Shown here piece after piece: positions 1 through 64,000 of a stretch of DNA of 64,000 bases. The DNA is taken from IMG/VR virus record IMGVR_UViG_3300050821_003948, positions 1-64,000 of that record; one strand, 5' to 3'. A program made the position numbers and the translations under genes. How positions within the stretch are numbered: the first letter of the stretch is position 1; each line of letters begins with the position of its first letter. Source of the DNA: a virus. The notes beneath the pieces are model-generated. The model was not told where the DNA came from. It was given only the letters and a program-made list of their open reading frames with translations, and ran no database searches.

Positions 1-865
1 CGCCGCCACCGGAACCTATTCCGCCCAAGCCACCAGCACCGCCAATGCCTACGGTATTACCCCCACCCCCACCCCCACCACCACCACAGAAACCCAATGG
101 TCCATTTTGTCCGGCGCCTCCCGCCACCGCGACTGCGCCACCACTACCGGAACTTGAATTAAATCCGTTGCCGGCGGCGCCTCCTGCCGAAGCTACGTTG
201 CCTGTGCTAACACCACCACCGCCTGCGGCACTTGCACCACCTCCAAAGTAACTGCCACTGCCACCTGGCGAACCAGCACCACCCGTAGATAACCCGCCGG
301 CACCGCCGCTGCCACCAAAGATATTGTTTGAAACACCAATTGCTCCCCCTGTGACGCCTATCATACCCCCGTTACTTCCGGCCGCGCCCGCCGTTGATGT
401 AGCAGCATTTCCACCAGCCCCAGCCAAACCAGCACCCCCACCACCGCCGGAATTTGTGCTATCTGACCCGCCACTCCCGCCGCCACCACCGAAAGCCGTA
501 TATGTCGCTACCGTACTCCCGCCGAAAGTGGAGTTGCCTCCAGCAGTCCCCGCAGTACCACCAGCACCGCTCACCGCAGTCCCAGCACCACCACCACCAG
601 CAGCGCCGGGACTTACCGCCTCAGTCGCACCAGCAGCCCAGGTAGTACCGGGGAACAAAAGCTCGATTCGCGCCGCACCGCCACCACCACCACCGCCAGA
701 GACTGCCGTAGTCGTACTGCTGCTGAACTCCCCGCCCCCACCACCACCGCCGCCGCCAATTAAAATCACGCGGACAAGAGCCACATTGAACCCCGGCTTC
801 GTCCAAGTCCCATTAGACTCAAAAACCTGCACATCAATCGGAGAAGGCGGGTTAAATTCCGGCAT
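1..865 (-). CDS. Glycine-rich tail-fibre/adhesin protein, 3' end outside window
   Basis: Partial gene; about 288 residues are visible and the C-terminus lies beyond the left edge. The N-terminus contains FESNGTWTKPGF and then VRVILIGGGGG, the pattern of the glycine-rich domain found at the tips of phage tail fibres, followed by long glycine runs broken by A, S, T and N. Such proteins form polyglycine-II-like bundles that bind host receptors (family knowledge). The start ATG shares bases with the stop of the upstream gene (TAATG), so the two are translationally coupled. The proline-rich open frames on the other strand are its shadow. Confidence 0.8.
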   Translation of the reverse strand, partial: MPEFNPPSPIDVQVFESNGTWTKPGFNVALVRVILIGGGGGGGGGEFSSSTTTAVSGGGGGGGAARIELLFPGTTWAAGATEAVSPGAAGGGGAGTAVSGAGGTAGTAGGNSTFGGSTVATYTAFGGGGGSGGSDSTNSGGGGGAGLAGAGGNAATSTAGAAGSNGGMIGVTGGAIGVSNNIFGGSGGAGGLSTGGAGSPGGSGSYFGGGASAAGGGGVSTGNVASAGGAAGNGFNSSSGSGGAVAVAGGAGQNGPLGFCGGGGGGGGGNTVGIGGAGGLGGIGSGGG

Positions 866-1449
866 TAGGTGAATTCCGTAATCTGCGCCGTACCGTTCGC
901 GGTATTCCAGATTCCACTCACCGGCCCAAGGAATCCAAAGGGGACTTCGTAATAAGCATTCGGAATAAGTTGCACCGTGAACAGCCCAGTCGTGTTTACA
1001 GTTCCCGTTCCCAAAAGAGCGTAGATCGTCCCTGCCCCATTATTAAAAACCGCCGCACCGATTCGCGCGGTATTGTTCGCCAAAAAGCTTACGGCACCCG
1101 TCGTAGCGGCAACGGCACTGACATTTCCGGTGCGGCTTTGGGTAAGAAAACTTCCCGTCACTGTCACCGTCTGATTCGACGGTAGCACAACGGGAATCGA
1201 CGCAGCCATAACAGCCTGGCCGAGCGAAATTATCGTCCCACCAACCTGAATCAAATTAACAGAAGTCGTTCCGCTTCCGCCACCGGATGCTGTACTGACA
1301 CGCAGGTTTCCCGCCGCGTCGAGATTAAGCGGCACCATAAAAGAGCCAGTAGGGTCCAATGCGCCGGCGGCCACACCAACGTTCGGAAATGCGGTGCTGA
1401 ACAAAGCCCCGGCAGCTAGGCGCGTGTTATGGCCATTGGGATCGGCCAT
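865..1449 (-). CDS. Virion structural protein, beta-rich
   Basis: 194 residues, rich in T, G, A, V and N without charged clusters, typical of phage decoration or fibre proteins. The C-terminal part (NNTARIGAAVFNNGAG, then TVQLIPNAYYEVPFG) resembles a beta-sandwich module seen at the ends of many phage virion proteins; that resemblance is by eye. It lies in the tail/decoration block and overlaps the glycine-rich fibre gene by TAATG. No enzymatic motif is seen. Confidence 0.75.
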   Translation of the reverse strand: MADPNGHNTRLAAGALFSTAFPNVGVAAGALDPTGSFMVPLNLDAAGNLRVSTASGGGSGTTSVNLIQVGGTIISLGQAVMAASIPVVLPSNQTVTVTGSFLTQSRTGNVSAVAATTGAVSFLANNTARIGAAVFNNGAGTIYALLGTGTVNTTGLFTVQLIPNAYYEVPFGFLGPVSGIWNTANGTAQITEFT

Positions 1450-1452
1450 TGC

Positions 1453-2067
1453 TTACTCGGTAATTTCGCGCAAAACGCCGTGGAGTTTATCGATATGGGC
1501 TTGCAGTTTAGCTCTCGTCTGCTCAGTAGCAGCCTTAGCCGCCTGTACAGAAGCCGACGCAGCTTTATGGTTCGTTATCACTGCTTCCGCTTCCTTCTTC
1601 AATATCTCTGCGGCCTGCTGATTTTCAAGCGCCGTCGCATGGGCGGCATCTGTTTCAGTCTTTTTCTGCGCAGCATAGGTTTCCGCGTCCTGCTTGGACT
1701 TAGCAGCGTCCTTCTTTACCGATGCGGCATTAGCCCGCGCATCGGTAATAATCCGCGCCGCACTCGCATTGGCTTCACTGATGACACTCGCAGCCCGAGC
1801 CTTCGCAGCGTCGAGCGTGGCCTCAGCCCGCACCCGCAACACATTGGATTCACTTACCGCAGTCGCTACAGTCTGCTGAACCTCAGCGTGTGCGGCCTTA
1901 ACAGACTTGCCGAGATTCAAGTTCTGCAAGGCAGTTTCCGAATCAGCCTTCGCTGTGGCGAGTTGCTTCATGCGCTCGGCAAAACCATCACCTCCCGCCA
2001 AAGCATGTTCCAAATCGCTAACAGGAGGCCGCGCCCCCAATGTGCCGATAGGATCGGTATTGCTCAT
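1453..2067 (-). CDS. Alpha-helical coiled-coil virion-region protein
   Basis: 204 residues from the ATG that overlaps the upstream stop (ATGA). Residues from about 40 to the end are almost uninterrupted alanine/lysine/glutamate helix with heptad spacing (for example AAKARAASVISEANASAARI), ending IDKLHGVLREITE. The reading frame continues upstream to 2139, but the coupled ATG at 2067 is preferred. Probably a trimeric or dimeric rod between structural proteins; exact role unknown. Confidence 0.75.
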   Translation of the reverse strand: MSNTDPIGTLGARPPVSDLEHALAGGDGFAERMKQLATAKADSETALQNLNLGKSVKAAHAEVQQTVATAVSESNVLRVRAEATLDAAKARAASVISEANASAARIITDARANAASVKKDAAKSKQDAETYAAQKKTETDAAHATALENQQAAEILKKEAEAVITNHKAASASVQAAKAATEQTRAKLQAHIDKLHGVLREITE

Positions 2068-2717
2068 GGCCCACCAATTCCAGATTGTATGCCAGTCGCG
2101 CGGATGCTGCCGGTTCCCGCGGAAACCAACAGACGCCATCCCGTCATCGGCTCATTCGAAGAACCATCAATCGTCGCCGTGGCATTGACGATGGTTGGAT
2201 GATTGAACGGCTGCGGAAACGGCACGCCAGTCGCGAGATTGTTCGGATCATCATACGTGTACTGAATCGAAAACGTAGCCGCTCCACTCGCCAGTATACA
2301 GGAATATTGAACATTAACCGGAGTTACATGCCAGTTCACGATATTCCAGATCGATGATCCAACGCCATTGACGCCAACCGACACGGTCGCAGCCGTGCTC
2401 GCAACAGTCTGAGCAACAGACGAATTTGAAGGCGTGACCGAAGTGACGGTCAAATAATCGAGATTCGACTGTATCGACGTGGAATTTGCCCCGGCAAGAT
2501 ATTCAGACGCCGGAAACCCAGCCTGATTGCCTCCAACAAGATGAAAATAAATTGCGGAATCGTTGCCGCTCGACGTGACCAGAACACGCCGCTGCCACAC
2601 GCCTGGCACAAGCGTCGTCGCGAGCACCAGCGCGCTTGTTGTCGCCGCGTTGGCATTGACAAGGCTCGTGGCATTGCCGGCGATCAGATTGTAGTTATTG
2701 ACGACGACCGGCTGCAT
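2064..2717 (-). CDS. Virion structural protein
   Basis: 217 residues, beta-rich, small-residue-rich sequence (ATTLVPGVWQRRVLVTSSGN near residue 40, GWRLLVSAGTGSIRATGIQ near the end). The C-terminal half resembles phage decoration/fibre modules. It is in the coat-to-tail-fibre block and coupled by ATGA to the coiled-coil gene downstream. Function beyond a structural role cannot be assigned. Confidence 0.7.
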   Translation of the reverse strand: MQPVVVNNYNLIAGNATSLVNANAATTSALVLATTLVPGVWQRRVLVTSSGNDSAIYFHLVGGNQAGFPASEYLAGANSTSIQSNLDYLTVTSVTPSNSSVAQTVASTAATVSVGVNGVGSSIWNIVNWHVTPVNVQYSCILASGAATFSIQYTYDDPNNLATGVPFPQPFNHPTIVNATATIDGSSNEPMTGWRLLVSAGTGSIRATGIQSGIGGP

Positions 2718-2730
2718 ACCTCGCGCCTTC

Positions 2731-2997
2731 CTAGTGTTTGCGCGGCGCCCGATCCATGCGATGCTTGACCGCGCCGCCGTCCATTCTCATACGCGATTCG
2801 TCGTGCTGTTTGATGCCCGGAAACTTTTTGTGCACCTTGGAACGAATCTTTGCTTTGAGTGCCGGCCCCGCGTGCTGCGCTGCCCTTGCGAGCGCATTGC
2901 GTGCGTGACTCGCATCGTTAATCGGATAACTCCTATCCGGCCCCGCGAACGTCGAAGCCGGTAACTTATTTCTCCGCGCGGCAGTCAACACAGACAT
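2731..2997 (-). CDS. DUF6582-like small phage protein
   Basis: 88 residues. The motif LPASTFAGPDRSYPINDASH followed by ARNALARAAQH and KIRSKVHKKFPGI matches a small family common in phage head modules; the basic C-terminus ends in RKH. The role in those phages is unknown to me, probably virion associated. A family C repeat fills the junction upstream of its start. Confidence 0.75.
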   Translation of the reverse strand: MSVLTAARRNKLPASTFAGPDRSYPINDASHARNALARAAQHAGPALKAKIRSKVHKKFPGIKQHDESRMRMDGGAVKHRMDRAPRKH

Positions 2998-3015
2998 TCA
3001 CTTCTTCTTTCGCTA

Positions 3016-3075
3016 GCGGTCGTGTGAATTTCCGTGAGGCTTAGGCTTCCCGTGATCCGGAATGAGTCAACACCT
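3016..3075 (-). repeat. Family C repeat, copy C1
   Basis: On the minus strand: AGGTGTTGACTCATTCCGG, ATCACGGG, then CACGGAAATTCACACG. It begins at the stop codon of the upstream gene and ends about 20 nt before the ATG at 2997. The same pattern recurs on the plus strand near 30.0 and 30.8 kb. Confidence 0.75.
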
Positions 3076-3400
3076 AATCCGGTGCACCACCAGACTCTTC
3101 TTCAGGCGCCGTACCCGGCTTCGCGTGACCATGCGCCGACGACAGCGGAGACCGATCCGCACCGACAGCACCACCACGCTTCCTACCCGGACGATCCAAC
3201 CGCGGCTTCACTCCACCGCCGGTCATCAGACCAATCACCTTACCGCCGGATTTGCGCTTCGCACGACCACCGCGCTTACGCTCATCGCCCCTGGCGTAAT
3301 CTTCCTTGCCTTCGGCTTCCTTGATGACATCGGGATTCCCCGAAGCAACCAGACCCGTCCGGCCGCCTTTGGCTCTCTGCAAACGACGTGAACCGCTCAT
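3074..3400 (-). CDS. Basic glycine-rich protein with RKSGG repeats
   Basis: 108 residues, strongly basic, with repeated RGG/KSGG blocks (ERKRGGRAKRKSGGKVIGL) and an acidic tail. Similar Lys/Arg-Gly-Gly proteins recur in this genome (15172-16011 and the N-terminus of 53853-54884). Such proteins are common in short-tailed phages of environmental bacteria; DNA binding or packing against the genome is a guess from charge. Confidence 0.65.
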   Translation of the reverse strand: MSGSRRLQRAKGGRTGLVASGNPDVIKEAEGKEDYARGDERKRGGRAKRKSGGKVIGLMTGGGVKPRLDRPGRKRGGAVGADRSPLSSAHGHAKPGTAPEEESGGAPD

Positions 3401-3418
3401 GACGACAGCCTTTCCTTA

Positions 3419-4705
3419 TCAGGTCGTGGATTGCGCAACGCCGAACATCGGCGCGGTATTGTTAGGATTGGTGAATAGAACATTCCACACGCCAAGGTCT
3501 TGCAGGATAGCCAGCCGCGAGGTTCCATTCGCCGAAAGCGTTCCCGTGACCGCCGTTCCCCTCCCAGCGGCACCGACTTGTACAGTCCCGCGAACGTCCC
3601 CCGTGGTATTCGTCGATGGAGTCGTCGTAACCGCAGTCGAGAATCCAACGGAATTCGCAGACGCCGTTCCGGCCCAATAAATTTCCGTCTGCTCCCATTC
3701 GTCGGCGCGCAAAGGCATCCCGAACGTATCACCAATCCCAACGCTATAGGAATTACCGCCCGTCGAAGCACTGGTGGGGGTCACCGACTGGAGAAACTTG
3801 TAAGCTTTCTGACCATAAGTGGTCGTTGCGGAGGTGGTCGCTGGCGACGTGATAAGTTCTGTCGTGAGCATATGCCACAAATCAAAGCCAACAACGAGAA
3901 AGTTCACCGCAGTCGCAACACCGCCTGTCTGTAATGTGACCGAAACATTCCGCGTGACCTGCTCCGCAGGATTATGAATCCGCAGCACGCCCGCCTGAAT
4001 GTCAGGCGTTACCTGTGTCGGAGAAGACACCCCAGGACCAAATTGCGTCGGCGATGGTAGAAGTCCGGCACCCCAAAGATTGGCCTGCCCAATCGGCGCC
4101 GAAGAACCCGATGCCGGCGGCACCGGAAGAACCGTAATGCCGGTCGTATTTGCGGTCGCAATCGTCTGAACCTGCGTCAAGAAGCTTGACGTGTTCGACA
4201 AAGCACCACCACCAATAACAATCCACTGTCCGACCGTGAACTTCGTATTATCGAACACACTCATCGTCGAGGAGTTTGCCGTCGCGGTCCCTGTGGAAAA
4301 TCCGAAATCAAGAGCAAGAACGCTCGTAACAGTCGTCGTTCCAGCCGCAATAAACGGAACACCAACCGCGATGAAAGGAGACCCCGCATTCGGATTCGAC
4401 GGCTGAGTCGTCGCAAGCGACATCGCCACATTGGCCGTCGCAACCTGCACCGTCGCAATTGCCGTGGCATTGGTCGCCTGCGGTTTGTTGTCCACGCACC
4501 AATACGTGCCGTTCGCCAGAAACGCGGCCGCGCGGCCAGGCATCAAACCTTCGGCCGGATAAGGCACACCACGTGGATCAAGCAGCGAATAGCCCTGATA
4601 TGCGCCGCTCGGACCGTCGAACGTGCCGATGGTCGCCGCCGTTCCGGATTCGACAAGCAAAGAACCCGCGCTGACGATTGGGCCTTTGAAGGTGGTGTCA
4701 CCCAT
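3419..4705 (-). CDS. Virion structural protein adjacent to coat protein
   Basis: 428 residues, T/A/S/V-rich, beta-type composition, no charged clusters. Near the middle it reads FDNTKFTVGQWIVIGG, and near the end DEWEQTEIYWAGTASANSVG. It directly follows the major coat gene in transcription order and has the size of a head decoration or head-fibre protein. Not recognised more precisely. Confidence 0.7.
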   Translation of the reverse strand: MGDTTFKGPIVSAGSLLVESGTAATIGTFDGPSGAYQGYSLLDPRGVPYPAEGLMPGRAAAFLANGTYWCVDNKPQATNATAIATVQVATANVAMSLATTQPSNPNAGSPFIAVGVPFIAAGTTTVTSVLALDFGFSTGTATANSSTMSVFDNTKFTVGQWIVIGGGALSNTSSFLTQVQTIATANTTGITVLPVPPASGSSAPIGQANLWGAGLLPSPTQFGPGVSSPTQVTPDIQAGVLRIHNPAEQVTRNVSVTLQTGGVATAVNFLVVGFDLWHMLTTELITSPATTSATTTYGQKAYKFLQSVTPTSASTGGNSYSVGIGDTFGMPLRADEWEQTEIYWAGTASANSVGFSTAVTTTPSTNTTGDVRGTVQVGAAGRGTAVTGTLSANGTSRLAILQDLGVWNVLFTNPNNTAPMFGVAQSTT

Positions 4706-4740
4706 TTTTCATTCTCCGACTTTCGTATGGCGACACTTCG

Positions 4741-5655
4741 TTAAGAGGTGGGGAATTCGCCCCACGCTGCGCGGGGATCGTTATAGCCAAACGAATATCT
4801 CTCATAGCTTTTTACGAGGAGGTTGTCCGTGACGTTGTCCACCCACATATCAGACTCATACGGAATCCGCAGCATGTGAATCAGCCCCTCGATATTCGTC
4901 GTGAGGAACCAAGCGAAGTTGGACGTGAGGAAGTCCAACACGATGAATCCCTCTGGCAGACCGCCGGACAGCGTGAGGATGGCGTTCACGTCGTTATCGG
5001 CGGTGCCAGGGCGCAATTCCGTCTTGGTGAGGCGGATCGCGATGGGTTCGAGGTTCGGCGGAACAACAAGACGCCTTGCACGGGAGAGAATACGAAGGCC
5101 GCGCTCGTTGACGAACTGGGTTCTGACGTTCGTCATATCGGCAAGCAGCGTCGATTCGTTCAAACTCTTTGGCGTGGTTGAAGTGTTTGCCCACGTGCCT
5201 CCATCGTAAGGATGCACGGCAGAGAATAGCGCAACACCATCACCAATGATGGAATTCTGGTACGTGGTGCCGAGATTGAGGATGTTGGCACCCTGGATTT
5301 CCTTGAACTGCGCGAAGGCTTCTTGCAGTTTCAGGTTGGTCGGATTGAATTGCGCCTTATAGAGACTGTCGTCGATGGCTTTTCGGGTAATCGCATAGCC
5401 GAGCGCGACTTCCAGATGCACGAACGCCCAAGTGAATCTTTCACCGGCGTTGTTGTCGAATTGAGTCGCGGCACCTTCGTCTTTCAGATAAGGCAGTGCG
5501 ACGAACGCCATCTGCGTCGAGCGCTCGACCGCCATGTTCGACTTGTGGGTCGTGAAGACCTTGTCCCACTGTCTGGGAATCATGTCGTATGATCCCCGAA
5601 CGTCGAAGAGTCCGGGCAGGAGTTCGGAGCGGATATTAGCAAGTGCGACGGGCAT
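4741..5655 (-). CDS. Major capsid (coat) protein, HK97-like fold
   Basis: 304 residues. The N-terminal arm (FDVRGSYDMIPRQWDKVFTT), central DNNAGERFTWAFVHLEVALGY-type segment, the YQNSIIGDGVALFSAVHPYDGG loop and the C-terminal SNFAWFLTTNIEGLIHMLRI strand match Mu gpT-like and related HK97-fold coat proteins. It lies between a probable decoration protein and two small head proteins. Length agrees with the family (about 300). The start ATG is preceded by an AGGAG-like site (read on the minus strand). Confidence 0.85.
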   Translation of the reverse strand: MPVALANIRSELLPGLFDVRGSYDMIPRQWDKVFTTHKSNMAVERSTQMAFVALPYLKDEGAATQFDNNAGERFTWAFVHLEVALGYAITRKAIDDSLYKAQFNPTNLKLQEAFAQFKEIQGANILNLGTTYQNSIIGDGVALFSAVHPYDGGTWANTSTTPKSLNESTLLADMTNVRTQFVNERGLRILSRARRLVVPPNLEPIAIRLTKTELRPGTADNDVNAILTLSGGLPEGFIVLDFLTSNFAWFLTTNIEGLIHMLRIPYESDMWVDNVTDNLLVKSYERYSFGYNDPRAAWGEFPTS

Positions 5656-5666
5656 TTATCTGCTCC

Positions 5667-6230
5667 TTATGAGATAACGGCCCAGAGGGCCTTGGACATT
5701 TTTCGGAATGAAACAGCTTTGGCTGAACCGACGCCGACGCTGCTCTTGCTCGGGTTCGACCCGTCGTTGACGGGGCTCAGGCCGATTGCTTCGTCCTTAT
5801 TTGGATAGACCGCCACATCCATTCCCGTTGATTCGGGATTGCGATGGACTTCGACCACGTCGAGATCGGTTGCGTCCTTCGGTAGGAAGATGGCGTTCCA
5901 GTTGCTGCCATGCGCCGAACCTTTGGTGGTCACCATGACGACTGTGAGTTCACCAGTTCGTTTGATCTGGTCGGATTCCTCATCTTCGATCTCTTCCGCA
6001 GTCGGTTCTTTAGCCGCGTCTTTCTTCGGAGGAACACCGGCACCGATCGGCGTTTCTTTTGGTTCGACCACCACAAAGGCGGTTTTCGGCTTTTCGGGTT
6101 CGGATGGCGCCTCGTCGGGCATCACAGGGGGTGCGATGGTTTCTGCCGCAGGAGGCTGCGGAGGCGTGAACGGATTGACCGCGGGAGAAGGCGAAGCCGC
6201 CGTAAGGTCGGGAGCGAGAGTTTCAGCCAT
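5667..6230 (-). CDS. Proline/glutamate-rich head-region protein
   Basis: 187 residues in two parts: residues 1-90 are low-complexity P/A/E/K sequence, and residues 90-187 form a compact domain with GELTVVMVTTKGSAHGSNWN and VEVHRNPESTGMDVAVYPNK. It lies directly upstream of the coat gene in the same transcription unit. It may be a capsid accessory or scaffold-like protein; no recognised family. Confidence 0.65.
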   Translation of the reverse strand: MAETLAPDLTAASPSPAVNPFTPPQPPAAETIAPPVMPDEAPSEPEKPKTAFVVVEPKETPIGAGVPPKKDAAKEPTAEEIEDEESDQIKRTGELTVVMVTTKGSAHGSNWNAIFLPKDATDLDVVEVHRNPESTGMDVAVYPNKDEAIGLSPVNDGSNPSKSSVGVGSAKAVSFRKMSKALWAVIS

Positions 6231-6241
6231 TGTCGTTCCCC

Positions 6242-6847
6242 TTAGTTACCGACGAACGAGCGGTTCAGTTGATAGTTGAAGGCGACGATGGCCCAGTTGT
6301 AATTGGTCGTCGGGTCAGAGCCATTTCCTACGCCGGGATAGAGACCAACGATTCGGAACGGAAGCAGAGAGACCGTCGTGCCGGTCGTCGTCGCCGTCGA
6401 TTGATCGATGGTTGCAATAGAAAAACCGCCACCTACCGTCGCACATTGGCCGGTCGTAAAATTGACCGCATTGCCGATGTTCGTTGAGAGAATTGCGGTT
6501 TGCAGCGCAGCCACCAGAAACTTGGCGTTCGGCGCGTCGATGACATAGGCCGTTGCGTTCTGCGCGACCGATCCGGGAAAGTATGGCGACCACTGCGGCG
6601 CACCACCGCCGGAAGGGATATACTCACAACCCTGAAAGATACCGATGATCGGAGAGGTCGTTGCCAGAGCCCCCGTGGCCTGGATGATGAAGGCCGATGT
6701 GGCGTTTGCGGCAATGACAGGATCGCCGAATCCAATTTGCGTCGCGTTGGTCGATTGGATCGCGTAGCTGGAAAGCTGGTAGTCGGGAGCACCGCCAGAC
6801 AAATAGCCCTGGTGCTTAAAGCCAAACTGCGCTTGCGTGTTTGCCAC
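6242..6847 (-). CDS. Probable head decoration protein, first gene of the capsid unit
   Basis: 201 residues: small-residue-rich beta sequence with FGFKHQGYLSGGAPDY near the start and NYNWAIVAFNYQLN near the end. The start is GTG at 6847 with GGAG 7 nt upstream. That ribosome site touches the arm of a strong hairpin (6857-6883), which may lower or regulate translation. It precedes the coat protein and probably coats the capsid (inference from position and composition). Confidence 0.7.
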   Translation of the reverse strand: MANTQAQFGFKHQGYLSGGAPDYQLSSYAIQSTNATQIGFGDPVIAANATSAFIIQATGALATTSPIIGIFQGCEYIPSGGGAPQWSPYFPGSVAQNATAYVIDAPNAKFLVAALQTAILSTNIGNAVNFTTGQCATVGGGFSIATIDQSTATTTGTTVSLLPFRIVGLYPGVGNGSDPTTNYNWAIVAFNYQLNRSFVGN

Positions 6848-6856
6848 GGCAGGACT

Positions 6857-6883
6857 CCGAGCGGGGTTTTTGACCCGACTCGG
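6857..6883 (-). promoter_or_regulatory. Hairpin overlapping the ribosome site of the first capsid gene
   Basis: Arms CCGAGCGGG and CCCGACTCGG pair over 9 bp with one bulged A and a T-rich loop. On the minus-strand transcript the 3' arm runs into CGGAG, the Shine-Dalgarno of the GTG start at 6847. Confidence 0.55.
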
Positions 6884-6949
6884 CAGGCGCTGCCTGAGTG
6901 TGGGAGGGTGGAACCAAACCGGCGCGGCTTGGTCAGATTGAGAGGATTA

Positions 6950-6968
6950 ATCCCCCAGCGCGGGGGAT
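6950..6968. promoter_or_regulatory. 7-bp GC-rich hairpin in capsid leader
   Basis: ATCCCCC and GGGGGAT are perfect complements around a 5-nt loop. There is no U-tract, so it is not a classical intrinsic terminator; it may stabilise RNA or pause transcription. Confidence 0.45.
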
Positions 6969-6987
6969 GCCTCTTTGAATGTCTGGT

Positions 6988-7017
6988 ATGTTGAATCTAT
7001 TTTTGGGAAGGCGTCAA
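6988..7017 (-). promoter_or_regulatory. Possible promoter of the capsid operon
   Basis: Minus strand: TTGACG (7017-7012), 18-nt spacer, CAACAT (6993-6988). The -35 is good and the -10 poor. Position in a leader before the capsid genes supports it. Confidence 0.3.
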
Positions 7018-7052
7018 GGGATTATTTTCGGGGAAGGTGTGGAAAAGTTTTT

Positions 7053-7088
7053 TGACTCATTAGAGCATAGCGCGAGCGGTCAAGCCCT
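7053..7088 (-). repeat. Family B repeat, degenerate copy B1
   Basis: Plus strand GACTCATTAGAG ... GAGCGGTCAAGCC resembles the GACTCATTC ... GCGGTCACCC subtype seen at 21.7, 47.4 and 62.3 kb, with mismatches at the inner end. Confidence 0.4.
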
Positions 7089-7176
7089 CAGGGTTACAGC
7101 GGCACGTTAGCAATTTGCGCAGATGGATGGCGTCTTCATCCGGTCAGGCGGAATCGGCGGAACGCGGCTTTCGCGT

Positions 7177-7395
7177 TTAGAGACGGGGAAAGTGCATCGA
7201 GCCGCCACCCCCTGCGAGCAGCGATAGCGCACCGATGATGCAGAGCAACAAGACGATGAACCAAATGCCTTGTTCGAGGCGCGCGGGAATTGGCGTGACG
7301 AAGGTTTTGATGCCGTAGAGTACCAACCAAATGACACCAGCGAGACAAATAATTCCGATAAGCAACCACAAAATAGAAATTGCGAGTTCAACCAT
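7177..7395 (-). CDS. Small two-helix membrane protein
   Basis: 72 residues. Two hydrophobic segments, about residues 4-28 (ISILWLLIGIICLAGVIWLV) and 44-64 (IWFIVLLLCIIGALSLLAGG), joined by a short loop with YGIKTFVTPIPARLEQ. This arrangement is common in phage genomes near structural or lysis genes. Holin-like activity is possible but not shown. A second frame at 7107-7391 overlaps it and lacks this logic. Confidence 0.75.
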   Translation of the reverse strand: MVELAISILWLLIGIICLAGVIWLVLYGIKTFVTPIPARLEQGIWFIVLLLCIIGALSLLAGGGGSMHFPRL

Positions 7396-7485
7396 GACAG
7401 CCTCCTATGGGGCTATGACCAAACGCGCCAAATCCAATCTTGTTCCATCCAGAGACTGACGGCGGTTGCGCGGAAGAATTGAGCG

Positions 7486-7503
7486 CGGCGCCACGAAGCG
7501 CCG
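7486..7503. other. 6-bp GC hairpin after the glycan operon
   Basis: CGGCGC and GCGCCG pair around CACGAA. It lies 25 nt downstream of the last glycan gene on the minus strand; no U-tract follows, so termination is only a possibility. The rest of 7396-7528 shows nothing clear. Confidence 0.35.
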
Positions 7504-7528
7504 TTGCGGTATCTGGTGCGGCGGTCGT

Positions 7529-8188
7529 TCACGCCATCTGCCTTTGCTGCCGCGGCCAATGACGTTCGGCAGGATTACCAACAACAGTCTGACCCGCAGG
7601 AACATCTTTCGTCACGACTGCCCCGGCACCGACCGTGGCACCTTCGCCAACCTTCACAGCCATCACGGTCGCATTTGCTCCTATGGTCGCGTAGCGCCCC
7701 ACGTGAACGCCGCCTAATACACAAGCGCCCGCCATAACGGTCACTCCATCTTCCAAAACACTTTCGTGCTCAACCATCGCAAGGGAGTGAATCATACACC
7801 AATCGCCTATAATGGTTTCGTCGCCGATCACAGAATTTCGAATGATTTGGAGACCTCTGCCTATTTTTGATTCCTCGCAGATTGTTGCGCTTTGGTGGAT
7901 GACAGGAACGGGTTCCATACCTAAGCGAAACAGTTGTTCGGAGAGTTCAGCCCGGCGCTTGCCGTTGCTGCCTATCGCCACTACAAAGTGAGTGCACGAA
8001 TGTCGCGCTGCTCGCAGGGCAGACTCCATATCATGTAAGATTAAACAATCACGCCAAGGCGGCGGCTTAGTTTCATCACTATCCCACACTACCGGAAATT
8101 CGTGCAGAGTTCCGACGTACGGTTCGTCTTGCAGAATCCGCCGACAGATGCGCGCGTGAGACTTAGCGCCGACGAAGAAGATTTTCAT
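7529..8188 (-). CDS. NeuD/PglD-like sugar O/N-acyltransferase (hexapeptide repeat)
   Basis: 219 residues. N-terminal Rossmann-like part (KIFFVGAKSHARICRRIL, residues 2-19; HFVVAIGSNGKRR near 87-99) followed by left-handed beta-helix hexapeptide repeats from about residue 100 to 200 (IGDETIIGDWCMI, VHVGRYATIGANATV, VGEGATVGAGAVVTKDVP). This is the two-domain layout of PglD/NeuD acetyltransferases that acylate amino sugars. It is the last gene of the glycan operon; the amino sugar made by the DegT enzyme is the likely substrate (inference). Confidence 0.85.
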   Translation of the reverse strand: MKIFFVGAKSHARICRRILQDEPYVGTLHEFPVVWDSDETKPPPWRDCLILHDMESALRAARHSCTHFVVAIGSNGKRRAELSEQLFRLGMEPVPVIHQSATICEESKIGRGLQIIRNSVIGDETIIGDWCMIHSLAMVEHESVLEDGVTVMAGACVLGGVHVGRYATIGANATVMAVKVGEGATVGAGAVVTKDVPAGQTVVGNPAERHWPRQQRQMA

Positions 8189-8308
8189 TTAGAATTCCAC
8201 TCTTCCTTTTTCGGCTGGGCAATATTTGCACTTATACGGGCGGTAGCAGTAAGCGCTTTTCCAAACCCACTTGTGCCAACCGAGATAACAGAGAATTTTT
8301 CTAAACAC
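8189..8308 (-). CDS. 39-residue cysteine-rich mini-protein
   Basis: Starts with GTG at 8308 inside the end of the cupin gene and stops in TAAATG, abutting the acyltransferase start. The sequence contains CYLGWHKW and CKYCP, a compact CxLGxHxW...CxxC pattern like zinc-ribbon micro-proteins of phages. Perfect fit between both neighbours argues that it is a real, coupled gene; function unknown. Confidence 0.6.
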   Translation of the reverse strand: MFRKILCYLGWHKWVWKSAYCYRPYKCKYCPAEKGRVEF

Positions 8309-8819
8309 AGCGCAACCCATCCACCCACGCCGCAAGCTCACTCTCCTGCGGCGCCCACGGCGGAATCTCCATGTTTTTTCCCGCGACGAACGGCCCGTTC
8401 GTTGTTTCGTGAACTACCACAACATCATCGACCGGGATCACGGTGTGCCATAGAGGCGCGGCCATGCGGAAAACATGTGCGAGATCAAGCGGCGCTGAAT
8501 CCCTTCCCCAATGGCGCGGTTGATCGAACGCGCGCAATTTCACACGCCGTGTTACATTTCCAACGTCATCGAAAATTATAACTTCAACACGTCCGCGAAT
8601 GACGTGCATCGACTCGCTCTTGCCCACATGCCGGTGCGGCATATTCAGCGAGTCTTTGCGGAACGCGATAATCATTTCGTGCAGAAGATCGTCGTCGCTA
8701 TTGTGCAGGTTGAGCCTGGCGCGGCGCTTGGGTTCGGTTCCAGATGCTTCGATCAGCATATCGATTGTGGCGTCGTCCACTTCGATTACGGGACCGATGT
8801 TGCGGAATACGGCGGTCAT
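8301..8819 (-). CDS. WbuC-family cupin metalloprotein
   Basis: 172 residues. RRARLNLHNSDDDLLHEMII (32-51), then NMPHRHVGKSESMHVIRGRV (59-78) and IFDDVGNVTRR match the WbuC-type cupin found in O-antigen gene clusters; PHRH and the downstream E/H supply the metal ligands of the cupin barrel. The C-terminal extension (about 120-172) has WHTVIPVDDVVVVHETTNGPF. Start overlaps the aminotransferase stop (ATGA). Probably acts in surface-sugar synthesis, exact reaction unknown. Confidence 0.85.
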   Translation of the reverse strand: MTAVFRNIGPVIEVDDATIDMLIEASGTEPKRRARLNLHNSDDDLLHEMIIAFRKDSLNMPHRHVGKSESMHVIRGRVEVIIFDDVGNVTRRVKLRAFDQPRHWGRDSAPLDLAHVFRMAAPLWHTVIPVDDVVVVHETTNGPFVAGKNMEIPPWAPQESELAAWVDGLRCV

Positions 8820-9952
8820 CGATAAAAATCCGCAATGCTATTGACGATGTGCCACATCTGGCCATCCGTCAGTTTCTCGTGAATCGGAATGCACAGCACG
8901 CGGCTCATGAGATATTTCGCGTGCGACCACGTCCCGCGAGCGTGTTGCTTATACAGCGGCTGTTCCGGCATCAAGAACGGATGCTGAATCTTGGTTTCAA
9001 TTCCTCTCTGAGAGAGAAAATTTTTCAGTTTGTCGCGCTGATCGCACTGGATCGTATAGGTGTAATACGCCAGTTTTTCGTGGCCCCATTGCTTCGGCGT
9101 ATCGACGATACCTTTGAGGCGCATATCGAAGAACAATGCGATCTTGCGGCGCGTATCCAGGAGTTTGTTAAAGCCTGCGAGGCGAACCAAAAGCATTGCC
9201 GCCTGGATCGTATCGAGGCGATGATTTCCTGAGAGGCTGTGGCAGACCTCCTTGTTCTTCACGCCTTGATAGCGCAGCGAATCCAGACGTTCGTAAACAT
9301 CCTTGTCGTCCGTGACGATCATCCCCGCTTCGCCAAGTGCCGCGAGCGTCTTCATCGGGTTCATGCTGAAACACGCCACGTCGGCTCTAGCGCCCGGCTG
9401 CATATCGTTGAACGAGGCGCCGAAGGCTTGGGACGCGTCTTCGATGACTTTCAGTTTGTGGGTCTTCGCGATCATCGCGATATGATCGATGGCACACATG
9501 CGCCCGGCCCAATGCACCGGCATGAGGGCTTTGGTGTTGGGCGTGATGAGGTGTCTGATTTCTGTCGGATCGATATTCAGGTCGTCGCCGATGTCGCAAA
9601 AGACAGGCTCTGCGCCGACCATCTTGACCGCGTTGGCTGTTGCGACGAACGACAGGGCCGGGACTATGACTTCGTCGCCTTTGCCAATGTTGAGCGCGCG
9701 GAGTGCCAATACGAGGGCATCTGTGCCGGAACTTACACCGACTGCGTATTTCCGTTCAAGCCTTGCGGCCATCGCCATTTCGAGGGCATGGACTTCGGGG
9801 CCGTTGACGAGGCGTCCGTGTTTGAGGACGATTTCGACGGCGTGAAGTAGTTCGGCGCGCTCGTCCTCTGGAACGCGCAAGTCGAGAAACGGCACGTCAA
9901 GGATTGTTGACGAGTTTGTGTCAGGTGAGGGGAGCGTGGCTGTGAGGGTCAT
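8816..9952 (-). CDS. DegT/DnrJ/EryC1/StrS-family sugar aminotransferase
   Basis: 378 residues, PLP-dependent fold type I. SSGTDALVLAL (74-84) is the phosphate-binding start, IEDASQAFGA (170-179) carries the PLP-stacking/aspartate region, and FSMNPMKTLAALGEAG (195-210) holds the expected catalytic Lys201. FLDLRVPEDER at 22-32 is the usual N-terminus. These enzymes transaminate keto-sugar nucleotides to amino sugars. Neighbours are glycosyltransferases, a WbuC cupin and an acyltransferase, which together could make and transfer an N-acylated amino sugar. Confidence 0.9.
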   Translation of the reverse strand: MTLTATLPSPDTNSSTILDVPFLDLRVPEDERAELLHAVEIVLKHGRLVNGPEVHALEMAMAARLERKYAVGVSSGTDALVLALRALNIGKGDEVIVPALSFVATANAVKMVGAEPVFCDIGDDLNIDPTEIRHLITPNTKALMPVHWAGRMCAIDHIAMIAKTHKLKVIEDASQAFGASFNDMQPGARADVACFSMNPMKTLAALGEAGMIVTDDKDVYERLDSLRYQGVKNKEVCHSLSGNHRLDTIQAAMLLVRLAGFNKLLDTRRKIALFFDMRLKGIVDTPKQWGHEKLAYYTYTIQCDQRDKLKNFLSQRGIETKIQHPFLMPEQPLYKQHARGTWSHAKYLMSRVLCIPIHEKLTDGQMWHIVNSIADFYR

Positions 9953-9961
9953 CGGTCACCG

Positions 9962-10777
9962 TCACTCTGCGGCTACCAGTTTCAAGCCCTCAGGGTGCAG
10001 AGCTTTTGCTGCCTCTTCAACCGCCGCAATCTGCTGTGCCTCCACATGCCGCGCTAACGCCGCTTGCTGTTCCGCCTGCGCCTGCTGCTGCGTAACATGG
10101 TCCAGATAGCACGCACCGTAATCGTAAGGCCCAACGTGCGAGATTCGATACCCGACCGCCGCCCACACTTGACCGCCACACTGCCGCCAGCGAATGCAGA
10201 ATGACAAATCTTCGCTGACACATCCACGTTCAGGAATCACCATCTTGTCGAACACGCGGATGAGGCGATTCGCGCCAGCCGATTGCAGGATTTTTGCATA
10301 CGGCTGCATTCCGATTTTAACGTCCACAAGCTCGGGGAATTTCTGCAACATGATCGAGACAACATCTCGACGGATCAGCGTCACACCCATGCCGACGCCC
10401 TCAACCTCCATGAAGTTGCCGCGCCGTTGTGTCATGGATTCGCCGGTTCCTGAGCCGGCCCACGATGTCGGGAGGTTGCGCTGCGGATAGATCGCCCCGA
10501 CGATTGGTTCGTCGAAGTGCATCATGTCGAGAACCATTTCCGGGGCAAATCCCATGTCAGAATCGATGAACAACAAATACTGCACGTCCGGCATGGTGTC
10601 ATACCAGATCGTCGTTGCCATCGAGCGCAGTTCTGCAATGTCGGGAAAAGAGAGAGTCGAGACCGAGCCCATGATGGATTTCTGCGCGAACGCCTGTTGC
10701 AAGGCGTGCGTGGTCATAAAGGTTGCCGCGGAAATGATTTGGCCGAAGCCGGGGACGAACATGAAGACTTTGCGCAT
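9962..10777 (-). CDS. Glycosyltransferase, GT-A type
   Basis: 271 residues. YLLFIDSDMGFAPEMV (68-83) contains the DxD metal/nucleotide-sugar motif (D72-S-D74); VSEDLSFCIRWRQCGGQVWA near 190-208 and RISHVGPYDYGA are typical of phage GT-A enzymes. The C-terminal 50 residues are Ala/Gln-rich helix. The gene follows a family B repeat and heads the sequence GT, aminotransferase, cupin, acyltransferase. It probably glycosylates virion protein or host surface glycan. Confidence 0.8.
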   Translation of the reverse strand: MRKVFMFVPGFGQIISAATFMTTHALQQAFAQKSIMGSVSTLSFPDIAELRSMATTIWYDTMPDVQYLLFIDSDMGFAPEMVLDMMHFDEPIVGAIYPQRNLPTSWAGSGTGESMTQRRGNFMEVEGVGMGVTLIRRDVVSIMLQKFPELVDVKIGMQPYAKILQSAGANRLIRVFDKMVIPERGCVSEDLSFCIRWRQCGGQVWAAVGYRISHVGPYDYGACYLDHVTQQQAQAEQQAALARHVEAQQIAAVEEAAKALHPEGLKLVAAE

Positions 10778-10797
10778 GGGGTTCTCAGGTTAGATTT

Positions 10798-10841
10798 GTC
10801 TCACGATAGTTTGTTAGTTTATACTACCGGACTCGGTCAAC
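10798..10841 (-). repeat. Family B repeat, copy B2
   Basis: Minus strand: GTTGACCGAGTCCGG ... CTATCGTGAGAC. The TGA in GTTGACC is the stop codon of the 117-residue gene upstream; the glycosyltransferase ATG lies 20 nt downstream. Forms an inverted pair with copy B3. Confidence 0.8.
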
Positions 10842-11190
10842 TTACCGCCTCAAATCCAATCTGGTCATAAGATATTTCCAACCAGCCGTCAGGGGCGTCG
10901 GTGGATGGCCATTTCGGATTCTTTACTTCTTCTAAAAGAAAACCACAACCACTCCCTATTAAACCTGGGTTGTGAGGACCGCGCATATTAAGAGCGCGAA
11001 TTGTATAAATTTCACCTACTTTCAGTTTGTTGTGTATTTGGAATTTCTGAGCAGGATGGTCAGGCAACTCAATATTGAGATACCCGCTCTTAATACACCT
11101 AACCTTTTGTCCGACGTTCCAATTACGATGGTTGACCGAGTCCGGTCCATCCGCGCGCGCAAGACTATCGTGACCAAAATCTTCCGCCAT
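10837..11190 (-). CDS. Small SH3-like phage protein in a repeat-bounded cassette
   Basis: 117 residues. Residues 5-18 (FGHDSLARADGPDSV) come from family B repeat B3. The remainder, VGQKVRCIKSGYLNIEL ... LKVGEIYTIRALN ... GCGFLLEEV, is an SH3-like beta fold seen in small phage proteins. ATG overlaps the upstream stop (TGATG) and the stop lies in repeat B2, so the whole gene is enclosed by inverted repeats. It interrupts the two glycosyltransferase genes and looks like an inserted cassette. Confidence 0.75.
   Translation of the reverse strand: MAEDFGHDSLARADGPDSVNHRNWNVGQKVRCIKSGYLNIELPDHPAQKFQIHNKLKVGEIYTIRALNMRGPHNPGLIGSGCGFLLEEVKNPKWPSTDAPDGWLEISYDQIGFEAVS
11130..11176 (+). repeat. Family B repeat, copy B3 (in-frame N-terminal)
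   Basis: Plus strand GTTGACCGAGTCCGGT ... CTATCGTGACC; antisense to the gene it lies in, where it is read as GHDS ... GPDSVN. Pairs with B2 in inverted orientation. Confidence 0.8.
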
Positions 11191-12104
11191 CACCCAAACG
11201 CCCTCGGCAACGCCACAATCGTACTCGGTGGCGCAAGCGCATCCTGAAACATCTTCGCTTCGGGCTGACTCATCCCCGCCAGCATTTTCGGAATCATCGC
11301 CACGGCCTTTTCCTTGACCCGCAGATACCGCTCGTCCTTGAGCGAATTACCCATGGTGTTTTCAAGACCGCGAGCCTGTCCGCGCACATTATCGTTGATC
11401 CATTTGGAGCGATATTCGACGCGGATACATTGCGTGCGCAGCATCGCCTTGTGCTGAGCATCTTCGGAAAGGTGTTCGATGAAAGTCATGGCCTCATCAC
11501 GCCGTATTCTGACTGCGGCGTCGAACCACGTTGCCCACCAGCCCGGCTCGCGAAGCTCCTGCGTCACACCGATCTTGCGTTGATCGCTCCGAACATCGGC
11601 GTAAACGATTCGCCCGGTCATATGCCCGATATCGTCGATCCAATGATCGCAGAACCAATACGGGAAATATTCCGGGAGGATGTAGCCGAGTTTTTCCACC
11701 CACTTTGCCGTGGGGCACATGATGGATGAGAATGAGGCGTTCGACATATGGCCGTAGACCATGCCGATGCCGTCCGGAAAGAGTTGTGCGGCTTCAAGAA
11801 TCTTGGAGTCATAGGCCTGCGTCACCACTGGATCGTCGTCGCCGCCGATCATGTAAACGTCGGCGGGTTCGGACATGGCCCGATTCCACTTCTCCGCGAT
11901 GGTGTCTTCGCGTTTCTTGATGTTTATGCGCACGCGCGGATCAATCTTGGTTTCCGTGAGTAAGCCGAGCGTCGCATAGTCGTCGGCATCGACTTGGAGA
12001 ACCATTTCCGTATTGGGATGGGTCCAATTCGCAATGCACTGTCGAACCGTGGCAAGCATCTTTTGCGGGCGATTGCGCGTCGCCAAAGAAACCAACAACT
12101 TCAT
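11190..12104 (-). CDS. Glycosyltransferase family 2-like protein
   Basis: 304 residues. KLLVSLATRNRPQKMLATVR (2-21) is the GT2-type N-terminus; VLQVDADDYAT (36-45) and VYMIGGDDDPVV (83-94) give acidic DxD-type motifs. The C-terminal third is helical. Together with the GT at 9962 it flanks the repeat cassette, so the two were probably adjacent before insertion. Target unknown. Confidence 0.75.
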   Translation of the reverse strand: MKLLVSLATRNRPQKMLATVRQCIANWTHPNTEMVLQVDADDYATLGLLTETKIDPRVRINIKKREDTIAEKWNRAMSEPADVYMIGGDDDPVVTQAYDSKILEAAQLFPDGIGMVYGHMSNASFSSIMCPTAKWVEKLGYILPEYFPYWFCDHWIDDIGHMTGRIVYADVRSDQRKIGVTQELREPGWWATWFDAAVRIRRDEAMTFIEHLSEDAQHKAMLRTQCIRVEYRSKWINDNVRGQARGLENTMGNSLKDERYLRVKEKAVAMIPKMLAGMSQPEAKMFQDALAPPSTIVALPRAFG

Positions 12105-12109
12105 GGGGC

Positions 12110-12727
12110 TTACTCGTCTGCGGCAGCGAGTTTGTGGGATGGCATCGGCACATCCAGAGCAGGATCGATCGACATGCGCAAGTTGCCGCCTGTGCCGCGA
12201 TATTTGCCGCCCATTTCGATACCATCGCGCATCGCCGCTTTCAGATTGGCTTTACCGCCCATCAATGATTCGTCGCGGTCCCGCATTTGCTGGATGGCGT
12301 TGCGCTGATCTTCGTCGCGGGCATCTTGGCACATTTCGGTCGGGCGCTCCATGAGCATCTGATCGCGCACAATCACAGGGCCATCTTCGCCTTTCGGCAG
12401 GAAGAAACCGTCGTGGCGTTTTGCTGGAACGGGGCGCCAGCCGTTCTGAAAAAATTCGATGTTTTGTGAGCGTACCACTTCCTTGTTGCCCACGGCGGCG
12501 GTTGCGCACCACTGATATTCCCAACCTTGGGGTGGGAAGTTCTTCGGAACAAAGAAAGGATCGAGGCCGCTTTTACGCGTGCGGCTCAGTTCCTCGCCGT
12601 CACGTCCTTGATAGGTGCGGGGGCCGCTGCGGACCGCGTCACGCGGCTGATTGCGACTGCCGCGCGGGCGCCCACGGCGTGCTGGCGTGCTGTCGTCCAG
12701 CATGTCGGCTTCGGGTTCTTCATTCAT
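12110..12727 (-). CDS. Phage protein, paralogue of the next upstream gene
   Basis: 205 residues from an ATG with AGGAGAA 6 nt upstream. N-terminal RRGRPRGSRNQPR is AT-hook-like. The core, WEYQWCATAAVGNKEVVRS then FFQNGWRPVPAKRHDGFFLP, aligns with LTYQWSAEKVVGEPNTFHRA then LLDAGWMAVPAQWHAPYPV in 12720-13244, so the two genes are duplicated domains. Role unknown; lies between scaffold and glycan genes. Confidence 0.7.
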   Translation of the reverse strand: MNEEPEADMLDDSTPARRGRPRGSRNQPRDAVRSGPRTYQGRDGEELSRTRKSGLDPFFVPKNFPPQGWEYQWCATAAVGNKEVVRSQNIEFFQNGWRPVPAKRHDGFFLPKGEDGPVIVRDQMLMERPTEMCQDARDEDQRNAIQQMRDRDESLMGGKANLKAAMRDGIEMGGKYRGTGGNLRMSIDPALDVPMPSHKLAAADE

Positions 12728-13244
12728 CGGTATTCTCCTGAAAGAAAAAATCGTGAAAGGTTCGTGCCCAAGACTCTTTGACGACTGCCGATTGCGATTT
12801 AGGTGGCACCAACTCGCGCGCCGTCGGTGGCAATTCTGGCGCGGGAGGAGGCATAATCTTCTCAGCCAACACGGGGTCGCCCATTGGAATAGTTCTACCT
12901 TCACTGACACCATCGGCAGTCTGTTGCTGAATCCTAACACCACCCGAGAAACCACCAAATTTTTGCTGCCAGTTTTCGATATTCTTTTCCGCACCGGCAA
13001 TGCGTTCGGCTTCCTCGTCGCGGGGGCGAGCATGGCAAAGCAGAATATTCCCCTGCACTTTGACCGGATATGGCGCGTGCCATTGTGCCGGGACTGCCAT
13101 CCACCCCGCATCAAGTAGCGCGCGGTGAAACGTATTAGGCTCACCCACGACCTTTTCCGCCGACCATTGATAGGTTAATCCGAGCGGCACCATGTGCTTT
13201 GGAAAGTCGAACGGATCGGTTCGTTTGACGGGAGTAAGGGCCAT
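12720..13244 (-). CDS. Phage protein, paralogue of 12110-12727
   Basis: 174 residues. N-terminal half carries the YQWSAEKVVGE/AGWMAVPAQWHAPYPV core shared with the downstream gene; C-terminal half is proline-rich (PPPAPELPPTARELVPP). It overlaps the downstream start by 8 nt. Unknown virion-region function. Confidence 0.7.
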   Translation of the reverse strand: MALTPVKRTDPFDFPKHMVPLGLTYQWSAEKVVGEPNTFHRALLDAGWMAVPAQWHAPYPVKVQGNILLCHARPRDEEAERIAGAEKNIENWQQKFGGFSGGVRIQQQTADGVSEGRTIPMGDPVLAEKIMPPPAPELPPTARELVPPKSQSAVVKESWARTFHDFFFQENTDE

Positions 13245-13246
13245 GA

Positions 13247-14227
13247 TTACTGCTCAGTCAGTGATTTGTCGTATTGCCCGCTTTCTTTTAGCGCCAATTT
13301 CCGACGCGCCATTTCCTGCACGCCAATCGGATCGCCCTTCTTGAATCGTTTCTGTCCGGACGGATCGTCGTAGTTCCAAATCAACGTGCCATCCGTAGCC
13401 GACCGCGCCTCACCCGCTGACAATCTCACTTCCGTCCCTCCACTCACCCCGCCGGCAGAAGCCGCGACGGGAGCCACAGGCGCCGATGCAGCGCGGCGTT
13501 GAGTCTGTGTTGCGCCGTTTGTGCCCTTGCCATTCGGCTTTGTGATGCCCAAGAATTTCTCGACGTGGTCGAAATATTCCTTGGAATCCCGCGCAAACCC
13601 TTCCGCGACAGCATCGCTATCGGCCGCATTGAGTTTGGCGGCACGCCGTGGATCAGTATTGAGCGCCAATGCACGTGCGTCTTCGGGATGAGCCCGCAGC
13701 CACGCTTGCGTCGGAGGGGAACGTGCCGAGATAAACGCTTCGACCGGATCGGTTTGGGTTTGCGGAGCTTCGGTTCTCTGCGGTTGTCGTTGCGGTTGAG
13801 TCTTCTGGACCTCAAGATCAGCTTTGGCTTCCTCAAGTCGCACCTTTGTTGCTTCGGCGCGGGATATTTTGCGCTGCGCTTCGCCGGCTTTCTTCCAATC
13901 GCCGGCCTCCATTGCGGCGGTGTATTCGGATTGCGCAGCGTCGGCTTCCGTGGTGGCTGCGGCAATGCCCTGCTCAACCGTGCCGAGGCGGGTTTCGGTG
14001 ATTTCCGTACGCGTCGATTCGACTTCGGCCTGTGCAGCCTGGCGCCCCTGCGCCTCGTTGGTGGCGCGACGCTCCGCAGCAATGCGCGCGTCTTTCTCGC
14101 GCTGCTTTTCGGCCTGCAGTTCGGTCAACTGTGCCTTGAGCGCGTCGGCAACGTCGGTTGTTTGCTCGCCGGGTTTCTTGTCCAGTTCTTCTTTTTCGAT
14201 TTCCACTACGATTTCGTTGTCATCCAT
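13247..14227 (-). CDS. Scaffold-like coiled-coil protein
   Basis: 326 residues from the ATG in ATGGATGA, which overlaps the upstream stop. Residues about 20-150 form a long acidic/basic heptad coiled coil (AEKQREKDARIAAERRATNE), then a Q/P-rich linker and a C-terminal domain with GTLIWNYDDPSGQKRFKKGD. Placement two genes after the portal/co-chaperonin group and upstream of the coat suits a scaffolding protein, but no family is recognised. Confidence 0.6.
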   Translation of the reverse strand: MDDNEIVVEIEKEELDKKPGEQTTDVADALKAQLTELQAEKQREKDARIAAERRATNEAQGRQAAQAEVESTRTEITETRLGTVEQGIAAATTEADAAQSEYTAAMEAGDWKKAGEAQRKISRAEATKVRLEEAKADLEVQKTQPQRQPQRTEAPQTQTDPVEAFISARSPPTQAWLRAHPEDARALALNTDPRRAAKLNAADSDAVAEGFARDSKEYFDHVEKFLGITKPNGKGTNGATQTQRRAASAPVAPVAASAGGVSGGTEVRLSAGEARSATDGTLIWNYDDPSGQKRFKKGDPIGVQEMARRKLALKESGQYDKSLTEQ

Positions 14228-14405
14228 TGGTGCCATCCTTGTCCTTGTCAGGCGCCGCAGGAAATGCTCTTTCAAATTCCGCGTCGCACTTTTTCATAAA
14301 GGCCGTTGAGTTTTTCCACCCAAATATGCCGAGTCTCTTTTCGCGCGCCTCATTCAGCATTTCATTCCATAGTTGCACTACAGCTTGCGGCGACAATGTT
14401 GCCAT
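14220..14405 (-). CDS. Small helical protein
   Basis: 61 residues (LSPQAVVQLWNEMLNEAREK, charged C-terminus KDKDG). Start in TGATG with the GroES-like gene, stop in ATGGATGA with the scaffold-like gene: coupled on both sides, so probably real. Function unknown. Confidence 0.65.
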   Translation of the reverse strand: MATLSPQAVVQLWNEMLNEAREKRLGIFGWKNSTAFMKKCDAEFERAFPAAPDKDKDGTNG

Positions 14406-14857
14406 CAGAAAATACTCTCTGGATCAGCCACGCGCCCCATCACCAACGTATCCTCGATCAACCGGCACGAACTGCCATCCAGCGCGGATTTCTCATCAAC
14501 AAAAAAGAACTCATGCGCGTCGGACGCCTTGTACATGATCCAGTCGCCGGCCTTGACGGTGACACCACCAAAACTCTCAGGCGTTTTGCCCTTGAATGCC
14601 GTGGGGCCGACCTTGAGCACCATCCCAATCTTGCCCTGAAATCTATCTTCAGCGCGCGTGCGGTCGCCGCCGATAATAATGCCGCCCTTTGTCATGTCGG
14701 AGCGCACATAGGTCGCGATCAGAATTAGATTGTGGAACGGCTCAAAACTCTCGATATTGTCCTTGCCGATCGCATCAACAAGAACGGTTCGGGCATCTTT
14801 GCCTTTACCGATGGCCTCGGCGATGTCGGAGAGTTTGCGGACTGACGTGACGCTCAT
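14405..14857 (-). CDS. GroES-like (Cpn10) co-chaperonin
   Basis: 150 residues. ILIATYVRSDMTKGGIIIGG (46-65), QGKIGMVLKVGP (74-85), GDWIMYKASDAHEFFFVDE match the Cpn10 fold including the mobile-loop region (MTKGGIII). Phage co-chaperonins replace host GroES in folding the coat protein (T4 gp31 precedent). Length is longer than GroES (about 97). It is in the same minus-strand unit as portal and coat. Confidence 0.8.
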   Translation of the reverse strand: MSVTSVRKLSDIAEAIGKGKDARTVLVDAIGKDNIESFEPFHNLILIATYVRSDMTKGGIIIGGDRTRAEDRFQGKIGMVLKVGPTAFKGKTPESFGGVTVKAGDWIMYKASDAHEFFFVDEKSALDGSSCRLIEDTLVMGRVADPESIF

Positions 14858-15087
14858 TATTTGTTTCTTTCTGCTGATTCGTTCTCAACGTCGATGCAAT
14901 GTTGCAGCGCGTCATCTATTCCTTGTAAACGTCCCGAACGAAATTTGAAGTCACCCCAATCGACAGACGATTGAAATTCTTCCACGAGTTGCTTGCGATA
15001 CTTCTCAAGTCGCGCACGAACCGTCCCCGCCACCGCAGGGTGATCGACCGCGAAAAAACGTACCGCAGAGGGTTGCTGGGTTGCCAT
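14857..15087 (-). CDS. Small helical phage protein
   Basis: 76 residues; VRARLEKYRKQLVEEFQSSV then FKFRSGRLQGIDDALQHCID. Amphipathic helices, no recognised domain. Coupled to the GroES-like gene and preceded by a family B repeat. Confidence 0.65.
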   Translation of the reverse strand: MATQQPSAVRFFAVDHPAVAGTVRARLEKYRKQLVEEFQSSVDWGDFKFRSGRLQGIDDALQHCIDVENESAERNK

Positions 15088-15115
15088 CCTAAAACACGCG
15101 AAGTTGAACAGTTAA

Positions 15116-15153
15116 GTTTGGGTCACGAGATACAGGGACTACGGTGCGGTCAC
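15116..15153 (-). repeat. Family B repeat, copy B4
   Basis: Minus strand GGTGACCGCACCGTAG ... ATCTCGTGACCCAAAC, 28 nt before the ATG at 15087. Shares the GCACCGTA subtype with copy B12. Confidence 0.75.
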
Positions 15154-15171
15154 CAACCCACACCGACTCAA

Positions 15172-16011
15172 TTACGCGCGTTTGTATTCTCGCTCGGCGC
15201 GCTTCTCCTTGGCAAGCCGTGCTTCACCACCGCCAGCACCACCCGGCAGTTTACTCGCGCTTTCCACACCCTTCGGCGCCTCAGCCCGACCACCCATCGC
15301 GCGTTTCACGTCGGGGACCAGAGGTTCCTTGGTGCGCTTGTACGTCGGCGTATAGGAAACGCCGGGGCCTGCCGAGCCGGATGTTTGACCGACACCCCCA
15401 CCACCGGCACGGAACGTCTTGATAACGCCGCCGCCGGTTTTGAATGTGACGACCTTGCCGCGGCCGATGTCTTTACCGTCGCTCTTGCCGTCGCGGTGCT
15501 GCACCTGAGTTCCGTTTTTCAAGCCTTCATTCCAAGCAGCACCATCCTTGATCCGTCCACCCCGCGCTCGCATCGGCATACCGGGTGGCGGCATCATGCC
15601 TGGACGTGGCGGCATACCACCACCAGAAGGCATTGCGCCGGGAGGCGGCATCGGAGGGGCACCAACTGGCGGCATCATGGGAGGCGACGCCATCGGCGGA
15701 TGGGGCAGCCCTGCGGTCAACCCCGGCGGCGGCATGGGCGGCGCGCCGGGATGCTGGCCGGGGCTGTTGATGATGTTGACGGTCGTTCCCTTGTGCTTGA
15801 CCTTCCCACCCCGCGCCCGTTTGTCCGCTCGATGCTTTGGTTTGCCGCCGTCCATTTTGAGCGCGGTCTTCTTGACCTTGGCTTTGATGAGTTTCACGTC
15901 TGCGGCTTCGTCGGAATGGACACCGCCGCCTGAGGCGTAGCCCTTCGTCATCTTGGCGACGCGGGAGCGCTCGACTTTGTGCTGTTTGTGTTCCTGGAAG
16001 GGATGGGCCAT
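15172..16011 (-). CDS. Basic proline/glycine/methionine-rich virion-region protein
   Basis: 279 residues from ATG 16011 (CGGAG 9 nt upstream; the frame continues to a GTG in the family B repeat). Basic N-terminus with RARGGKVKHKG, central low-complexity PPMPPPG/MMPPV repeats, then RARGGRIKDG and KTGGGVIKTFRAGGGG blocks. Resembles the other Arg/Lys-Gly-Gly proteins of this genome. Function unknown, possibly DNA-associated or internal to the head. Confidence 0.65.
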   Translation of the reverse strand: MAHPFQEHKQHKVERSRVAKMTKGYASGGGVHSDEAADVKLIKAKVKKTALKMDGGKPKHRADKRARGGKVKHKGTTVNIINSPGQHPGAPPMPPPGLTAGLPHPPMASPPMMPPVGAPPMPPPGAMPSGGGMPPRPGMMPPPGMPMRARGGRIKDGAAWNEGLKNGTQVQHRDGKSDGKDIGRGKVVTFKTGGGVIKTFRAGGGGVGQTSGSAGPGVSYTPTYKRTKEPLVPDVKRAMGGRAEAPKGVESASKLPGGAGGGEARLAKEKRAEREYKRA

Positions 16012-16023
16012 GGCAGACTCCGT

Positions 16024-16061
16024 TTGCGTCACGAGAGGGGAGTGATAATGGTTCGGTCACC
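16024..16061 (-). repeat. Family B repeat, copy B5
   Basis: Minus strand GGTGACCGAACCATTATC ... CCTCTCGTGACGCAAAC, 13 nt before the ATG at 16011; the inner half is diverged. Confidence 0.65.
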
Positions 16062-16094
16062 TGCGGATCGGGAAAGGAAGAAAACACGCCCGAA

Positions 16095-16310
16095 TCAAGT
16101 GACTTCCTGAAAGAGTGTTCGGAAGCGTCCATAATAAATGGGGGGGCCTTCCTCTATAATGAACCATTTTTCAGTTTGGAGAGGCACAAACCTCTCGCCA
16201 TCAAACGTGCCGATGACTGGTATTGTCTTTGCAGGCGTTGACTTCCCTTTCAGGAGAGGCAGCATAGCCATACCAACCACTACAGAAAACAATGAACGGC
16301 GCGTTGTCAT
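16095..16310 (-). CDS. Small exported protein with twin-arginine-like signal
   Basis: 71 residues. MTTRRSLFSVVVGMAMLPLL has RRSLF followed by a hydrophobic stretch, as in Tat signal peptides or signal anchors; the mature part (FDGERFVPLQTEKWFIIEEG) is short and beta-like. The location within head genes is odd for an exported protein. Function unknown. Confidence 0.55.
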   Translation of the reverse strand: MTTRRSLFSVVVGMAMLPLLKGKSTPAKTIPVIGTFDGERFVPLQTEKWFIIEEGPPIYYGRFRTLFQEVT

Positions 16311-16322
16311 TGTGATGATTTC

Positions 16323-16619
16323 CTACGGGCCGCCAGTTAGATGAGGCGGCAGATTTTTCAGAATTTCCTCAAGATGAGGCATGGGGCGCGCTTGTTCCTC
16401 AGCCGCCTGACGCTTACACCATTCATTGAATTCCTCAGCCGAGCGGATCGGAGGAACCCAGTCGCGGACTTTCTCCTGCAACCGCTCAATCTGATCCGCC
16501 GCTTTTAGCAAGAGCCTCATACCGTTCCAATGCACATCGGCTGCAAGCCTAAGTGTTTTCACCAAGTCGTCGTTGACCGAGTCCGGTCTTTCAGCAATCG
16601 AAGAACTCTCGTGACCCAT
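16323..16619 (-). CDS. Small protein with repeat-derived N-terminus
   Basis: 98 residues. Residues 1-16 (MGHESSSIAERPDSVN) are encoded by family B repeat B6; the rest is helical (WNGMRLLLKAADQIERLQEK ... WCKRQAAEEQ). GGGA lies upstream of the ATG, which directly follows the portal stop. Function unknown. Confidence 0.65.
   Translation of the reverse strand: MGHESSSIAERPDSVNDDLVKTLRLAADVHWNGMRLLLKAADQIERLQEKVRDWVPPIRSAEEFNEWCKRQAAEEQARPMPHLEEILKNLPPHLTGGP
16572..16618 (+). repeat. Family B repeat, copy B6 (in-frame N-terminal)
   Basis: Plus strand GTTGACCGAGTCCGGTC ... CTCTCGTGACCC, antisense to the gene; begins at its second codon and is read GHES ... RPDSVN. Confidence 0.85.
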
Positions 16620-16620
16620 C

Positions 16621-18849
16621 TTACGAATTTCCCGAACCTGTAGGCGCCGGCGGATTCAACACTTGATGCACATCCAAGGCATGTTGCGCAACGTCCATAT
16701 TCGCGTCATGCACAGCCTGTTGAGAAGCCAACCCATGTTGTGCGACCCCTAATCCATGGTGCTGAGCCGCTACCTTGGCGTCATGCGCCGCGTCATCCTT
16801 GTGGATCACCATTTCCTTGGCCAGATCGACGGTCGCGATATTCTGTTCCGCCGCAAGCTGTTGGCGCTTGATATCGAGTTCTGCGGCGTCGTTCTGCGCC
16901 CCCGACACAGCCTTGGCCTGCGAAGCCTGTGCACTGATCATCTTGGCATTCGCCGCAATCATATTCGGATCGGGAGCCGGCGGCGCAGGAGCCTGCTGCG
17001 GCAGAACAATATTCGTCGGGTCCTGGCGAATCACCCCGAGAATCGTATTCAACGTCCCCCGCGCGTCCATGATCGGCGTGAAGGCTGGAACAGCAATCAA
17101 TTGAGAAAGCGCGACACCCTTCGCCACTCGATGAATATGCGATGGCGTGTTCGGATCAGACGCCGGTTCGAGATTGCAATTATTCAAAGCCTGCAAAAAC
17201 TTTTGTTCGTCCCAATATCCTTTCGGGCAAACTTTATTGGACTTCCAAAAGTCTTCCGGCTTCTCGCGGAAGAGATCAACGATCAATTCGATTTCTTCGG
17301 CTTGAGCTTGGTGCATTCCCTTGTGCGCTGCGGATTCGACCTTGGTTGCTTGTTCGATTTGGGCGAGCATCGTGCCAACCGGAACGTTCGCGACACCCTC
17401 TGCGGTCGGAATATCGCCGGCCGCCGACAGTGCCTGCGTCTGTTGCTGCACCTTGTCGATCAGCGCGAGCATTCCCGGACCTACGTCTTTGTAAGGCATC
17501 GGCGAAATGATATTCCCGATGGCTTGTCCGTTTGTATCAATCGGAACGCCAGTGCCAGGTCCCACGCGAAAGTCCGATGTATTTTGCCGACCACCGAGTT
17601 TCGCGATGAGGAACGACGGGAACGTAGCAAACATGGCCGAATCGAGTGCCAGACGCCACGCTGCGGTCAAAGCACTCGACGCATTGCCGAGGATATTCAG
17701 CAATCCCGTTCCGTAAAATCCAGGCCCTGGCACATATGGATATTTGACATACATCCGCTTGCGCTGGCAGTCGTCGTCGTCCTCTTTCCAGTCGCGACGA
17801 ATAGCTTTTATCTCGCGCGAGTCCTTGTCGATCGTCACGAGATACGGCAGCGGAATTCCTTCACCCTTGAATTTTCCCGGAGCATATTCGGGAAGATCAA
17901 GCTCGCATTGCGATTCCCAAATCGTGTAAGGCTCATCCTCGGGACGCGCTTTCTGCGGCGTCGGATCGGTGCCCTGGATGCCGGCAATCTTCGCGTCAAC
18001 AGCATTTGGTGATGGAGGTGAAGGAGTCGTGACAGGACCACGCCGATATGCCCCCATCAACTCCATGCGCTTCATCACCGATGGGCGCATGGGAATCTGG
18101 TGGGTGATTCGCGCGCACGAGCGCAGGTCTTTTGTCGTGTCGGAAACGATCAAATCTTTTTCATCGACACTTTCAGAAACCGGCCTGCGTTTCATCGGGC
18201 AGCGATAGATTTTCTTGAATCCAGAGCCGCCGAAATATGTACCCCATAACAGCATGTGCGACGTATCAGGATAATATTCGGTGGCGGTTTTGGTCAGGTA
18301 ATGATTCAGATCGCGCTCAAAAGCGTCGGCGAGATTGTCTTCGGATTGGACTGAGGCATCGTCCTTGTTCGCGACCTTCACCGGACCATCGGACGGCAAT
18401 AATTCCGCCTGTGCGTTGGCCCAGCCTTTGAGGCAGGCTTCCAGCAAGAGCGGATTGGTGACGGTGGACATACCTTCGACGGCGGACGAGGTGTCACCGA
18501 CCGTCGCACGCGGCTCTTTCAGTTCAAGGCCCAACAAGCCTAAGCCTCTGGCGCGGATTTCAAGGTGATTGCCGCGCGATCGATCATCGGCGGCGATTTG
18601 GTCGTGAAGGTCGTTGGCGATCAGAGAGAGATCGTTTGGGGCAATATCGTCGGCGAGATTACGGTAGAATTTGTCTTCGTCATCGTCGCCGGCTTTCTTC
18701 GGCCTGTGCGCGTCCAGTTGGACGACTACGCCGCCATCCGGCTGGGGCGTGGCAACAGTTCCAGTTATGGGATCGGTCGTGACCTTGCCGTCTTCGTCTT
18801 CAATAACGACTTGGATGCCTTCGAAGGGTTGCGCGGCGGGGTCAGCCAT
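16621..18849 (-). CDS. Portal protein (P22-like/podoviral)
   Basis: 742 residues from ATG 18849 (alternative ATG at 18864). Features of P22-type portals: N-terminal acidic region, DTSHMLLWGTYFGGSGFKKI near 200-220, PYVPGPGFYGTGLLNILGNA near 385-405, VPVGTMLAQIEQATKVESAA, and a long helical, Ala/Gln/His-rich C-terminal barrel region. It forms the dodecameric DNA channel at one vertex. Start overlaps the stop of a 52-residue gene (ATGGCTGA). Confidence 0.85.
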   Translation of the reverse strand: MADPAAQPFEGIQVVIEDEDGKVTTDPITGTVATPQPDGGVVVQLDAHRPKKAGDDDEDKFYRNLADDIAPNDLSLIANDLHDQIAADDRSRGNHLEIRARGLGLLGLELKEPRATVGDTSSAVEGMSTVTNPLLLEACLKGWANAQAELLPSDGPVKVANKDDASVQSEDNLADAFERDLNHYLTKTATEYYPDTSHMLLWGTYFGGSGFKKIYRCPMKRRPVSESVDEKDLIVSDTTKDLRSCARITHQIPMRPSVMKRMELMGAYRRGPVTTPSPPSPNAVDAKIAGIQGTDPTPQKARPEDEPYTIWESQCELDLPEYAPGKFKGEGIPLPYLVTIDKDSREIKAIRRDWKEDDDDCQRKRMYVKYPYVPGPGFYGTGLLNILGNASSALTAAWRLALDSAMFATFPSFLIAKLGGRQNTSDFRVGPGTGVPIDTNGQAIGNIISPMPYKDVGPGMLALIDKVQQQTQALSAAGDIPTAEGVANVPVGTMLAQIEQATKVESAAHKGMHQAQAEEIELIVDLFREKPEDFWKSNKVCPKGYWDEQKFLQALNNCNLEPASDPNTPSHIHRVAKGVALSQLIAVPAFTPIMDARGTLNTILGVIRQDPTNIVLPQQAPAPPAPDPNMIAANAKMISAQASQAKAVSGAQNDAAELDIKRQQLAAEQNIATVDLAKEMVIHKDDAAHDAKVAAQHHGLGVAQHGLASQQAVHDANMDVAQHALDVHQVLNPPAPTGSGNS

Positions 18850-19000
18850 TGGCTGCGCTTTCATAAGTCGCGCGCAGTTTCACATACTCCCAATGGCGTG
18901 CTATCCACACCTTCGCTTCGGTCTCCGACATGCCGGCGGCAGTGCATGTATCTATCCACCCAAAAAACCAAATGCGCAATTGTCGTATTGAATTATCCAT
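18842..19000 (-). CDS. 52-residue coupled small protein
   Basis: Reads IRQLRIWFFGWIDTCTAAG then SETEAKVWIARHWEYVKLRA; it fills exactly the space between the upstream gene and the portal start, overlapping the latter. Helical, tryptophan-rich. Function unknown. Confidence 0.6.
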   Translation of the reverse strand: MDNSIRQLRIWFFGWIDTCTAAGMSETEAKVWIARHWEYVKLRATYESAANG

Positions 19001-19006
19001 GCGAGG

Positions 19007-19354
19007 TCACTTCGCTTTATTCAGACAATCGGCGGCATCAGCAAATTCATTTAGTCTGCGCGCCAAAGTCCTAGCCGTATCGGCATTAATGTCACATCTT
19101 ATTTTCTGATATTCGACTTGATTTCCGGCCGCAATCATAACCACAATGTGAGGCCGAACCTTCAATCCTTGAATATTATGCGAAAATTCCTGCAATCCAA
19201 TTGACAGAGTTGGATAGTGTGATGTGTCAACACCCCCAGAACCCATCCATACAATTCGTTCTGGCATCGGGTCTTTTAAAAAGTCCCTCATGGGTCGCTG
19301 ATCGCCGGTGACCGAGTCCGGTCTATCGGTTTGCGGCAGACTCTCGTGACCCAT
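19007..19354 (-). CDS. Small phage protein with repeat-derived N-terminus
   Basis: 115 residues. Residues 1-16 (MGHESLPQTDRPDSVT) come from family B repeat B7; AAGGAC 9 nt before the ATG makes this a genuine start. The domain VVMIAAGNQVEYQKIRCDI then TARTLARRLNEFADA follows. The stop TGA lies in AGTGACC, a possible trace of another repeat end. Confidence 0.7.
   Translation of the reverse strand: MGHESLPQTDRPDSVTGDQRPMRDFLKDPMPERIVWMGSGGVDTSHYPTLSIGLQEFSHNIQGLKVRPHIVVMIAAGNQVEYQKIRCDINADTARTLARRLNEFADAADCLNKAK
19307..19352 (+). repeat. Family B repeat, copy B7 (in-frame, two genes)
   Basis: Plus strand GGTGACCGAGTCCGGTC ... CTCTCGTGACCC. On the minus strand it is read in two frames: as the C-terminal SDGSRESAANR of the upstream gene and as the N-terminal GHES ... 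PDSVT of the downstream gene. Confidence 0.85.
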
Positions 19355-19583
19355 CTGACTTGTCCTTTTTGAGAGTCCGCAAATGTTCCTTGATGTCCGC
19401 TACGGATTGACCGGAATTCACTGCACCCAGATTACCCTTCGCGTATTCTCGCAAAGCGGCGATAATCATCTGGGCATTTTGAACGAAAGGCCGCGTTTCA
19501 AGATGGCCAGTTTCTTTCCCGGCTTTCAATTCGCGTTCACACCAATCGGCCACTTCCGTCGCATAACGCCTATCTTCACTCAT
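19323..19583 (-). CDS. Small helical protein
   Basis: 86 residues: ATEVADWCERELKAGKETGH, QNAQMIIAALREYAKG, ending in repeat-derived SDGSRESAANR. Overlaps the next gene by 32 nt through repeat B7 and is coupled upstream by ATGA. Function unknown. Confidence 0.65.
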   Translation of the reverse strand: MSEDRRYATEVADWCERELKAGKETGHLETRPFVQNAQMIIAALREYAKGNLGAVNSGQSVADIKEHLRTLKKDKSDGSRESAANR

Positions 19584-19876
19584 TGCCTACCCCTGATAAT
19601 CGAAACCTGTCCCGGCTTCACCCGGCCCTCATCCACAACATTCTCCAAAATGCGTTGCTTCAAGGCATCACACCCCAGATTCAACGACCCCGCATCCGTC
19701 CCGCCAATCGTCGTCGCAAACCCCATCTTCATGCACACGACGATTCCGACCGTATAAACATTGCCTTTCTTGGCTTCCTCTAAGCACTGCGCCAACTTAT
19801 CGATGCAATCCAATTGCTGATCGGACAGCGGCGTGGGGGACAGGAGGATGGGTTTGTGGGGCGGGATGTGTTCCAT
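19580..19876 (-). CDS. Small phage protein
   Basis: 98 residues: LDCIDKLAQCLEEAKKGNVY then VGIVVCMKMGFATTIGG, LNLGCDALKQRILENV. Compact alpha/beta sequence, no recognised family. Lies directly after terminase and is coupled by ATGA to the next gene. Confidence 0.65.
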   Translation of the reverse strand: MEHIPPHKPILLSPTPLSDQQLDCIDKLAQCLEEAKKGNVYTVGIVVCMKMGFATTIGGTDAGSLNLGCDALKQRILENVVDEGRVKPGQVSIIRGRQ

Positions 19877-19897
19877 AAATTCGTCCTTACACCATTT

Positions 19898-21703
19898 TTA
19901 GACGGGATACAAAGCTTTACGCTGCGGCTTGTGCATCCCGCGCTCATATTCCTCGTGGGCAAGTTCCTCGTCGGTCATGGCTAAACCGGCGTCGCGGAAA
20001 TACTTCATGACTTGCGTCGCCGTGTCGGTCAGGTCATCGCGCGCACCCTTAGGAAAAACCTCCATTTCAGCGATCACAAGCTCCGACCATTCCCGTTCAG
20101 GAGCATAAATCAACCCCTGCGCAAATGTCGGCTGCACCGATAACGCGCGAGCGACCTTGTCACCTTTCGGCTCGCACATCTGAATTCCGAACCGCTGCAA
20201 CCCATATCGATTCGCGATTTCCTGTGCAGCAGGCCGCCCTGTCGCTTTATTTTCGATCAAGAGCAGGTCCGCCTTGTAGGTCTGACACGTATCTTGAACC
20301 CATTCCACCAAGCCCCATTTTGACTGTGTTCGCCGCTTAAACCGAGCATTACGCCGCTTAACTTCGGTTTCATCCATGCCTGGCACGATGTTCTCAGGAA
20401 GCCACCGCGCGCCATCAATCACAGCCTCAGTCTGCAATCGCTCAAACCGCGAAGCCGAAAATGCCAAATGCTTGCGCCATGCATGAATGAGCATAATGCA
20501 ATTCTTTTTGGTTTCCGGGTGTACAAAAGTCCCCCAAACCGTGAGTGCAGAGGGATCATTCTCTTCGTCTTCGGTAAAAGCACCGTCAAGTGATGCAACA
20601 ACAAGGTCGAAGATCGGAAACTTTCCGTCGTCCGGTTCCCACAGTTGCCACCACTCGCGTTTGAAAAGACCGCCGCCGCGGGGCTGCGGCGACTGAGCAT
20701 ATTGGCTGGCCCAACCATAAGGACCGATTTCCCGTTTGGTTCGCTCCATCGCGCCTTCGGCAAATCGAGCATCCCACGCCACTTCGCCATCTTCTTCGCG
20801 AGGATCAGTCCATCCGATTGTCGTTGGAATCGGCTCGCCCTGTTCATCCGTCTGCCGCGCCGAATCAAATTCCCACGGAATCATCAAATGGCAATAATCG
20901 AACTCAACACCGAGCGCGATGCCGGACACATCTGCTTCGTGAACGCGTTGCATGATGATAACCATGGCGCCGGTCGAAAGATCATTAAACCGCGAAGAAA
21001 TAGACTCACGAAACCACCGCACGGTCTCTTCCCGCACGCGTTCCGATTCCGCTTCCTGAACCGAATGCGGATCGTCAATAATGATCCGATCACCGCGCTC
21101 GCCAGTCGCCACACCACCGACAGACGACGCAAGCTTCCACCCCGTATGCGTATTAATCACCTTGATCGTCGTTTTATTGCGCAGCGTGACTTGACCGGCT
21201 TCATCGCGTTCCTCAAACACCATCGTTTCGGTTTTCACTTTCGTCTTCATCGGGCCGTAAAGCCGCTGGTAGGATTCATTCGTGATTAAGGTTCGGAATC
21301 TGTCGTTATCGCGCTCAGTGAGCGAAGCTGAATACGAAAAAGCGATGTAGCGGTAGTGGGTTTTCTTCATCGGCCCCCACTCCCACGCCGGCCAGAACAC
21401 ATCGACCAGCATCGACTTCATGAAGCCAGGCGGAACGTTCATGAGAAGGCGGGTGATTTCTCCGAAGGTCACGGCCTCCAAGTGCTCACACATGGCCCAG
21501 AGTGGCCAGCCGTCAACAAACGGCGTTTCAGGCTCCAACACCGCCCAAAAGTACCGAACGAGCGCGATTAATCCGCCTTGACGAACACCATTTTCGTCAT
21601 ACCACCCGCGTTGCGATTGTTCAGCCTTGGCTCTGCGACGTTGATATTCGGTCAGCAACTTGCCGAATTGTTCGAGCTTGGTGCGGGCGAACGGAGCGTT
21701 CAT
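19898..21703 (-). CDS. Terminase large subunit
   Basis: 601 residues from ATG 21703 (alternative GTG 21733 in repeat B8). NVPPGFMKSM (about residue 90) is the Walker A variant of large terminases, GDRIIIDDPH (about 205) the Walker B with catalytic acidic residue, SYSASLTERDND the adjacent motif, and SLDGAFTEDEENDPSALTVWG begins the RNase H-like nuclease domain; ENKATGRPAAQEIA and KGARDDLTDT carry further acidic nuclease positions. It packages DNA through the portal encoded two kilobases downstream. Confidence 0.9.
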   Translation of the reverse strand: MNAPFARTKLEQFGKLLTEYQRRRAKAEQSQRGWYDENGVRQGGLIALVRYFWAVLEPETPFVDGWPLWAMCEHLEAVTFGEITRLLMNVPPGFMKSMLVDVFWPAWEWGPMKKTHYRYIAFSYSASLTERDNDRFRTLITNESYQRLYGPMKTKVKTETMVFEERDEAGQVTLRNKTTIKVINTHTGWKLASSVGGVATGERGDRIIIDDPHSVQEAESERVREETVRWFRESISSRFNDLSTGAMVIIMQRVHEADVSGIALGVEFDYCHLMIPWEFDSARQTDEQGEPIPTTIGWTDPREEDGEVAWDARFAEGAMERTKREIGPYGWASQYAQSPQPRGGGLFKREWWQLWEPDDGKFPIFDLVVASLDGAFTEDEENDPSALTVWGTFVHPETKKNCIMLIHAWRKHLAFSASRFERLQTEAVIDGARWLPENIVPGMDETEVKRRNARFKRRTQSKWGLVEWVQDTCQTYKADLLLIENKATGRPAAQEIANRYGLQRFGIQMCEPKGDKVARALSVQPTFAQGLIYAPEREWSELVIAEMEVFPKGARDDLTDTATQVMKYFRDAGLAMTDEELAHEEYERGMHKPQRKALYPV

Positions 21704-21721
21704 TTTTGCCGCGTTGTTTGT

Positions 21722-21767
21722 TGTCTCATTCACGGCCTGCGCGTTCTAAATCTCAGCGCGGTCACCC
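21722..21767 (-). repeat. Family B repeat, copy B8 (GAATGAG subtype)
   Basis: Minus strand GGGTGACCGCGCTGAGAT ... GTGAATGAGAC. It encodes the last residues (EGDRAEI) of the 62-residue gene and ends 20 nt before the terminase ATG. Confidence 0.7.
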
Positions 21768-21934
21768 TCTCGCAGTGCCAATTCCAGAGCAGAACGAGAC
21801 ACAGCAATTTGAAGTGCTACATTCACGCAAGGGTATTGCATGTAAACAGCGCAATCATCCACATCAGATTCGTAATCCAAATCCGGCGCAGTGGAATGTC
21901 CCCACGCCCGAATATGGAATCTCTTTGAACACAT
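21746..21934 (-). CDS. 62-residue small protein
   Basis: Starts in TGATG with the end of the small terminase gene. WGHSTAPDLDYESDVDDCAV then ALQIAVSRSALELALREGD; the C-terminus comes from repeat B8. Unknown; lies between the terminase genes. Confidence 0.55.
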   Translation of the reverse strand: MCSKRFHIRAWGHSTAPDLDYESDVDDCAVYMQYPCVNVALQIAVSRSALELALREGDRAEI

Positions 21935-22698
21935 CACTGCCCACCGAGCCGATACGTCAAATCAACCTCAATTCCCAGTTCCCGCGCCTGATTCGCAAGC
22001 TGCGCCACAAGCTCCTGATCGCTCAATCGCGACAATTCGCCATCGTCACGCGTCGCTGCACCAAACCCGTAAAATTTACGCAATTCAGTGTTGGCTTGCA
22101 TTTTCGAGTAGGGCTTGGGAATAACCATCCCAGCCTCGTTAATCGAAAAACTCTCAATGGCCCGCTGCACATCTTCGGGCATTTCATTTAGCGGCTTCGG
22201 CCGCTGAACCATTTTGGTGGCCGGTTCTCCAGTTTCATTGTCGATTATTGCATTGCCCTTGCGGTCGTAGATAGGCATTTCCACCATCGTCCACATATCG
22301 GCAGCATTGGTTTCGTGGGCGAGCCAAAGAAATTCCTCGATTCGCTCGCGTTTGATTCGGAGAATTTCGTCTTCCTGCCGCGACAGAAAAGCTATCCGCT
22401 CCATCACGTCATGGCGCCGTTCCAAACGCGAGGCATTGCCGGCGGCAGCGTGATCGGATTCGGTACTGTAGCCCGCCTGCCGATAGGCGTCGGCTTTGGG
22501 TCTCAGAACAGCGCGAAGGCGGCAAAACCGCTCTTTTTTGTTATCTCGCAGTGGCTTAGAGCCTGGAACATCAAAGGACTGCGCTGGAACGAGCGAAGTT
22601 CCGAGACCAGATTGCTGCTGCGAATCGTTGACCGAATCCGGTGATTCAGTCGGAAGACCCTCTCGTGATCCAGTATGTTGCACTGCACTATCCGTCAC
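21934..22698 (-). CDS. Terminase small subunit (probable)
   Basis: 254 residues, GTG start with AGGTGA upstream. Residues 9-25 (TGSREGLPTESPDSVND) are derived from repeat B9. The DNA-binding part, DAYRQAGYSTESDHAAAGNA, SRLERRHDVMERIAFLSRQE, has the helix arrangement of Terminase_2-type small subunits. A charged middle and a C-terminal helical region (SRLSDQELVAQLANQARE) follow. Position directly upstream of the large subunit supports it. Confidence 0.75.
   Translation of the reverse strand: MTDSAVQHTGSREGLPTESPDSVNDSQQQSGLGTSLVPAQSFDVPGSKPLRDNKKERFCRLRAVLRPKADAYRQAGYSTESDHAAAGNASRLERRHDVMERIAFLSRQEDEILRIKRERIEEFLWLAHETNAADMWTMVEMPIYDRKGNAIIDNETGEPATKMVQRPKPLNEMPEDVQRAIESFSINEAGMVIPKPYSKMQANTELRKFYGFGAATRDDGELSRLSDQELVAQLANQARELGIEVDLTYRLGGQ
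22627..22672 (+). repeat. Family B repeat, copy B9 (in-frame N-terminal)
   Basis: Plus strand GTTGACCGAATCCGGTG ... CTCTCGTGATCC; read on the minus strand as TGSREG ... SPDSVN in the small terminase. Confidence 0.8.
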
Positions 22699-22732
22699 GA
22701 ATCACCTGGAATCAGTCTCGCCACAATGCGAA

Positions 22733-22764
22733 AACGGCCCCATGAGTTGCCCCATAAGGCCGTT
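22733..22764 (-). terminator. Possible intrinsic terminator before the terminase genes
   Basis: AACGGCC and GGCCGTT pair with an 18-nt loop; on the minus strand the stem is followed by TTTT. It would end transcripts from the replication block. Confidence 0.4.
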
Positions 22765-22767
22765 CCC

Positions 22768-22786
22768 TTGCAGGGGGGGGCTGCAA
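22768..22786. other. Palindrome with an oligo-G loop upstream of small terminase
   Basis: TTGCAG and CTGCAA are perfect 6-bp arms around seven G (eight G in a row in total). It is 70 bp upstream of the small terminase start, where cos/pac recognition sites often lie. Confidence 0.5.
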
Positions 22787-22831
22787 CAACACTACGAACA
22801 AACGGCCCGAGAGCCACTAAGGCCGAACCTC

Positions 22832-22860
22832 ATCATCGCGATTCCCTGCCATTCCGTCAA
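22832..22860 (-). promoter_or_regulatory. Possible promoter upstream of the terminase genes
   Basis: Minus strand TTGACG, 17-nt spacer, GATGAT. Good -35, weak -10. The remaining bases of 22699-22872 show no gene. Confidence 0.3.
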
Positions 22861-22872
22861 GAGCCCCCGTGA

Positions 22873-23073
22873 TCAATCCTCAAGCCACCACGGTTGGGCT
22901 TTGAATGACCGGCGTTTCTTGGTCTTTTTTGCGTTGCCGGACTGTAGCGCAGCCTTACGGCTGGGGCGAAGCAATCTGCGCAGGCTCCATCGGCCGTAGG
23001 ACATGCGCTTCAACGCGTCATCGCGTTCGCGTTCCTCTTCGGTGTAGGGTTGGGCTGAGAAGTATTCGGTCAT
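22873..23073 (-). CDS. Small basic protein
   Basis: 66 residues from the ATG coupled (ATGA) to the DUF1376 gene. EEERERDDALKRMSYGRWSL then RRLLRPSRKAALQSGNAKK; very basic C-terminus ending QPWWLED. May bind nucleic acid; no family. Confidence 0.6.
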   Translation of the reverse strand: MTEYFSAQPYTEEERERDDALKRMSYGRWSLRRLLRPSRKAALQSGNAKKTKKRRSFKAQPWWLED

Positions 23074-23825
23074 TTCCCGCTGTTTATCACAAGATTCGGT
23101 GGAAATGGAAGGGGAGGACCTTGCTTTCGTTCGGCCTTGCGGTTCCCGACACGCTGATCGATGACGGCTATGAGTCGGGCACCTTGGAGATTTTCGGCGC
23201 CGGCAGCATCCATAATCGTTTGCAGGTCCGATTCGTTCCCGTCGAGTGCCGCGAGCCATTTAGCGATTTGGGATCGGGCTGCAAGGCCGCGCACTCCGAC
23301 ACGCTTGATGAGAAATCCCGTACTCTGCTCGTAAAACTCATCTGCTCGCCCACCTGTAGCGGATCGGTTTGTATTAAGAGTCTTAGAATCTAGATTCTTG
23401 TTTTGATTTTGATTGGAAGCTCCAAGCATATGCTCGGTTGATGCTACGGTAATGTTCGACTCCAACGAGTCCAATGGCTTACGCGAAGTCAGAGAGGGGT
23501 CAGCTTTGCCAAACCTGTGCGCGGCAGCTTTCGCGGCCTTGGTTCGGCGTTGTTCTACGAGAAAGATCGTCATGAGAATCGTCGGACATGAGACTTTGCC
23601 GCCGATGGCGTTGAGCTTGCCCATTACCGCAGGCGCGATAATCCCCCATCTGCTGCCCGCGCGGGCATATCTGGCGAGTTTTTTCTGATCGTCCGGCAGG
23701 TAGCCGCCTGCCCGCCATAACGCCCGCTGTAGCCGCACGAATGCCCCGAGTTCCTCGTTCGTCAACTCTTCGGTGGTTGCGCTGGCGTCGTTGACGTGTT
23801 CGGGGCGATAGGGAAGGTGGCTCAT
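23070..23825 (-). CDS. DUF1376 family replication-region protein
   Basis: 251 residues from ATG 23825. HLPYRPEHVNDASATTEELT, NEELGAFVRLQRALWRAGGY, LPDDQKKLARYARAGSRWG match the DUF1376 (YdaU-like) winged-helix domain found in phage replication initiators. C-terminal half is variable with a second helical region (IAKWLAALDGNESDLQTIMD). Probably takes part in phage DNA replication (family context). Confidence 0.75.
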   Translation of the reverse strand: MSHLPYRPEHVNDASATTEELTNEELGAFVRLQRALWRAGGYLPDDQKKLARYARAGSRWGIIAPAVMGKLNAIGGKVSCPTILMTIFLVEQRRTKAAKAAAHRFGKADPSLTSRKPLDSLESNITVASTEHMLGASNQNQNKNLDSKTLNTNRSATGGRADEFYEQSTGFLIKRVGVRGLAARSQIAKWLAALDGNESDLQTIMDAAGAENLQGARLIAVIDQRVGNRKAERKQGPPLPFPPNLVINSGK

Positions 23826-23914
23826 CGCGTTTTCCAGTCGGGGACGGCTGCGTCGCCTTCCGCAATCCATTCTTCCCAAAAGTCTTTGGGGCAGGTGCCC
23901 ACTAGGTCTGTCAT
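23822..23914 (-). CDS. 30-residue micro-protein
   Basis: Overlaps its neighbours by ATGA on both sides. CPKDFWEEWIAEGDAA is a motif seen at the starts or ends of other phage proteins. Real by position and coding pattern; function unknown. Confidence 0.55.
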   Translation of the reverse strand: MTDLVGTCPKDFWEEWIAEGDAAVPDWKTR

Positions 23915-24216
23915 CTGAACCCATTCTTCCTCGGAACCGCCGTCATCGCATCCGGCGTCTGCCACCCCAACGCCGCATTAACGCACGTTGCTGCACTCGA
24001 TGACATGAAGGATTGTGTTGGTTGTGGAGGGAAATAGGCGCCGACGAGTGGGGTATCGTCGATCTTAGGGCCGAGCGTGAAGCTCTCCTGGCCGCGTTCT
24101 CTTGCCGCTAACATGGCGTGGGCGAAAGCGAGATTCATTTCGATGCATTCTCGGCGCTCGAAGAAACCGAGTGTTGAGTCTGTTGATGCTGGGTCGGTCA
24201 ATGGGTAGCGTGTCAT
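23911..24216 (-). CDS. Small phage protein
   Basis: 101 residues: LGFFERRECIEMNLAFAHAM, LAARERGQESFTLGPKID. Preceded by GGGGGAA close to the ATG, which lies just outside the left end of the family A cassette. No recognised family. Confidence 0.6.
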   Translation of the reverse strand: MTRYPLTDPASTDSTLGFFERRECIEMNLAFAHAMLAARERGQESFTLGPKIDDTPLVGAYFPPQPTQSFMSSSAATCVNAALGWQTPDAMTAVPRKNGFR

Positions 24217-24230
24217 GATTCCCCCGATGC

Positions 24231-24297
24231 TGTTTGTTTGTTAGACTGGCTACCTTGGCTGTCGATTTGCTTGTTAGGATTTTACGGCCATAGAGGT
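24231..24297 (+). repeat. Family A repeat A1, left end of the hypermodification cassette
   Basis: Plus strand: TGTTTGTTTGTTAGACTGGC, TACCTTGGC, then GGATTTTACGGCCATAGAGG. Inverted partner of A2 at 25179-25246. It begins at the next gene start region and ends 3 nt before the stop of the cargo gene. Confidence 0.85.
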
Positions 24298-24299
24298 TG

Positions 24300-25154
24300 T
24301 TAGTGTCCTCTTCCGGCGACGTAGAGCGCTCGCGGCTTTCCTTCACCGTTCTTCACGCGGAGATATTTATCGGTCTCACAGAGGATGTTCGGTACGTCGC
24401 TGAAATCCATCCGCACGCCGGTCTCGGCTTCCACTATCTTGTAAATGGCCCGCATTTCGGACAGCGCTTGCCCCTGCGTGAGCGGCCGATCGACGGGGCG
24501 CCCCTGCACGCGGTTCAGACCGCGGATAGTGCCGGGGCCAGCGGCGGCCCAAAGGGCCGCGTCGGGAGCGTCTTTCAGCAAATCGGTGAAACGCATATCG
24601 ACCACGGCCTGGTAGGCCATGAAAGGCCCCCAGCCGTTCGACCGCGTGATCCATTCGTGGGTGCCCTGCAGCGTTGATGCTTTGAAACCGCCGCGCCGTT
24701 TCCACAGGTCGCCGATGACCGTCTCTGCAATATATTTTTGTTTATCGGCTCCCTTCTGTGCGGGCGCGGAAATCATGTAAGCGCCAGTGTATACCTTCTC
24801 CCCCCGTTCCTTGCGCGCGTTCAAAACAGCGGTCATCTTCTCGCAAAAATCAAACCGCGTAGTGTCGGGCCATGCGCAGTGGTCTATTAGTTCGGTAAGC
24901 GTGTCAGGCCAGTTTATCTGCCGCGCGATGCAAAGCATGAGCCAGAGGAAAGGCGAGACAGCGAAAGCGGGACGATTGCGGATGTTGTCCCGAATCCATA
25001 CCGTGACCCGGTCATCCTCACGTCGGACGTTGCAAAAGCGGTAGGTCGCTAGGATAGCGTCGCTGGTCCAAGGCTGCGGCTTGCCTTTCTCCTTGATCAC
25101 GCGGATGCGCTCGCGCTCACGGACCCAATAGAACAGCGGTTCGTAACAAGGCAT
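24300..25154 (-). CDS. Thymidine-hypermodification family protein (5-hmdU kinase helical domain / aGPT-PPlase superfamily)
   Basis: 284 residues. YWVRERERIRVIKEKGKPQP, WTSDAILATYRFCNVRREDD then RVTVWI (residues 9-54) is the signature N-terminus of the aGPT-PPlase/HMUDK-hel superfamily described in phages that hypermodify 5-hydroxymethyluracil. Helical body with GWGPFMAYQAVVDMRFTDLL and a C-terminal CETDKYLRV. No P-loop kinase domain is fused, and no hmU synthase is in this window. It is bounded by inverted family A repeats and is followed upstream by an MT-A70 methyltransferase. Expected role: processing of modified thymidine in phage DNA (inference). Confidence 0.7.
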   Translation of the reverse strand: MPCYEPLFYWVRERERIRVIKEKGKPQPWTSDAILATYRFCNVRREDDRVTVWIRDNIRNRPAFAVSPFLWLMLCIARQINWPDTLTELIDHCAWPDTTRFDFCEKMTAVLNARKERGEKVYTGAYMISAPAQKGADKQKYIAETVIGDLWKRRGGFKASTLQGTHEWITRSNGWGPFMAYQAVVDMRFTDLLKDAPDAALWAAAGPGTIRGLNRVQGRPVDRPLTQGQALSEMRAIYKIVEAETGVRMDFSDVPNILCETDKYLRVKNGEGKPRALYVAGRGH

Positions 25155-25178
25155 CCCAGAAACTCCCCTTTCCCACCC

Positions 25179-25246
25179 TCTATGGCCGTAAGAATCTCAC
25201 AGAACAATCGCACGCCAAGGTAGCCAGTCTAACCAAACAAACAACT
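25179..25246 (-). repeat. Family A repeat A2, right end of the hypermodification cassette
   Basis: Plus strand CTATGGCCGTAAGAATCTCA, CAGAAC, then CCAAGGTAGCCAGTCTAACC and AAACAAAC. It starts right after the stop of the methyltransferase gene and ends 24 nt before the cargo ATG. Confidence 0.85.
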
Positions 25247-26609
25247 AAGACGCTCTCCCATGCAGCGGGTTTGTTAGATCGGTAAACGCAGCATACTCAG
25301 CAAACGTCGGCGCAAGTCCCGGCAAAACTAATTCCGGCAACGAAGAAGGTGAACCCGCGTCCGCCACGGGCACATGAGGGGCTTTCGGTTGATGGTCGGA
25401 CGCGGGTTCGGACACTGACGCTTTGGATTGGGCGGCGTCAGTGCCATACGAATCGGGAACGGTTTTGGAGTCGTGATTCGTTCTTGAGTCGTCAGTGATT
25501 CGTTCTGCGGTATTACGAGACTGATTGCCCCATGTGTAAAAGTTATTGGGCAGAATGTGTTCGTCGTCCTCGCGCGCAAACAATTCGAGCACAGGAAGAT
25601 TGCCCGTCATCGCGTTAATCATGTCACGGTAATACGTAGGCTTTGCCGAATGGTCGGTTGCGCGCTCGCGGTGATTCGATCCCACCTTGACATCGGTATT
25701 CGGCTTGGGAAGGCCGCGGCCTCGTTTAAAGAGGCACAGAACCTCATCCTGATCCCACACGATAAGCCCGAGGCCATGATCTTCGGGGCATTCCTCATCG
25801 GTTTTTGTCCAGATGAAGCACGTCGAATAGGCGTCGAAGCCCCATGCTTGAGCTACGGCGTAGGCGAGTGGGAGTTTGACCTTGCAGCGGCCTAGCGGCG
25901 TTTCGATTTCCGTGGGGTGAAGGGCAAGAAGATGGGCGCGGGGTATCCAGAGGAATAGCCAAGCATCAGGAAGGGTGCGATTCGCCACCGGCATGGCGAG
26001 AATTTCGTCCCACGTTTCGGTCGTGTAGTGATTCTCGTAGGCTCGGTTGCCTATTCCGGCTTTGCGGCGCCATGCGGGGTCCGCATAGATCACGGGGAAT
26101 TTGCGGCCGGTCGGTTGAAGGGCTGTAGCATCGGAGAGTTCTTGAGCAAGTTGCCGCCGGCTTTGCGCGTTCCGCGACGCCAGTTCCCCATTGATTACGT
26201 CCAAGGCGAGTTTCTTGCGCTTTTTGCTTTCCGTTCCGAAGCGTTGGAGCATATCGTCCACACCGTCTTGCCCAAGGTCTGCGATTTTGCGCGAGACTGC
26301 CGACAGGTGCCGATCGATACCGACATCTTCTAGGGTTGAGCAAGATTCACTCCCCGAATCTTGACCTTTGCGCCGGCCCCCATGAGTCGCGATGATGCCG
26401 CTTTCCTCGCCTTGACGGATCATCACACCCAATCGGGCTTCCGCTCGTATTCGCAGCGTGCGAGCGTCTATTTCCAAGTCTATATTTTTCGCCACACGCC
26501 CCACAGCTTCAATAGCCCGCGCCTCGACATGCACCTTCATTACTTCATCCGCGCTCACAGCGTCGGCGAGCGCGCGACAAGCGGCGTCGTATTTGGCGAG
26601 CGCGTTCAT
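25245..26609 (-). CDS. MT-A70 family adenine methyltransferase
   Basis: 454 residues. N-terminal helical region (1-165) resembles the small domain that precedes phage MT-A70 enzymes; FPVIYADPAW (171-180) is the catalytic motif, with DPAW in place of the usual DPPW; ENHYTTETWDEILAMPVA, DAWLFLWIPRAHLL and TDHSAKPTYYRDMI are MT-A70 landmarks. The C-terminal 90 residues are low-complexity. It would methylate adenine in phage DNA for protection or regulation. Confidence 0.85.
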   Translation of the reverse strand: MNALAKYDAACRALADAVSADEVMKVHVEARAIEAVGRVAKNIDLEIDARTLRIRAEARLGVMIRQGEESGIIATHGGRRKGQDSGSESCSTLEDVGIDRHLSAVSRKIADLGQDGVDDMLQRFGTESKKRKKLALDVINGELASRNAQSRRQLAQELSDATALQPTGRKFPVIYADPAWRRKAGIGNRAYENHYTTETWDEILAMPVANRTLPDAWLFLWIPRAHLLALHPTEIETPLGRCKVKLPLAYAVAQAWGFDAYSTCFIWTKTDEECPEDHGLGLIVWDQDEVLCLFKRGRGLPKPNTDVKVGSNHRERATDHSAKPTYYRDMINAMTGNLPVLELFAREDDEHILPNNFYTWGNQSRNTAERITDDSRTNHDSKTVPDSYGTDAAQSKASVSEPASDHQPKAPHVPVADAGSPSSLPELVLPGLAPTFAEYAAFTDLTNPLHGRAS

Positions 26610-26914
26610 ATCAGTCCCTTATCCTTCGCCAGCCATTGCGGCAGCGTGAGCACGATCAATCCTGGCTCGGCCTTGACGTATTCAACTTGCGACCGCGGGA
26701 GCCAAATCCAAGTTTTGGTGGGCTTTGCCGGGTCGGCAATAGCAATCGCCTTCTTGTTCGGATCGTCCATCATGATCCAGACGGTCAGATCGACAAGATC
26801 AGAGGCGCCGTTGACGCGTTGCGGTCTTACTCTTTTGTCCGCTGATTCGTTGTCGCCGAATCGTCCGCGCTCGCGTGGGGTGAACATATCGTCGGTTCCG
26901 ATTTCTCGCGGCAT
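26606..26914 (-). CDS. Small phage protein
   Basis: 102 residues: DLVDLTVWIMMDDPNKKAIA, KTWIWLPRSQVEYVKAEPGL. Beta-rich C-terminal part, coupled to the methyltransferase by ATGA. Unknown; may be an accessory to DNA modification by context only. Confidence 0.65.
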   Translation of the reverse strand: MPREIGTDDMFTPRERGRFGDNESADKRVRPQRVNGASDLVDLTVWIMMDDPNKKAIAIADPAKPTKTWIWLPRSQVEYVKAEPGLIVLTLPQWLAKDKGLI

Positions 26915-26915
26915 T

Positions 26916-27380
26916 TCATTGGCCTTTCGGATTCGGCATCGCCAGCGGCTTCAACTCACCGCGATAGCTCGGCATATCCTTGATGCCTAGCTGCATCCGT
27001 TCGTCGAAATGCTTGTGAGGATCACGCTGCACCAAAACCAAACTCTCGCAATCAAGGTCGAAGATCGGTTTCTTGCTCCGCTCAAAATACGAAACTTCAT
27101 GTGCGATTCCAACGCTCGATTCCCATCCTTGCATGTGAGCGACGATGAGTGAATCGCAGGCGTCCATCAAGCGCTCTTGAACTGGCTTCCAAGCTGGATA
27201 ATCGAGAGGGTCAAGATTCCCATATTTGACGTAAGGAAAAGCATGAGAGATTGGCGAGAATGTCGGGATGCCGATAGCAAACAAACGACCGGCTAGAATC
27301 GCCACGTCGATGAAAGCTTGCTCCATGCCGGCGGGGTAGTGAGTGTAAGGACTTGCGAGATAGCGCAGTGTTTCAGCCAC
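26916..27380 (-). CDS. DUF1937 protein (nucleoside deoxyribosyltransferase-like fold)
   Basis: 154 residues from GTG 27380 preceded by GGGGGAAGAAA. LRYLASPYTHYPAGMEQAFI, GIPTFSPISHAFP and MDACDSLIVAHMQGWESSVG match DUF1937, a family related to nucleoside 2-deoxyribosyltransferases. Its position beside base-modification genes is suggestive of nucleotide metabolism, but the activity is unproven. Confidence 0.8.
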   Translation of the reverse strand: MAETLRYLASPYTHYPAGMEQAFIDVAILAGRLFAIGIPTFSPISHAFPYVKYGNLDPLDYPAWKPVQERLMDACDSLIVAHMQGWESSVGIAHEVSYFERSKKPIFDLDCESLVLVQRDPHKHFDERMQLGIKDMPSYRGELKPLAMPNPKGQ

Positions 27381-27606
27381 TTTCTTCCCCCTGTGAAAAA
27401 TCCAGATTATCAAACAGCGTTTCCGCTTCGTGATTCGCAAAGATATAAGGCCGTCGCGCCGTCAGACTCTCATCAACAAAACGCCTTCGGTGTGCATCGC
27501 GCAAGTCTCTTCGTTCTGCGGGAGAGAGTGAACTGAAAGTTTGCATTGTTTCCATTACAAAGGCTGTGATTTGTTGGTCGGTTTTGTTGAGCGAGCGTTG
27601 AGTCAT
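27373..27606 (-). CDS. Small charged protein
   Basis: 77 residues: QQITAFVMETMQTFSSLSPA, ERRDLRDAHRRRFVDESLTA. Overlaps the DUF1937 start by 8 nt. Start ATG lies 9 nt from family A repeat A3. Unknown. Confidence 0.6.
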   Translation of the reverse strand: MTQRSLNKTDQQITAFVMETMQTFSSLSPAERRDLRDAHRRRFVDESLTARRPYIFANHEAETLFDNLDFSQGEESG

Positions 27607-27614
27607 TGTTTGAG

Positions 27615-27680
27615 GTTTGTTTGGGCAGCTTGGCTACCTTGTCTCTCAACTATCCTGAGCGGATTTTACCGCCATAGAGT
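27615..27680 (+). repeat. Family A repeat A3 (solo left-type end)
   Basis: Plus strand GTTTGTTTGGGCAGCTTGGC, TACCTTG, then CGGATTTTACCGCCATAGAG and TC. It forms the last codons (SQDSMAVKSAQDS) of the 144-residue gene. No matching right end is visible near 28.1 kb. Confidence 0.8.
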
Positions 27681-28080
27681 CTTGAGACTTATAACCGTTT
27701 AAATCGGTCGCATAAGTTGTCTCAGCCAACACGCGACGCGGATCGTCTTTCGTCCGCTTGAGCACAAAGGCGTCATATTCATTGTAGATATCCTTCAAAG
27801 AAGACAGAAATGTTTTGCTTACCATGCGAGGATCAAAAACTTCCCAATCTTTTCTCAGATGTTGAATTTTTCCAGCCGCCGCAATCGCATCATCCAAGGA
27901 ATGAAAGTCTGCGGAAAATCCAAATCCGCTTGGAAGGTGTGTGATATTGAAAATGAAATCGCTCACACCGCCATTTGTTAATCGACCGTGGGCCGCGAGT
28001 GCGCCGACGATTACCGCCGGCACTTTTCTCGTTCCGTGGACCGTTCGTATTTCGATCTTTTGTTTTCTTTGCTTCCCCAT
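27646..28080 (-). CDS. Phage protein with repeat-derived C-terminus
   Basis: 144 residues from ATG 28080 (GGTGGAG upstream). KIEIRTVHGTRKVPAVIVGA, LAAHGRLTNGGVSDFIFNIT suggests a compact alpha/beta domain; DIYNEYDAFVLKRT follows. The last 13 residues come from family A repeat A3. Possibly a cassette cargo gene whose right end has decayed. Unknown function. Confidence 0.65.
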   Translation of the reverse strand: MGKQRKQKIEIRTVHGTRKVPAVIVGALAAHGRLTNGGVSDFIFNITHLPSGFGFSADFHSLDDAIAAAGKIQHLRKDWEVFDPRMVSKTFLSSLKDIYNEYDAFVLKRTKDDPRRVLAETTYATDLNGYKSQDSMAVKSAQDS

Positions 28081-28127
28081 ATCTCCACCAATGATTGAAC
28101 GTGAGATCACAGTCGCTCGCGCGGATT

Positions 28128-28835
28128 CTAATGACCCAAAACCTTCACTTCCCGACTTCCCGCAAGCCTAACCGCCTCAATTGCCAGCGTTTGTTCGGCC
28201 AGCGCCGCCAAATACCGCTGATGCCGCTCAAAAGCGTCCGCATAGTCCTTCTTGCCCTCTAGCCGTTCCAGCGCTTTGCCGAGCATATCCACCCGTTTCA
28301 GCGTTTTTGCGCGTGTTTTCAGTAGGACATTGAGCGGAGAGGGTTCTATGGGCAATGTTTCACGTGAAACATGCGGACGCACGGGGCGCCCGGCAGGTTT
28401 TGAAATCGACAGCGTGTCGGTCACGGAAAGATACGAAAAACAATGGATATTCATATATTTACATGCACGAACAATAATACCGATTGCCAGCGCATCACCC
28501 CGTTCTATGCGACTTATTGTCACAGGGGAAAGACCGGCAACGACGCCGGCCAGCGCCTGATCGTGCCCGTTTAGGCCCCGTTTGAGGCAAAGCGCCATGG
28601 AAAGGAAGCCAAAATCGAAGTCAGAAGGTCTTTCCGGCATGGAATAGGGGATTTCCGGCATGGTATCATGCCGAATCGCCACGCAAATCCGCAGGAATGG
28701 AATGGTGGGACAGGGGCGCCCCGACTGCGCATTGAGGAAGTCCCGCGGTGTCACCCCGGCCTTATAAGCGAGTTGGGCGTAATCCCCGATGGTGTCGAGG
28801 GCTTGGGCCAGGCGTTCGCGGGGGCTTGAAGTCAT
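28128..28835 (-). CDS. HTH (Cro/C1-like) regulator carrying an internal parS sequence
   Basis: 235 residues. FLSMALCLKRGLNGHDQALA then GVVAGLSPVTISRIERGDAL (about 76-115) is a helix-turn-helix of the XRE type, with an additional N-terminal region (YAQLAYKAGVTPRDFLNA). The segment HVSRETLPI is encoded over the perfect palindrome TGTTTCACGTGAAACA. C-terminal part is helical. It is probably a repressor-type regulator of the divergent control region at 29.43-29.53 kb. Confidence 0.75.
   Translation of the reverse strand: MTSSPRERLAQALDTIGDYAQLAYKAGVTPRDFLNAQSGRPCPTIPFLRICVAIRHDTMPEIPYSMPERPSDFDFGFLSMALCLKRGLNGHDQALAGVVAGLSPVTISRIERGDALAIGIIVRACKYMNIHCFSYLSVTDTLSISKPAGRPVRPHVSRETLPIEPSPLNVLLKTRAKTLKRVDMLGKALERLEGKKDYADAFERHQRYLAALAEQTLAIEAVRLAGSREVKVLGH
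28356..28371. other. parS-like ParB-binding palindrome
   Basis: TGTTTCACGTGAAACA, identical to the canonical bacterial parS consensus; with the flanking A and T the palindrome is 18 bp. It lies within the coding sequence of the HTH regulator. Confidence 0.8.
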
Positions 28836-29227
28836 TGAAGTTGTTGTCTCATTCTTGGCCGAGTGGGCGATGGCTCATCGGGGTCACACGACTGTCGGAT
28901 CGGACTCGTTGGAGAAAGGCCAAACGACCTCCCGGAAGTCAGGATTCTCTTTTGCCAGCATAAACATGCCCAGCCCATGCACAGCATCCCCTCCCGCGCC
29001 GGCTCGTGGCAGTAGAATTCCCGACCCTCCATGACGCATTTCAGGGCATCCATCTGAGTCTCGGGGGAGCCGTTGGCCACGTGGTCACCTTGGCGAAAAG
29101 CGCAGGAATTGCAGCGGGGCGGCAATTCCGGGAAGCGAAGCCGAGCTTTCGGCTCCTCGTCGTCGCAGAACTTGGCCATGCGGGCGCCAATCTCACGGCC
29201 TTCGGGGGTGGCGCGGTTGCGAATCAT
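28832..29227 (-). CDS. Cysteine-rich phage protein
   Basis: 131 residues. ARMAKFCDDEEPKARLRFPE, LPPRCNSCAFRQGDHVANGS, GREFYCHEPAREGMLCMGWA: at least six cysteines arranged CxxC...C...C as in phage Zn-binding proteins. The last 20 residues derive from repeat B10. Coupled by ATGA to the small HTH gene upstream. Function unknown. Confidence 0.65.
   Translation of the reverse strand: MIRNRATPEGREIGARMAKFCDDEEPKARLRFPELPPRCNSCAFRQGDHVANGSPETQMDALKCVMEGREFYCHEPAREGMLCMGWACLCWQKRILTSGRSFGLSPTSPIRQSCDPDEPSPTRPRMRQQLQ
28853..28899 (-). repeat. Family B repeat, copy B10 (GAATGAG subtype, diverged)
   Basis: Minus strand GTGTGACCCCGATGAGCC ... AAGAATGAGACAACAA, 17 nt before the regulator ATG at 28835. 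Confidence 0.55.
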
Positions 29228-29427
29228 GCTGCACCTGGAGGTGGGTAAAAGTCCGGCCGCTGCTCATGCCTGGGGATTTGGAGGGCCTTTTCGATCTTTA
29301 GCACCTGAGCCACAGGGATTTGTTCCCATTGGTCCACAGCCTGGGGCGTGATCTTCAAAATCCGAGCTAGGGCGCTAGGGCCGCCTGCCCGTCCGATGGC
29401 CTCTTTGAGTGCCTGCTTTGTCGTCAT
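29224..29427 (-). CDS. Cro/YdaS-like DNA-binding protein
   Basis: 67 residues. ALKEAIGRAGGPSALARILK then ITPQAVDQWEQIPVAQVLKI (6-45) is the YdaS/Cro helix-turn-helix. It is the first leftward gene from the divergent control region and presumably binds the operator half-sites at 29457-29485 (inference). Confidence 0.85.
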   Translation of the reverse strand: MTTKQALKEAIGRAGGPSALARILKITPQAVDQWEQIPVAQVLKIEKALQIPRHEQRPDFYPPPGAA

Positions 29428-29428
29428 G

Positions 29429-29462
29429 GACGTAGGTAATCACAGTTCCAAAATAATTTCAA
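29429..29462 (-). promoter_or_regulatory. Leftward promoter of the Cro-like gene
   Basis: Minus strand TTGAAA, 17-nt spacer, TTACCT, followed by the ATG of the Cro-like gene. Back to back with the rightward promoter. Confidence 0.5.
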
Positions 29463-29485
29463 GTAGTGCTTGACAACATTCAAGG
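29457..29485. promoter_or_regulatory. Operator with three alternating half-sites
   Basis: TTTCAAGTAGTGCTTGAC followed by AACATTCAAG: TCAAG, CTTGA, TCAAG half-sites spaced by 5 and 6 bp, overlapping the -35 of the rightward promoter. Confidence 0.6.
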
Positions 29486-29498
29486 GCGGCTTTAATCT
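29470..29498 (+). promoter_or_regulatory. Strong rightward early promoter
   Basis: TTGACA (29470-29475), 17-bp spacer, TAATCT (29493-29498); consensus -35 and near-consensus -10. First gene starts at 29526. Confidence 0.8.
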
Positions 29499-29525
29499 CC
29501 AATTATCGAACACAGGGGACTAGCC

Positions 29526-29711
29526 ATGACTACCAAGGAAAAAGAGCACTTCAAGTTTGCGCCCGGCGACCAAATCCAAGACCTGACTTTCGACCCGCCA
29601 ATGAACGGCGTCGTTGTTGCCAAACACGATAAGCCGAATGCCTACTATGTCCGGCTCGCGAACGCCAGCAACGACGTAGTGATCCACGCGCGCAACCTTC
29701 GGTTTGCGTAG
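29526..29711 (+). CDS. First early gene, small SH3-like protein
   Basis: 61 residues: FAPGDQIQDLTFDPPMNGVV then VAKHDKPNAYYVRLANASND. Beta-rich, like small phage SH3 or KOW-type proteins. It is the first gene behind the strong early promoter; CAGGGGAC precedes the ATG. Possibly regulatory or host-takeover, by position only. Confidence 0.7.
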   Translation: MTTKEKEHFKFAPGDQIQDLTFDPPMNGVVVAKHDKPNAYYVRLANASNDVVIHARNLRFA

Positions 29712-29717
29712 TGATAA

Positions 29718-29764
29718 GGTGACCGAGTCCGGCGGCAAAGAACACTCCAACCTCTCGTGAGCCA
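29718..29764 (+). repeat. Family B repeat, copy B11
   Basis: GGTGACCGAGTCCGGCGG ... CTCTCGTGAGCC; ends 3 nt before the ATG at 29768, with no Shine-Dalgarno between. Confidence 0.85.
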
Positions 29765-29767
29765 ACC

Positions 29768-29998
29768 ATGTCTAAACTTCTTACCTTCTCTCCCCGCAAC
29801 AACACTTCCGCCATCAACGCGGTAGCCGTAGCACAACATTCCGACCCGATGAAGAACCACGCCATGGTCTTAGGACGGGAATTGTTGTTGGAGCAACTGA
29901 GAGAGAAGTACGAAGTGTTGGTCTTGGGATTTGCGTTGAGTGTGTGTGTCAATATCGGCGGAATTATCTACTTTCTGATCGAGATAGCGAAGCAGTAG
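29768..29998 (+). CDS. Small protein with C-terminal membrane helix
   Basis: 76 residues. LEQLREKYEVLVLGFALSVC then VNIGGIIYFLIEIAKQ gives one membrane segment near the C-terminus (about 50-72). Early expression, no Shine-Dalgarno visible. Function unknown; perhaps host membrane interaction. Confidence 0.65.
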   Translation: MSKLLTFSPRNNTSAINAVAVAQHSDPMKNHAMVLGRELLLEQLREKYEVLVLGFALSVCVNIGGIIYFLIEIAKQ

Positions 29999-30001
29999 TA
30001 G

Positions 30002-30055
30002 GTGTTGGGTCATTCCAGATCACGGGCTACGAATACGACACGGAAATTCATACGG
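30002..30055 (+). repeat. Family C repeat, copy C2
   Basis: AGGTGTTGGGTCATTCCAG, ATCACGGG, CGACACGGAAATTCATACGG; starts at the upstream stop, ends before TAGGAGAGTGGA and the ATG at 30072. Confidence 0.8.
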
Positions 30056-30071
30056 GCTTTAGGAGAGTGGA

Positions 30072-30281
30072 ATGACTATTGTAACGCGCATTGTCTGCGC
30101 CGCCTGCGAAGGAGAAGGTAGAACTTGGTTTCCTTTTGCTCCTAGGACAATCGGCTACTTTTTTAAGCGCGCAGTGCCATGCTTAGTCTGCGAAGGCGAA
30201 AAATACGTTTACCATGAAGTTGACGACACTGCGGACCGGATGAAACGCATGGCTAAAATAAGAAGCGCCATCATCAGGTGA
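30072..30281 (+). CDS. DnaJ-type zinc-finger mini-protein
   Basis: 69 residues. CAACEGEGRTWFPF and CLVCEGEKYVYHEVDD form two CxxCxGxx knuckles as in DnaJ cysteine-rich or phage zinc-finger proteins. Its stop codon is the TGA of repeat B12. Nucleic-acid or protein binding is likely; target unknown. Confidence 0.75.
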   Translation: MTIVTRIVCAACEGEGRTWFPFAPRTIGYFFKRAVPCLVCEGEKYVYHEVDDTADRMKRMAKIRSAIIR

Positions 30282-30314
30282 CCGCACCGTAACCACCGCC
30301 ATACCCGTGACCCA
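30277..30314 (+). repeat. Family B repeat, copy B12
   Basis: GGTGACCGCACCGTAACC ... ATACCCGTGACCCAAAT. The first TGA ends the upstream gene; the next ATG is at 30346. Confidence 0.75.
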
Positions 30315-30345
30315 AATCGACCTAACACCGCAACAGGGGCTTCCA

Positions 30346-30795
30346 ATGACCGACAAGATCACAGGCGACTTCGACGTTTCCACCGAGCCGGTCATGAAGG
30401 ACCGCCAGACCTTGATCGACGTTCTCAGCCGAGCAAATAACGGGCGCCATAACGCGATTGCGACCGTGCATCGCGAGGCCGTTCAAACTCTGGCGCGGTT
30501 GTATGTGCCGCATATCTCCCCTTCACCGTCGCCGGATCAGTTCCGGGACATGGCGGACTTTGTGCTCCATTGGGCGCGGATTGCGGATCGGGTTTTGAAG
30601 ATCGTTGGGGAGGAAGCCAATTCCAACACGTCGGAAGTTCTTGGCATGTCGGATTTCGACGGGGCTTTTGTTGGTGCTGTCGAAGGGAATGCAACCTTTC
30701 AGTTGGAGCGTTGCGCCCAGGCGGTCGAAGCCGAAGAAGAGTATGGCGACTACTATGCCGATGATGAGTATGAGGAACGGGAAGCGACAAGGTAG
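30346..30795 (+). CDS. Acidic early protein
   Basis: 149 residues. STEPVMKDRQTLIDVLSRAN, VLHWARIADRVLKIVGEEAN; C-terminus very acidic (EAEEEYGDYYADDEYEE). Helical core. No recognised family; an acidic tail might mimic DNA or bind ssDNA-binding protein, speculative. Confidence 0.7.
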   Translation: MTDKITGDFDVSTEPVMKDRQTLIDVLSRANNGRHNAIATVHREAVQTLARLYVPHISPSPSPDQFRDMADFVLHWARIADRVLKIVGEEANSNTSEVLGMSDFDGAFVGAVEGNATFQLERCAQAVEAEEEYGDYYADDEYEEREATR

Positions 30796-30851
30796 GCTTG
30801 GGTCATTCTGGATCACGGGTGGCTTTGGCGACACGGAAATTCACACGGACG
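30796..30851 (+). repeat. Family C repeat, copy C3
   Basis: GGCTTGGGTCATTCTGG, ATCACGGG, CGACACGGAAATTCACACGG; begins at the upstream stop and precedes the ATG at 30865 with GGAG between. Confidence 0.8.
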
Positions 30852-30864
30852 TTGGAGTTGAAAA

Positions 30865-31647
30865 ATGCTTGACCGCACCGACCACAACAAACTCGCCGAG
30901 CAAACGAACAGCCGGCTTGCCATCGGCGGAAACTCGCCTCCAGGTCCGATTGACAGCGCCAAGGAGGCGATGGCCGAGCTTTCGACATTCACCGAGAATA
31001 ATCCGGTCATCGAAAACTTCGACGGCGCCAAGCAATACGCGGCATGGATCGAACGCACCCGCGTTGCCTTGCAGACGATGGAGGATGAGCGCAAGCCGCA
31101 GGTCGATCCGCTCAACGCCGAACTGGAACGGATCAACAAGCCCTACCGCCTCGTGCGCCAGCCCCTCGAAAAGCTCTACGAACTCGCCAAGGCGCGATTG
31201 TCCAAATACAACAACGCCGTCGAAGCCGCGCGCCTGCGTGAAGCACAGCGGTTGCGCGAGGAAGCCGAACGAGCCGAGCGCGAAGCCCGCGAAGCCGAGG
31301 CGCGCGAGCAAGAGGCCATCCTGAATGCCGAGGAAGGCGAATGCACTGACGTTGGTGGCGCCATTGCCGACGCGGACCAAGCGTTCAAAGCCTTCCAGAA
31401 AACCGACCGCGCCGCCGCCACAGCCGAACGCAACGTCCCAGTTCGCATCGCCTCCGTGATGGGAAACAAAGCCCTGAGCATGAGGACGACCGAGGTTTTT
31501 ACTGTGGGGGATGCCTGTTCAGCCATTACCATCATGGGATGCAGCGACAATCTCAAAAAACAGATTATTAAGGACGCAAAGCGATTCCGCGAAGCTACTG
31601 GCGAACTGCCGGATGGCATCAAATCAACCTACGAACGGAGCTTGTGA
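30865..31647 (+). CDS. Coiled-coil early protein, recombination-associated family
   Basis: 260 residues. NFDGAKQYAAWIERTRVALQ, VDPLNAELERINKPYRLVRQ, then a long Ala/Glu/Arg coiled coil (EAQRLREEAERAEREAREAE) and a C-terminal domain (EVFTVGDACSAITIMGCSDN). Similar proteins precede ssDNA-binding or RecT-type genes in other phages (family context); direct function unknown. The downstream OB-like gene follows after 4 nt. Confidence 0.7.
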   Translation: MLDRTDHNKLAEQTNSRLAIGGNSPPGPIDSAKEAMAELSTFTENNPVIENFDGAKQYAAWIERTRVALQTMEDERKPQVDPLNAELERINKPYRLVRQPLEKLYELAKARLSKYNNAVEAARLREAQRLREEAERAEREAREAEAREQEAILNAEEGECTDVGGAIADADQAFKAFQKTDRAAATAERNVPVRIASVMGNKALSMRTTEVFTVGDACSAITIMGCSDNLKKQIIKDAKRFREATGELPDGIKSTYERSL

Positions 31648-31651
31648 GACA

Positions 31652-32131
31652 ATGCAGACCGCAACCGTTGACGTGACTTTCGTGAAGCCCCCGGCCGAAG
31701 GCAAGCAATACGGCAGCATCAAAGGCGCCAACAACGAATGGTGGCCAGTGAAGCAGGATCGTATCCGGGAATTCGAACCGGGAAACAAGTACGAGCTTGC
31801 GTATACCGAAAGCGACAAGGGGTTTAAGAATATCATCGGTGTCAAGAAGATTGCCGTCGAGCCGCAGCAGCGCGCGGAGCCTCGTGGGGATTTTCAGCAG
31901 TTCACGGAGCCGCAACGCAACGGCGCCGCGCCAGCAAAGCCGAACGGCCAGCAATACTATCAGCCGCGCCCCACGGCGCCGCGTGACGCAGAGAGAATGT
32001 TTGTTTGCTCGCTGCTCAACGCCTTCATCGAAACCGGGCGTTGCGAGTGCGAGACCAACGAACTGAAAGCGCGCGTTGAGGTTTTGCGCAAGGTGTGGCA
32101 GGAAACTTTCGGGCAAGACGACCTCAGGTGA
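31652..32131 (+). CDS. Probable OB-fold single-stranded-DNA-binding-like protein
   Basis: 159 residues. QTATVDVTFVKPPAEGKQYG then SIKGANNEWWPVKQDRIREF and YELAYTESDKGFKNIIGVKK (2-68) look like an OB-fold; a Q/P-rich linker and a helical C-terminal domain with LLNAFIETGRCECETNELKA follow. Assignment rests on pattern and on its position beside a recombination-associated gene. Its stop lies in repeat B13. Confidence 0.55.
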   Translation: MQTATVDVTFVKPPAEGKQYGSIKGANNEWWPVKQDRIREFEPGNKYELAYTESDKGFKNIIGVKKIAVEPQQRAEPRGDFQQFTEPQRNGAAPAKPNGQQYYQPRPTAPRDAERMFVCSLLNAFIETGRCECETNELKARVEVLRKVWQETFGQDDLR

Positions 32132-32173
32132 CCGAGTCCGGCGGAACGGAACAAACAAACTCTCGTGACCCAA
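32127..32173 (+). repeat. Family B repeat, copy B13
   Basis: GGTGACCGAGTCCGGCGG ... CTCTCGTGACCCAA: it carries the upstream TGA stop and runs directly into the ATG at 32174. A GTG in frame lies at 32165 inside the repeat. Confidence 0.9.
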
Positions 32174-32602
32174 ATGAAACTGCAACACCCCCAACGCCTA
32201 ACACCACCAGACGCGCCTGGCGCCCTACTCAAACGCGCATTCGGCATAGCGCCGCGCATCAAACTAAAAGTCGTCGGCGATTCCGATCCGGTCTACCTGG
32301 CAATGATTAGGACTCTCCCGTGCCTAGGCTGCAACGACGAACCGAGCCAAGCCGCTCATGTGCGAATGCAATCAGGCACCCACAACAAACACGGCGGCAT
32401 AGGCAAGAAACCAGCAGACAAATGGGCCGTTCCTTTGTGTGACGACTGCCACAGAGAACAGCATCGCATCGGCGAGCGCGGCTTCTGGTCCATCGTCGGA
32501 ATTAATCCGGTGTTGCTCGCGGAAAGACTCTATGCAGCGCGCGGGGATTTGGTTAAGATGAGAAGCATCGTGTTTGCGGCGCGGGCTGGGATGCTTTCGT
32601 AG
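32174..32602 (+). CDS. DUF968/HNH-like phage nuclease
   Basis: 142 residues (145 if GTG 32165 is used). IRTLPCLGCNDEPSQAAHVR, GIGKKPADKWAVPLCDDCHR then EQH give the CxxC, H, PLCxxCHxxxH arrangement of DUF968 zinc-binding HNH-type proteins of phages, which are associated with DNA recombination or packaging. FWSIVGINPVLLAERL is the conserved tail of the family. Confidence 0.8.
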   Translation: MKLQHPQRLTPPDAPGALLKRAFGIAPRIKLKVVGDSDPVYLAMIRTLPCLGCNDEPSQAAHVRMQSGTHNKHGGIGKKPADKWAVPLCDDCHREQHRIGERGFWSIVGINPVLLAERLYAARGDLVKMRSIVFAARAGMLS

Positions 32603-32610
32603 GATCACAA

Positions 32611-32790
32611 ATGAAAAAAGGCAAATCCGTTAAACCTAATCTTGGCGATGAATGGCTCAATCTCATCACCGGCACGCTGTACAAATGGGACGGCAAAGTC
32701 TGGCGCAGCACCGGCAAAACACCATACGGTCCGGACCCGATGGGTCTGATTCAAGATGGAACGATAAGATACGACGGCAATTCAGAGTAA
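32611..32790 (+). CDS. 59-residue small protein
   Basis: Reads GDEWLNLITGTLYKWDGKVW then GPDPMGLIQDGTIRYDGNSE. It has the feel of small carbohydrate/tail-linked or early phage proteins of beta type. No Shine-Dalgarno is obvious. Function unknown. Confidence 0.6.
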   Translation: MKKGKSVKPNLGDEWLNLITGTLYKWDGKVWRSTGKTPYGPDPMGLIQDGTIRYDGNSE

Positions 32791-32818
32791 CGACAAACGA
32801 CAGGTTAACCGGGAAAAT

Positions 32819-33028
32819 ATGACCAAGCACCAAAAAGAAATCATCGCCCTCATGCTGAACGGCACCGGCCGCGTGAGCGCGGGTACGTTCAACGACCTTT
32901 GCGGTAGCGCGAGGACTGTCCGCGCCATGTTTCGCGACGGCTATGTGAGCGGAGACGATCTGCCTGCCGTTTATGTGACGGTGACGGACGAGGGCCGCAA
33001 GGCACTTCGCGTTTGGAATGAAAAGTAA
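32819..33028 (+). CDS. Small winged-helix-like protein
   Basis: 69 residues: HQKEIIALMLNGTGRVSAGT then FNDLCGSARTVRAMFRDGYV and VTVTDEGRKALRVWNEK. The helix, helix, wing-like end (TDEGRKAL) resembles small winged-helix transcription factors. Junction with GTTAAC motif upstream. Confidence 0.6.
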   Translation: MTKHQKEIIALMLNGTGRVSAGTFNDLCGSARTVRAMFRDGYVSGDDLPAVYVTVTDEGRKALRVWNEK

Positions 33029-33052
33029 CAACAAGTTAACACGGAGAATCCA

Positions 33053-33394
33053 ATGAAACGGATTGCAATTCTGATGACCGCTCTGGCGCTCGCCGGCTGC
33101 GGAAATACTCAAACCGATGTGGAAGCTATCGGCCAAGCAAAAAAGCTCTCCAACGTCACGCCGCTGGTCTGCATGGACTACCCGGCGTTCGATCTGAGCC
33201 TTGGGGTCATGCGCAACGGCACCGGCTCGCTGTCCAAAGAGGACATGTGGTTCACCATCGTCAACCCCGCCGTCCTCGACACGCTGCGGCGCGCGGTAGA
33301 TACCGGCGCCATTGTCAAGGTCCACTACAACTCGCGCCGCTTCTCTCCATGCAGCGATGGCTATTGGCTCACCGCCGTCGAGATCGTGCAGTAG
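33053..33394 (+). CDS. Phage lipoprotein
   Basis: 113 residues. RIAILMTALALAGCGN is a type II signal with lipobox LAGC (lipidated Cys about 16). Mature part: VMRNGTGSLSKEDMWFTIVN, DTGAIVKVHYNSRRFSPCSD. Early-expressed phage lipoproteins can block superinfection or alter the envelope (precedent); here inference only. GGAGAA precedes the ATG. Confidence 0.8.
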   Translation: MKRIAILMTALALAGCGNTQTDVEAIGQAKKLSNVTPLVCMDYPAFDLSLGVMRNGTGSLSKEDMWFTIVNPAVLDTLRRAVDTGAIVKVHYNSRRFSPCSDGYWLTAVEIVQ

Positions 33395-33424
33395 CCGGTT
33401 GTTACGGAATTACTCGGGAAAAAC

Positions 33425-33682
33425 ATGAGTCTCACAGCCAAAGACCTGATGGCCGGTATTCTGTCCTCAAAGGAGGGTCGCATTCTCAAGGCCGCGATGA
33501 AGGTCTATGGCGATGACGTTTCGGCGATCCTGAATGGCCTTCACGCCTTAGCGGTTAGGCTCGCCATCGCAGCCGACGTTTCCCCGGACGACTTCGCGGC
33601 GGGCATGAAGCACCATTGGGATTTTGTGGCCAAGGCCATCAATGACTACGCGGAGAAGCGCAATGACGCCCACCGAAATTGA
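33425..33682 (+). CDS. Small helical protein
   Basis: 85 residues: SKEGRILKAAMKVYGDDVSA, VRLAIAADVSPDDFAAGMKH. Helical, early region, overlaps the next start. Unknown. Confidence 0.65.
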   Translation: MSLTAKDLMAGILSSKEGRILKAAMKVYGDDVSAILNGLHALAVRLAIAADVSPDDFAAGMKHHWDFVAKAINDYAEKRNDAHRN

Positions 33683-33839
33683 GAAAAAGGCCGAAGATGT
33701 TGCGGTGGATTGTCTGACCGCCATTCGCAAGTGCCGCACGTCAGGAGAATGCACCGACCGCGACATTCGACAAATCATACAGCTTCGCGTCGAAAATACC
33801 CTGTCTCGGGCGATCCTCGGCGCGGATGCCGACAGATGA
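33663..33839 (+). CDS. Small helical protein
   Basis: 58 residues: MTPTEIEKKAEDVAVDCLTA, IRQIIQLRVENTLSRAI, two cysteines in RKCRTSGEC. Overlaps both neighbours. Unknown. Confidence 0.6.
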   Translation: MTPTEIEKKAEDVAVDCLTAIRKCRTSGECTDRDIRQIIQLRVENTLSRAILGADADR

Positions 33840-34656
33840 CAGATATGTACCCGTTTTTTCACTATACTATGCGACGGAACCCATGACGCCCCTCGCCCAC
33901 CGCATTGTCAAGCGCCTCACGCTTCCGTTGAAGAAGCGGGAATATATTCACGGCTATGACATTGCGCCGCTTCTCGCAGACGCACACTGCTTCGATGTAA
34001 CCGACGTTCTGGAAATGTTGAACGATCTTCGCGACAAACTCATGGCGGAACACCTGAGTGGGGAGGGCTTCGACGGCACCCTGGCCTTTCTTCCTGCGCC
34101 TAAGACGTGGATTGAGTATCGCGACCCCGAAAAACGGGAGGGGTTTTTACTTCAAGCCCCTGACGTTCGGTCAGGCATCGCGACTATGCACTCGTCCTTT
34201 GGAAATCGCGAGTTGCTGACGGGCACACCGGGTGGCAAATTAGCCTTACTGTCCAACGACCCTCCTTGTCTCATAACGCCAGCCCCGGCGCACGACAAAA
34301 CTGGACGCCTGCACATTAAAGCGCAGTATTTTCTTTATGCAGCCCTCGCTGCGATCAATTCTCCAAAGATTCTCGGCCGCAGGCAGTCTATGCCCCACCG
34401 TGGCCTCGAAAGGGATTTGCTGAGAGCCGGTGTTGGCAAGTTTCCCTTGCACGCTTGGACCGAAATCCAACTGAGCGTGCACCCACCGAAAGAGGATGAC
34501 GGAGAACACGAAGCTCATTTGACGGGGAAAAAGGCGCTTCATTTCTGCCGGGCACATCTGCGAATCAAGATGGGTAAATTGGAATATGTGCGAGCGCACT
34601 GGCGCGGCGATCCGGCTCTCGGAATGAAACGCTCGCGTTATAAAGTTGGCGGTTAA
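33826..34656 (+). CDS. Conserved phage early protein, unknown function
   Basis: 276 residues, or 257 if the ATG at 33883 is used (a TATACT box lies 15 nt before it). LAHRIVKRLTLPLKKREYIH near the N-terminus; ALHFCRAHLRIKMGKLEYVR, AHWRGDPALGMKRSRYKV at the C-terminus is a motif I recall in several phage proteins without assigned function. Probably binds nucleic acid or is an RNA/DNA enzyme accessory; not established. Confidence 0.65.
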   Translation: MPTDDRYVPVFSLYYATEPMTPLAHRIVKRLTLPLKKREYIHGYDIAPLLADAHCFDVTDVLEMLNDLRDKLMAEHLSGEGFDGTLAFLPAPKTWIEYRDPEKREGFLLQAPDVRSGIATMHSSFGNRELLTGTPGGKLALLSNDPPCLITPAPAHDKTGRLHIKAQYFLYAALAAINSPKILGRRQSMPHRGLERDLLRAGVGKFPLHAWTEIQLSVHPPKEDDGEHEAHLTGKKALHFCRAHLRIKMGKLEYVRAHWRGDPALGMKRSRYKVGG

Positions 34657-34681
34657 CTTCTGCTTAGCATGGGATTTTTTA

Positions 34682-35245
34682 ATGGACGCGGTTACGGACC
34701 TTCCGCCCTACACGGTTCTGGAAAACGGCTACATTCACGGGACATGGTTCTGTGGGCGGCCGACCGCAAAATATTATGGCGCCTTCCCGCAATCGTTCTG
34801 GCCGCGCGCCAAGCAAGTCCTGCGGCCCTGGGGCTCGATGCTTCATTGGTTCAGTGGAACGATAGCGCCCGAGGATGGCATTACCACCGTTGACGGCAAC
34901 CCCGCTGGCAAGCCTTCTGTGGTGTCCCTTGGATCCACGCTCCCATTCGCCGACGCCACCTTTGATGCCTCGTTCGCGGACCCTCCCTATTCGCCAAAGG
35001 ATTCCGAGCGGTATGGCCTGCCCTATATCTCAGCGACCAAAATAATCGCCGAGCTGGCGCGGGTGACGAAGATCGGCGGCAAGATAGGGCTACTCCACGA
35101 GTTCATTCCGCCGACTGGCGGCAAGCGAAAACTGCCTGTGAAGCTGCTCGGCATCATCGGCGTGATGAACGGCCCACAAAAACGGATTCGCCTCTTTGCA
35201 ATCTACCGTAAGACCGAACACCAACTACGGATGCCGAGTAACTGA
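34682..35245 (+). CDS. Putative class I methyltransferase-like protein
   Basis: 187 residues from ATG 34682 (frame open to TTG 34646). LPFADATFDASFADPPYSPK carries a DPPY motif of adenine/SAM-dependent methyltransferases; ARVTKIGGKIGLLHEFIPPT is the strand after it. The SAM-binding glycine motif is poorly visible (LENGYIHGTWFCGR), so the activity is uncertain. Lies just before a leaderless promoter unit. Confidence 0.6.
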   Translation: MDAVTDLPPYTVLENGYIHGTWFCGRPTAKYYGAFPQSFWPRAKQVLRPWGSMLHWFSGTIAPEDGITTVDGNPAGKPSVVSLGSTLPFADATFDASFADPPYSPKDSERYGLPYISATKIIAELARVTKIGGKIGLLHEFIPPTGGKRKLPVKLLGIIGVMNGPQKRIRLFAIYRKTEHQLRMPSN

Positions 35246-35257
35246 GGTTTAGCGGGC

Positions 35258-35422
35258 ATGACCCTCGAAGAATTGCAACGCGAGACCCTGACCGAAAAGA
35301 ACCGACGCCTGCGGCAGCTTCGGTGCCCGCACGAGGAGGTCTATTCCTCAAGCGTCCTTGGCCCTGACGGCACTAGCTCGACGCGCTTTTGTTTCGACTG
35401 CGGAAAAACCTGGAATGATTGA
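35258..35422 (+). CDS. 54-residue zinc-ribbon-like protein
   Basis: ETLTEKNRRLRQLRCPHEEV and TRFCFDCGKTWND: Cys/His near residue 23 and CxxC near 48, a zinc-ribbon layout. Function unknown. Confidence 0.6.
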   Translation: MTLEELQRETLTEKNRRLRQLRCPHEEVYSSSVLGPDGTSSTRFCFDCGKTWND

Positions 35423-35432
35423 TCCACCCCTA

Positions 35433-35461
35433 TTGACATTCGCTTATCGGCTGATTTATAT
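35433..35461 (+). promoter_or_regulatory. Consensus promoter giving a leaderless transcript
   Basis: TTGACA, 17-bp spacer, TTATAT; the ATG of the next gene begins 8 nt after the -10 box, i.e. at the expected transcription start. Confidence 0.7.
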
Positions 35462-35468
35462 ATTCCTT

Positions 35469-35762
35469 ATGAAAACCCCGGAACCAACCTTTGAGTGCGA
35501 TTACGGTCACGATTACCGTGAACATCGGCATCGTTGCCGATGCTGCTCAAAAATCATTGAAACCGGCGAGCGCGTCCTGATGGTTCGGTTACAGCGCAAG
35601 ACTTGGGCACTGCATATTTCCTGTGCAGACAAGGTGAACAGCGATGCAGGCTGGACATGGCGCGATAGTTTCGAGGCATGGGGCACCGAACACCTACGCC
35701 GTTGCGGCTGGAAACTTCCCGAACACCCAATGTGCCGGGCTGGCGCTGTAAAGGCAGCATAG
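35469..35762 (+). CDS. Zinc-finger-like protein expressed from a leaderless transcript
   Basis: 97 residues. FECDYGHDYREHRHRCRCCS (8-27) is rich in Cys/His; ISCADKV and LRRCGW follow. No Shine-Dalgarno; the ATG coincides with the expected start site of the promoter at 35433-35461. Followed directly by a small HTH gene and the recombinase, so this may be a separately controlled integration unit. Confidence 0.7.
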   Translation: MKTPEPTFECDYGHDYREHRHRCRCCSKIIETGERVLMVRLQRKTWALHISCADKVNSDAGWTWRDSFEAWGTEHLRRCGWKLPEHPMCRAGAVKAA

Positions 35763-35972
35763 ATGGCAACCTATCGAAACGATCGCGAACTTGCTCAATT
35801 GGTTAAGGCCGCAATCGGCCACAATGGCTCACAGAAGCAGTGGGCGGACGACGTGGGAATATCAGCGGCTTACCTTTCGGACTTCCTGCGGGGCAACCGC
35901 GGGGCAGGGCCGGCCATCCTAAAGGCGCTCGGGTTTGAGACCTCACCCTACTACCGGAAAGCCGAATCATGA
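35763..35972 (+). CDS. Small Cro/XRE-type HTH protein
   Basis: 69 residues. DRELAQLVKAAIGHNGSQKQ, WADDVGISAAYLSDFLRGNR is a canonical XRE helix-turn-helix covering residues 7-45. Starts immediately after the previous stop and overlaps the recombinase start by ATGA. Likely excisionase-like or a regulator of the recombinase. Confidence 0.8.
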   Translation: MATYRNDRELAQLVKAAIGHNGSQKQWADDVGISAAYLSDFLRGNRGAGPAILKALGFETSPYYRKAES

Positions 35973-37024
35973 ACCTCCGCACCCTAATGCAAACCTACCG
36001 CAGCGACCCAATATCGGGTTTCTACAAGCTCGAATATTGCACGCGGCGCTATTACAACCGGCTGATGGATCAGCTTGCGCGAACGTGGTGGATCGCTGAG
36101 GATAGTTACGATTGCCATTGCGCAGCCTTTACGGATATCAGCACCATCAACGGTCGTCGCGTCTTTTCATGGCATCGCCAGTGGACAGGCGGCGACCAGA
36201 AAATCTCCATGGGCCACGCGCTGGTCGGGATGCTGCGCACTCTGGTCAACTTCGGCGACTACGCGCTGGACGACAAGGATTGCGAGCGCGTCGCCAACAT
36301 CCTGCACAAGATGCGCTTTGCCAACGGCAAGCCGCGCACCGTCCAAATTACTCGCGAGCAGGCGACCGCGGTTTGCAATCGCGCTCGCACGACTCTGCCG
36401 ATGGTTGGGCTCGCTCAGGCTCTCCAATTTGAGTGTAGCTGGCGACAAAAGGATGTGATCGGAGAGTGGCTGCCAGTGGACGAGCCGGGGCTGTCGGATG
36501 TTTGCTCCATGCACCCCAAAAAAGGGCCGATGAAATGGCTAAAAGGTTTGCGCTGGGAAGAAATCGACGCGGAGTTCATCGTCCACCACGTCACCAGCAA
36601 GCGTAAGAAGCTTAGCGAGCCAGACCTAAAACTTGCACCCCTAGTTATGGCCGAACTGGAATATCAATGGCCGGGCTGCGTTGAACGTCGCGACGATAAG
36701 ATCATTGTTCACCGCGATCTGTTGCCCGCCAAAGGCTCCGTGATAGTCGATGAATACACCGGCTTTCCATACAAGGCGGATGATTTTCGGGAGGAATGGC
36801 GCGTGATCGCCACCGAATGCGATGTGCCTTTGAACGTCCAAAACCGCGACAATCGAGCCGGTGGCATTAGCGAGGCCATTGCGATGGGTGCCAAGGCCGA
36901 ACACGTGCGCGACATGGCAACGCATTCCGACGTTTCACAGACGATGGACTACAGCCGCGCCAGCCGGGAGAACACCCATACTGTACAGCGGATGCGGATG
37001 GAAAAGAGTGGGAGCGCAGCATGA
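35969..37024 (+). CDS. Tyrosine recombinase (phage integrase-like)
   Basis: 351 residues. C-terminal catalytic domain: Arg159 in CSWRQKDVIGEW, Lys near 211 (HVTSKRKK), RDNRAGG (293-299) as the Arg-II box with Arg instead of the usual His at the first position, ATHSD His319, and MDYSR nucleophile Tyr328. The N-terminal half has the SAM-like helices (LVGMLRTLVNFGDYALDDKD). It would integrate and excise the phage. attP was not found. Confidence 0.8.
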   Translation: MNLRTLMQTYRSDPISGFYKLEYCTRRYYNRLMDQLARTWWIAEDSYDCHCAAFTDISTINGRRVFSWHRQWTGGDQKISMGHALVGMLRTLVNFGDYALDDKDCERVANILHKMRFANGKPRTVQITREQATAVCNRARTTLPMVGLAQALQFECSWRQKDVIGEWLPVDEPGLSDVCSMHPKKGPMKWLKGLRWEEIDAEFIVHHVTSKRKKLSEPDLKLAPLVMAELEYQWPGCVERRDDKIIVHRDLLPAKGSVIVDEYTGFPYKADDFREEWRVIATECDVPLNVQNRDNRAGGISEAIAMGAKAEHVRDMATHSDVSQTMDYSRASRENTHTVQRMRMEKSGSAA

Positions 37025-37245
37025 CCAAAACACCGGCCTATAGCCCCGCATTAATCCAGGAATATTTGGAAGCCTTCAAGGCAGCCAATACCATGGCAGA
37101 GGTTCCCCAGATCACCTATTCGGATGGCCACTACATCTTCAAAACATCCCGTGGGTATCCGCAAAAGTATCGACGTGCGGCAGTCGAATCCATGCGCGAT
37201 GTTTTGAGAAAGCGGATGGAAAAGAGCAGCGAGAAGGTGGCGTGA
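37021..37245 (+). CDS. Small phage protein
   Basis: 74 residues: YSPALIQEYLEAFKAANTMA, then IFKTSRGYPQKYRRAAVESM. ATGA overlap with the recombinase and with the next gene, so part of the same operon. Unknown. Confidence 0.65.
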   Translation: MTKTPAYSPALIQEYLEAFKAANTMAEVPQITYSDGHYIFKTSRGYPQKYRRAAVESMRDVLRKRMEKSSEKVA

Positions 37246-37535
37246 TGGTTACGGACAAAGAAATTGCAGATGCCGAGGCCGTTCGTAACGCGGCGCGCAC
37301 TGTCTACAAAGAAGCCGAATACAAGGTGGAGCGCCTGAAAGAAACGCAAGCGTGCGAGAAATACAAGGTTGGCATCGGCATGATTGTTGTGGACAAAAAC
37401 GGCCGTAAGGGCGTCGTCGTCCGCATCAATCCCTCGTATGGCGGGAAACCATGGGTCTACGCGAAGCAGATTAAAAAAGATGGTTCGCGCGGTGAGCGCG
37501 AGCTTTCAATGTACTCTGATTGGATGGTTGTCTAA
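37242..37535 (+). CDS. Small KOW/SH3-like protein
   Basis: 97 residues. N-terminal coiled coil (AARTVYKEAEYKVERLKETQ), then YKVGIGMIVVDKNGRKGVVV then RINPSYGGKPWVYAKQIKKD of SH3/KOW type. Possibly nucleic-acid binding. Confidence 0.65.
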   Translation: MMVTDKEIADAEAVRNAARTVYKEAEYKVERLKETQACEKYKVGIGMIVVDKNGRKGVVVRINPSYGGKPWVYAKQIKKDGSRGERELSMYSDWMVV

Positions 37536-37568
37536 TCGACTTATGCGTCGACAACAGGGAATTGCACG

Positions 37569-37859
37569 ATGACCGACATTGTCGAGCGCCTACGGGCCAG
37601 CCTTAGCTATGACACCCCAGCGCGGTATCCCGAAATGGTCACCGAGGCGGCTGACGAGATTGAGCGGCTGCGAGAGCAGTGTAGAGGCATGGCCAATGCG
37701 GCGCTCAATAATGGTCAAGGGCTTCTGATTTACGAACGCGCCCTTGAGCAGATCAAAGCGCTCTCCTATAGCGAAGATGGCGAGCCGCTAGATGACGCAA
37801 TACAGATTGCGGAAACGGCGCTTGCCTTCAAGGCACCTGAACTAAAATTCGGGCGATAA
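37569..37859 (+). CDS. Ea22-like small phage protein
   Basis: 96 residues. TDIVERLRASLSYDTPARYP and EAADEIERLREQCRGMANAA carry the DIVERLR...AADEIERLR pattern common to early phage Ea22-like proteins of unknown role. Confidence 0.7.
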   Translation: MTDIVERLRASLSYDTPARYPEMVTEAADEIERLREQCRGMANAALNNGQGLLIYERALEQIKALSYSEDGEPLDDAIQIAETALAFKAPELKFGR

Positions 37860-37871
37860 CACGGGGTTAAC

Positions 37872-38510
37872 TTGAAAAAGATCGCCGCTCTTTTTGTCGA
37901 AGCCGATGGCATCTACGCAGGATTGCCGAACGTGGACCTGTGGCCGATTGAGCGCGACGCCCGCATGTATGCTGGCCCGTGGCCGGTGGTAGCTCATCCC
38001 CCTTGCCAGCGGTGGGGACGCTTCTGGCATGGCTCCACGCGCAAGCCGCACCAATTCAAGCTGGGGGATGACGACGGCTGCTTTGTCTCTGCGCTGCGCT
38101 CCGTCTGCGAATGGGGAGGCGTTCTGGAACACCCTGCCGACAGCCAGGCATGGGACGCTCACGGGATCATTAAACCGCCCCGCAGCGGCGGGTGGGTTTG
38201 GTCCGGCGAACGGTGGGGCGGTTGGACCTGCTATGTCGAGCAGGCTCACTACGGCCACATGAGCCGCAAGGGGACTTGGCTGTTCGCCAGAGGCGTCGAT
38301 TGCCGGGCGCTTCACTGGGGCCGCAGCGAACAGCGCCTACACCCCGTCGCGCTGGCGAAGCACGGCTACGCAAAGGCCAGGCGCATTGGAATGATGGCGA
38401 TGGTCGGCGGCAAGGACAAGACGAAGATCAGGAATGCGACGCCGCTAGAGTTTCGCGACTTGTTGCTCGATTTGGCGGACTCGACGCGACCGCTCGCAAA
38501 CGCAAGTTAA
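37872..38510 (+). CDS. Conserved phage protein with AHPPCQRWGRFW motif
   Basis: 212 residues, TTG start. VVAHPPCQRWGRFWHGSTR (about 39-57), DDDGCFVSALRSVCEWGGVL, EHPADSQAWDAHG: a family seen in other phages and prophages. The PPCQxW pattern recalls C5-cytosine methyltransferases, but no SAM motif is apparent. Function unknown. The GTTAAC junction motif ends at the start codon. Confidence 0.7.
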   Translation: MKKIAALFVEADGIYAGLPNVDLWPIERDARMYAGPWPVVAHPPCQRWGRFWHGSTRKPHQFKLGDDDGCFVSALRSVCEWGGVLEHPADSQAWDAHGIIKPPRSGGWVWSGERWGGWTCYVEQAHYGHMSRKGTWLFARGVDCRALHWGRSEQRLHPVALAKHGYAKARRIGMMAMVGGKDKTKIRNATPLEFRDLLLDLADSTRPLANAS

Positions 38511-38525
38511 CAGGACGTTAGCGCC

Positions 38526-38717
38526 ATGAAGACGATTGGAAAAGGACTAGGGCCTAATCGGCAGATTGAACTGCAAGACGCGCGTCGCGGCGTCAAGGAT
38601 GCCGAGCGGCATGTGCGAGACTTGAACGATCAGCTATCCGATGCCGCCAGCGTCCTAAAGACAGCCAGGATGCGACTGGCGCGAGCACAAACGGCCGCCG
38701 AGAGAAACCCGCGTTAA
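38526..38717 (+). CDS. Small coiled-coil protein
   Basis: 63 residues: VKDAERHVRDLNDQLSDAAS, VLKTARMRLARAQTAAERN. One amphipathic helix. Unknown. Confidence 0.6.
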   Translation: MKTIGKGLGPNRQIELQDARRGVKDAERHVRDLNDQLSDAASVLKTARMRLARAQTAAERNPR

Positions 38718-38729
38718 CCGCCGAACAGC

Positions 38730-38939
38730 ATGGAGACGACAGTGACGATCAGATGGATACAGCTTTGGTTAATATGCGGACTGATCGTCACGTCAGCTTG
38801 GGATCGCAACGTCGAAAACTACTGTGGACAAAAATACGATGCCCAAAAATTTATATTGGTGTCAGCGATATTTTGGCCGCTGGCTTTGTTTGGTAACATA
38901 ACCAACGCCAAGCCAAGTGGCTGTCGCGGTCCCGGTTAA
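38730..38939 (+). CDS. Small membrane protein
   Basis: 69 residues with two hydrophobic stretches: WIQLWLICGLIVTSAW (9-24) and FILVSAIFWPLALFGNI (42-58). The stop lies in a GTTAAC motif. Unknown; early membrane-targeted. Confidence 0.6.
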   Translation: METTVTIRWIQLWLICGLIVTSAWDRNVENYCGQKYDAQKFILVSAIFWPLALFGNITNAKPSGCRGPG

Positions 38940-38963
38940 CCCGTCCAATACAGGGAAAATGAC

Positions 38964-39149
38964 ATGCGCGATGATGGCAGCTACGAGATAGGGAGGGAGC
39001 CGATCGTACCCAGAGCATCGCGGCAGCCTCACAAAGTCATGACGCCAGACGAATACCGCTGCATGGTAATTGTCGGATGGCATGAGGTCTGCCGAAATGT
39101 CGATGGCTGCGGCGGCGTTGGCGTGCGGTTTTTAGGTACTGATCAGTAG
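38964..39149 (+). CDS. Small early protein
   Basis: 61 residues: IVPRASRQPHKVMTPDEYRC then WHEVCRNVDGCGGVGVRF; three cysteines. Unknown. Confidence 0.5.
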   Translation: MRDDGSYEIGREPIVPRASRQPHKVMTPDEYRCMVIVGWHEVCRNVDGCGGVGVRFLGTDQ

Positions 39150-39158
39150 GATGTCACC

Positions 39159-39302
39159 ATGAACTTCATCGGCCACTTGCTTTTTATTGCTCCCATCCCG
39201 TGGGCATGGAAGCGAAGGGTTGCGGAGCGGATCGGCACGCGGTGCAAACATGGCTGGATGGTCGGACTAAAGGTTCTTATCTGTTCCGACGATTGGCAAT
39301 AG
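39159..39302 (+). CDS. 47-residue small protein
   Basis: IGHLLFIAPIPWAWKRRVAE then RIGTRCKHGWMVGLKVLICS. Hydrophobic start followed by basic sequence. Short gene, real by spacing; function unknown. Confidence 0.5.
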   Translation: MNFIGHLLFIAPIPWAWKRRVAERIGTRCKHGWMVGLKVLICSDDWQ

Positions 39303-39332
39303 ACACATACATCACAACAGCAGGGAACTCAA

Positions 39333-39539
39333 ATGTCTCGGACCATCGAAGAAGTGAAACACGAGAACGAAATGATGCGGAAGGCTCGCATGGCTGAGAA
39401 AGATCGCTGCTTGAAGGAAATTGCGAAGTGGAGTTCGAGCGGCCATATTCTGCTTCACGCCGGCGAAATGACCGCGGGTGAGCTTCGATCGGTCAAAGCC
39501 GTCATTGGTGCAATCTATACCGCCGTGCAAGATTGTTAG
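39333..39539 (+). CDS. Small helical protein
   Basis: 68 residues: TIEEVKHENEMMRKARMAEK then HAGEMTAGELRSVKAVIGAI. Helical, charged. Unknown. Confidence 0.6.
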   Translation: MSRTIEEVKHENEMMRKARMAEKDRCLKEIAKWSSSGHILLHAGEMTAGELRSVKAVIGAIYTAVQDC

Positions 39540-39569
39540 CGGTTAAACCCCCACAAGCAGGCAGCCCAT

Positions 39570-39767
39570 ATGTGCGATCGAGATAAATTCGACAAGGCGG
39601 CTAGTTTTCTCGTTGAAGAACACATTCGCATCCACGACCAGATGGTTCCTCACCCAGACAAGATCAAAGATGCCATTGCCAAAGAATTGAGAGATACTTG
39701 GAACGAGGCTATCCATGCCGCGATCGCGCGTGCAAATTCAATTCTGATCTATGCGAATAGGCGCTGA
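39570..39767 (+). CDS. Small helical protein
   Basis: 65 residues: KFDKAASFLVEEHIRIHDQM, PHPDKIKDAIAKELRDTWNE, then AIARANSILIYANRR. Unknown. Confidence 0.6.
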   Translation: MCDRDKFDKAASFLVEEHIRIHDQMVPHPDKIKDAIAKELRDTWNEAIHAAIARANSILIYANRR

Positions 39768-39769
39768 CG

Positions 39770-39988
39770 ATGACTATGTCGGCAGAAGATTGGCGGACGG
39801 ACATTGAGAACGCGCCGAAGGACGGCAGCGATGTTCTATTCCCCATCGAGTTCGTTGGTCGCGCCTATTGGTGCGGCGACTTGAAGCGATGGGTGCTATC
39901 CTACCCGCTGCACATGGAATACATCAGCCACCCAACGCGGTTTCGATTGCCGCGCACTGACGCCGAGACAGCAGGAGAAACCAAATGA
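39770..39988 (+). CDS. DUF551-like small phage protein
   Basis: 72 residues: DWRTDIENAPKDGSDVLFPI, FVGRAYWCGDLKRWVLSYPL. The W-IENAPKDG-VLF pattern matches DUF551-type small phage proteins, of unknown role. Overlaps the next gene by ATGA. Confidence 0.65.
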   Translation: MTMSAEDWRTDIENAPKDGSDVLFPIEFVGRAYWCGDLKRWVLSYPLHMEYISHPTRFRLPRTDAETAGETK

Positions 39989-40170
39989 GCTACCACGACT
40001 TCACACCGGAAACTCACGAAGGTCGCATAGGTCAGACGATCTATCTTAAAGCTTTAGATGATCGCAGGGGATTCCGCTACGATCAGGTTGGCATTGATGA
40101 TGACGAAATCTGGAAAGAGATTTTTGAGGACATCGGAAAAGTGGCGATACAGGCGGTTAACGGGCGCTAA
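39985..40170 (+). CDS. Small early protein
   Basis: 61 residues: EGRIGQTIYLKALDDRRGFR then EIWKEIFEDIGKVAIQAVNG. Unknown. Confidence 0.55.
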   Translation: MSYHDFTPETHEGRIGQTIYLKALDDRRGFRYDQVGIDDDEIWKEIFEDIGKVAIQAVNGR

Positions 40171-40193
40171 TCCCTGACAAGTAGGAGAAAACC

Positions 40194-40340
40194 ATGAACC
40201 GCTGCACTTGCGGATTGGATCGAGAAGGATGCTGCTACCCTCGTTGCCCGCAGGGCGAATATGATGAGGCTCTTTGCTCCGCTATAGAGCGCGACAAAGA
40301 TGAGAAGCGCGGCATTAATGTGCAGACAGCAGGGAAATGA
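40194..40340 (+). CDS. 48-residue cysteine-rich protein
   Basis: Begins MNRCTCGLDREGCCYPRCPQ, seven cysteines counting the later ALCSAI; a metal-binding or disulfide micro-protein. GTAGGAGAAAA precedes the ATG. Unknown. Confidence 0.55.
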   Translation: MNRCTCGLDREGCCYPRCPQGEYDEALCSAIERDKDEKRGINVQTAGK

Positions 40341-40341
40341 A

Positions 40342-40524
40342 ATGTTTGAAATTGGCGGGAGTGCCCTGGACGCGGCAAAGCCGGCCTCCGAAAGGCTTGC
40401 TGACGCGCAGCGTCAAGTCTGGAAAGCAGAGAAACAGATCAAGGCGTGGCAAGACGAATTGGACAAGGCGAGAAACGAACTTGTCAAACTGGACGTTTGG
40501 CCGCGTCCCGAAGGTTGGTATTGA
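40342..40524 (+). CDS. Small coiled-coil protein
   Basis: 60 residues: SERLADAQRQVWKAEKQIKA then WQDELDKARNELVKLDVWPR. One helix. Unknown. Confidence 0.6.
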   Translation: MFEIGGSALDAAKPASERLADAQRQVWKAEKQIKAWQDELDKARNELVKLDVWPRPEGWY

Positions 40525-40549
40525 TAAGCGATTAACATGGAGAACCACA

Positions 40550-40945
40550 ATGTCTTTGACCGCAACCCAAATGAGCATGATGCCGGATCGCCGCCGCCTT
40601 CGAGCAGAGACCGTGGCCCACCAAATCCTCTTTGCTCTTGAGGTCTGGATTGACCGCTACGAGCGCCTTGAAAGGCATATCGAGACCGAAGCCAAGGACA
40701 ACAAGGAGGATTATAGAGGCAATCCTCACGTCCGGCGCGACTTGTACCGAGAGATATTTGCCGCGCTCTATGCAGTCGGCGTCGAAGTCATCACTGACGC
40801 CGACCGAGCCGCCGCCGGCTTGGAATGGCGCAACGAAAAGGGCATGACCGAAACCGAACTGCGCGCTATGGATGCTAGGCTGACTGAGACACTCTACAGC
40901 ACCAAGCCCCTGAATATCAGGATCGAAGATACGCCGCTCGCGTAG
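40550..40945 (+). CDS. Helical early protein
   Basis: 131 residues: RLRAETVAHQILFALEVWID, RYERLERHIETEAKDNKEDY, LYAVGVEVITDADRAAAGLE. No recognised family. Confidence 0.65.
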   Translation: MSLTATQMSMMPDRRRLRAETVAHQILFALEVWIDRYERLERHIETEAKDNKEDYRGNPHVRRDLYREIFAALYAVGVEVITDADRAAAGLEWRNEKGMTETELRAMDARLTETLYSTKPLNIRIEDTPLA

Positions 40946-40974
40946 CAACCGACATATGGCCAACGAGCAGGGGA

Positions 40975-41229
40975 ATGACGATGGGTTGTCCAGTTCCGGT
41001 TTTTTGCAAGCATTGCGGTGATGCTCTTGACGTGTACGAGCCGCCTGAGCGCCGGTTCTGTTCTGAGGACTGTGCGATGGAATACATCCTCTACGCGCCT
41101 GAGGCGCAGCTACGGGCCGATGTAGCGGCAGAGGGAAAGGATTGGGATACCGAAGTTGCAACGGCAATGACGTGTTTTGAAATAGCCCTAGCCGACGCCC
41201 TGTTTGATGAGGCGACAAAAGAAAAGTAA
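40975..41229 (+). CDS. Zinc-finger-like protein
   Basis: 84 residues. PVFCKHCGDALDVYEPPERR then FCSEDCAMEYILYA form a CxxC...CxxxC treble-clef or zinc-ribbon. GCAGGGGA precedes the ATG. Unknown partner. Confidence 0.65.
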   Translation: MTMGCPVPVFCKHCGDALDVYEPPERRFCSEDCAMEYILYAPEAQLRADVAAEGKDWDTEVATAMTCFEIALADALFDEATKEK

Positions 41230-41253
41230 CAAGAGATATTTCGGGAGAACAAC

Positions 41254-41493
41254 ATGGGCATGTGTTTGGATTCGACGCCCGAAATGGGCGAGTACAGCGT
41301 AGAGGTCCGCCGCGAGTCGTTCTACTTGCGCGGAGAGGATTCCTACTTCGAAGAGAGACGCCACGCCATCCAGGTCTACCCAAGCTCGGAAGGGCGGCAC
41401 AGCCAAGGCACCGTAGAAATTCTGATTGAGGATATTCCGAAGATCAGAGCGGCACTCGATGCCGTCGAAAACTACCTGTTAAACAAGAGCTAA
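41254..41493 (+). CDS. Small early protein
   Basis: 79 residues: GEYSVEVRRESFYLRGEDSY, GTVEILIEDIPKIRAALDAV. Beta then helix. Unknown; GGGAGAA precedes the ATG. Confidence 0.65.
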   Translation: MGMCLDSTPEMGEYSVEVRRESFYLRGEDSYFEERRHAIQVYPSSEGRHSQGTVEILIEDIPKIRAALDAVENYLLNKS

Positions 41494-41505
41494 CAGGGAC
41501 CGCAG

Positions 41506-41592
41506 ATGCCGTGGCATGAATGGCTCTTAGTAGGACTGATTGTGCTGGGCGTGGCCCGATTTATCTACTGGCAATGGACATGGGGAAAATGA
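41506..41592 (+). CDS. 28-residue single-helix membrane peptide
   Basis: WHEWLLVGLIVLGVARFIYW plus QWTWGK: one membrane helix flanked by tryptophans. The stop overlaps the next start (ATGATG). Similar in kind to the 38-residue cassette peptide at 45278-45394 but not in sequence. Confidence 0.5.
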   Translation: MPWHEWLLVGLIVLGVARFIYWQWTWGK

Positions 41593-41792
41593 TGGGCGAT
41601 CCGAAAGACGAACCGCAGCGCCTAACAATCGATGAGATTGAGGCGCTTTTGAATTCCGATACTGACATCGAACTCGACATTTTGCCGAATGGCGAAATAC
41701 GCGCGAACAAATCAAAGGAGAAGGTGGGGCCGTTCAAGGTCCTGACCATGCGCGAAAAGCTCGGCGGGGAATACGGGTTCTCCCGACAGTAG
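41589..41792 (+). CDS. Small protein
   Basis: 67 residues: RLTIDEIEALLNSDTDIELD, EKVGPFKVLTMREKLGGEYG. Overlaps the membrane peptide gene. Unknown. Confidence 0.6.
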   Translation: MMGDPKDEPQRLTIDEIEALLNSDTDIELDILPNGEIRANKSKEKVGPFKVLTMREKLGGEYGFSRQ

Positions 41793-41817
41793 ACAAGTTA
41801 ACACGAAGGAGCTGGGA

Positions 41818-42240
41818 ATGAGCGTCAAAGAAATCACAGCAGAAGAAACCGGCAAGATCGCCGGCATTCTCGAAACCAAATGGTCCGAAATGTCATCGGA
41901 CAATACGCGGCTAACTGCTGAAAATGAGTCGCTGAATGTCTCGCTCGATTTAATGACGCAAGACCGTAATTACTGGCGGGAGCGTGCCGAAACGCGCGAA
42001 AGGGAACGGGACCGCGCGCGCACTGAGCGAGAATATATGTTGCAGCAGTGGCTCGGAGTAATCGCCATTGCCGAGGAAACCAAGAACGAAGTATTGAGCG
42101 GACGAATCTCGCGGACGGGAGCGGAACAAAAATCGGCCACGTTAACAGATGCCGCTGAAAGTGAATTGAAACGGCTGGGAGCGAAGTATGGCGGGAACAA
42201 CAATCCTACCGCCGCCTTGGTTGCCACTATTCCTTTGTAG
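41818..42240 (+). CDS. Coiled-coil protein, last gene of the early cluster
   Basis: 140 residues: ENESLNVSLDLMTQDRNYWR, ERERDRARTEREYMLQQWLG. Long charged coiled coil. GAAGGAGCTGGGA precedes the ATG. Its 3' end overlaps, tail to tail, the minus-strand zinc-ribbon gene by 14 nt. Confidence 0.65.
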   Translation: MSVKEITAEETGKIAGILETKWSEMSSDNTRLTAENESLNVSLDLMTQDRNYWRERAETRERERDRARTEREYMLQQWLGVIAIAEETKNEVLSGRISRTGAEQKSATLTDAAESELKRLGAKYGGNNNPTAALVATIPL

Positions 42241-42394
42241 GCTTCAACGAATAGGTCACCGACTTAACCACACGCTCGCACTTCGGACACCAGAAATTCT
42301 GAATCGCAAGATCAGCGCGGCTCGGGTGAAGATCGATATCCGATTCGACAATCTTGCCGTGGCACACCGGACAGGTGCCGTTGGGGAGGCGCAT
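42227..42394 (-). CDS. 55-residue zinc-ribbon protein
   Basis: LPNGTCPVCHGKIVESDIDL and QNFWCPKCERVVKSVTYSLK: two CPxC knuckles of a classic zinc ribbon. Converges with the early cluster; last leftward gene of the lysis region. Unknown. Confidence 0.65.
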   Translation of the reverse strand: MRLPNGTCPVCHGKIVESDIDLHPSRADLAIQNFWCPKCERVVKSVTYSLKPTKE

Positions 42395-42400
42395 AGCGGT

Positions 42401-42838
42401 TCACGGCGGCAGCGCCGGCGAGTTTCTTCTTGGTGTAGCGTTATTGTTATCGATGATGATCAGCGCCGCCGCTATTTGCCGGTTGATGTCAGTGATCTGC
42501 GCCTGGATCAGATCGATCCGTTTGTCGGTGGCTGTATTGATGGCGTCGATTGTTTTTTGCTCGACCGGTTCGTGAGCAAGCCGCGGAGCGATGATCCTCA
42601 ATTGCGATTCAAGGCCATTTAATCTGTCTTTTAATTCCGTCGAACTGCGGATCAAATCATCGCGGTTCGTATTGTAATAGAGAAGGGATTGATTGCGATC
42701 CGCTGTCGCCACGTCCTTAACGCTGGAAAATTCGTTCTGAAAAATAGTCCAGCCAGCGCCCGCTAAAGATATGCAGATAGCAGCGCCGCCAACAACCGTT
42801 GCCCAAGACAGTTGAAGATCACCCCTCCCGTCAGCCAC
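42401..42838 (-). CDS. Membrane-anchored coiled-coil protein (inner spanin candidate)
   Basis: 145 residues. N-terminal hydrophobic segment VVGGAAICISLAGAGWTIFQ (15-34), then a long periplasmic helix (STELKDRLNGLESQLRIIAP, NTATDKRIDLIQAQITDINR) and proline-rich end: the layout of i-spanins. Located in the lysis region. No embedded outer-spanin lipoprotein seen. Confidence 0.5.
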   Translation of the reverse strand: MADGRGDLQLSWATVVGGAAICISLAGAGWTIFQNEFSSVKDVATADRNQSLLYYNTNRDDLIRSSTELKDRLNGLESQLRIIAPRLAHEPVEQKTIDAINTATDKRIDLIQAQITDINRQIAAALIIIDNNNATPRRNSPALPP

Positions 42839-42839
42839 A

Positions 42840-43331
42840 TCACGGCCCGACTATTTCAAACGGCACTGGCGGCTGGGTGAACACTTTGGTTTTGATCGGA
42901 TTGATCTGATAAACGCCCTGGAACACATAGTTGTACTTTCCCGGCGCAAGGTCGCGCGGCAACTCGACGGGACGATCATGTTTGGTGCAATTGATTCCGG
43001 GATCAATATAGTTGCCGTTCAAAAAGTGCATGAAGCCGCCCGTTCTATCTCCGCTCGGAACGATAGGGCCAGCAATCATGCGAATGCCTGTCCCTGGAAC
43101 GCCGGGACGTATCTGGCAGACATCGACGTGCAAGGTGATAATGTCGCCCGAACGATGAGGCACATCCGGAAGAAGCATGATGCTGTGAACGACGACGGGA
43201 TCGGGATCGTCAAAGAATTCCCAATAGACCGTCACGCAAACAACAATGATCCAGCTTGCCGTTGCTGCCGGCGTGAGGCGATGAAGCCATTTCAGCAAGC
43301 AGGTCATTTCCCAATGTTGCTCGTGATCCAT
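42840..43331 (-). CDS. Membrane-anchored lysis-region protein
   Basis: 163 residues from ATG 43331. TASWIIVVCVTVYWEFFDDP is a signal anchor; the rest is a beta-sandwich-like domain (SGDIITLHVDVCQIRPGVPG, GKYNYVFQGVYQINPIKTK). Cysteines suggest periplasmic location. Known as a recurrent uncharacterised phage protein type; function not assigned. Confidence 0.6.
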   Translation of the reverse strand: MDHEQHWEMTCLLKWLHRLTPAATASWIIVVCVTVYWEFFDDPDPVVVHSIMLLPDVPHRSGDIITLHVDVCQIRPGVPGTGIRMIAGPIVPSGDRTGGFMHFLNGNYIDPGINCTKHDRPVELPRDLAPGKYNYVFQGVYQINPIKTKVFTQPPVPFEIVGP

Positions 43332-43537
43332 GCCCAGGATTTGAGTATACCACCGATGCCTACGAAGACCGCGCCGAGAACCCAAACGAGCCTCCAAATC
43401 AATTGGCCGGCTTTGTAAGCATCCATGATCGGTTTGGCCTCTTTCTGAAACGCCTCTAACTCATCGAGACGTTCGTCGATAGACTTTTGGTGAGGCATCC
43501 AGCTTCCCAGCGCAGCAACCGCAGTGTTCACGTTCAC
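43304..43537 (-). CDS. Small membrane protein (holin/accessory candidate)
   Basis: 77 residues: amphipathic KSIDERLDELEAFQKEAKPI then one membrane span LIWRLVWVLGAVFVGIGGIL. The helix-plus-TM layout resembles phage holin-like accessory proteins. Overlaps the next gene by 28 nt. Confidence 0.6.
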   Translation of the reverse strand: MNVNTAVAALGSWMPHQKSIDERLDELEAFQKEAKPIMDAYKAGQLIWRLVWVLGAVFVGIGGILKSWAWITSNIGK

Positions 43538-43632
43538 ACCTGATTCCTACAATCGTACCATGACGAAAGGACTCCCCACTCTCATCCTTAAGTACCATTA
43601 CACAGGTTTGGTTCAGTACGAAAGTATGGGCC

Positions 43633-44313
43633 TCACTTATCCGTAAGCATATATCCCGCCAGTACGTCCGCACGAGAGGCGCCAAGCGAATGTCCTGTGA
43701 TGACAATTTCTTCGGTATCCTTCAAAAGAGGTTTTATCACTGCCCAGGTCTCATCCATGCCGAGCAGAAAACCACCCCACATTGGACCAAAGGTCGGATG
43801 ACTGACGGCAGGCGCAAATCCGACCAGGTCGCGGAGCCAATCGAGCATGGTGTAGGAGCCGCGAAAAACCACATAGGCGATTGTTCGGGTGTTGCCGACA
43901 GGACCACCAAAGCTGATGCCCCAGGCGACGCCGGTCGTGTCCTGTCGCTCATCCCATACGAAAGGAGGGTCGCCGGGATAGGCATAGATCGCCCTGCAAA
44001 GGGCGGCAGCGTGACCATGCTGTGCGGGTAGCCCTGCCGCGCCTTCATCGTAAAGACGCATATGGTGCCATGCGAAGAGGCCAAGCGGGTCGTTATCGTC
44101 GGGTTTAGCACTGACAAACGAAAGCACCGTGGGATGGACAAAGTTCAATTTCAACGCCGGAATAGTGATCGGCAAATCCGTTACGCGGTCGTGTTCAAGC
44201 GGCCCGGTGCGATTGCAGTAGCTCACGCTTTCCGTAAGCGAGCCGAGAAGCCCGGCGAATCTTGCTTCGCCGGGCTTCGGTTCGCCGAACACGATGCGGC
44301 GGATGAGGGGCAT
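43633..44313 (-). CDS. Class-3 lipase-like protein, truncated after the nucleophile elbow
   Basis: 226 residues; ATG overlaps the upstream stop (TAATG). VVFRGSYTMLDWLRDL (148-163) and GHSLGASRA (207-215, Ser209) are hallmarks of alpha/beta-hydrolase class-3 lipases. It ends 12 residues after the elbow, so the catalytic Asp and His region is absent; downstream frames do not restore it. Either inactive remnant or a binding domain. Adjacent outer-membrane barrel suggests envelope modification. Confidence 0.7.
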   Translation of the reverse strand: MPLIRRIVFGEPKPGEARFAGLLGSLTESVSYCNRTGPLEHDRVTDLPITIPALKLNFVHPTVLSFVSAKPDDNDPLGLFAWHHMRLYDEGAAGLPAQHGHAAALCRAIYAYPGDPPFVWDERQDTTGVAWGISFGGPVGNTRTIAYVVFRGSYTMLDWLRDLVGFAPAVSHPTFGPMWGGFLLGMDETWAVIKPLLKDTEEIVITGHSLGASRADVLAGYMLTDK

Positions 44314-45125
44314 TATAGACCGAAGTCGTAGCTCAGCCGCGTCCAATACTGCGTGCCGAGATTGGCGCCGGCACCGAACGTGAGCGGAGCGCCGTTGGTG
44401 GCAAACACGTTGCCCATGCTAAAACCCTTGACGGGGAACGCGATGCCGGCAGAGGCGTCGATAGCGCCGCCGTTGGGCTTGCCGTTGGTACCGAGCGTTG
44501 GCCAGATGAAGCCGCCCGTGACCATCGGATAGACGCCGACTGTGGTGCCATTGGCCATGCCGAACGAGCCGCTGACCCCGGCTTCCTTGAGGCCCACACC
44601 GATGTATTGCTTGGGTGTCCCCACCGGGACAGTCGGGGTGATCGGCGTGATGGTCGGAAACAAGTTGACGTTACCGAGCGTAGGAAGGGCCGCGAGGACG
44701 CGCTGCAGCCACTCGACGCCGATATCGAATTCCTGCGTCGAGGACCACCGGCTTGCGATTGACGCGCTGGCGGCGCTTGTGGTGGCCGTGGCGCCTACCG
44801 TGTTGGTGCCCGTGATGTTCTGCCAGGCGCCCGTGAACTTACCCCTGCACCAGCCGATGGCGCAGTTGCCGATGTAGCCGAATTCACCGCCCACAGCGCC
44901 GCCGGTTGCCGTGAGATTGCCGGATGCGAAGCTCGTGGCGAAAACGTTGGTGCCACTCACATTGGCTTGGGCAACGTCGGCTTCGGTCAGGATGCCGACG
45001 TACCAGCCGGAACCGGCCGTAGCCGCCGCAGGAGCTTTGAGAAATGGCACAGGCATATCCGCCGCCATCGCAGCGGTCGAAGTCAGGAGCGCGAGGCCCC
45101 CGAGGATTCCAAACAGTTTGCGCAT
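44313..45125 (-). CDS. Outer-membrane beta-barrel (porin-family) protein
   Basis: 270 residues. Signal peptide MRKLFGILGGLALLTSTAAM then AADMPVPFLKAP, the usual N-terminus of alphaproteobacterial porin-family barrels; GWYVGILTEADV, WCRGKFTGAWQNI, GVGLKEAGVSGSFGMANGTT and the aromatic end YWTRLSYDFGL are barrel strands with the C-terminal insertion signal. CGGAGAAGATC precedes the ATG. Likely placed in the host outer membrane after lysogeny, possibly altering phage adsorption. Confidence 0.8.
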   Translation of the reverse strand: MRKLFGILGGLALLTSTAAMAADMPVPFLKAPAAATAGSGWYVGILTEADVAQANVSGTNVFATSFASGNLTATGGAVGGEFGYIGNCAIGWCRGKFTGAWQNITGTNTVGATATTSAASASIASRWSSTQEFDIGVEWLQRVLAALPTLGNVNLFPTITPITPTVPVGTPKQYIGVGLKEAGVSGSFGMANGTTVGVYPMVTGGFIWPTLGTNGKPNGGAIDASAGIAFPVKGFSMGNVFATNGAPLTFGAGANLGTQYWTRLSYDFGL

Positions 45126-45206
45126 GATCTTCTCCGATGAGTTGAACTTTACGCAGACTGCTCTAGCAGATTCAGTTGTGGCTTTGCTGCAACATACCGG
45201 ATTAGT

Positions 45207-45270
45207 TTTGTTTGGTTAGCTTGGCTACCTTGGCTCTCACACCACCGAGAGGGTTTTACGGCCATAGAGT
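45207..45270 (+). repeat. Family A repeat A4, left end of mini-cassette
   Basis: Plus strand TTTTGTTTGGTTAGCTTGGC, TACCTTGGCTCTCA, GGTTTTACGGCCATAGAGTC. Inverted partner of A5. Confidence 0.9.
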
Positions 45271-45277
45271 CTTGCAA

Positions 45278-45394
45278 TCACCCGAGATATATCTTCGCGC
45301 CAATGAGAACCACCCACATTCCAACGCCGACAATTGCGATGGCGCGTATTGTTTGTTCAATTGGTCCACACTCCTTCCACGGCGTCATCTTCAT
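45278..45394 (-). CDS. 38-residue membrane peptide in a 0.26-kb inverted-repeat cassette
   Basis: Begins MKMTPWKECGPIEQ, then membrane helix IRAIAIVGVGMWVVLIG and KIYLG. It is the only gene between inverted family A repeats A4 and A5; the start context TTCGAGAAAATGAA belongs to the right-end sequence shared with A6. Possible holin-like, toxin-like or regulatory membrane peptide; unknown. Confidence 0.6.
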   Translation of the reverse strand: MKMTPWKECGPIEQTIRAIAIVGVGMWVVLIGAKIYLG

Positions 45395-45467
45395 TTTCTC
45401 GAACCCCAATGGCCGTAAGAATCTCACAGAACTTTTGAGAGACTAGGTAGCCAAGCTAACAAACAAA
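45390..45467 (-). repeat. Family A repeat A5, right end of mini-cassette
   Basis: TTCATTTTCTCGAACC, AATGGCCGTAAGAATCTCAC, AGAACTTTTG, then GGTAGCCAAGCTAACAAACA. It begins at the stop of the upstream 105-residue gene (2 nt) and includes the start codon of the peptide. Confidence 0.9.
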
Positions 45468-45468
45468 T

Positions 45469-45786
45469 TCAGTACTGATCCGCCGCCGATATCGCCGGAC
45501 CTTTGCCCAAAATGCCGATGATGATCTGAACGTCCGAATCGAGTGTCGGCAATTCAGCGAGCGCTTGCGCGATCAGTGGCTTTGACTTTTCATAAAGCGC
45601 TTGGCTCTGAGCAAGCAACGGCTTCGCATTTTCGTAGAGCACATCCCACTGTTGAAATAGCGGCGCGTTCTCCCGCAGTGTATGCACCAACGCGGCGATG
45701 CCCGGCGCGTCGGCTTCGAGCTTGGCGATTTGCGCGTCGCTCAAACCTTCCGCGTGGCCTGCCATTTCCAGGAGGAAGTTGCTCAT
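45469..45786 (-). CDS. Lysis-region helical protein
   Basis: 105 residues: SDAQIAKLEADAPGIAALVH, LYEKSKPLIAQALAELPTLD. Helical; similar small proteins follow holins in related phages. TAATG overlap with the holin-like gene. Function unknown. Confidence 0.65.
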   Translation of the reverse strand: MSNFLLEMAGHAEGLSDAQIAKLEADAPGIAALVHTLRENAPLFQQWDVLYENAKPLLAQSQALYEKSKPLIAQALAELPTLDSDVQIIIGILGKGPAISAADQY

Positions 45787-46121
45787 TACGCGGCCTTTTG
45801 CGCGACAGCTTGCGCCGCTGCAATCGTACCCACCACCTTCTCGCTCGGCGTAGCCGCTGCAATGGGCGGCTCAGTCAAAATGGCCTTGACCTGCGGCAAC
45901 GATGCCGCCGCGTCGATACGCGCTTGGCTACCCATACCCATGCCACTGATGGTGGTATTAACAGCAGAGCCGATAAACGCGATGATGCCGCACCACGCAG
46001 CAACTATCGGAATCCAAGCGGGCGGAATGGCGTTCGTAAGAACGAGTGTTCCCTGACTTATACCGATTGCGATGGTGACGATAATGCTGATCGTGAATCG
46101 CCATTTCGGGTCGATGCTCAT
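45786..46121 (-). CDS. Holin-like membrane protein
   Basis: 111 residues. TM1 WRFTISIIVTIAIGISQGTL (7-26), TM2 IPIVAAWCGIIAFIGSAVNT (36-55), then a soluble Ala-rich tail. Coupled by ATGA to the endolysin, the normal holin position. Would form the lethal membrane lesion that lets the endolysin out (family role). Confidence 0.75.
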   Translation of the reverse strand: MSIDPKWRFTISIIVTIAIGISQGTLVLTNAIPPAWIPIVAAWCGIIAFIGSAVNTTISGMGMGSQARIDAAASLPQVKAILTEPPIAAATPSEKVVGTIAAAQAVAQKAA

Positions 46122-46702
46122 GTTATTCCTCCTGCCGGAATCATCTTGACCGCGTCGTTACCAATTTCAACCGAACGTCGAATCCAGTCTTTGCCGAAAT
46201 ACTGAAAGCCGCGCAGCGCCTTGTAGTAAGCCTCACGCTGCGCAGTGAATGCGCTGATAACCGCGTAGGAGTTTGTGACACCCTTCACCGCCGCCTCAGT
46301 CTGTGGCCCCCATACACGATCCGCCGTGATGCCGAGCGCACGTTGCAAGATCAGAGTGGCCGCACCGGGCCCGGCATTCACCGCCTCATCGAAAAACTGC
46401 AAGTCCAACCCTGGCGGCAGTTTCGGGCATTCCGGAAGCCAATAGGAATTGTAATAGATGTCCGCGCCCTCATCGCGGCTGATCTTGCTCACATCTTGCA
46501 GCGGCAGACCTTTGCCTTTGCGATAGGCGTCATACTCGCGCTGGATAATGCCGCACATCGTCTCGCCGCCCGGATCGTGAGCATCGTTTGAGAAGTTACG
46601 GCGATTGCTCCAATCGTTTGGGAGAGGACATTCCTGAATCAAAGTGAAAGGCCAGCACGCGGCGAAGCGCGGATCGGCAAGTGCTGTTGCTGCGTCGGTC
46701 AT
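46118..46702 (-). CDS. Endolysin, GH108-type with peptidoglycan-binding region
   Basis: 194 residues from ATG 46702. LIQECPLPNDWSNRRNFSND and AHDPGGETMCGIIQREYDAY (21-60): candidate catalytic Glu24 and the DPGGET motif of GH108 N-acetylmuramidases. QFFDEAVNAGPGAATLILQR then ALGITADRVWGPQTEAAVKG matches the PG_binding_3 region. Cleaves murein at lysis. No signal peptide, so holin-dependent. Confidence 0.85.
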   Translation of the reverse strand: MTDAATALADPRFAACWPFTLIQECPLPNDWSNRRNFSNDAHDPGGETMCGIIQREYDAYRKGKGLPLQDVSKISRDEGADIYYNSYWLPECPKLPPGLDLQFFDEAVNAGPGAATLILQRALGITADRVWGPQTEAAVKGVTNSYAVISAFTAQREAYYKALRGFQYFGKDWIRRSVEIGNDAVKMIPAGGIT

Positions 46703-46881
46703 GGCTTCAAAAACCACACATAATAACCGTGAGCCACCATCACGCTCAAAACCCCACTTGCGACAACTCCGAGCCCGAGAATGACGCGCTGAAACCCCGT
46801 CAACCTTTCCTCAAGCGGATCGTTGACCGAGTCCGGTCTTTCAACCTGCACAACGGGAGCGTGACCAAAATGCCTGCTCAC
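46699..46881 (-). CDS. Small membrane protein with repeat-derived N-terminus
   Basis: 60 residues. Residues 5-20 (FGHAPVVQVERPDSVN) are from family B repeat B14; TM span RVILGLGVVASGVLSVMVAH (32-51). Overlaps endolysin and upstream gene by ATGA. Could be a second holin or antiholin-like factor. Confidence 0.65.
   Translation of the reverse strand: MSRHFGHAPVVQVERPDSVNDPLEERLTGFQRVILGLGVVASGVLSVMVAHGYYVWFLKP
46822..46867 (+). repeat. Family B repeat, copy B14 (in-frame N-terminal)
   Basis: Plus strand GTTGACCGAGTCCGGTC ... GGAGCGTGACCAAAA; read on the minus strand as GHAP ... RPDSVN. Confidence 0.8.
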
Positions 46882-47105
46882 GAATTCAATCCCTTTATCT
46901 GCTCAGGAGTCGCCTGGGGAATCCCACCATGCGCATCGGAAATCAGAATAGCACCGCGTTTCGTCAAGTGCATCCCCGCATTGAGCGCCGTCCACATGCC
47001 GATGGAGAGAATCTGTTGCGTCGGCTTCCCCTTATTCACGATCACGCAAACACCTTCGACGCCTTCCATGAAGCCAACCCAGACATCTTCGACGGAAAGG
47101 ACCAT
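46878..47105 (-). CDS. Small lysis-region protein
   Basis: 75 residues from ATG 47105 (AGGA 10 nt upstream; the frame extends to GTG 47150). VEDVWVGFMEGVEGVCVIVN, HLTKRGAILISDAHGGIPQA. Unknown. Confidence 0.6.
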   Translation of the reverse strand: MVLSVEDVWVGFMEGVEGVCVIVNKGKPTQQILSIGMWTALNAGMHLTKRGAILISDAHGGIPQATPEQIKGLNS

Positions 47106-47159
47106 TGCGTAATTCCTGATTCTATCACGCTTGACCCTGACTCCGCGCACTACATCACG

Positions 47160-47408
47160 TCAAGACTTCGGCCCTTGTTTGCGCAGATTATTGACGATTC
47201 CCACAAGTTGATCGCCAGCCATCGGAGCACCGTGACGCCCACGACCAAAGAACTGATCCGCGTCGATTTCAGTTGAACGCCTGCGGCCTTTGCGCGGATT
47301 GTCTTTCGGTCCCCAGTAGCAGACAATTTCGATGAGCGATGGCCATGTCTCATCGGCTTCGATGGATTTGACGCGCGCGAGGTCGCCTGAGAGCTCTGGT
47401 CTAGGCAT
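47160..47408 (-). CDS. Small basic protein
   Basis: 82 residues from ATG 47408, which overlaps the stop of the giant virion gene (ATGCCTAG). SIEADETWPSLIEIVCYWGP, GRRRSTEIDADQFFGRGRHG. Unknown. Confidence 0.6.
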   Translation of the reverse strand: MPRPELSGDLARVKSIEADETWPSLIEIVCYWGPKDNPRKGRRRSTEIDADQFFGRGRHGAPMAGDQLVGIVNNLRKQGPKS

Positions 47409-50124
47409 GATGGTCCTTTGCGGTTTTGTTTGACTCATTCTCTCGCAGCGCAGCCTTCGACTCAGCGCGGTCACCCAATCGCTTCAACAAAACAGCTTCA
47501 TTGTGCGGATAAGGTTTCTTGTACAAGTCCGGCGGCGGACGCTTGGGATGTTCGTGTTCGATATGAGAAAGCAACCCGTCCATCACTTCCTCGTAGTTGT
47601 CCCAATTCAATCCGCGAGCCTTTACCATCGCACGCTCTGCCGCCGTACCGTCTTCGGCGTGCGCTTTCTCGTAGGACTTTCCCGCGCGCATCGCCTTGTG
47701 TTCTTCACGCTCGTGTTCGGCAAGAAACTCCGATGGGTCGATTGACTCGTAGCCTTTTCCATTCGCGCGCTTCACTGCGATTCGCGTGGGCACGCGGCGA
47801 TCAATGTAAACGGTTTTATCGTCGTCGGACGATCCAGCGAGGTAGGGCACGTCGTATTTGCGATTGACGCTTGATTTATCGGCGGATTTGGATTCTACTT
47901 GTCCTTTATGCCCCGATTCACCCCCCACCTTGCCGCCCGTGGCGCGCTGTTGCTGTACGCGACCGCCTGTTTTCTGTGCCTCTACTGGCCCTGGAACGGG
48001 CTGCTGCTGGTTCTGGGCGCCCGCGCCGCCTGTAAGCTGCAAAACCGAGGGAGGCAACGTGGTGGCCTCCCTAGCCCCAGCCATGGCAGCGGCCCGCGAC
48101 CCAGTTTCCCGCAAAGCCTGACCAATCCGAGGATTTGAGGAAGCCGCCGACAACCCACGCGCGATATCCGCCGGGTTGCTGGTCGTAAGTAGTTCCGCCA
48201 CTCGTTTTGCTGTATTACGATCCACATAGCCCAAGGCCGAACGGAACCCAGCCGTAATCGCTTCCGGCGCGATGCGCCGCGCTCCCATGCCCCCTAGGAA
48301 CCCCTCACCAGCACCACGCCAATCGCCCGTGAGATAGCCCCCAGCGGCACCTCCAGCCAAACCGGCCTCGATCATCTGTCGCGCCGTCGTGGAATTGCCA
48401 AGAGCTTTGCGGACCGCGTCGAACACCCGTTCACGGTCCACAAAGGCCCCTAGGCGGTCTGCCGCAGGCTGTCCCAATACCGCCGCTATCCGTTGTCTTT
48501 CCTGCGGTGAATTGTAAATTCGATTTGTCACGTCCTGATTGTCGGAAACACCTTCCGCCTTGCGTGCCATGGCGTCGGCATAGGACTCCTGAAAAATCTC
48601 CCGCTCCGCAGGCTTCATCTGAGCCATCGTGCGTTGCAAATCACGCACGTCACCCTTGAAATTCAACGCCTGCTGTCCAGCTTCGATAGCGTTGTTGCCA
48701 CCAAAATACCGCGCGGCAATACCACGAGCATCGGCAAATTCCGGAACCTGCTTGTCAAGCTCCGCTTTGAGTTGTTGTTCCAAACCACCGTAAAGAGCAG
48801 CATCCGTGTTATTCCCGGCACGGCGCGCTTGTGCTGCCATGCCAGACAGATTACGTGATGCATAATCCCAAAATTGTAAATTCGGATAAGGCAACATTCC
48901 CTTACCCGGCAAGAACTTTAACTGTCCATCGGGTGTCACATTGACGGGCGGATTCATCGCACCGAATCCATCCTTCACCTGAAAATCCTGCCAGCGATTC
49001 ACAGCGCCGCGTATCGCACCCGCGACGCTTGGCGCCGACGACAGCCTTTCTAATTCTGGCGACCAAATAGGGCGGTCGCCAGCTTGATAGGCCGCACCGT
49101 AAGCACCACCGCGTTCAAGATCATATTCCGCTTCAAGTTGAGCTTTGGTCTTAGCAGTATCGGCACCGCCGGAAACCAAGCCACGGATCGTCGAACCAGC
49201 CCGATCATTCTGTTCGGCAAACCGATCGGCAACCGTACTCTGAATTAGGGCGCGACCTTCCGGCGATGTATTCGCCGCGGAGCGCAGTAAAGCACGCGTC
49301 GTTTCGCCGCCCAAGTCCGCAGCCATCACAGGCTGGCCCGCAGCGTGCGCAGCCACATATTCTCCAGGCGTCAAGCCCAAGGTTTGACCGGCCGCCACCT
49401 GCGGAGCGTCGGTCGTCAAGGCACCGTAAACCCGGCGGGCCGCTTCCTTCGCCGGGTCGATCATCCCGCGAACTGCGGAAGCGATAGGACGCCCATAAAG
49501 GTCGTAACCGAACTGGAGTCCCTTTCCAATCGCGCTGCCGCCTAACTCACCCCCGGCACCACCTAAGCCACCCTCGATACCACCAGTCACCGCGCCAATA
49601 GCCGCTCCCGGCAATCCACCCTCTCGCGTACCTTCCGCAGCGCCCGTGACGGCACCATAGCCGGCACCAATTTTAGCACCCTGGACAAGACGCGCCGGCA
49701 ACCCAGCCACCTGCCCTATAGGCAAAGCTGCCATGGTCGCACCAGCGCCGCCTAGTTCACCCGCGCCGTAATAGTAAGGGTGTTGCACCTGCGCCGCGTC
49801 GCGCTGCCTTTTTGCGTCGTCGCGAGCCGAATGATAAATGCCAGTCAAGCCGCCAGACTTGTTGATTTGGTCTTCGTAATCTTGCACCTGATCCGGCGGC
49901 ACATAGCCGCGCGCTTCCGCAGCGCCAACAGCCGCCATAAGGCCGGTTATCTCGTCAGACCATCCTGCACTGGCGCCAGACTTTAAGCCCTCCCAAGCCG
50001 CGCGAGCACCTCCGACCTGCGGAGTAGTAGGAGTTGCATTTGCAGGATCAAAAGGCGGCGGCGACTCTGCACCAACAGGTGTCGCCGCTGTCGGATCAAA
50101 GGGAGGTGGTGCATCGTCTGCCAT
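47401..50124 (-). CDS. Large internal virion/ejection protein with C-terminal metallo-domain
   Basis: 907 residues. N-terminal FDP-repeat region, glycine-zipper-like hydrophobic stretch (VQGAKIGAGYGAVTGAAEGT, GAAIGAVTGGIEGGLGGAGG; about 125-190) suited to membrane insertion during DNA ejection, long helical middle. C-terminal domain 759-850 (VPYLAGSS, TVYIDRRVP, LAEHEREEHKAM, YEKAHAEDGTAAERAMVKAR) resembles a small metal-dependent family I know from other phages. Such large proteins in this position are ejection proteins of short-tailed phages. Confidence 0.7.
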   Translation of the reverse strand: MADDAPPPFDPTAATPVGAESPPPFDPANATPTTPQVGGARAAWEGLKSGASAGWSDEITGLMAAVGAAEARGYVPPDQVQDYEDQINKSGGLTGIYHSARDDAKRQRDAAQVQHPYYYGAGELGGAGATMAALPIGQVAGLPARLVQGAKIGAGYGAVTGAAEGTREGGLPGAAIGAVTGGIEGGLGGAGGELGGSAIGKGLQFGYDLYGRPIASAVRGMIDPAKEAARRVYGALTTDAPQVAAGQTLGLTPGEYVAAHAAGQPVMAADLGGETTRALLRSAANTSPEGRALIQSTVADRFAEQNDRAGSTIRGLVSGGADTAKTKAQLEAEYDLERGGAYGAAYQAGDRPIWSPELERLSSAPSVAGAIRGAVNRWQDFQVKDGFGAMNPPVNVTPDGQLKFLPGKGMLPYPNLQFWDYASRNLSGMAAQARRAGNNTDAALYGGLEQQLKAELDKQVPEFADARGIAARYFGGNNAIEAGQQALNFKGDVRDLQRTMAQMKPAEREIFQESYADAMARKAEGVSDNQDVTNRIYNSPQERQRIAAVLGQPAADRLGAFVDRERVFDAVRKALGNSTTARQMIEAGLAGGAAGGYLTGDWRGAGEGFLGGMGARRIAPEAITAGFRSALGYVDRNTAKRVAELLTTSNPADIARGLSAASSNPRIGQALRETGSRAAAMAGAREATTLPPSVLQLTGGAGAQNQQQPVPGPVEAQKTGGRVQQQRATGGKVGGESGHKGQVESKSADKSSVNRKYDVPYLAGSSDDDKTVYIDRRVPTRIAVKRANGKGYESIDPSEFLAEHEREEHKAMRAGKSYEKAHAEDGTAAERAMVKARGLNWDNYEEVMDGLLSHIEHEHPKRPPPDLYKKPYPHNEAVLLKRLGDRAESKAALRENESNKTAKDHHA
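47428..47475 (-). repeat. Family B repeat, copy B15 (GAATGAG subtype)
   Basis: Minus strand GGGTGACCGCGCTGAGTC ... GAGAGAATGAGTCAAACA; encodes the C-terminal GDRAESKAALRENESNK of the giant protein and precedes the ATG at 47408. Confidence 0.75.
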
Positions 50125-50126
50125 CG

Positions 50127-53100
50127 TCAACCCTTTTGTGGGCTCGGGTCATTGTACGAACCGTCAGGTTGCAACTTGTAAATCCATCCGTTAGATCGCA
50201 TAGCCGGCGGCTTCGTGGTGGCTTGCGGCACGCCCGCATTTTGACCACCGGGAGCACCCGCAGTCGGCATCGTAGTCGCCGCAGGCGCGCCCTTACCACT
50301 GATTCGCGATAAAATAGCTTGCCTTACAATCTCTGGCGCAATCTTGGCCGCTTCCATTTCCTGCCCCATTTGCTCCAAAGCGGCCTGAATACCTTCATGC
50401 CCGGTCGCTTTTGCAAGAAGATCATGAGCGGACTGTTGAGCAAACACCGAGTTGGTTCCCGTTCGCGACATCGCTTGAGAGTAAGCCGTCATCGCACCTT
50501 GGAGCGCGGTATTATAACGAATATAACGCGGGTCGCTCGTGCCGGACTGAACCATCTGTTCAAGTTTATTGATCGGGACCCAGTCACTACGCGGCAACGC
50601 CGCGGAAGCCTGTAGCGCAAGCGGGAATGTTTGTTTTGCTTCTTCAACCGCAGCATCAACGTTAGCCGAACGTTTCGCCGCCGTCGAAGCTGCCGCTGAT
50701 TGACTCGTAAAGTTTGCTTTTGCCGCCGCCAAGTCCGCCCCGCTCCATCCCTCAGTTGCAGCGCGTTCCGCCAGACGGTTTTGAATACGCGTTAGATTCT
50801 GACCGGTCTGCGCCCCGCGACCGAGATTTTGCAATGCGGACGGATCACCCGCGTGGATACGATCAACCGCCAGATTCACCGCGGCGTCAGTCATAAGGCC
50901 ACTGTCGTTTGTAGCTATGGTCTCGCCAGTTTTTGGATTAACCAACTCTTGACCAGGAGTCATCACTTTCGGAGCATTCAATTGACGCTCCAATTCGTCT
51001 TGTTGATGTTGTAGTGTCGCCTTCTGATACGGCGTCATTTGCGTTTGAGTGAATTTCTGTGCGCTCTCTTCCAACTGATTGCGTTTCGTTTCTTGCGCAA
51101 TCCGATCCTGCTCAGCCTTCGCCGCCTGATTCAACTGCTTCACTTTCAGGTCAACATCCTGATCTTGTTTCTTCAACCCGCTATAGGTCTGCAAGCCTTG
51201 CAAGCCGCCCTCTCCGATAGCCGTTCCCAGGAAAGGCGACCGCGAAGCCATCATGCCCAAGCCCGCCGCCATGAGCGACTGATAAAAATTAGGAGACAGC
51301 CCGAGCAATCCTTTCTCCTGCGAACGAGATTCCGCAGGCGCACTGGTGACCGAGTCCGGTGGCACAACAGGCGCAGCGTTGCGTGACCCATCATCCGAAA
51401 AAGCAAGTGCAGACGATCCGAGCCCAGCCTGCGGCGCAGACGTTCCTTGCGTAATTTCGGGAGGCAACGCATCGGCCAAACCGGGCCGTGATCGCGGCAG
51501 CGGAACATCGTCACCTTGCGGCGCAGGAGCATAAGGAGAACTTTGCCCGTAAGTCTGAAACTTCAAAATATTCTCAAGAGGATTCGCTTCACCTGCACTG
51601 TTATTATACAACCCCGCAGGAACAGACGGCTGGACAAATCGATCAGACGGAAAATTAACGACATCGCCATCATCGTCGGGAGACCCACCAGATGCAAACC
51701 GTCGCCGCGGCATGAACGACGCCATTCCAAGCCCGGCGCGCACGGGCGCACCACCACGTTTCAACTGAATCCTGTTCGTCTTCGGAAAAACCAATCCACC
51801 ATGGGCATAAAGTGCGGTATCGCTTGACGTAGGCGGCATCACAGCCGAATCCATACTCCCGAAAGCATCCAGCGGCAGACTATTATTGCCAACACCAGAA
51901 ACCTGCGGAGCAATATTCATCGGCGCTCCAGGCTGCGCAGGCTTATTCGGAAACGCTTTCTTCATCGCATCAGAAAATCCAGCAGCGTTCTGCGCCATCT
52001 GTTGCGGCGTTTGGACTTGCTGTTCTGGAATCTTTGGAGGAGACGGTAAATCCTTACCATGCGGCATCTGTCCGGGCGTCAACCATGGATTGCCCGGAAG
52101 GCCGGGAGAAAACCCGAACCCCGACGGCACACCACCATCGGCTAAACCTTGAACGCGCCCGCCAAAATAACGACGTGCAGCGCTCTTGGTCGCCTCATCG
52201 TAATCGACGTGTTTGAATCCGTTCACTTCATGCACGGCATCGGGATTAACCTTCTCGACATCCTGCGCCAACAAACCGATACGAGTCTCAGGATCGCCTT
52301 TGTAGTTGAATCTATAAATATGCTGACCATCATTGAGCGAACCGATCTTTCTGATATTCTCTTTCGCGCGCTTGTCGGATAGTGCTGCTAATCCGGCAAT
52401 GCCTTGCGAACCGCCCGCTTGTCCTGCGGCACCGAGCCCAGCAATACCGAGTCCCAAATACTGCGCCAACGGATTCGGCGCTGGCCCCGTCGTGCTTGAC
52501 GTTCCACCTTCCTGCGATCCCACACCCGTCAACAGCGGCAGTTCCCAACTCAACATGCTTTCCGGCATGAACTGCTGCTGCATGAACTGCTGATAAGCCG
52601 CCGTGTCTTGCGCCTGCTGTGTTTGTTGTTCAAGCGTGCCGGCTCCAACTTGCGCGTTGGCGCCAGTGAGCGCGGCATTCTCCAGTCCCTGACCCGTACT
52701 GGCGATACCGTAAGCGGCCTGTTCGGGATTCTGTTGGAACTGCTGACCGGCCGTTTGCAGAGCTTGCGTGTAACCCTGATTTTCCAGCCCAGCAATGACC
52801 GGCGCTTCTTGCGCCGATTGTTGTCCGGCAAGAACGGATTGTGCAACGGCAGTCCGATCGCCACCCAATGCACCTTGCGCGGCAGCATTCCCTAAAACTT
52901 GCTGCTGTTGAATCGCGTTCTGATTGTTCATTTGTTGTTCGGTCGCCTGAACAACATCCTGCGTATAGGGCGATTGGTATTGTTGAATCTGTTGCTGCGT
53001 CAACGGCTGCGCAGCGTTCTCCTGCAAGCCAGCGGCCTCCTGCATATAAGGAACACCAGCCAGCGCGTACTGGTCGATGTTACCAATGCCGCTCTGCTGT

Positions 53101-53246
53101 TGTTGATTTACACCCGCAGTCAACTCGCCGCCGTATGGCGTGTAAGGCGTCGCGGCGACGTTTTGTAACTGCCCAATCGCCTGCTGATACTGCGGGAGTG
53201 CAGTCGGCGATTGCGAAGTTGTCGTCGTGTTCGAGCCCTTGGACAT
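50127..53246 (-). CDS. Large virion protein with an internal S74-type chaperone module
   Basis: 1039 residues. Gln-rich N-terminus (1-230), glycine-zipper-like hydrophobic stretch (PLAQYLGLGIAGLGAAGQAG, about 259-278), then LSDKRAKENIRKIGSLNDGQ and IGLLAQDVEKVNPDAV (289-352), the intramolecular chaperone (peptidase S74) module with Ser290 and Lys295 spaced as in the endosialidase dyad. The remaining 690 residues are proline-rich linker and helices. Repeat B16 lies in frame at about 619-634. Probable ejection or tail protein. Confidence 0.75.
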   Translation of the reverse strand: MSKGSNTTTTSQSPTALPQYQQAIGQLQNVAATPYTPYGGELTAGVNQQQQSGIGNIDQYALAGVPYMQEAAGLQENAAQPLTQQQIQQYQSPYTQDVVQATEQQMNNQNAIQQQQVLGNAAAQGALGGDRTAVAQSVLAGQQSAQEAPVIAGLENQGYTQALQTAGQQFQQNPEQAAYGIASTGQGLENAALTGANAQVGAGTLEQQTQQAQDTAAYQQFMQQQFMPESMLSWELPLLTGVGSQEGGTSSTTGPAPNPLAQYLGLGIAGLGAAGQAGGSQGIAGLAALSDKRAKENIRKIGSLNDGQHIYRFNYKGDPETRIGLLAQDVEKVNPDAVHEVNGFKHVDYDEATKSAARRYFGGRVQGLADGGVPSGFGFSPGLPGNPWLTPGQMPHGKDLPSPPKIPEQQVQTPQQMAQNAAGFSDAMKKAFPNKPAQPGAPMNIAPQVSGVGNNSLPLDAFGSMDSAVMPPTSSDTALYAHGGLVFPKTNRIQLKRGGAPVRAGLGMASFMPRRRFASGGSPDDDGDVVNFPSDRFVQPSVPAGLYNNSAGEANPLENILKFQTYGQSSPYAPAPQGDDVPLPRSRPGLADALPPEITQGTSAPQAGLGSSALAFSDDGSRNAAPVVPPDSVTSAPAESRSQEKGLLGLSPNFYQSLMAAGLGMMASRSPFLGTAIGEGGLQGLQTYSGLKKQDQDVDLKVKQLNQAAKAEQDRIAQETKRNQLEESAQKFTQTQMTPYQKATLQHQQDELERQLNAPKVMTPGQELVNPKTGETIATNDSGLMTDAAVNLAVDRIHAGDPSALQNLGRGAQTGQNLTRIQNRLAERAATEGWSGADLAAAKANFTSQSAAASTAAKRSANVDAAVEEAKQTFPLALQASAALPRSDWVPINKLEQMVQSGTSDPRYIRYNTALQGAMTAYSQAMSRTGTNSVFAQQSAHDLLAKATGHEGIQAALEQMGQEMEAAKIAPEIVRQAILSRISGKGAPAATTMPTAGAPGGQNAGVPQATTKPPAMRSNGWIYKLQPDGSYNDPSPQKG
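51345..51390 (+). repeat. Family B repeat, copy B16 (in-frame, internal)
   Basis: Plus strand GGTGACCGAGTCCGGTGG ... TTGCGTGACCC; read on the minus strand as DGSRNAAP ... PPDSVT inside the 1039-residue protein. Confidence 0.8.
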
Positions 53247-53247
53247 T

Positions 53248-53856
53248 TTAAGCCCTACCCGCCATCTGCAACGGCATCATCAAGGTCGTGGCAACCGCTG
53301 TTGCCAAGTGAGCCGCTAGGCCGTTCTCTTTTTTCGAGTCACGTCCACGCGTGTGGACCTTCCACAGATCGAAATTCTGCGCGCGCTCGAAATATTCCGG
53401 GGGCGCTCCGCTGACAAAAAATGCGCCGGACGGCATCCCAAAATGGCGGCGGTACTTTCTCACCTTTGCTTCCATTCGGCTTGAAGTGCACACGCCAATC
53501 ACCAAAGGAATGCCCAAGGACTTTTGACAATGATCAGCGTACTTCAATAATATGTCAGCGTAATTCGTCCTGCGGAATTCTGGCGACACAAAATTCCACA
53601 ACTCTTCCAAGTGAAGTTGCCAAGTATAGTAATAGCGGGTGATCAATAGCCCCAACATCGCGCGAATGTCCCCTGCCGGCCCTTTTATAAGACCAATCAC
53701 ACCTTCCTTCTTTTGAACTGCGCGATTGAAAGTATCGACAACGCATCCTTCATCAAGTTCAAAGAGTCCGTTTTCTTGGTGCATGATTTTGAACAGCCGC
53801 ATGAATTCCGGAAGATCAGAGAGAGTCGCACCGATGACTATGGGATTCTCACTCAT
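53248..53856 (-). CDS. GNAT-family acetyltransferase
   Basis: 202 residues from the ATG in ATGA overlap with the upstream gene. VIGATLSDLPEFMRLFKIMH, then VIGLIKGPAGDIRAMLGLLI (strand pair), WNFVSPEFRRTNYADILLKY (the acetyl-CoA region) and GIPLVIGVCTSSRMEAKVRK give the GNAT fold. Phage GNAT genes beside virion genes are known; substrate unknown. Confidence 0.75.
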   Translation of the reverse strand: MSENPIVIGATLSDLPEFMRLFKIMHQENGLFELDEGCVVDTFNRAVQKKEGVIGLIKGPAGDIRAMLGLLITRYYYTWQLHLEELWNFVSPEFRRTNYADILLKYADHCQKSLGIPLVIGVCTSSRMEAKVRKYRRHFGMPSGAFFVSGAPPEYFERAQNFDLWKVHTRGRDSKKENGLAAHLATAVATTLMMPLQMAGRA

Positions 53857-54884
53857 GATTTTACCGGCGGCTTTAGACCCTTGAGCGTGCGGATATGGTC
53901 CTTTCGGAGTGACATTACCCATTGGTCCAGAATCTTGTGGCCTCTCTTGATATCACCATCGCCGATTCGCGCTACCACGGAAGGGTCTATTATAAATTCG
54001 CCGCCTGCGGTCACAACATCAACCGGAGTCCCACTTCCTTCGCCCCGAGCCCCACCTTTGTCGCCGGGGATTCCCATCATCCGCGGCGGCTTCGGAGCGC
54101 CAGTACCGTGGCCCATTGGTCCGGCACCAAACATATTCGTTGCGATCTTCATCCCCGCCATCGTGTTCGATTGACCGAGGTGTGAAATCGTCTCTGCGGG
54201 CAAAACATAAGAGCCCGATGGCACTGCCATGTTATGCCGATCGGTGCGTCCAGGCACTGCCGACATGATAGGACCAGTGTGAGTCAAGCCGCGCGCCTCT
54301 TGCTTTGCGAACCACGGCATCTGCCCCAACCCCGCCATCCCACCGGACGCCATCCCCGCAGGATTTGCCTGCATCATCCCATTGACCATCTGCATATTAT
54401 TCTGCGGCGCGATTCCCGCAGTAGGTTGCGCACCAACAAAAGAATTTCCCGACGCAACTTGATTCACTGCGGGGTTAGCGCTGCCGAGTCCCGTGTTTGC
54501 TGGCGCTGAATTGAACCCTGCGGGATTCTGCGTTGGCGTCGGAGTGGGCGCTGTTGCGCCGGCTGGCGTAGCGACGGGCGCGGCAGCGAACGAGGCTGGC
54601 GTTGGTGACGCTGAATTCATGCCGGCATTGCTTGCGGGGCCTGCAACTTGGTTCGATCCGCTTTGCAATGCGGAAATTACGGCCGTCACAGGATCAGTCG
54701 CGCCGCCTGCGTCGTAGCCTTTGACTTTGCCGCCGCGCTCGCGCTTGGCTCTATTTTTGATGCTGTACGCAATCGCGAGGGCTTGGCTTTTGTCCTTCAC
54801 ATGCGGTGATACGCCGCGTTCTTTCATCAACGTCGAAATGTTTGCTTTGAAAGCCGAAGGCGATGACGAATGTTGCAGCGGCAT
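53853..54884 (-). CDS. Virion-associated protein with basic N-terminal motif
   Basis: 343 residues. FKANISTLMKERGVSPHVKD, KSQALAIAYSIKNRAKRERG then GKVKGYDAGGA is an N-terminal motif found at the start of structural proteins in several short-tailed phages. Middle is P/A/T/N low complexity; the C-terminal domain (TAGGEFIIDPSVVARIGDGD, IKRGHKILDQWVMSLRKDHI) is compact. Probable virion protein. Confidence 0.7.
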   Translation of the reverse strand: MPLQHSSSPSAFKANISTLMKERGVSPHVKDKSQALAIAYSIKNRAKRERGGKVKGYDAGGATDPVTAVISALQSGSNQVAGPASNAGMNSASPTPASFAAAPVATPAGATAPTPTPTQNPAGFNSAPANTGLGSANPAVNQVASGNSFVGAQPTAGIAPQNNMQMVNGMMQANPAGMASGGMAGLGQMPWFAKQEARGLTHTGPIMSAVPGRTDRHNMAVPSGSYVLPAETISHLGQSNTMAGMKIATNMFGAGPMGHGTGAPKPPRMMGIPGDKGGARGEGSGTPVDVVTAGGEFIIDPSVVARIGDGDIKRGHKILDQWVMSLRKDHIRTLKGLKPPVKS

Positions 54885-54893
54885 TGTTTGTTC

Positions 54894-55247
54894 CTAAGAG
54901 GAAGCCGGCAGCGAAGTCCACGCCGACGCGCCATTGGTATTGACATAAACCCGCGTCGTCGCCGATGAAGCATCAAGTCGCAGATAGAGCGAACTGGTAG
55001 CCGCCGCGAGCGTCGGCGTTCCGGTCCCGCCGAACACCCCGAAATTCGGCGTCGAGAAAAACACAAATCCCGCGCCCGCTGTCCCTCCCGATGGCGGCGC
55101 TGTCGTCCCGAGTGCCCGGATCGAACCGCTATAACTTACTAGCGTCCCAAACACCTGCGGCAGCGCGTTGCTCAAAGTCTGTGCGATGTTGCCGAGGTTG
55201 GTCACCCCGTTTTTTAGATTTGAGACTAGATCGTCGATTGAGGCCAT
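54894..55247 (-). CDS. Small structural protein sharing the tailspike C-terminal domain
   Basis: 117 residues. Helical N-terminus (SIDDLVSNLKNGVTNLGNIA) and C-terminal module from about 60: GFVFFSTPNFGVFGGTGTPT, LAAATSSLYLRLDASSATTR, VYVNTNGASAW, closely matching the end of the tailspike at 62292-63914. Likely an exchangeable trimerisation or tip module. A family B repeat lies upstream. Confidence 0.75.
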   Translation of the reverse strand: MASIDDLVSNLKNGVTNLGNIAQTLSNALPQVFGTLVSYSGSIRALGTTAPPSGGTAGAGFVFFSTPNFGVFGGTGTPTLAAATSSLYLRLDASSATTRVYVNTNGASAWTSLPASS

Positions 55248-55265
55248 GGGTTAGGCTTTAAGATT

Positions 55266-55311
55266 TTGGGTCACGAGAGGGCGTACCGTTTGCATCGCCG
55301 GACTCGGTCAA
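55266..55311 (-). repeat. Family B repeat, copy B17
   Basis: Minus strand GTTGACCGAGTCCGGCG ... CCTCTCGTGACCCAAAA; makes the C-terminus of the truncated gene and precedes the ATG at 55247. Confidence 0.85.
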
Positions 55312-55331
55312 CTTACCATCGTTTTTAGCGT

Positions 55332-55350
55332 CTTCGGGACCTATATCTCT
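55332..55350. repeat. Left arm of a 19-bp inverted repeat
   Basis: CTTCGGGACCTATATCTCT, exactly repeated in inverted orientation at 56257-56275; similarity extends a few bases (CTAACCC) beyond two mismatches. Confidence 0.8.
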
Positions 55351-55556
55351 GACTAACCCTCCAACCCCAATCTCCCCGCCAGCCATTTCGACAGAATCAG
55401 TGACCGGCACCCCCGCAGTTTCGGCAGTCCACCCTTTTTTGGGAGCGTCCCCAGGGAACCGCTGAATCCTGTGATCAGCGGGGATGGCCGGGTTAAGTTT
55501 AGGCGCTTGTGGCACGGGACCGTTAGGGTCGTATTCGTTCGATAACGGAGATTGAA

Positions 55557-55799
55557 ATGGGAATTTCCTTTGATGATTCTCCAAATGAACCACTATTCGC
55601 CAGATTACCGAAGTCAGAACCATCGCTAGACGGCGTAGTGGCGACTGTGAGCGTAGACGTTGACGGGCTTCCTCGTTCCACTGTGCTCGTTCGGCTTGTG
55701 TTGGAACCCGAGGACGCCCGCGAACTGGCGCAAACCCTCCAGATAAACGCGAATGTCGTGGATTTGTGGCGGAAAAATCGAGTTGAGAATCAAGCATGA
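55557..55799 (+). CDS. Small island protein, possibly immunity/partner type
   Basis: 80 residues: MGISFDDSPNEPLFARLPKS, VDGLPRSTVLVRLVLEPEDA, ELAQTLQINANVVDLWRKN. GGAG 7 nt before the ATG. First gene of a plus-strand operon embedded in minus-strand virion genes; ATGA overlap with the next gene. Unknown. Confidence 0.65.
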   Translation: MGISFDDSPNEPLFARLPKSEPSLDGVVATVSVDVDGLPRSTVLVRLVLEPEDARELAQTLQINANVVDLWRKNRVENQA

Positions 55800-56050
55800 C
55801 CATCACACCCAAACTCACCACGCTGCCCCAAATCTCGGAAGCCAACTACGAAGCCGTCAGGCGTGTCCTCAAACGCAGTCTCCCGGCCACCCACCGGGAA
55901 TGGCTCGATCTCCGCGCGCAGTGGACTGCGGACTATCCCAACCACGTCTTCGTGGATGTAGACCCGCAACAGTTCGCCAGGTTTTTTGGGACGAGCAGGC
56001 GCGGAGACGACATCCAAACCCTCTTCGACTTTGTGTGGGTAAAGCCCTAG
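55796..56050 (+). CDS. Small island protein
   Basis: 84 residues: LPQISEANYEAVRRVLKRSL, THREWLDLRAQWTADYPNHV, GDDIQTLFDFVWVKP. Acidic/aromatic alpha/beta. Unknown; the next 250 nt hold no convincing gene but end in the inverted repeat arm. Confidence 0.6.
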   Translation: MTITPKLTTLPQISEANYEAVRRVLKRSLPATHREWLDLRAQWTADYPNHVFVDVDPQQFARFFGTSRRGDDIQTLFDFVWVKP

Positions 56051-56256
56051 GGCGCAGCACCATTCCGGTTGAACCTTCGCCCCAAGCCGGATGCCTATGC
56101 GAACGTTTTCCGCCAGAGCGGCAATTTCCCCATCGGGCAAAACAAAATCGGCGACTTGACTGCCGGCTAAATGTTTTTGGGCCAGAAGCCCGTTTTCACA
56201 GACTAACCCCCCCAAGCGACTCTGCGGACTCACCTTTTGGCGCTTTTGGGTTAGAT

Positions 56257-56275
56257 AGAGATATAGGTCCCGAAG
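56257..56275. repeat. Right arm of a 19-bp inverted repeat
   Basis: AGAGATATAGGTCCCGAAG, reverse complement of 55332-55350, 58 nt before the transposase ATG. Confidence 0.8.
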
Positions 56276-56332
56276 GGCTTGACAGACGCCAATTCTAGGC
56301 CCATTATGAACCCACAATTCAGGGAGCCGAAG

Positions 56333-57220
56333 ATGCAACATTTTGAAAGCCTCATTGACCTTTTCCGGGCATTTCCGAACGAGGATGCCTGCGTTAAACA
56401 CCTTCGGGCAACCCGCTGGCACAACGGCGAATATTGCCCGCACTGCGGCCACGATAAGGTTTACCCACTTTCCAAGCGCCGTCTTTTCAAGTGCGCCCAG
56501 TGCCGCATTAACTTCTCTATCAGAGTCGGAACGATTTTTGAAGACTCCAAATTGCCCTTGCAAAAGTGGTTCGCTGCGATTTGGCTTATCACCAATCACC
56601 CCAAGGGCATCGCCTCTACCACGCTCGCCAAGGATTTGAAGGTCACGCAAAAAACCGCATGGTTTATCCTGCACCGGCTGCGCCACGCTTCGCGGATCAA
56701 GACTTTCGACAAGCCGCTGTCCGGCATTGTCGAGATTGACCAGACTTTCGTGAAGGGTGGCAAGCCCAACAAGGCGCGGAAGGACGGCCACGTCGGCGTT
56801 ATCGGCGCAGCCGAGCGCAAAGGCCACGTGGTTGCTCGCGTGGTTCCGACCGGGCTTGGCTGGTCTGAGGCCCAAAAGTTTATCCGCGACGTTGTGGCGC
56901 CGGATGCACAGGGTTTGATGACGGATGGCGCCCACGTATTTCACGGCATCAGCGATTATCCGCAGCACGAAATGATTAACCACCGCAAGGAAGGTCACAA
57001 GCGGGGCGCTGTCCACACCCAAACGATTGAAAGCGTATGGGCGCAGTTGAAGCGCCAAATCGTCGGCATTCATCACTGGGTCTCGCCGAAACATTTGCAA
57101 AACTACGTCAACGAAATGGCGTGGCGCATGTCGCGCCGTGATCTGACCGCGACGGATCGGATGAACTCGTTGTTTGTTCACGTCGAAGGCAAACTCACAT
57201 ACAAGGCGCTGATCGCATGA
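56333..57220 (+). CDS. IS1595-family (ISXO2-like) transposase
   Basis: 295 residues (in-frame ATG also at 56306). Zinc ribbon CPHCGHDKVYPLSKRRLFKC (Cys35, 38, 54, 57), GTIFEDSKLPLQKWFAAIWL, DLKVTQKTAWFILHRLRHA, then DDE-type acidic residues Asp136 (VEIDQTF), Asp198 (GLMTDGAHVF) and Glu233 (QTIESVWAQLKR). All ISXO2 domain landmarks are present, so it is probably active. Unlike a simple insertion sequence it overlaps downstream genes by ATGA; no terminal repeats were found close to its ends. Confidence 0.9.
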   Translation: MQHFESLIDLFRAFPNEDACVKHLRATRWHNGEYCPHCGHDKVYPLSKRRLFKCAQCRINFSIRVGTIFEDSKLPLQKWFAAIWLITNHPKGIASTTLAKDLKVTQKTAWFILHRLRHASRIKTFDKPLSGIVEIDQTFVKGGKPNKARKDGHVGVIGAAERKGHVVARVVPTGLGWSEAQKFIRDVVAPDAQGLMTDGAHVFHGISDYPQHEMINHRKEGHKRGAVHTQTIESVWAQLKRQIVGIHHWVSPKHLQNYVNEMAWRMSRRDLTATDRMNSLFVHVEGKLTYKALIA

Positions 57221-57384
57221 ACCCGAAAGGTGCAAAGCTAGAACCCAAACTGACAATCGCGTTGCCGTTTGTCGAAGCCCTGCAACGCTTTTGCGAATTG
57301 AAAACCGTTCCCTCCGAGCTTCCACATCGGATTCGCAAGGCCGCAAAACGAAAGCGTCGAAAGTCGCTGCGTAAGCCATTATGA
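57217..57384 (+). CDS. Small basic protein coupled to the transposase
   Basis: 55 residues: LTIALPFVEALQRFCELKTV, ELPHRIRKAAKRKRRKSLRK. ATGA overlaps on both sides. Strongly basic end suggests DNA or RNA binding; possibly a transposase accessory. Confidence 0.65.
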   Translation: MNPKGAKLEPKLTIALPFVEALQRFCELKTVPSELPHRIRKAAKRKRRKSLRKPL

Positions 57385-57620
57385 CCAGCAAACTCCACAG
57401 TTACGAGTTCACATCTATACCGGAATCAGAACAACTTGGATTCCGCTTCCAACTACGCGACGAACAGCAATCGGTCGAGTTCTTAGTGCCCGCTCATGCG
57501 ATGAAAGCCTTGATCGAGGATTTGACGGAGGCTCAACGTCGGTACAAACGCGCCAGGGACCAACATATTCGGAATCGGAAGAAACAGATTCGCGTCGTTG
57601 TGAAGGACGATGACGTTTAG
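57381..57620 (+). CDS. Small island protein
   Basis: 79 residues: LHSYEFTSIPESEQLGFRFQ, FLVPAHAMKALIEDLTEAQR, NRKKQIRVVVKDDDV. Last gene of the island; ends 5 nt before the leader part of repeat A6. Unknown. Confidence 0.65.
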   Translation: MTSKLHSYEFTSIPESEQLGFRFQLRDEQQSVEFLVPAHAMKALIEDLTEAQRRYKRARDQHIRNRKKQIRVVVKDDDV

Positions 57621-57624
57621 ATTT

Positions 57625-57701
57625 TTTCATTTTCTCGAACCTCTATGGCCGTAAGAATCTCACAGAACTGTTGAGGGCCAAGGTAGCCAAGCTAACCAAA
57701 C
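57625..57701 (-). repeat. Family A repeat A6 (solo right-type end)
   Basis: TTCATTTTCTCGAACC, CTATGGCCGTAAGAATCTCA, CAGAACTGTTGAGGGCC, GGTAGCCAAGCTAACCAAAC. It begins 3 nt after the stop of the tail-hub gene and shares the 16-nt TTCATTTTCTCGAACC part with A5; no left end is seen. Confidence 0.9.
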
Positions 57702-57704
57702 CCT

Positions 57705-59960
57705 TCACCTTCTCCCCGAAGGCGCATACCTAAACCTGATTCTCCCAAGCCGCCAAAAACTCCCCTGATCCAACGACTGAATCTGTATAGCCATCTGCCG
57801 CCCCCTCATTCTCTGGTCGATTCTCTCTGTACCTTGAACCACAGTAAAAGGCCCAAACACCCGAGGCGTATCCCCAGGATAATCGACAAGGAAGAACGTA
57901 AACAACAGACTAGCACTCCCCGTCCCCGGATATAAGCCCCATTTCATGTCGGGTATAACTTGGTCCACAACCGCGAAATCCTCGCCCTCCGCGATCATGA
58001 AGTATCCCGTGTTGAACGAGGCATTCAAAGCCGAACCATTGGCGTCGGGCGTGGTTTCCTGCAAATAGATGAAGCCCCCGGCATCCGCTCCGATCGGCAT
58101 CCCAAGTGCCGTCTGGTCCATCCAAGCCGTTCGATTGATCGACCCATAGTCCCACGGCGCATTGGGCTCCGTGATATTCATCTTGACGTAGGAATCGCAT
58201 TCTCCCGTAGTCGAAGCTTTCGACGGAAACAACCATCCCGCCTCATTGAACGGCGTGTTCGGCATGGAGCGGACATTCTGCACAAAACTCGTATTCAAAT
58301 TCTGGAACACAAAATCCCACACCGGACAGGGAAGAACATTCACCCCGCTCCCCGTGAAGGCGTAGAAGTTGTTGTTGCCCATCCAATAGACGTTGCCGCG
58401 CAACTTCTGCACCGAATGCGAAGAGATAGCCCCAGCCCCTGCGCCAATCGTATTGAAGCCGAACACAAAAGGAGGACCCTGATAGTTCATCGCCCAGCAA
58501 TCGAGGTCGGTCCAGATCAAATCCTGCTGCGCAACCGCCATGCCAGCCATGATCTTGGAGCCGATAGGAATTCTGAAACTGCCAGCTTGATTGGTCGCCA
58601 ACACCTGAAACTGCGTATAATCCCCAACCGTGGACCACTTCACCAGCATCGGGTCTTGCTCAATCCCGATGTTCTGGCTTTCCGTCGATCCCCAACAAAT
58701 CAAAATCTGCTGCGAGTTTGAGACAAAGATTCCGCCGTTGAGCGGCGGCGCTGTTGGTACGAGTCCCGCATTGGAAAAACCTCCTGTAGGATCGAACTGA
58801 TAAACCCCACCTCCCATCGGACACGCCAAAAGAATCTCGCCCCAATTGTCCTGTGTCCAATCCGTCGCCGTGATCGGCGTTCCAACTTGAGACGTACCGC
58901 CCGACGTTCCAAATCCATAAAGCCCGGCACCATAATTACCAAGTCCATAGCCTTGTCCCGCGAGCGTCGGACCCAAGTTGATGTAATAGAGAATCTGCGC
59001 AAGCCCGCCATTCATCAAAAACGAGCCAGTCGCCGTCGCTTGTGTGCTGACAATGATCTGAAAGTTATTCGCATCGACCACGTCAACGACCGTATGATTA
59101 GACGAAATCGTTACGCCATTCGCCGTCGTAGAGACTGGAAACACAACCGTCGATCCGACCGACAGCCCATGCCCCACCAGAAGAACATTCACTACGGCCG
59201 AATTGAGCGTCGTCGTAAAATAAGGAATGCTGCAAAACACGATGCTGTCGCCCGAACCTACACCGGACGCCGTGGCGTTGTTGGTCATCAACACCGTAGA
59301 AGCCGTGGAAGATGTGGCAATCGTATTGGGCGGAATAGCCGTCGTAGACGTAATATCGAAGACCGCCATGCCGCTGACCAGCCACGAGGGCGTTGCGGCA
59401 AAGTGTAGAGTGGGGTTTCCTGCGGCCGTCGTTGCATTGGTCGTGGTTGGATTCGCAGCCGTCACATTCGCGTTATTTGGTGCCGTGATCGTGTAAGACG
59501 TTGCATTTACAATAGTCTGAATCGGAAAGATTCCCGACAGCACCAAACCGCCGATGGACAAAGGGGTTTGGATATAGATCGAATCGAACGTGGTCACATT
59601 TGAGATATTAGGATCGACAATCGTGACAGTCGGAGAATTTCCGACCGTTGAAAGATTGGGCACCGTGTCGGACACCAATTGCTGCGGCGTGACGACATTC
59701 AACGCGCCGTTGGTGATGATGGACAGTCCATTTGTTGCTCCAATCGACAGATGGTCGTTGTTTTGCAGATCGACCCATCCGTGCAGGTCTCTCGGTATGG
59801 TCGTTGTCGCGAAGGGATAATAAAGTTGCCATCCGCCGTATTTCTGGATCAGGGAATCCTTATAGCGAATCAATTGCGACTGACTGACACCCGCCTCATT
59901 AAGAGTCGGAGTCCGCTCAGTATTGACACCGGGGATGAGTTTGACTTCGCCGAACGGCAT
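57705..59960 (-). CDS. Tail hub/stabilisation protein (P22 gp10-like)
   Basis: 751 residues. FGEVKLIPGVNTERTPTLNE at the start, KYGGWQLYYPF, then a beta-propeller-like core (TDWTQDNWGEILLACPMGGG, GNVYWMGNNNFYAFTGSGVN) and RQMAIQIQSLDQGSFWRLGR near the end are typical of gp10-like tail closure proteins. An N/T/V-rich insertion occupies about 100-300. With the gp4-like adaptor it closes the portal and anchors tailspikes. Confidence 0.8.
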   Translation of the reverse strand: MPFGEVKLIPGVNTERTPTLNEAGVSQSQLIRYKDSLIQKYGGWQLYYPFATTTIPRDLHGWVDLQNNDHLSIGATNGLSIITNGALNVVTPQQLVSDTVPNLSTVGNSPTVTIVDPNISNVTTFDSIYIQTPLSIGGLVLSGIFPIQTIVNATSYTITAPNNANVTAANPTTTNATTAAGNPTLHFAATPSWLVSGMAVFDITSTTAIPPNTIATSSTASTVLMTNNATASGVGSGDSIVFCSIPYFTTTLNSAVVNVLLVGHGLSVGSTVVFPVSTTANGVTISSNHTVVDVVDANNFQIIVSTQATATGSFLMNGGLAQILYYINLGPTLAGQGYGLGNYGAGLYGFGTSGGTSQVGTPITATDWTQDNWGEILLACPMGGGVYQFDPTGGFSNAGLVPTAPPLNGGIFVSNSQQILICWGSTESQNIGIEQDPMLVKWSTVGDYTQFQVLATNQAGSFRIPIGSKIMAGMAVAQQDLIWTDLDCWAMNYQGPPFVFGFNTIGAGAGAISSHSVQKLRGNVYWMGNNNFYAFTGSGVNVLPCPVWDFVFQNLNTSFVQNVRSMPNTPFNEAGWLFPSKASTTGECDSYVKMNITEPNAPWDYGSINRTAWMDQTALGMPIGADAGGFIYLQETTPDANGSALNASFNTGYFMIAEGEDFAVVDQVIPDMKWGLYPGTGSASLLFTFFLVDYPGDTPRVFGPFTVVQGTERIDQRMRGRQMAIQIQSLDQGSFWRLGRIRFRYAPSGRR

Positions 59961-59966
59961 GGGACA

Positions 59967-61520
59967 TCAGCACATGAGTTCGATTAATTCGACAGTGCTA
60001 TTCACAGTCGTTGAAAATACCGTGCCGCTTCCAACGATGATCGTGCCACTCGAACATTTGGCAAATATATAGTAGGATTGTGCAGAGACAACTCCAGGCT
60101 GATCGTAAGCAACAACAGGAGCGCTGCTTACAATACCGCTGCTAGAGACACCACCGCCGCCGCTTGTCGTAGGACTTCCGACCAACGTCGGCGACGTTCC
60201 TCTGGACCACTGCAAAATCGCATTCGTTGATCCCTGTTGGACGTAAACAATACCGCGAGCGACGATAAGATTCGCTCGGCTCGATGGTGTGATGCTTGCT
60301 GTAACGGCAGTCTGCGTATTCGATTGGCCCACCGTCGTCGGCGTTGAAATCGTTGCGGTGATATTTTGCAAAGCGTCGCCAGGCTTCTTTACGCCCGGAC
60401 CAAAGAGACGAACAAATGTCGGCGCGTTATTATAGGTTCCGGCCGTGACGAGTCCGGTTTCGTAGGTCAGATAACCCAGAATCCTGATCACGCTTGAGGC
60501 AACCGATGTTCCATTTGCGCAATAGAACACGCCAGCAGACGTTGCGCCCGCACTCATCTGTGTTGGTGTGACCGCAGAACCCGCTTCATCGAGCGAAGTG
60601 ATTCCCCCACTGAGCGTCGAACAATTGATCAGTCCCAGAGCCGGCGTTCCACCATTGGAATACAGCACCACCCAAAACCGAAACGGCGTGCCATTTTGCG
60701 ATCCGAGGGTGGCGCCTACGATTGTTGAAATCGACAATGCGCTGGTAATATTAGAGGTGGTCGGAGTCCCAATAGCGCCTGTCCCATTCTGGAAAATCAC
60801 CGTGACCGGATTGCCCACCGTGGGACTCGCCACTGTATTGGCCGCGAGCAAAGACACCGTGAGAATATTCGATCCAACCGTCGCCGATAGCGCGAGATTT
60901 TGCGCGGTATTGAACCCAGGCTGTCCCGCAACATTGACCCACTGCGCCGTGCTCGCAGTTCCTGTCGTCGTGCACAGATAGAGTTGCCCGGCGTTGAAAT
61001 CGGCCGCGAGCGAAGCATTGACGTTCGCCGCGCCAGCCGTTCCCGCAAGCTGCGTGTTCGGGCTTCCAGACACCGCAGGCACCGACGCTGGGAGGCCTGT
61101 GTTATCGTAGCCAACGTTAAGTGTATCCGAATAGAGCGCACACGCCTGCCCCTGTGGTACTGTCACAACGCCCGACGTGGCATTAGCTGCGGCCGTCTTC
61201 ACGCTGAGCTTATGCGCGTTGCTGGTGTTGTTGATGACGATGAATTTTCCGCCGACTGCAACTGTCGTTGAATTGGTAGAAAACGGCAGGATCAAACTGT
61301 GATCCCCGGTCAATGCACCATTGACGATGAAGATTGCGTTCTGAAATTGCGTGGTGGTCAGGGTCACATCGACAGAGGTAATCGACGTGGAAAAGTTGGA
61401 GCCGAGGATGTTGTCGAGCGCCCCAATAACCCCGTTATTAAGGATTGTCCCCCACGTTCCACTGTCCCCGCCTTGCTGCGGCTGAATCAGCGCCAGATTA
61501 TTCGTTAACGCGTCGGCCAT
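59967..61520 (-). CDS. Tail fibre-like virion protein
   Basis: 517 residues, beta-rich, with ALIQPQQGGDSGTWGTILNN near the start, a motif at the head of many short-tailed phage fibre proteins, NTSNAHKLSVKTA in the middle and an extended S/T/G C-terminal part. Between tail hub and adaptor genes. Receptor-binding or tail structural role. Confidence 0.7.
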   Translation of the reverse strand: MADALTNNLALIQPQQGGDSGTWGTILNNGVIGALDNILGSNFSTSITSVDVTLTTTQFQNAIFIVNGALTGDHSLILPFSTNSTTVAVGGKFIVINNTSNAHKLSVKTAAANATSGVVTVPQGQACALYSDTLNVGYDNTGLPASVPAVSGSPNTQLAGTAGAANVNASLAADFNAGQLYLCTTTGTASTAQWVNVAGQPGFNTAQNLALSATVGSNILTVSLLAANTVASPTVGNPVTVIFQNGTGAIGTPTTSNITSALSISTIVGATLGSQNGTPFRFWVVLYSNGGTPALGLINCSTLSGGITSLDEAGSAVTPTQMSAGATSAGVFYCANGTSVASSVIRILGYLTYETGLVTAGTYNNAPTFVRLFGPGVKKPGDALQNITATISTPTTVGQSNTQTAVTASITPSSRANLIVARGIVYVQQGSTNAILQWSRGTSPTLVGSPTTSGGGGVSSSGIVSSAPVVAYDQPGVVSAQSYYIFAKCSSGTIIVGSGTVFSTTVNSTVELIELMC

Positions 61521-61521
61521 C

Positions 61522-62241
61522 TTACGTCCTCGGCGGCGTTGCCAGCGGCGCAGGTGCCTTTGACGACCAACCCTGCGACGTGAATTTCTTCATAGCCTCT
61601 TCGGTCTCTGCGGATTTCAAGAGGGTTTGTAGATGACTTTCCCAGTTGGTTGCCATCGCGGGATTGTCTATCGCGCCAGAGGCACCAAAGTTTTGTTGCC
61701 ATCCCGCCGCATAGACCATGCTGGCAGCAATCAAGCAGTCCGGAAAATAAGTCGATAGGAGCGTTGTCGGGTTTGTGGACGAAATCGGTATCGGGCGGAT
61801 AGTGCCCACCACTTCCGCTTGGTATGCTTGATCCGGCCACGGTCCTACGATGTAGGAATTCTGCGTGGTTGGTGCAAAGTACGCCGGCACGCCGGAACCT
61901 GCCGAACTCGGAAATAGCGCATCGATGAAAGACCGCGACGCAGGCGTGAGATAGTTGTGAGTCCCTTGATCGGGATTCACCGTGCCAGCAGGCGTAATCG
62001 CATAGATCGAATCGACCACATAGAACGTGCCTTGTGCGGATGGCAGATTGAAGGTGCGGGTGTTCGTCGTGAACGCAATCGAGGAATCCCGGACCACGGT
62101 ATTGAGAAGCTGCAACTCGCGATAAAGTCTCTGCTCCGCGTCGTCGATGATGTTGAGCAATGCGCCCTGGAAATCTGCATTGGTGGAGGACACCACGAGA
62201 TTGTTGGCGAGACTCTGAACGTATGTGGTGTAGTTGAGCAT
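61522..62241 (-). CDS. Head-tail adaptor protein (P22 gp4-like)
   Basis: 239 residues. LNYTTYVQSLANNLVVSSTN, then IIDDAEQRLYRELQLLNTVV (about 30-49) is the helical start of gp4-like adaptors; SFIDALFPSSAGSGVPAYFA, LLSTYFPDCLIAASMVYAAG and ATNWESHLQTLLKSAETEEA follow the same pattern. It binds the portal ring and bridges to the hub. Confidence 0.8.
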   Translation of the reverse strand: MLNYTTYVQSLANNLVVSSTNADFQGALLNIIDDAEQRLYRELQLLNTVVRDSSIAFTTNTRTFNLPSAQGTFYVVDSIYAITPAGTVNPDQGTHNYLTPASRSFIDALFPSSAGSGVPAYFAPTTQNSYIVGPWPDQAYQAEVVGTIRPIPISSTNPTTLLSTYFPDCLIAASMVYAAGWQQNFGASGAIDNPAMATNWESHLQTLLKSAETEEAMKKFTSQGWSSKAPAPLATPPRT

Positions 62242-62250
62242 GGTTTAGGT

Positions 62251-62298
62251 TTGACTCATTCTCGCGTCTTCGCTTGCGTATCTCAGTGCGGTCACCCG
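62251..62298 (-). repeat. Family B repeat, copy B18 (GAATGAG subtype)
   Basis: Minus strand GGGTGACCGCACTGAGAT ... GCGAGAATGAGTCAAACC. The first TGA is the stop of the tailspike; the adaptor ATG follows 10 nt after the repeat with no Shine-Dalgarno. Confidence 0.8.
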
Positions 62299-63914
62299 GT
62301 CGCTGTTAGCCCGACCCATGTGCTGCCGCCGTTGGTATTGATATAGAGCCGCGTTGTTGAACTCACCGCGTCGTTGCGGAGATAGAGGGCGCTTGTGGCG
62401 GCCGTGAGAGTCGGAACGCCTGTGCCCGCGAACATTCCTAGGTCTGTGACTGAGAAGAACGTGTAGCCTGCGCCGGTCGTACCACCTGACACTAGCGGCG
62501 TTGCTGCGAGCACTGTCGCGGAACCATTGTAGTTTGCAGCGCCCGCGTCCGAAAGACCGCCATTTGATACACTGCCAGCAGTCATGCCAGAAGGCCACGT
62601 TACTGTCGTATCTCCCGTAATAATTCCACCATTGGCAGCAAAAAACCGCGGGCCACTGATCGATGCGGTATTGCCCGTAAAAGATAGGCCGTTAATACTG
62701 ATGGTGCCTCCCCTTGTCGCCTGCGCGAAAAACGAAGAGATAACCGTCGTGCCGGCGACATTAAGCGCGCTTCCCGCACTTATACTTGCCTCATCCGATA
62801 CTTGAAAAAATACACCAGTGCTTCCGTTTATGGAATTTCCAGATTGCAAGTTCATTCGTGAGTTTTGAGAAGCACCAATATTAACTCCACCATTTCCGTT
62901 ATTTCCGAAATTACAATTTGCCACATCAACAATAGCAAACTGACCGCCCGATATGAATGTGCCCCCTGATGTTCCGCTACAACTGAATCCAATTCCCTGA
63001 AACACTACTCCATTATAATCAAAAATATTGGCTGCTATTTGCCCATTACCTATTTGCCATTGGCAGTTTGTTGCGGTGGAGGTATTGCCTATCACCGACA
63101 CAATAGTTACCCCAGGAGGCATGGCGCCAGAGACAGACAATTGTTCCGTGATTGCTGTTGTCGTCGTCGTTGGCAACTGAATAACTACGCCGGCACCCAC
63201 CTGAAATACTTGCTTTTGTATAACGCTGTAAGCGTTTTGAATCGTCGCAAACGCCCCAGCGCCACCACCGTTGCTTAGCCCATCGTTTGCCGAACTGTCG
63301 CTACCATTGACATTATCGACATTGAATTGTGTCCCAGCCGGAACGACCCACGGCTGCACAGCAGGCCATAGTTTCCAAACATTACTGTCATTAAAAATTT
63401 GGACTGTCTGGAGCGGCCACAAGATGAAGGTAGCAACGCCGTTCGGCGCTATTGCCCAACCGCGCGACACACCTTCATTATAGACGGTCACAATGAAGTT
63501 ACTGGTATAATTGCTGGTCGTCGCAAGCGACAGCGTAAATGGGGCTGCGGTGCCCGGACTTCCTCTTAGATCAAGCAGCAGATTCATATCTGTCGTCGCG
63601 ACGGTATAAGACGTTAAAATTCCGCTTCTTTTGAGTCCAGGAAGATCAAGCGGCACCAGCGCGCGAAATGTCGGCGTCGCTGTTGCATTACCGAACGCCG
63701 GCCCCGCCAAAACTGTATTTGGACTCTGCGGAGAACTCGTAACCAGTGCTGCAAACTGCGTCGCAGCCTGTTGCGCCGTCACATTGTAATTGATCCCCGC
63801 TGTCGCGTTTCCAGGAGCAACAAGCGGAAACAACTCACCACCCGTGAAGGCAGCGGTATAGTTTTGCAGGCTAGTGATCCTGCCGTCGCTCGGATATGTG
63901 TTCGGGTTAGCCAT
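62292..63914 (-). CDS. Tailspike with beta-helix core
   Basis: 540 residues. N-terminal head-binding part (NTYPSDGRITSLQNYTAAFT, GGELFPLVAPGN), parallel beta-helix-like middle (VVFQGIGFSCSGTSGGTFIS, FAIVDVANCNFGNNGNGGVN, about 310-400) and C-terminal trimer module GYTFFSVTDLGMFAGTGVPT shared with 54894-55247. The middle (about 62780-63480) is visibly more A+T-rich than its neighbours, suggesting acquisition of the receptor domain. Start overlaps the upstream stop (TAATG). Confidence 0.8.
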   Translation of the reverse strand: MANPNTYPSDGRITSLQNYTAAFTGGELFPLVAPGNATAGINYNVTAQQAATQFAALVTSSPQSPNTVLAGPAFGNATATPTFRALVPLDLPGLKRSGILTSYTVATTDMNLLLDLRGSPGTAAPFTLSLATTSNYTSNFIVTVYNEGVSRGWAIAPNGVATFILWPLQTVQIFNDSNVWKLWPAVQPWVVPAGTQFNVDNVNGSDSSANDGLSNGGGAGAFATIQNAYSVIQKQVFQVGAGVVIQLPTTTTTAITEQLSVSGAMPPGVTIVSVIGNTSTATNCQWQIGNGQIAANIFDYNGVVFQGIGFSCSGTSGGTFISGGQFAIVDVANCNFGNNGNGGVNIGASQNSRMNLQSGNSINGSTGVFFQVSDEASISAGSALNVAGTTVISSFFAQATRGGTISINGLSFTGNTASISGPRFFAANGGIITGDTTVTWPSGMTAGSVSNGGLSDAGAANYNGSATVLAATPLVSGGTTGAGYTFFSVTDLGMFAGTGVPTLTAATSALYLRNDAVSSTTRLYINTNGGSTWVGLTATG

Positions 63915-64000
63915 TACGACGTTGCCGCATTGCCCATCTGGATCGTGGAAAGTTCAAGCGAGAAAGATTTCGTCGGCTGTGCCGTGTTCGCCACCGGCTG
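63914..64000 (-). CDS. C-terminal end of a virion protein, 5' part outside window
   Basis: 28 residues and stop are visible: ANTAQPTKSFSLELSTIQMG then NAATS. Its stop overlaps the tailspike ATG. Likely a further virion gene; nothing more can be said. Confidence 0.6.
   Translation of the reverse strand, partial: QPVANTAQPTKSFSLELSTIQMGNAATS

Follow-up and report, generated by a model that had tools for sequence, protein, structure and literature searches.

Phages acquire and lose accessory genes while their tightly packed operons stay intact, and how they do so is a long-standing question. It is raised by a locus in which a single gene lies between two inverted repeats at a gene junction. The locus belongs to a 64,000-nt stretch of virus DNA (the whole stretch analysed, hereafter the window), taken from a virus record of 67,252 bp (IMGVR_UViG_3300050821_003948). 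A sequence-only reading had proposed that two repeats of about 65 bp enclose exactly one gene of the thymidine hypermodification (HMUDK) type, that the unit fits between its neighbours, contains no transposase and has ends known from no described element, and that it resembles a non-autonomous mobile cassette. Our analyses place this unit in a family of paired ends found in related phages, which behave as if they carried built-in slots at fixed junctions for changing accessory genes.

The cassette at the methyltransferase junction

The inverted arms (24237-24299 and 25174-25236) are 63 nt long and 79% complementary (81% identity in a 70-nt alignment, E ~1e-14), and a single ORF lies between them (Table 1). 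Its product matched the Pfam family HMUDK_hel with 156.1 bits over residues 4-271 (curated cut-off 25 bits), and relatives of this cargo occur in named phages with up to 52% identity (e.g., Rhizobium phage RHph_TM26). The unit sits tightly between genes, as the stop of the methyltransferase gene (25245-26609, - strand) lies at the outer edge of the 5' end and the downstream gene starts at 24216, 31 nt past the anchor of the 3' end, and no transposase is inside. To this extent the sequence-only reading described the locus correctly. Its emphasis on DNA hypermodification did not survive comparison, since relatives have DUF5131, a MazG-like gene or orphans at this junction (site E); that the cassette holds a DNA-modification gene here is incidental. 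Hypermodification of the phage DNA is itself doubtful, because the thymidylate synthase family (PF00303), the candidate dUMP hydroxymethylase partner, was not found in the 17 records described below, which are possibly incomplete.

A scan of the window cassette (24100-25400) found neither a sigma-70-like promoter nor an intrinsic terminator, which argues against taking its repeats as an ordinary promoter/terminator pair, and no tRNAs or Rfam families were found in the window. The end repeat (~65 bp) occurs six times there: the two copies first noted are real, and four more had been missed, including those of a second complete cassette. The gene that reads into the single 3' end is probably the cargo of a cassette that no longer has its 5' end; its junction holds a full cassette in G003, G009, G011 and G012 and is empty in G001 and G014.

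Table 1. Cassette ends, cargos and second-family copies located in the window
Feature	Position	Strand	Remarks
3' end of window cassette	24231..24299	+	inner side TTACGGCCATAGAG faces cargo; after cargo stop codon in transcription sense
Cargo gene of window cassette	24300..25154	-	284 aa; HMUDK_hel / aGPT-PPlase superfamily; PF18723, phrog_2396; stop just before 3' end
5' end of window cassette	25169..25243	-	GTTTGTTTGGTTAGACTGGCTACCTTGG..TTACGGCCATAGAGG; directly after methyltransferase gene stop
Single 3' end	27615..27688	+	gene 27646-28110 (-) reads into it, C-terminus ..DSMAVKSAQDS
Probable cargo of cassette without its former 5' end	27646..28110	-	based on same junction in relatives
3' end of second complete cassette	45207..45277	+	
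Cargo of second cassette	45278..45394	-	38-codon ORF with hydrophobic stretch
5' end of second cassette	45394..45468	-	carries GAGAAAATG
Single 5' end	57630..57703	-	ahead of ORF 57415-57630 (-)
Second-family copy GTCACGAGAG..CCGGATTCGGTCA	22625..22672	-	in frame near 5' end of small terminase gene
Other second-family copies (starts, with strand)	10797+, 11131-, 16571-, 19306-, 29716-, 32126-, 46820-, 51344-, 55267+		

A family of paired ends in uncultured phages

When viral contigs were scanned with a pattern of the end, 16 IMG/VR contigs besides the virus record contained it; pattern matches in L011 and L012 proved to be a common coding match and were rejected. An HMM search of the 17 records, i.e., the virus record and these contigs, recovered 68 end copies (E < 1e-6), of which 60 form 30 pairs, each around one small gene and 145-1176 bp long. 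Neighbouring end pairs are convergent in 30 of 30 cases, and among ends less than 1.3 kb apart none is tandem or divergent. After copies that G005 and G010 have in common with G000 were removed as duplicates, 28 cassettes were left, at eight junctions (sites A and C-I) and with 23 unrelated cargo families (gene calls being simple ORFs), together with five independent solo ends; site B has single ends only. Most cargos are orphans, and those recognised are HMUDK_hel, DUF5131, a MazG-like pyrophosphohydrolase (NTPase), an HTH protein and a DUF551-like protein.

The records are all metagenomic and without a stated host, many are fragments, and the carriers are a mosaic, partly integrase-bearing group of uncultured phages. 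An early region of ~23-32 kb is widely common to the 17 records, and their capsid and tail modules differ. The generic tyrosine integrase profile PF00589 had a weak or moderate match, which does not identify IntI, in four of the 17 records, and an integrase-like protein is encoded at 35969-37024. Stretches of 21-27 residues that are 96-100% identical to the integrase of G014 (23385-24407) were also seen at 49746 in G001, 1722 in G007 and 16735 in G008, three records otherwise without integrase, and these are perhaps remains of recombination.

As the sequence-only reading had supposed, the ends were absent from the named phages and plasmids in the phage and plasmid collections searched, and we found no description of paired ends of this kind in phages in the open literature (subscription papers being outside the scope). 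Bacterial and archaeal genomes yielded only chance-like matches to the strict pattern: 20 pattern matches were single, with no partner, and among the matches listed those in bacterial genomes scored 7.5-20 bits by HMM, versus ~36-76 bits for true ends.

Anatomy of the ends

Each end contains two conserved blocks ~20 bp apart, the outer being GTTTGTTTGGTTAG(AC/CT)TGGCTACCTTGG (written also TTAG(AC/CT)TGGCTACCTTGG) and the inner TTACGGCCATAGAGG, with a poorly conserved spacer between them. In 21 of 28 cassettes the AC/CT dinucleotide of the outer block is discordant from one end to the other, more often than expected by chance (p 0.01), although this may partly reflect shared descent. In most cassettes the inner block of the 5' end is followed by GRTNGAGAAAATG or a similar sequence, which comprises a ribosome-binding site and start, and the 5' ends of 20 of the 28 non-duplicate cassettes have GAGAAA just ahead of the cargo start. 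The stop codon of the upstream gene usually lies immediately ahead of the 5' end or within it (GGTTAG or CCTAG). About half of the cargos run into the 3' end and obtain from it a C-terminal tail (..SMAVK..) and a stop codon, and this tail is read in the same frame in ~10 of 11 independent cargo families, the solo cargo of the window included (P ~4e-4 if the three frames are taken as equal). Past the stop, the 3' end forms an A-rich leader ahead of the next gene. The cassette of G006 is empty (145 bp), and there the start codon in the 5' end is continued directly by the 3'-end tail, giving an 11-codon ORF (MQASMAVQTPR*).

Probable exchange of cargo between conserved ends

At site E, G000 and G009 are closely similar in the upstream flank (96% identity), the 5' end (95%), the 3' end (86%) and the downstream flank (92%), and the genes between, HMUDK in G000 and DUF5131 in G009, are unrelated. 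Site C gives the same picture for G007 and G015, with unrelated cargo between an upstream flank of 91%, a 5' end of 92%, a 3' end of 77% and a downstream flank of 87% identity. When G002 is compared with G014, similarity stops exactly at the inner edges of both ends, and the DUF5131 cargo of G002 has an 84% nucleotide-identical copy elsewhere in G014, near the integrase gene, which has no ends around it and a C-terminus of its own, the match finishing where the 3' end begins. The sequence-only reading had counted a gene found without its repeats as evidence against a cassette; this one cargo is such a gene, but the break exactly at the inner ends points to cargo capture or loss and is thus not evidence against the cassette. 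Homologous cargo was, in addition, found at two junctions.

The comparison of junctions among relatives that had been proposed earlier did reveal occupied and empty forms of the same junction, with empty or nearly empty junctions at site A in G001 and G014, site B in G002 and site C in G014. Ends at one junction resemble each other more than they resemble ends at other junctions, which holds for 5' and for 3' ends and for blocks as well as spacers (permutation p <0.002 to 0.012, with cargo orientation assigned by hand from ORF lists). This correlation is partly due to common (vertical) descent. The 5' and 3' ends of a given cassette show no greater similarity than 5' and 3' ends taken from different cassettes. 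Together these observations suggest that ends tend to go with their junction and that the cargo is the part that changes.

We consider it probable that the window feature is one of a family of inverted-repeat-bounded slots, in which the ends are resident at the site and the cargo is exchanged, probably through phage homologous recombination. Each slot consists of two ends of ~65-70 bp facing each other between two co-directional genes, the 5' end often providing a stop codon for the upstream gene and a ribosome-binding site and start for the cargo, and the 3' end providing many cargos with a short C-terminal tail and stop, followed by the A-rich leader. We infer that cargo would move in and out via homologous recombination or annealing between the ends of co-infecting or resident phages, that the inverted rather than direct orientation of the ends would avoid deletion of the cargo, and that the ends would mostly remain at the site as adaptors with translation signals. 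A search for RecT (PF03837) gave no match in the 17 records, and a protein with an exonuclease match at 30865-31647 is the only hint of a phage recombination system. As the slot, its ends, empty and refilled forms and a non-cassette copy of a cargo are all visible, gene capture becomes testable here, and, because the ends show where an accessory gene is bounded, they offer a simple means of collecting new orphan genes and possible counter-defence genes from this phage group.

Alternative explanations and a second end family

The main rival to homologous exchange is a dedicated recombinase: the units may be non-autonomous transposon-like cassettes (MIC- or MITE-like), their ends being terminal inverted repeats on which a transposase or site-specific recombinase acts in trans, provided by the host, a prophage or a co-infecting phage. 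Several features are consistent with such elements: the inverted ends are long and have two conserved blocks around a free spacer, the units contain no transposase, G006 has the empty 145-bp mini-form, sites occur both occupied and empty, and homologous cargo is found at two junctions. However, the target duplication that the sequence-only reading had envisaged at the borders was not seen (one pair with a common flanking 6-mer versus 0.98 expected), the ends track the junction rather than the cargo, searches of bacterial genomes, plasmids and named phages revealed neither the ends nor an element from which they could derive, and no transposase or recombinase was recognised among the cargos examined. 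We regard this explanation as possible but doubtful. What remains of the mobile cassette first suggested is a transposase-free unit that is bounded by inverted repeats and is present or absent at the same junction; simple transposon-like mobility is not supported, as no target duplication was seen and the ends follow the junction.

A second family of ends bears on the next alternative. This is another two-part repeat, GTCACGAGAG..CCGGACTCGGTCA, unrelated to the first. Most of the 17 records contain it, mainly in single, mostly sense-oriented copies at gene starts, and also in frame inside some genes (the small terminase and a 1039-aa protein); ten copies lie within 10797-55315 of the window. 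The relatives L109 and L110 (large terminase 83-84% identical) have the second family, and first-family ends are absent from their available stretches. Copies of the second family are less often paired than single, and 16 of 25 close neighbours, some overlapping loci included, are convergent. Site C of G002 (28909-29296) holds a cassette with second-family ends, whose 49-bp inverted copies are 98% identical, and its cargo is 39% identical to the site C cargo of G011 (46118-46692), which lies between first-family ends. Second-family ends are found at site E of G012 as well, and a second-family copy takes the place of first-family ends at site D in G002 and G014.

The ends could serve in regulation or translation alone, in the manner of SAS/ESAS or stoperators, with a phage factor that binds or reads them to control accessory genes, the pair arising from the need for a start and an end signal and the change of cargo being ordinary mosaicism of flanks. 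The ribosome-binding site and start on the 5' end, the existence of solo ends and the SAS-like habit of the second family, mostly single and sense-oriented at gene starts, are in favour of this possibility. Yet it does not account for a 3' signal that reverse-complements the 5' signal, for the convergence of all first-family pairs or for breakpoints lying exactly at the inner ends, and the window cassette is without a sigma-70 promoter/intrinsic terminator pattern; we therefore think it unlikely. That the two ends pair in the transcript, as a conserved stem insulating or processing the cargo message, is very improbable, since the fold of the 262-nt cassette transcript (-100 kcal/mol, z -5.5) is one that any inverted repeat would give, and conserved RNA structure is not supported: neither end shows covariation, and a cassette's two ends show no compensatory agreement with each other, AC/CT mismatches being instead in excess.

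Exchange of cargo by homologous recombination between site-resident ends thus remains our preferred explanation. The existence of two end families nevertheless suggests a trans-acting factor that reads the ends, whereas plain homology needs none. A tentative and rather unlikely extension is that a phage-encoded factor recognises the paired ends and loads or exchanges ORFs, keeping them in frame with the start codon that the 5' end provides and with the SMAVK tail that the 3' end adds, and that lineage-specific end families have matching factors. Such a dedicated gene-loading platform, if true, would amount to a natural cassette system with no relation to either integrons or transposons.

Comparison with known systems

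Several known systems share parts of this arrangement. Integron gene cassettes each have one attC and a single promoterless gene and rely on the IntI recombinase; the phage units likewise hold one promoterless, exchangeable gene, but have two inverted ends. The morons of lambdoid phages are single accessory genes, with their own promoter and terminator, between two conserved genes of a phage operon, and they resemble the phage cassettes in placing an accessory gene in an operon junction but lack a common pair of inverted end sequences. Rickettsia palindromic elements are short repeats that tolerate in-frame insertion in genes, as do the in-frame copies of the second end family, but they do not bracket genes as the phage ends do.

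Closer likenesses are found among phage repeats at gene junctions. PeSL cassettes were reportedly described by Arbiol in 2010 and by Comeau in 2014. They are promoter-stem-loop adaptors at gene junctions of T4-like phages that are thought to allow recombinational gene shuffling (PMC4503421). The phage ends are likewise short repeated adaptors at gene junctions, whereas PeSL is a promoter and terminator unit and not an inverted pair around one gene, and its early promoter and stem-loop terminator have no counterpart in the window cassette, the sole one scanned. The SAS/ESAS of cluster K mycobacteriophages are phage-specific two-part repeats at translation starts with a variable spacer and a subcluster-specific consensus (PMC3203893). 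Our ends share with them the position next to translation starts and a lineage-specific consensus, as in the two end families, but ESAS are placed upstream only and every phage cassette pair has an inverted copy after the gene; the description used here mentions neither an inverted partner nor cargo exchange (PMC3203893).

In mobile insertion cassettes (MICs; MIC231 of Bacillus cereus, mic-qnrD), a passenger lies between inverted repeats without a transposase gene, the ends are part of a known IS or are accompanied by a target duplication, and target duplication serves as a criterion (PMC3913671). The 30 convergent pairs with one gene each, a varying passenger and no transposase inside or nearby match this description, but the phage cassettes show no target duplication, and their ends follow the site, carry start, stop and tail coding, and have no parent element that we could find. 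Overall, the phage cassette works most like a MIC and a phage shuffling adaptor combined.
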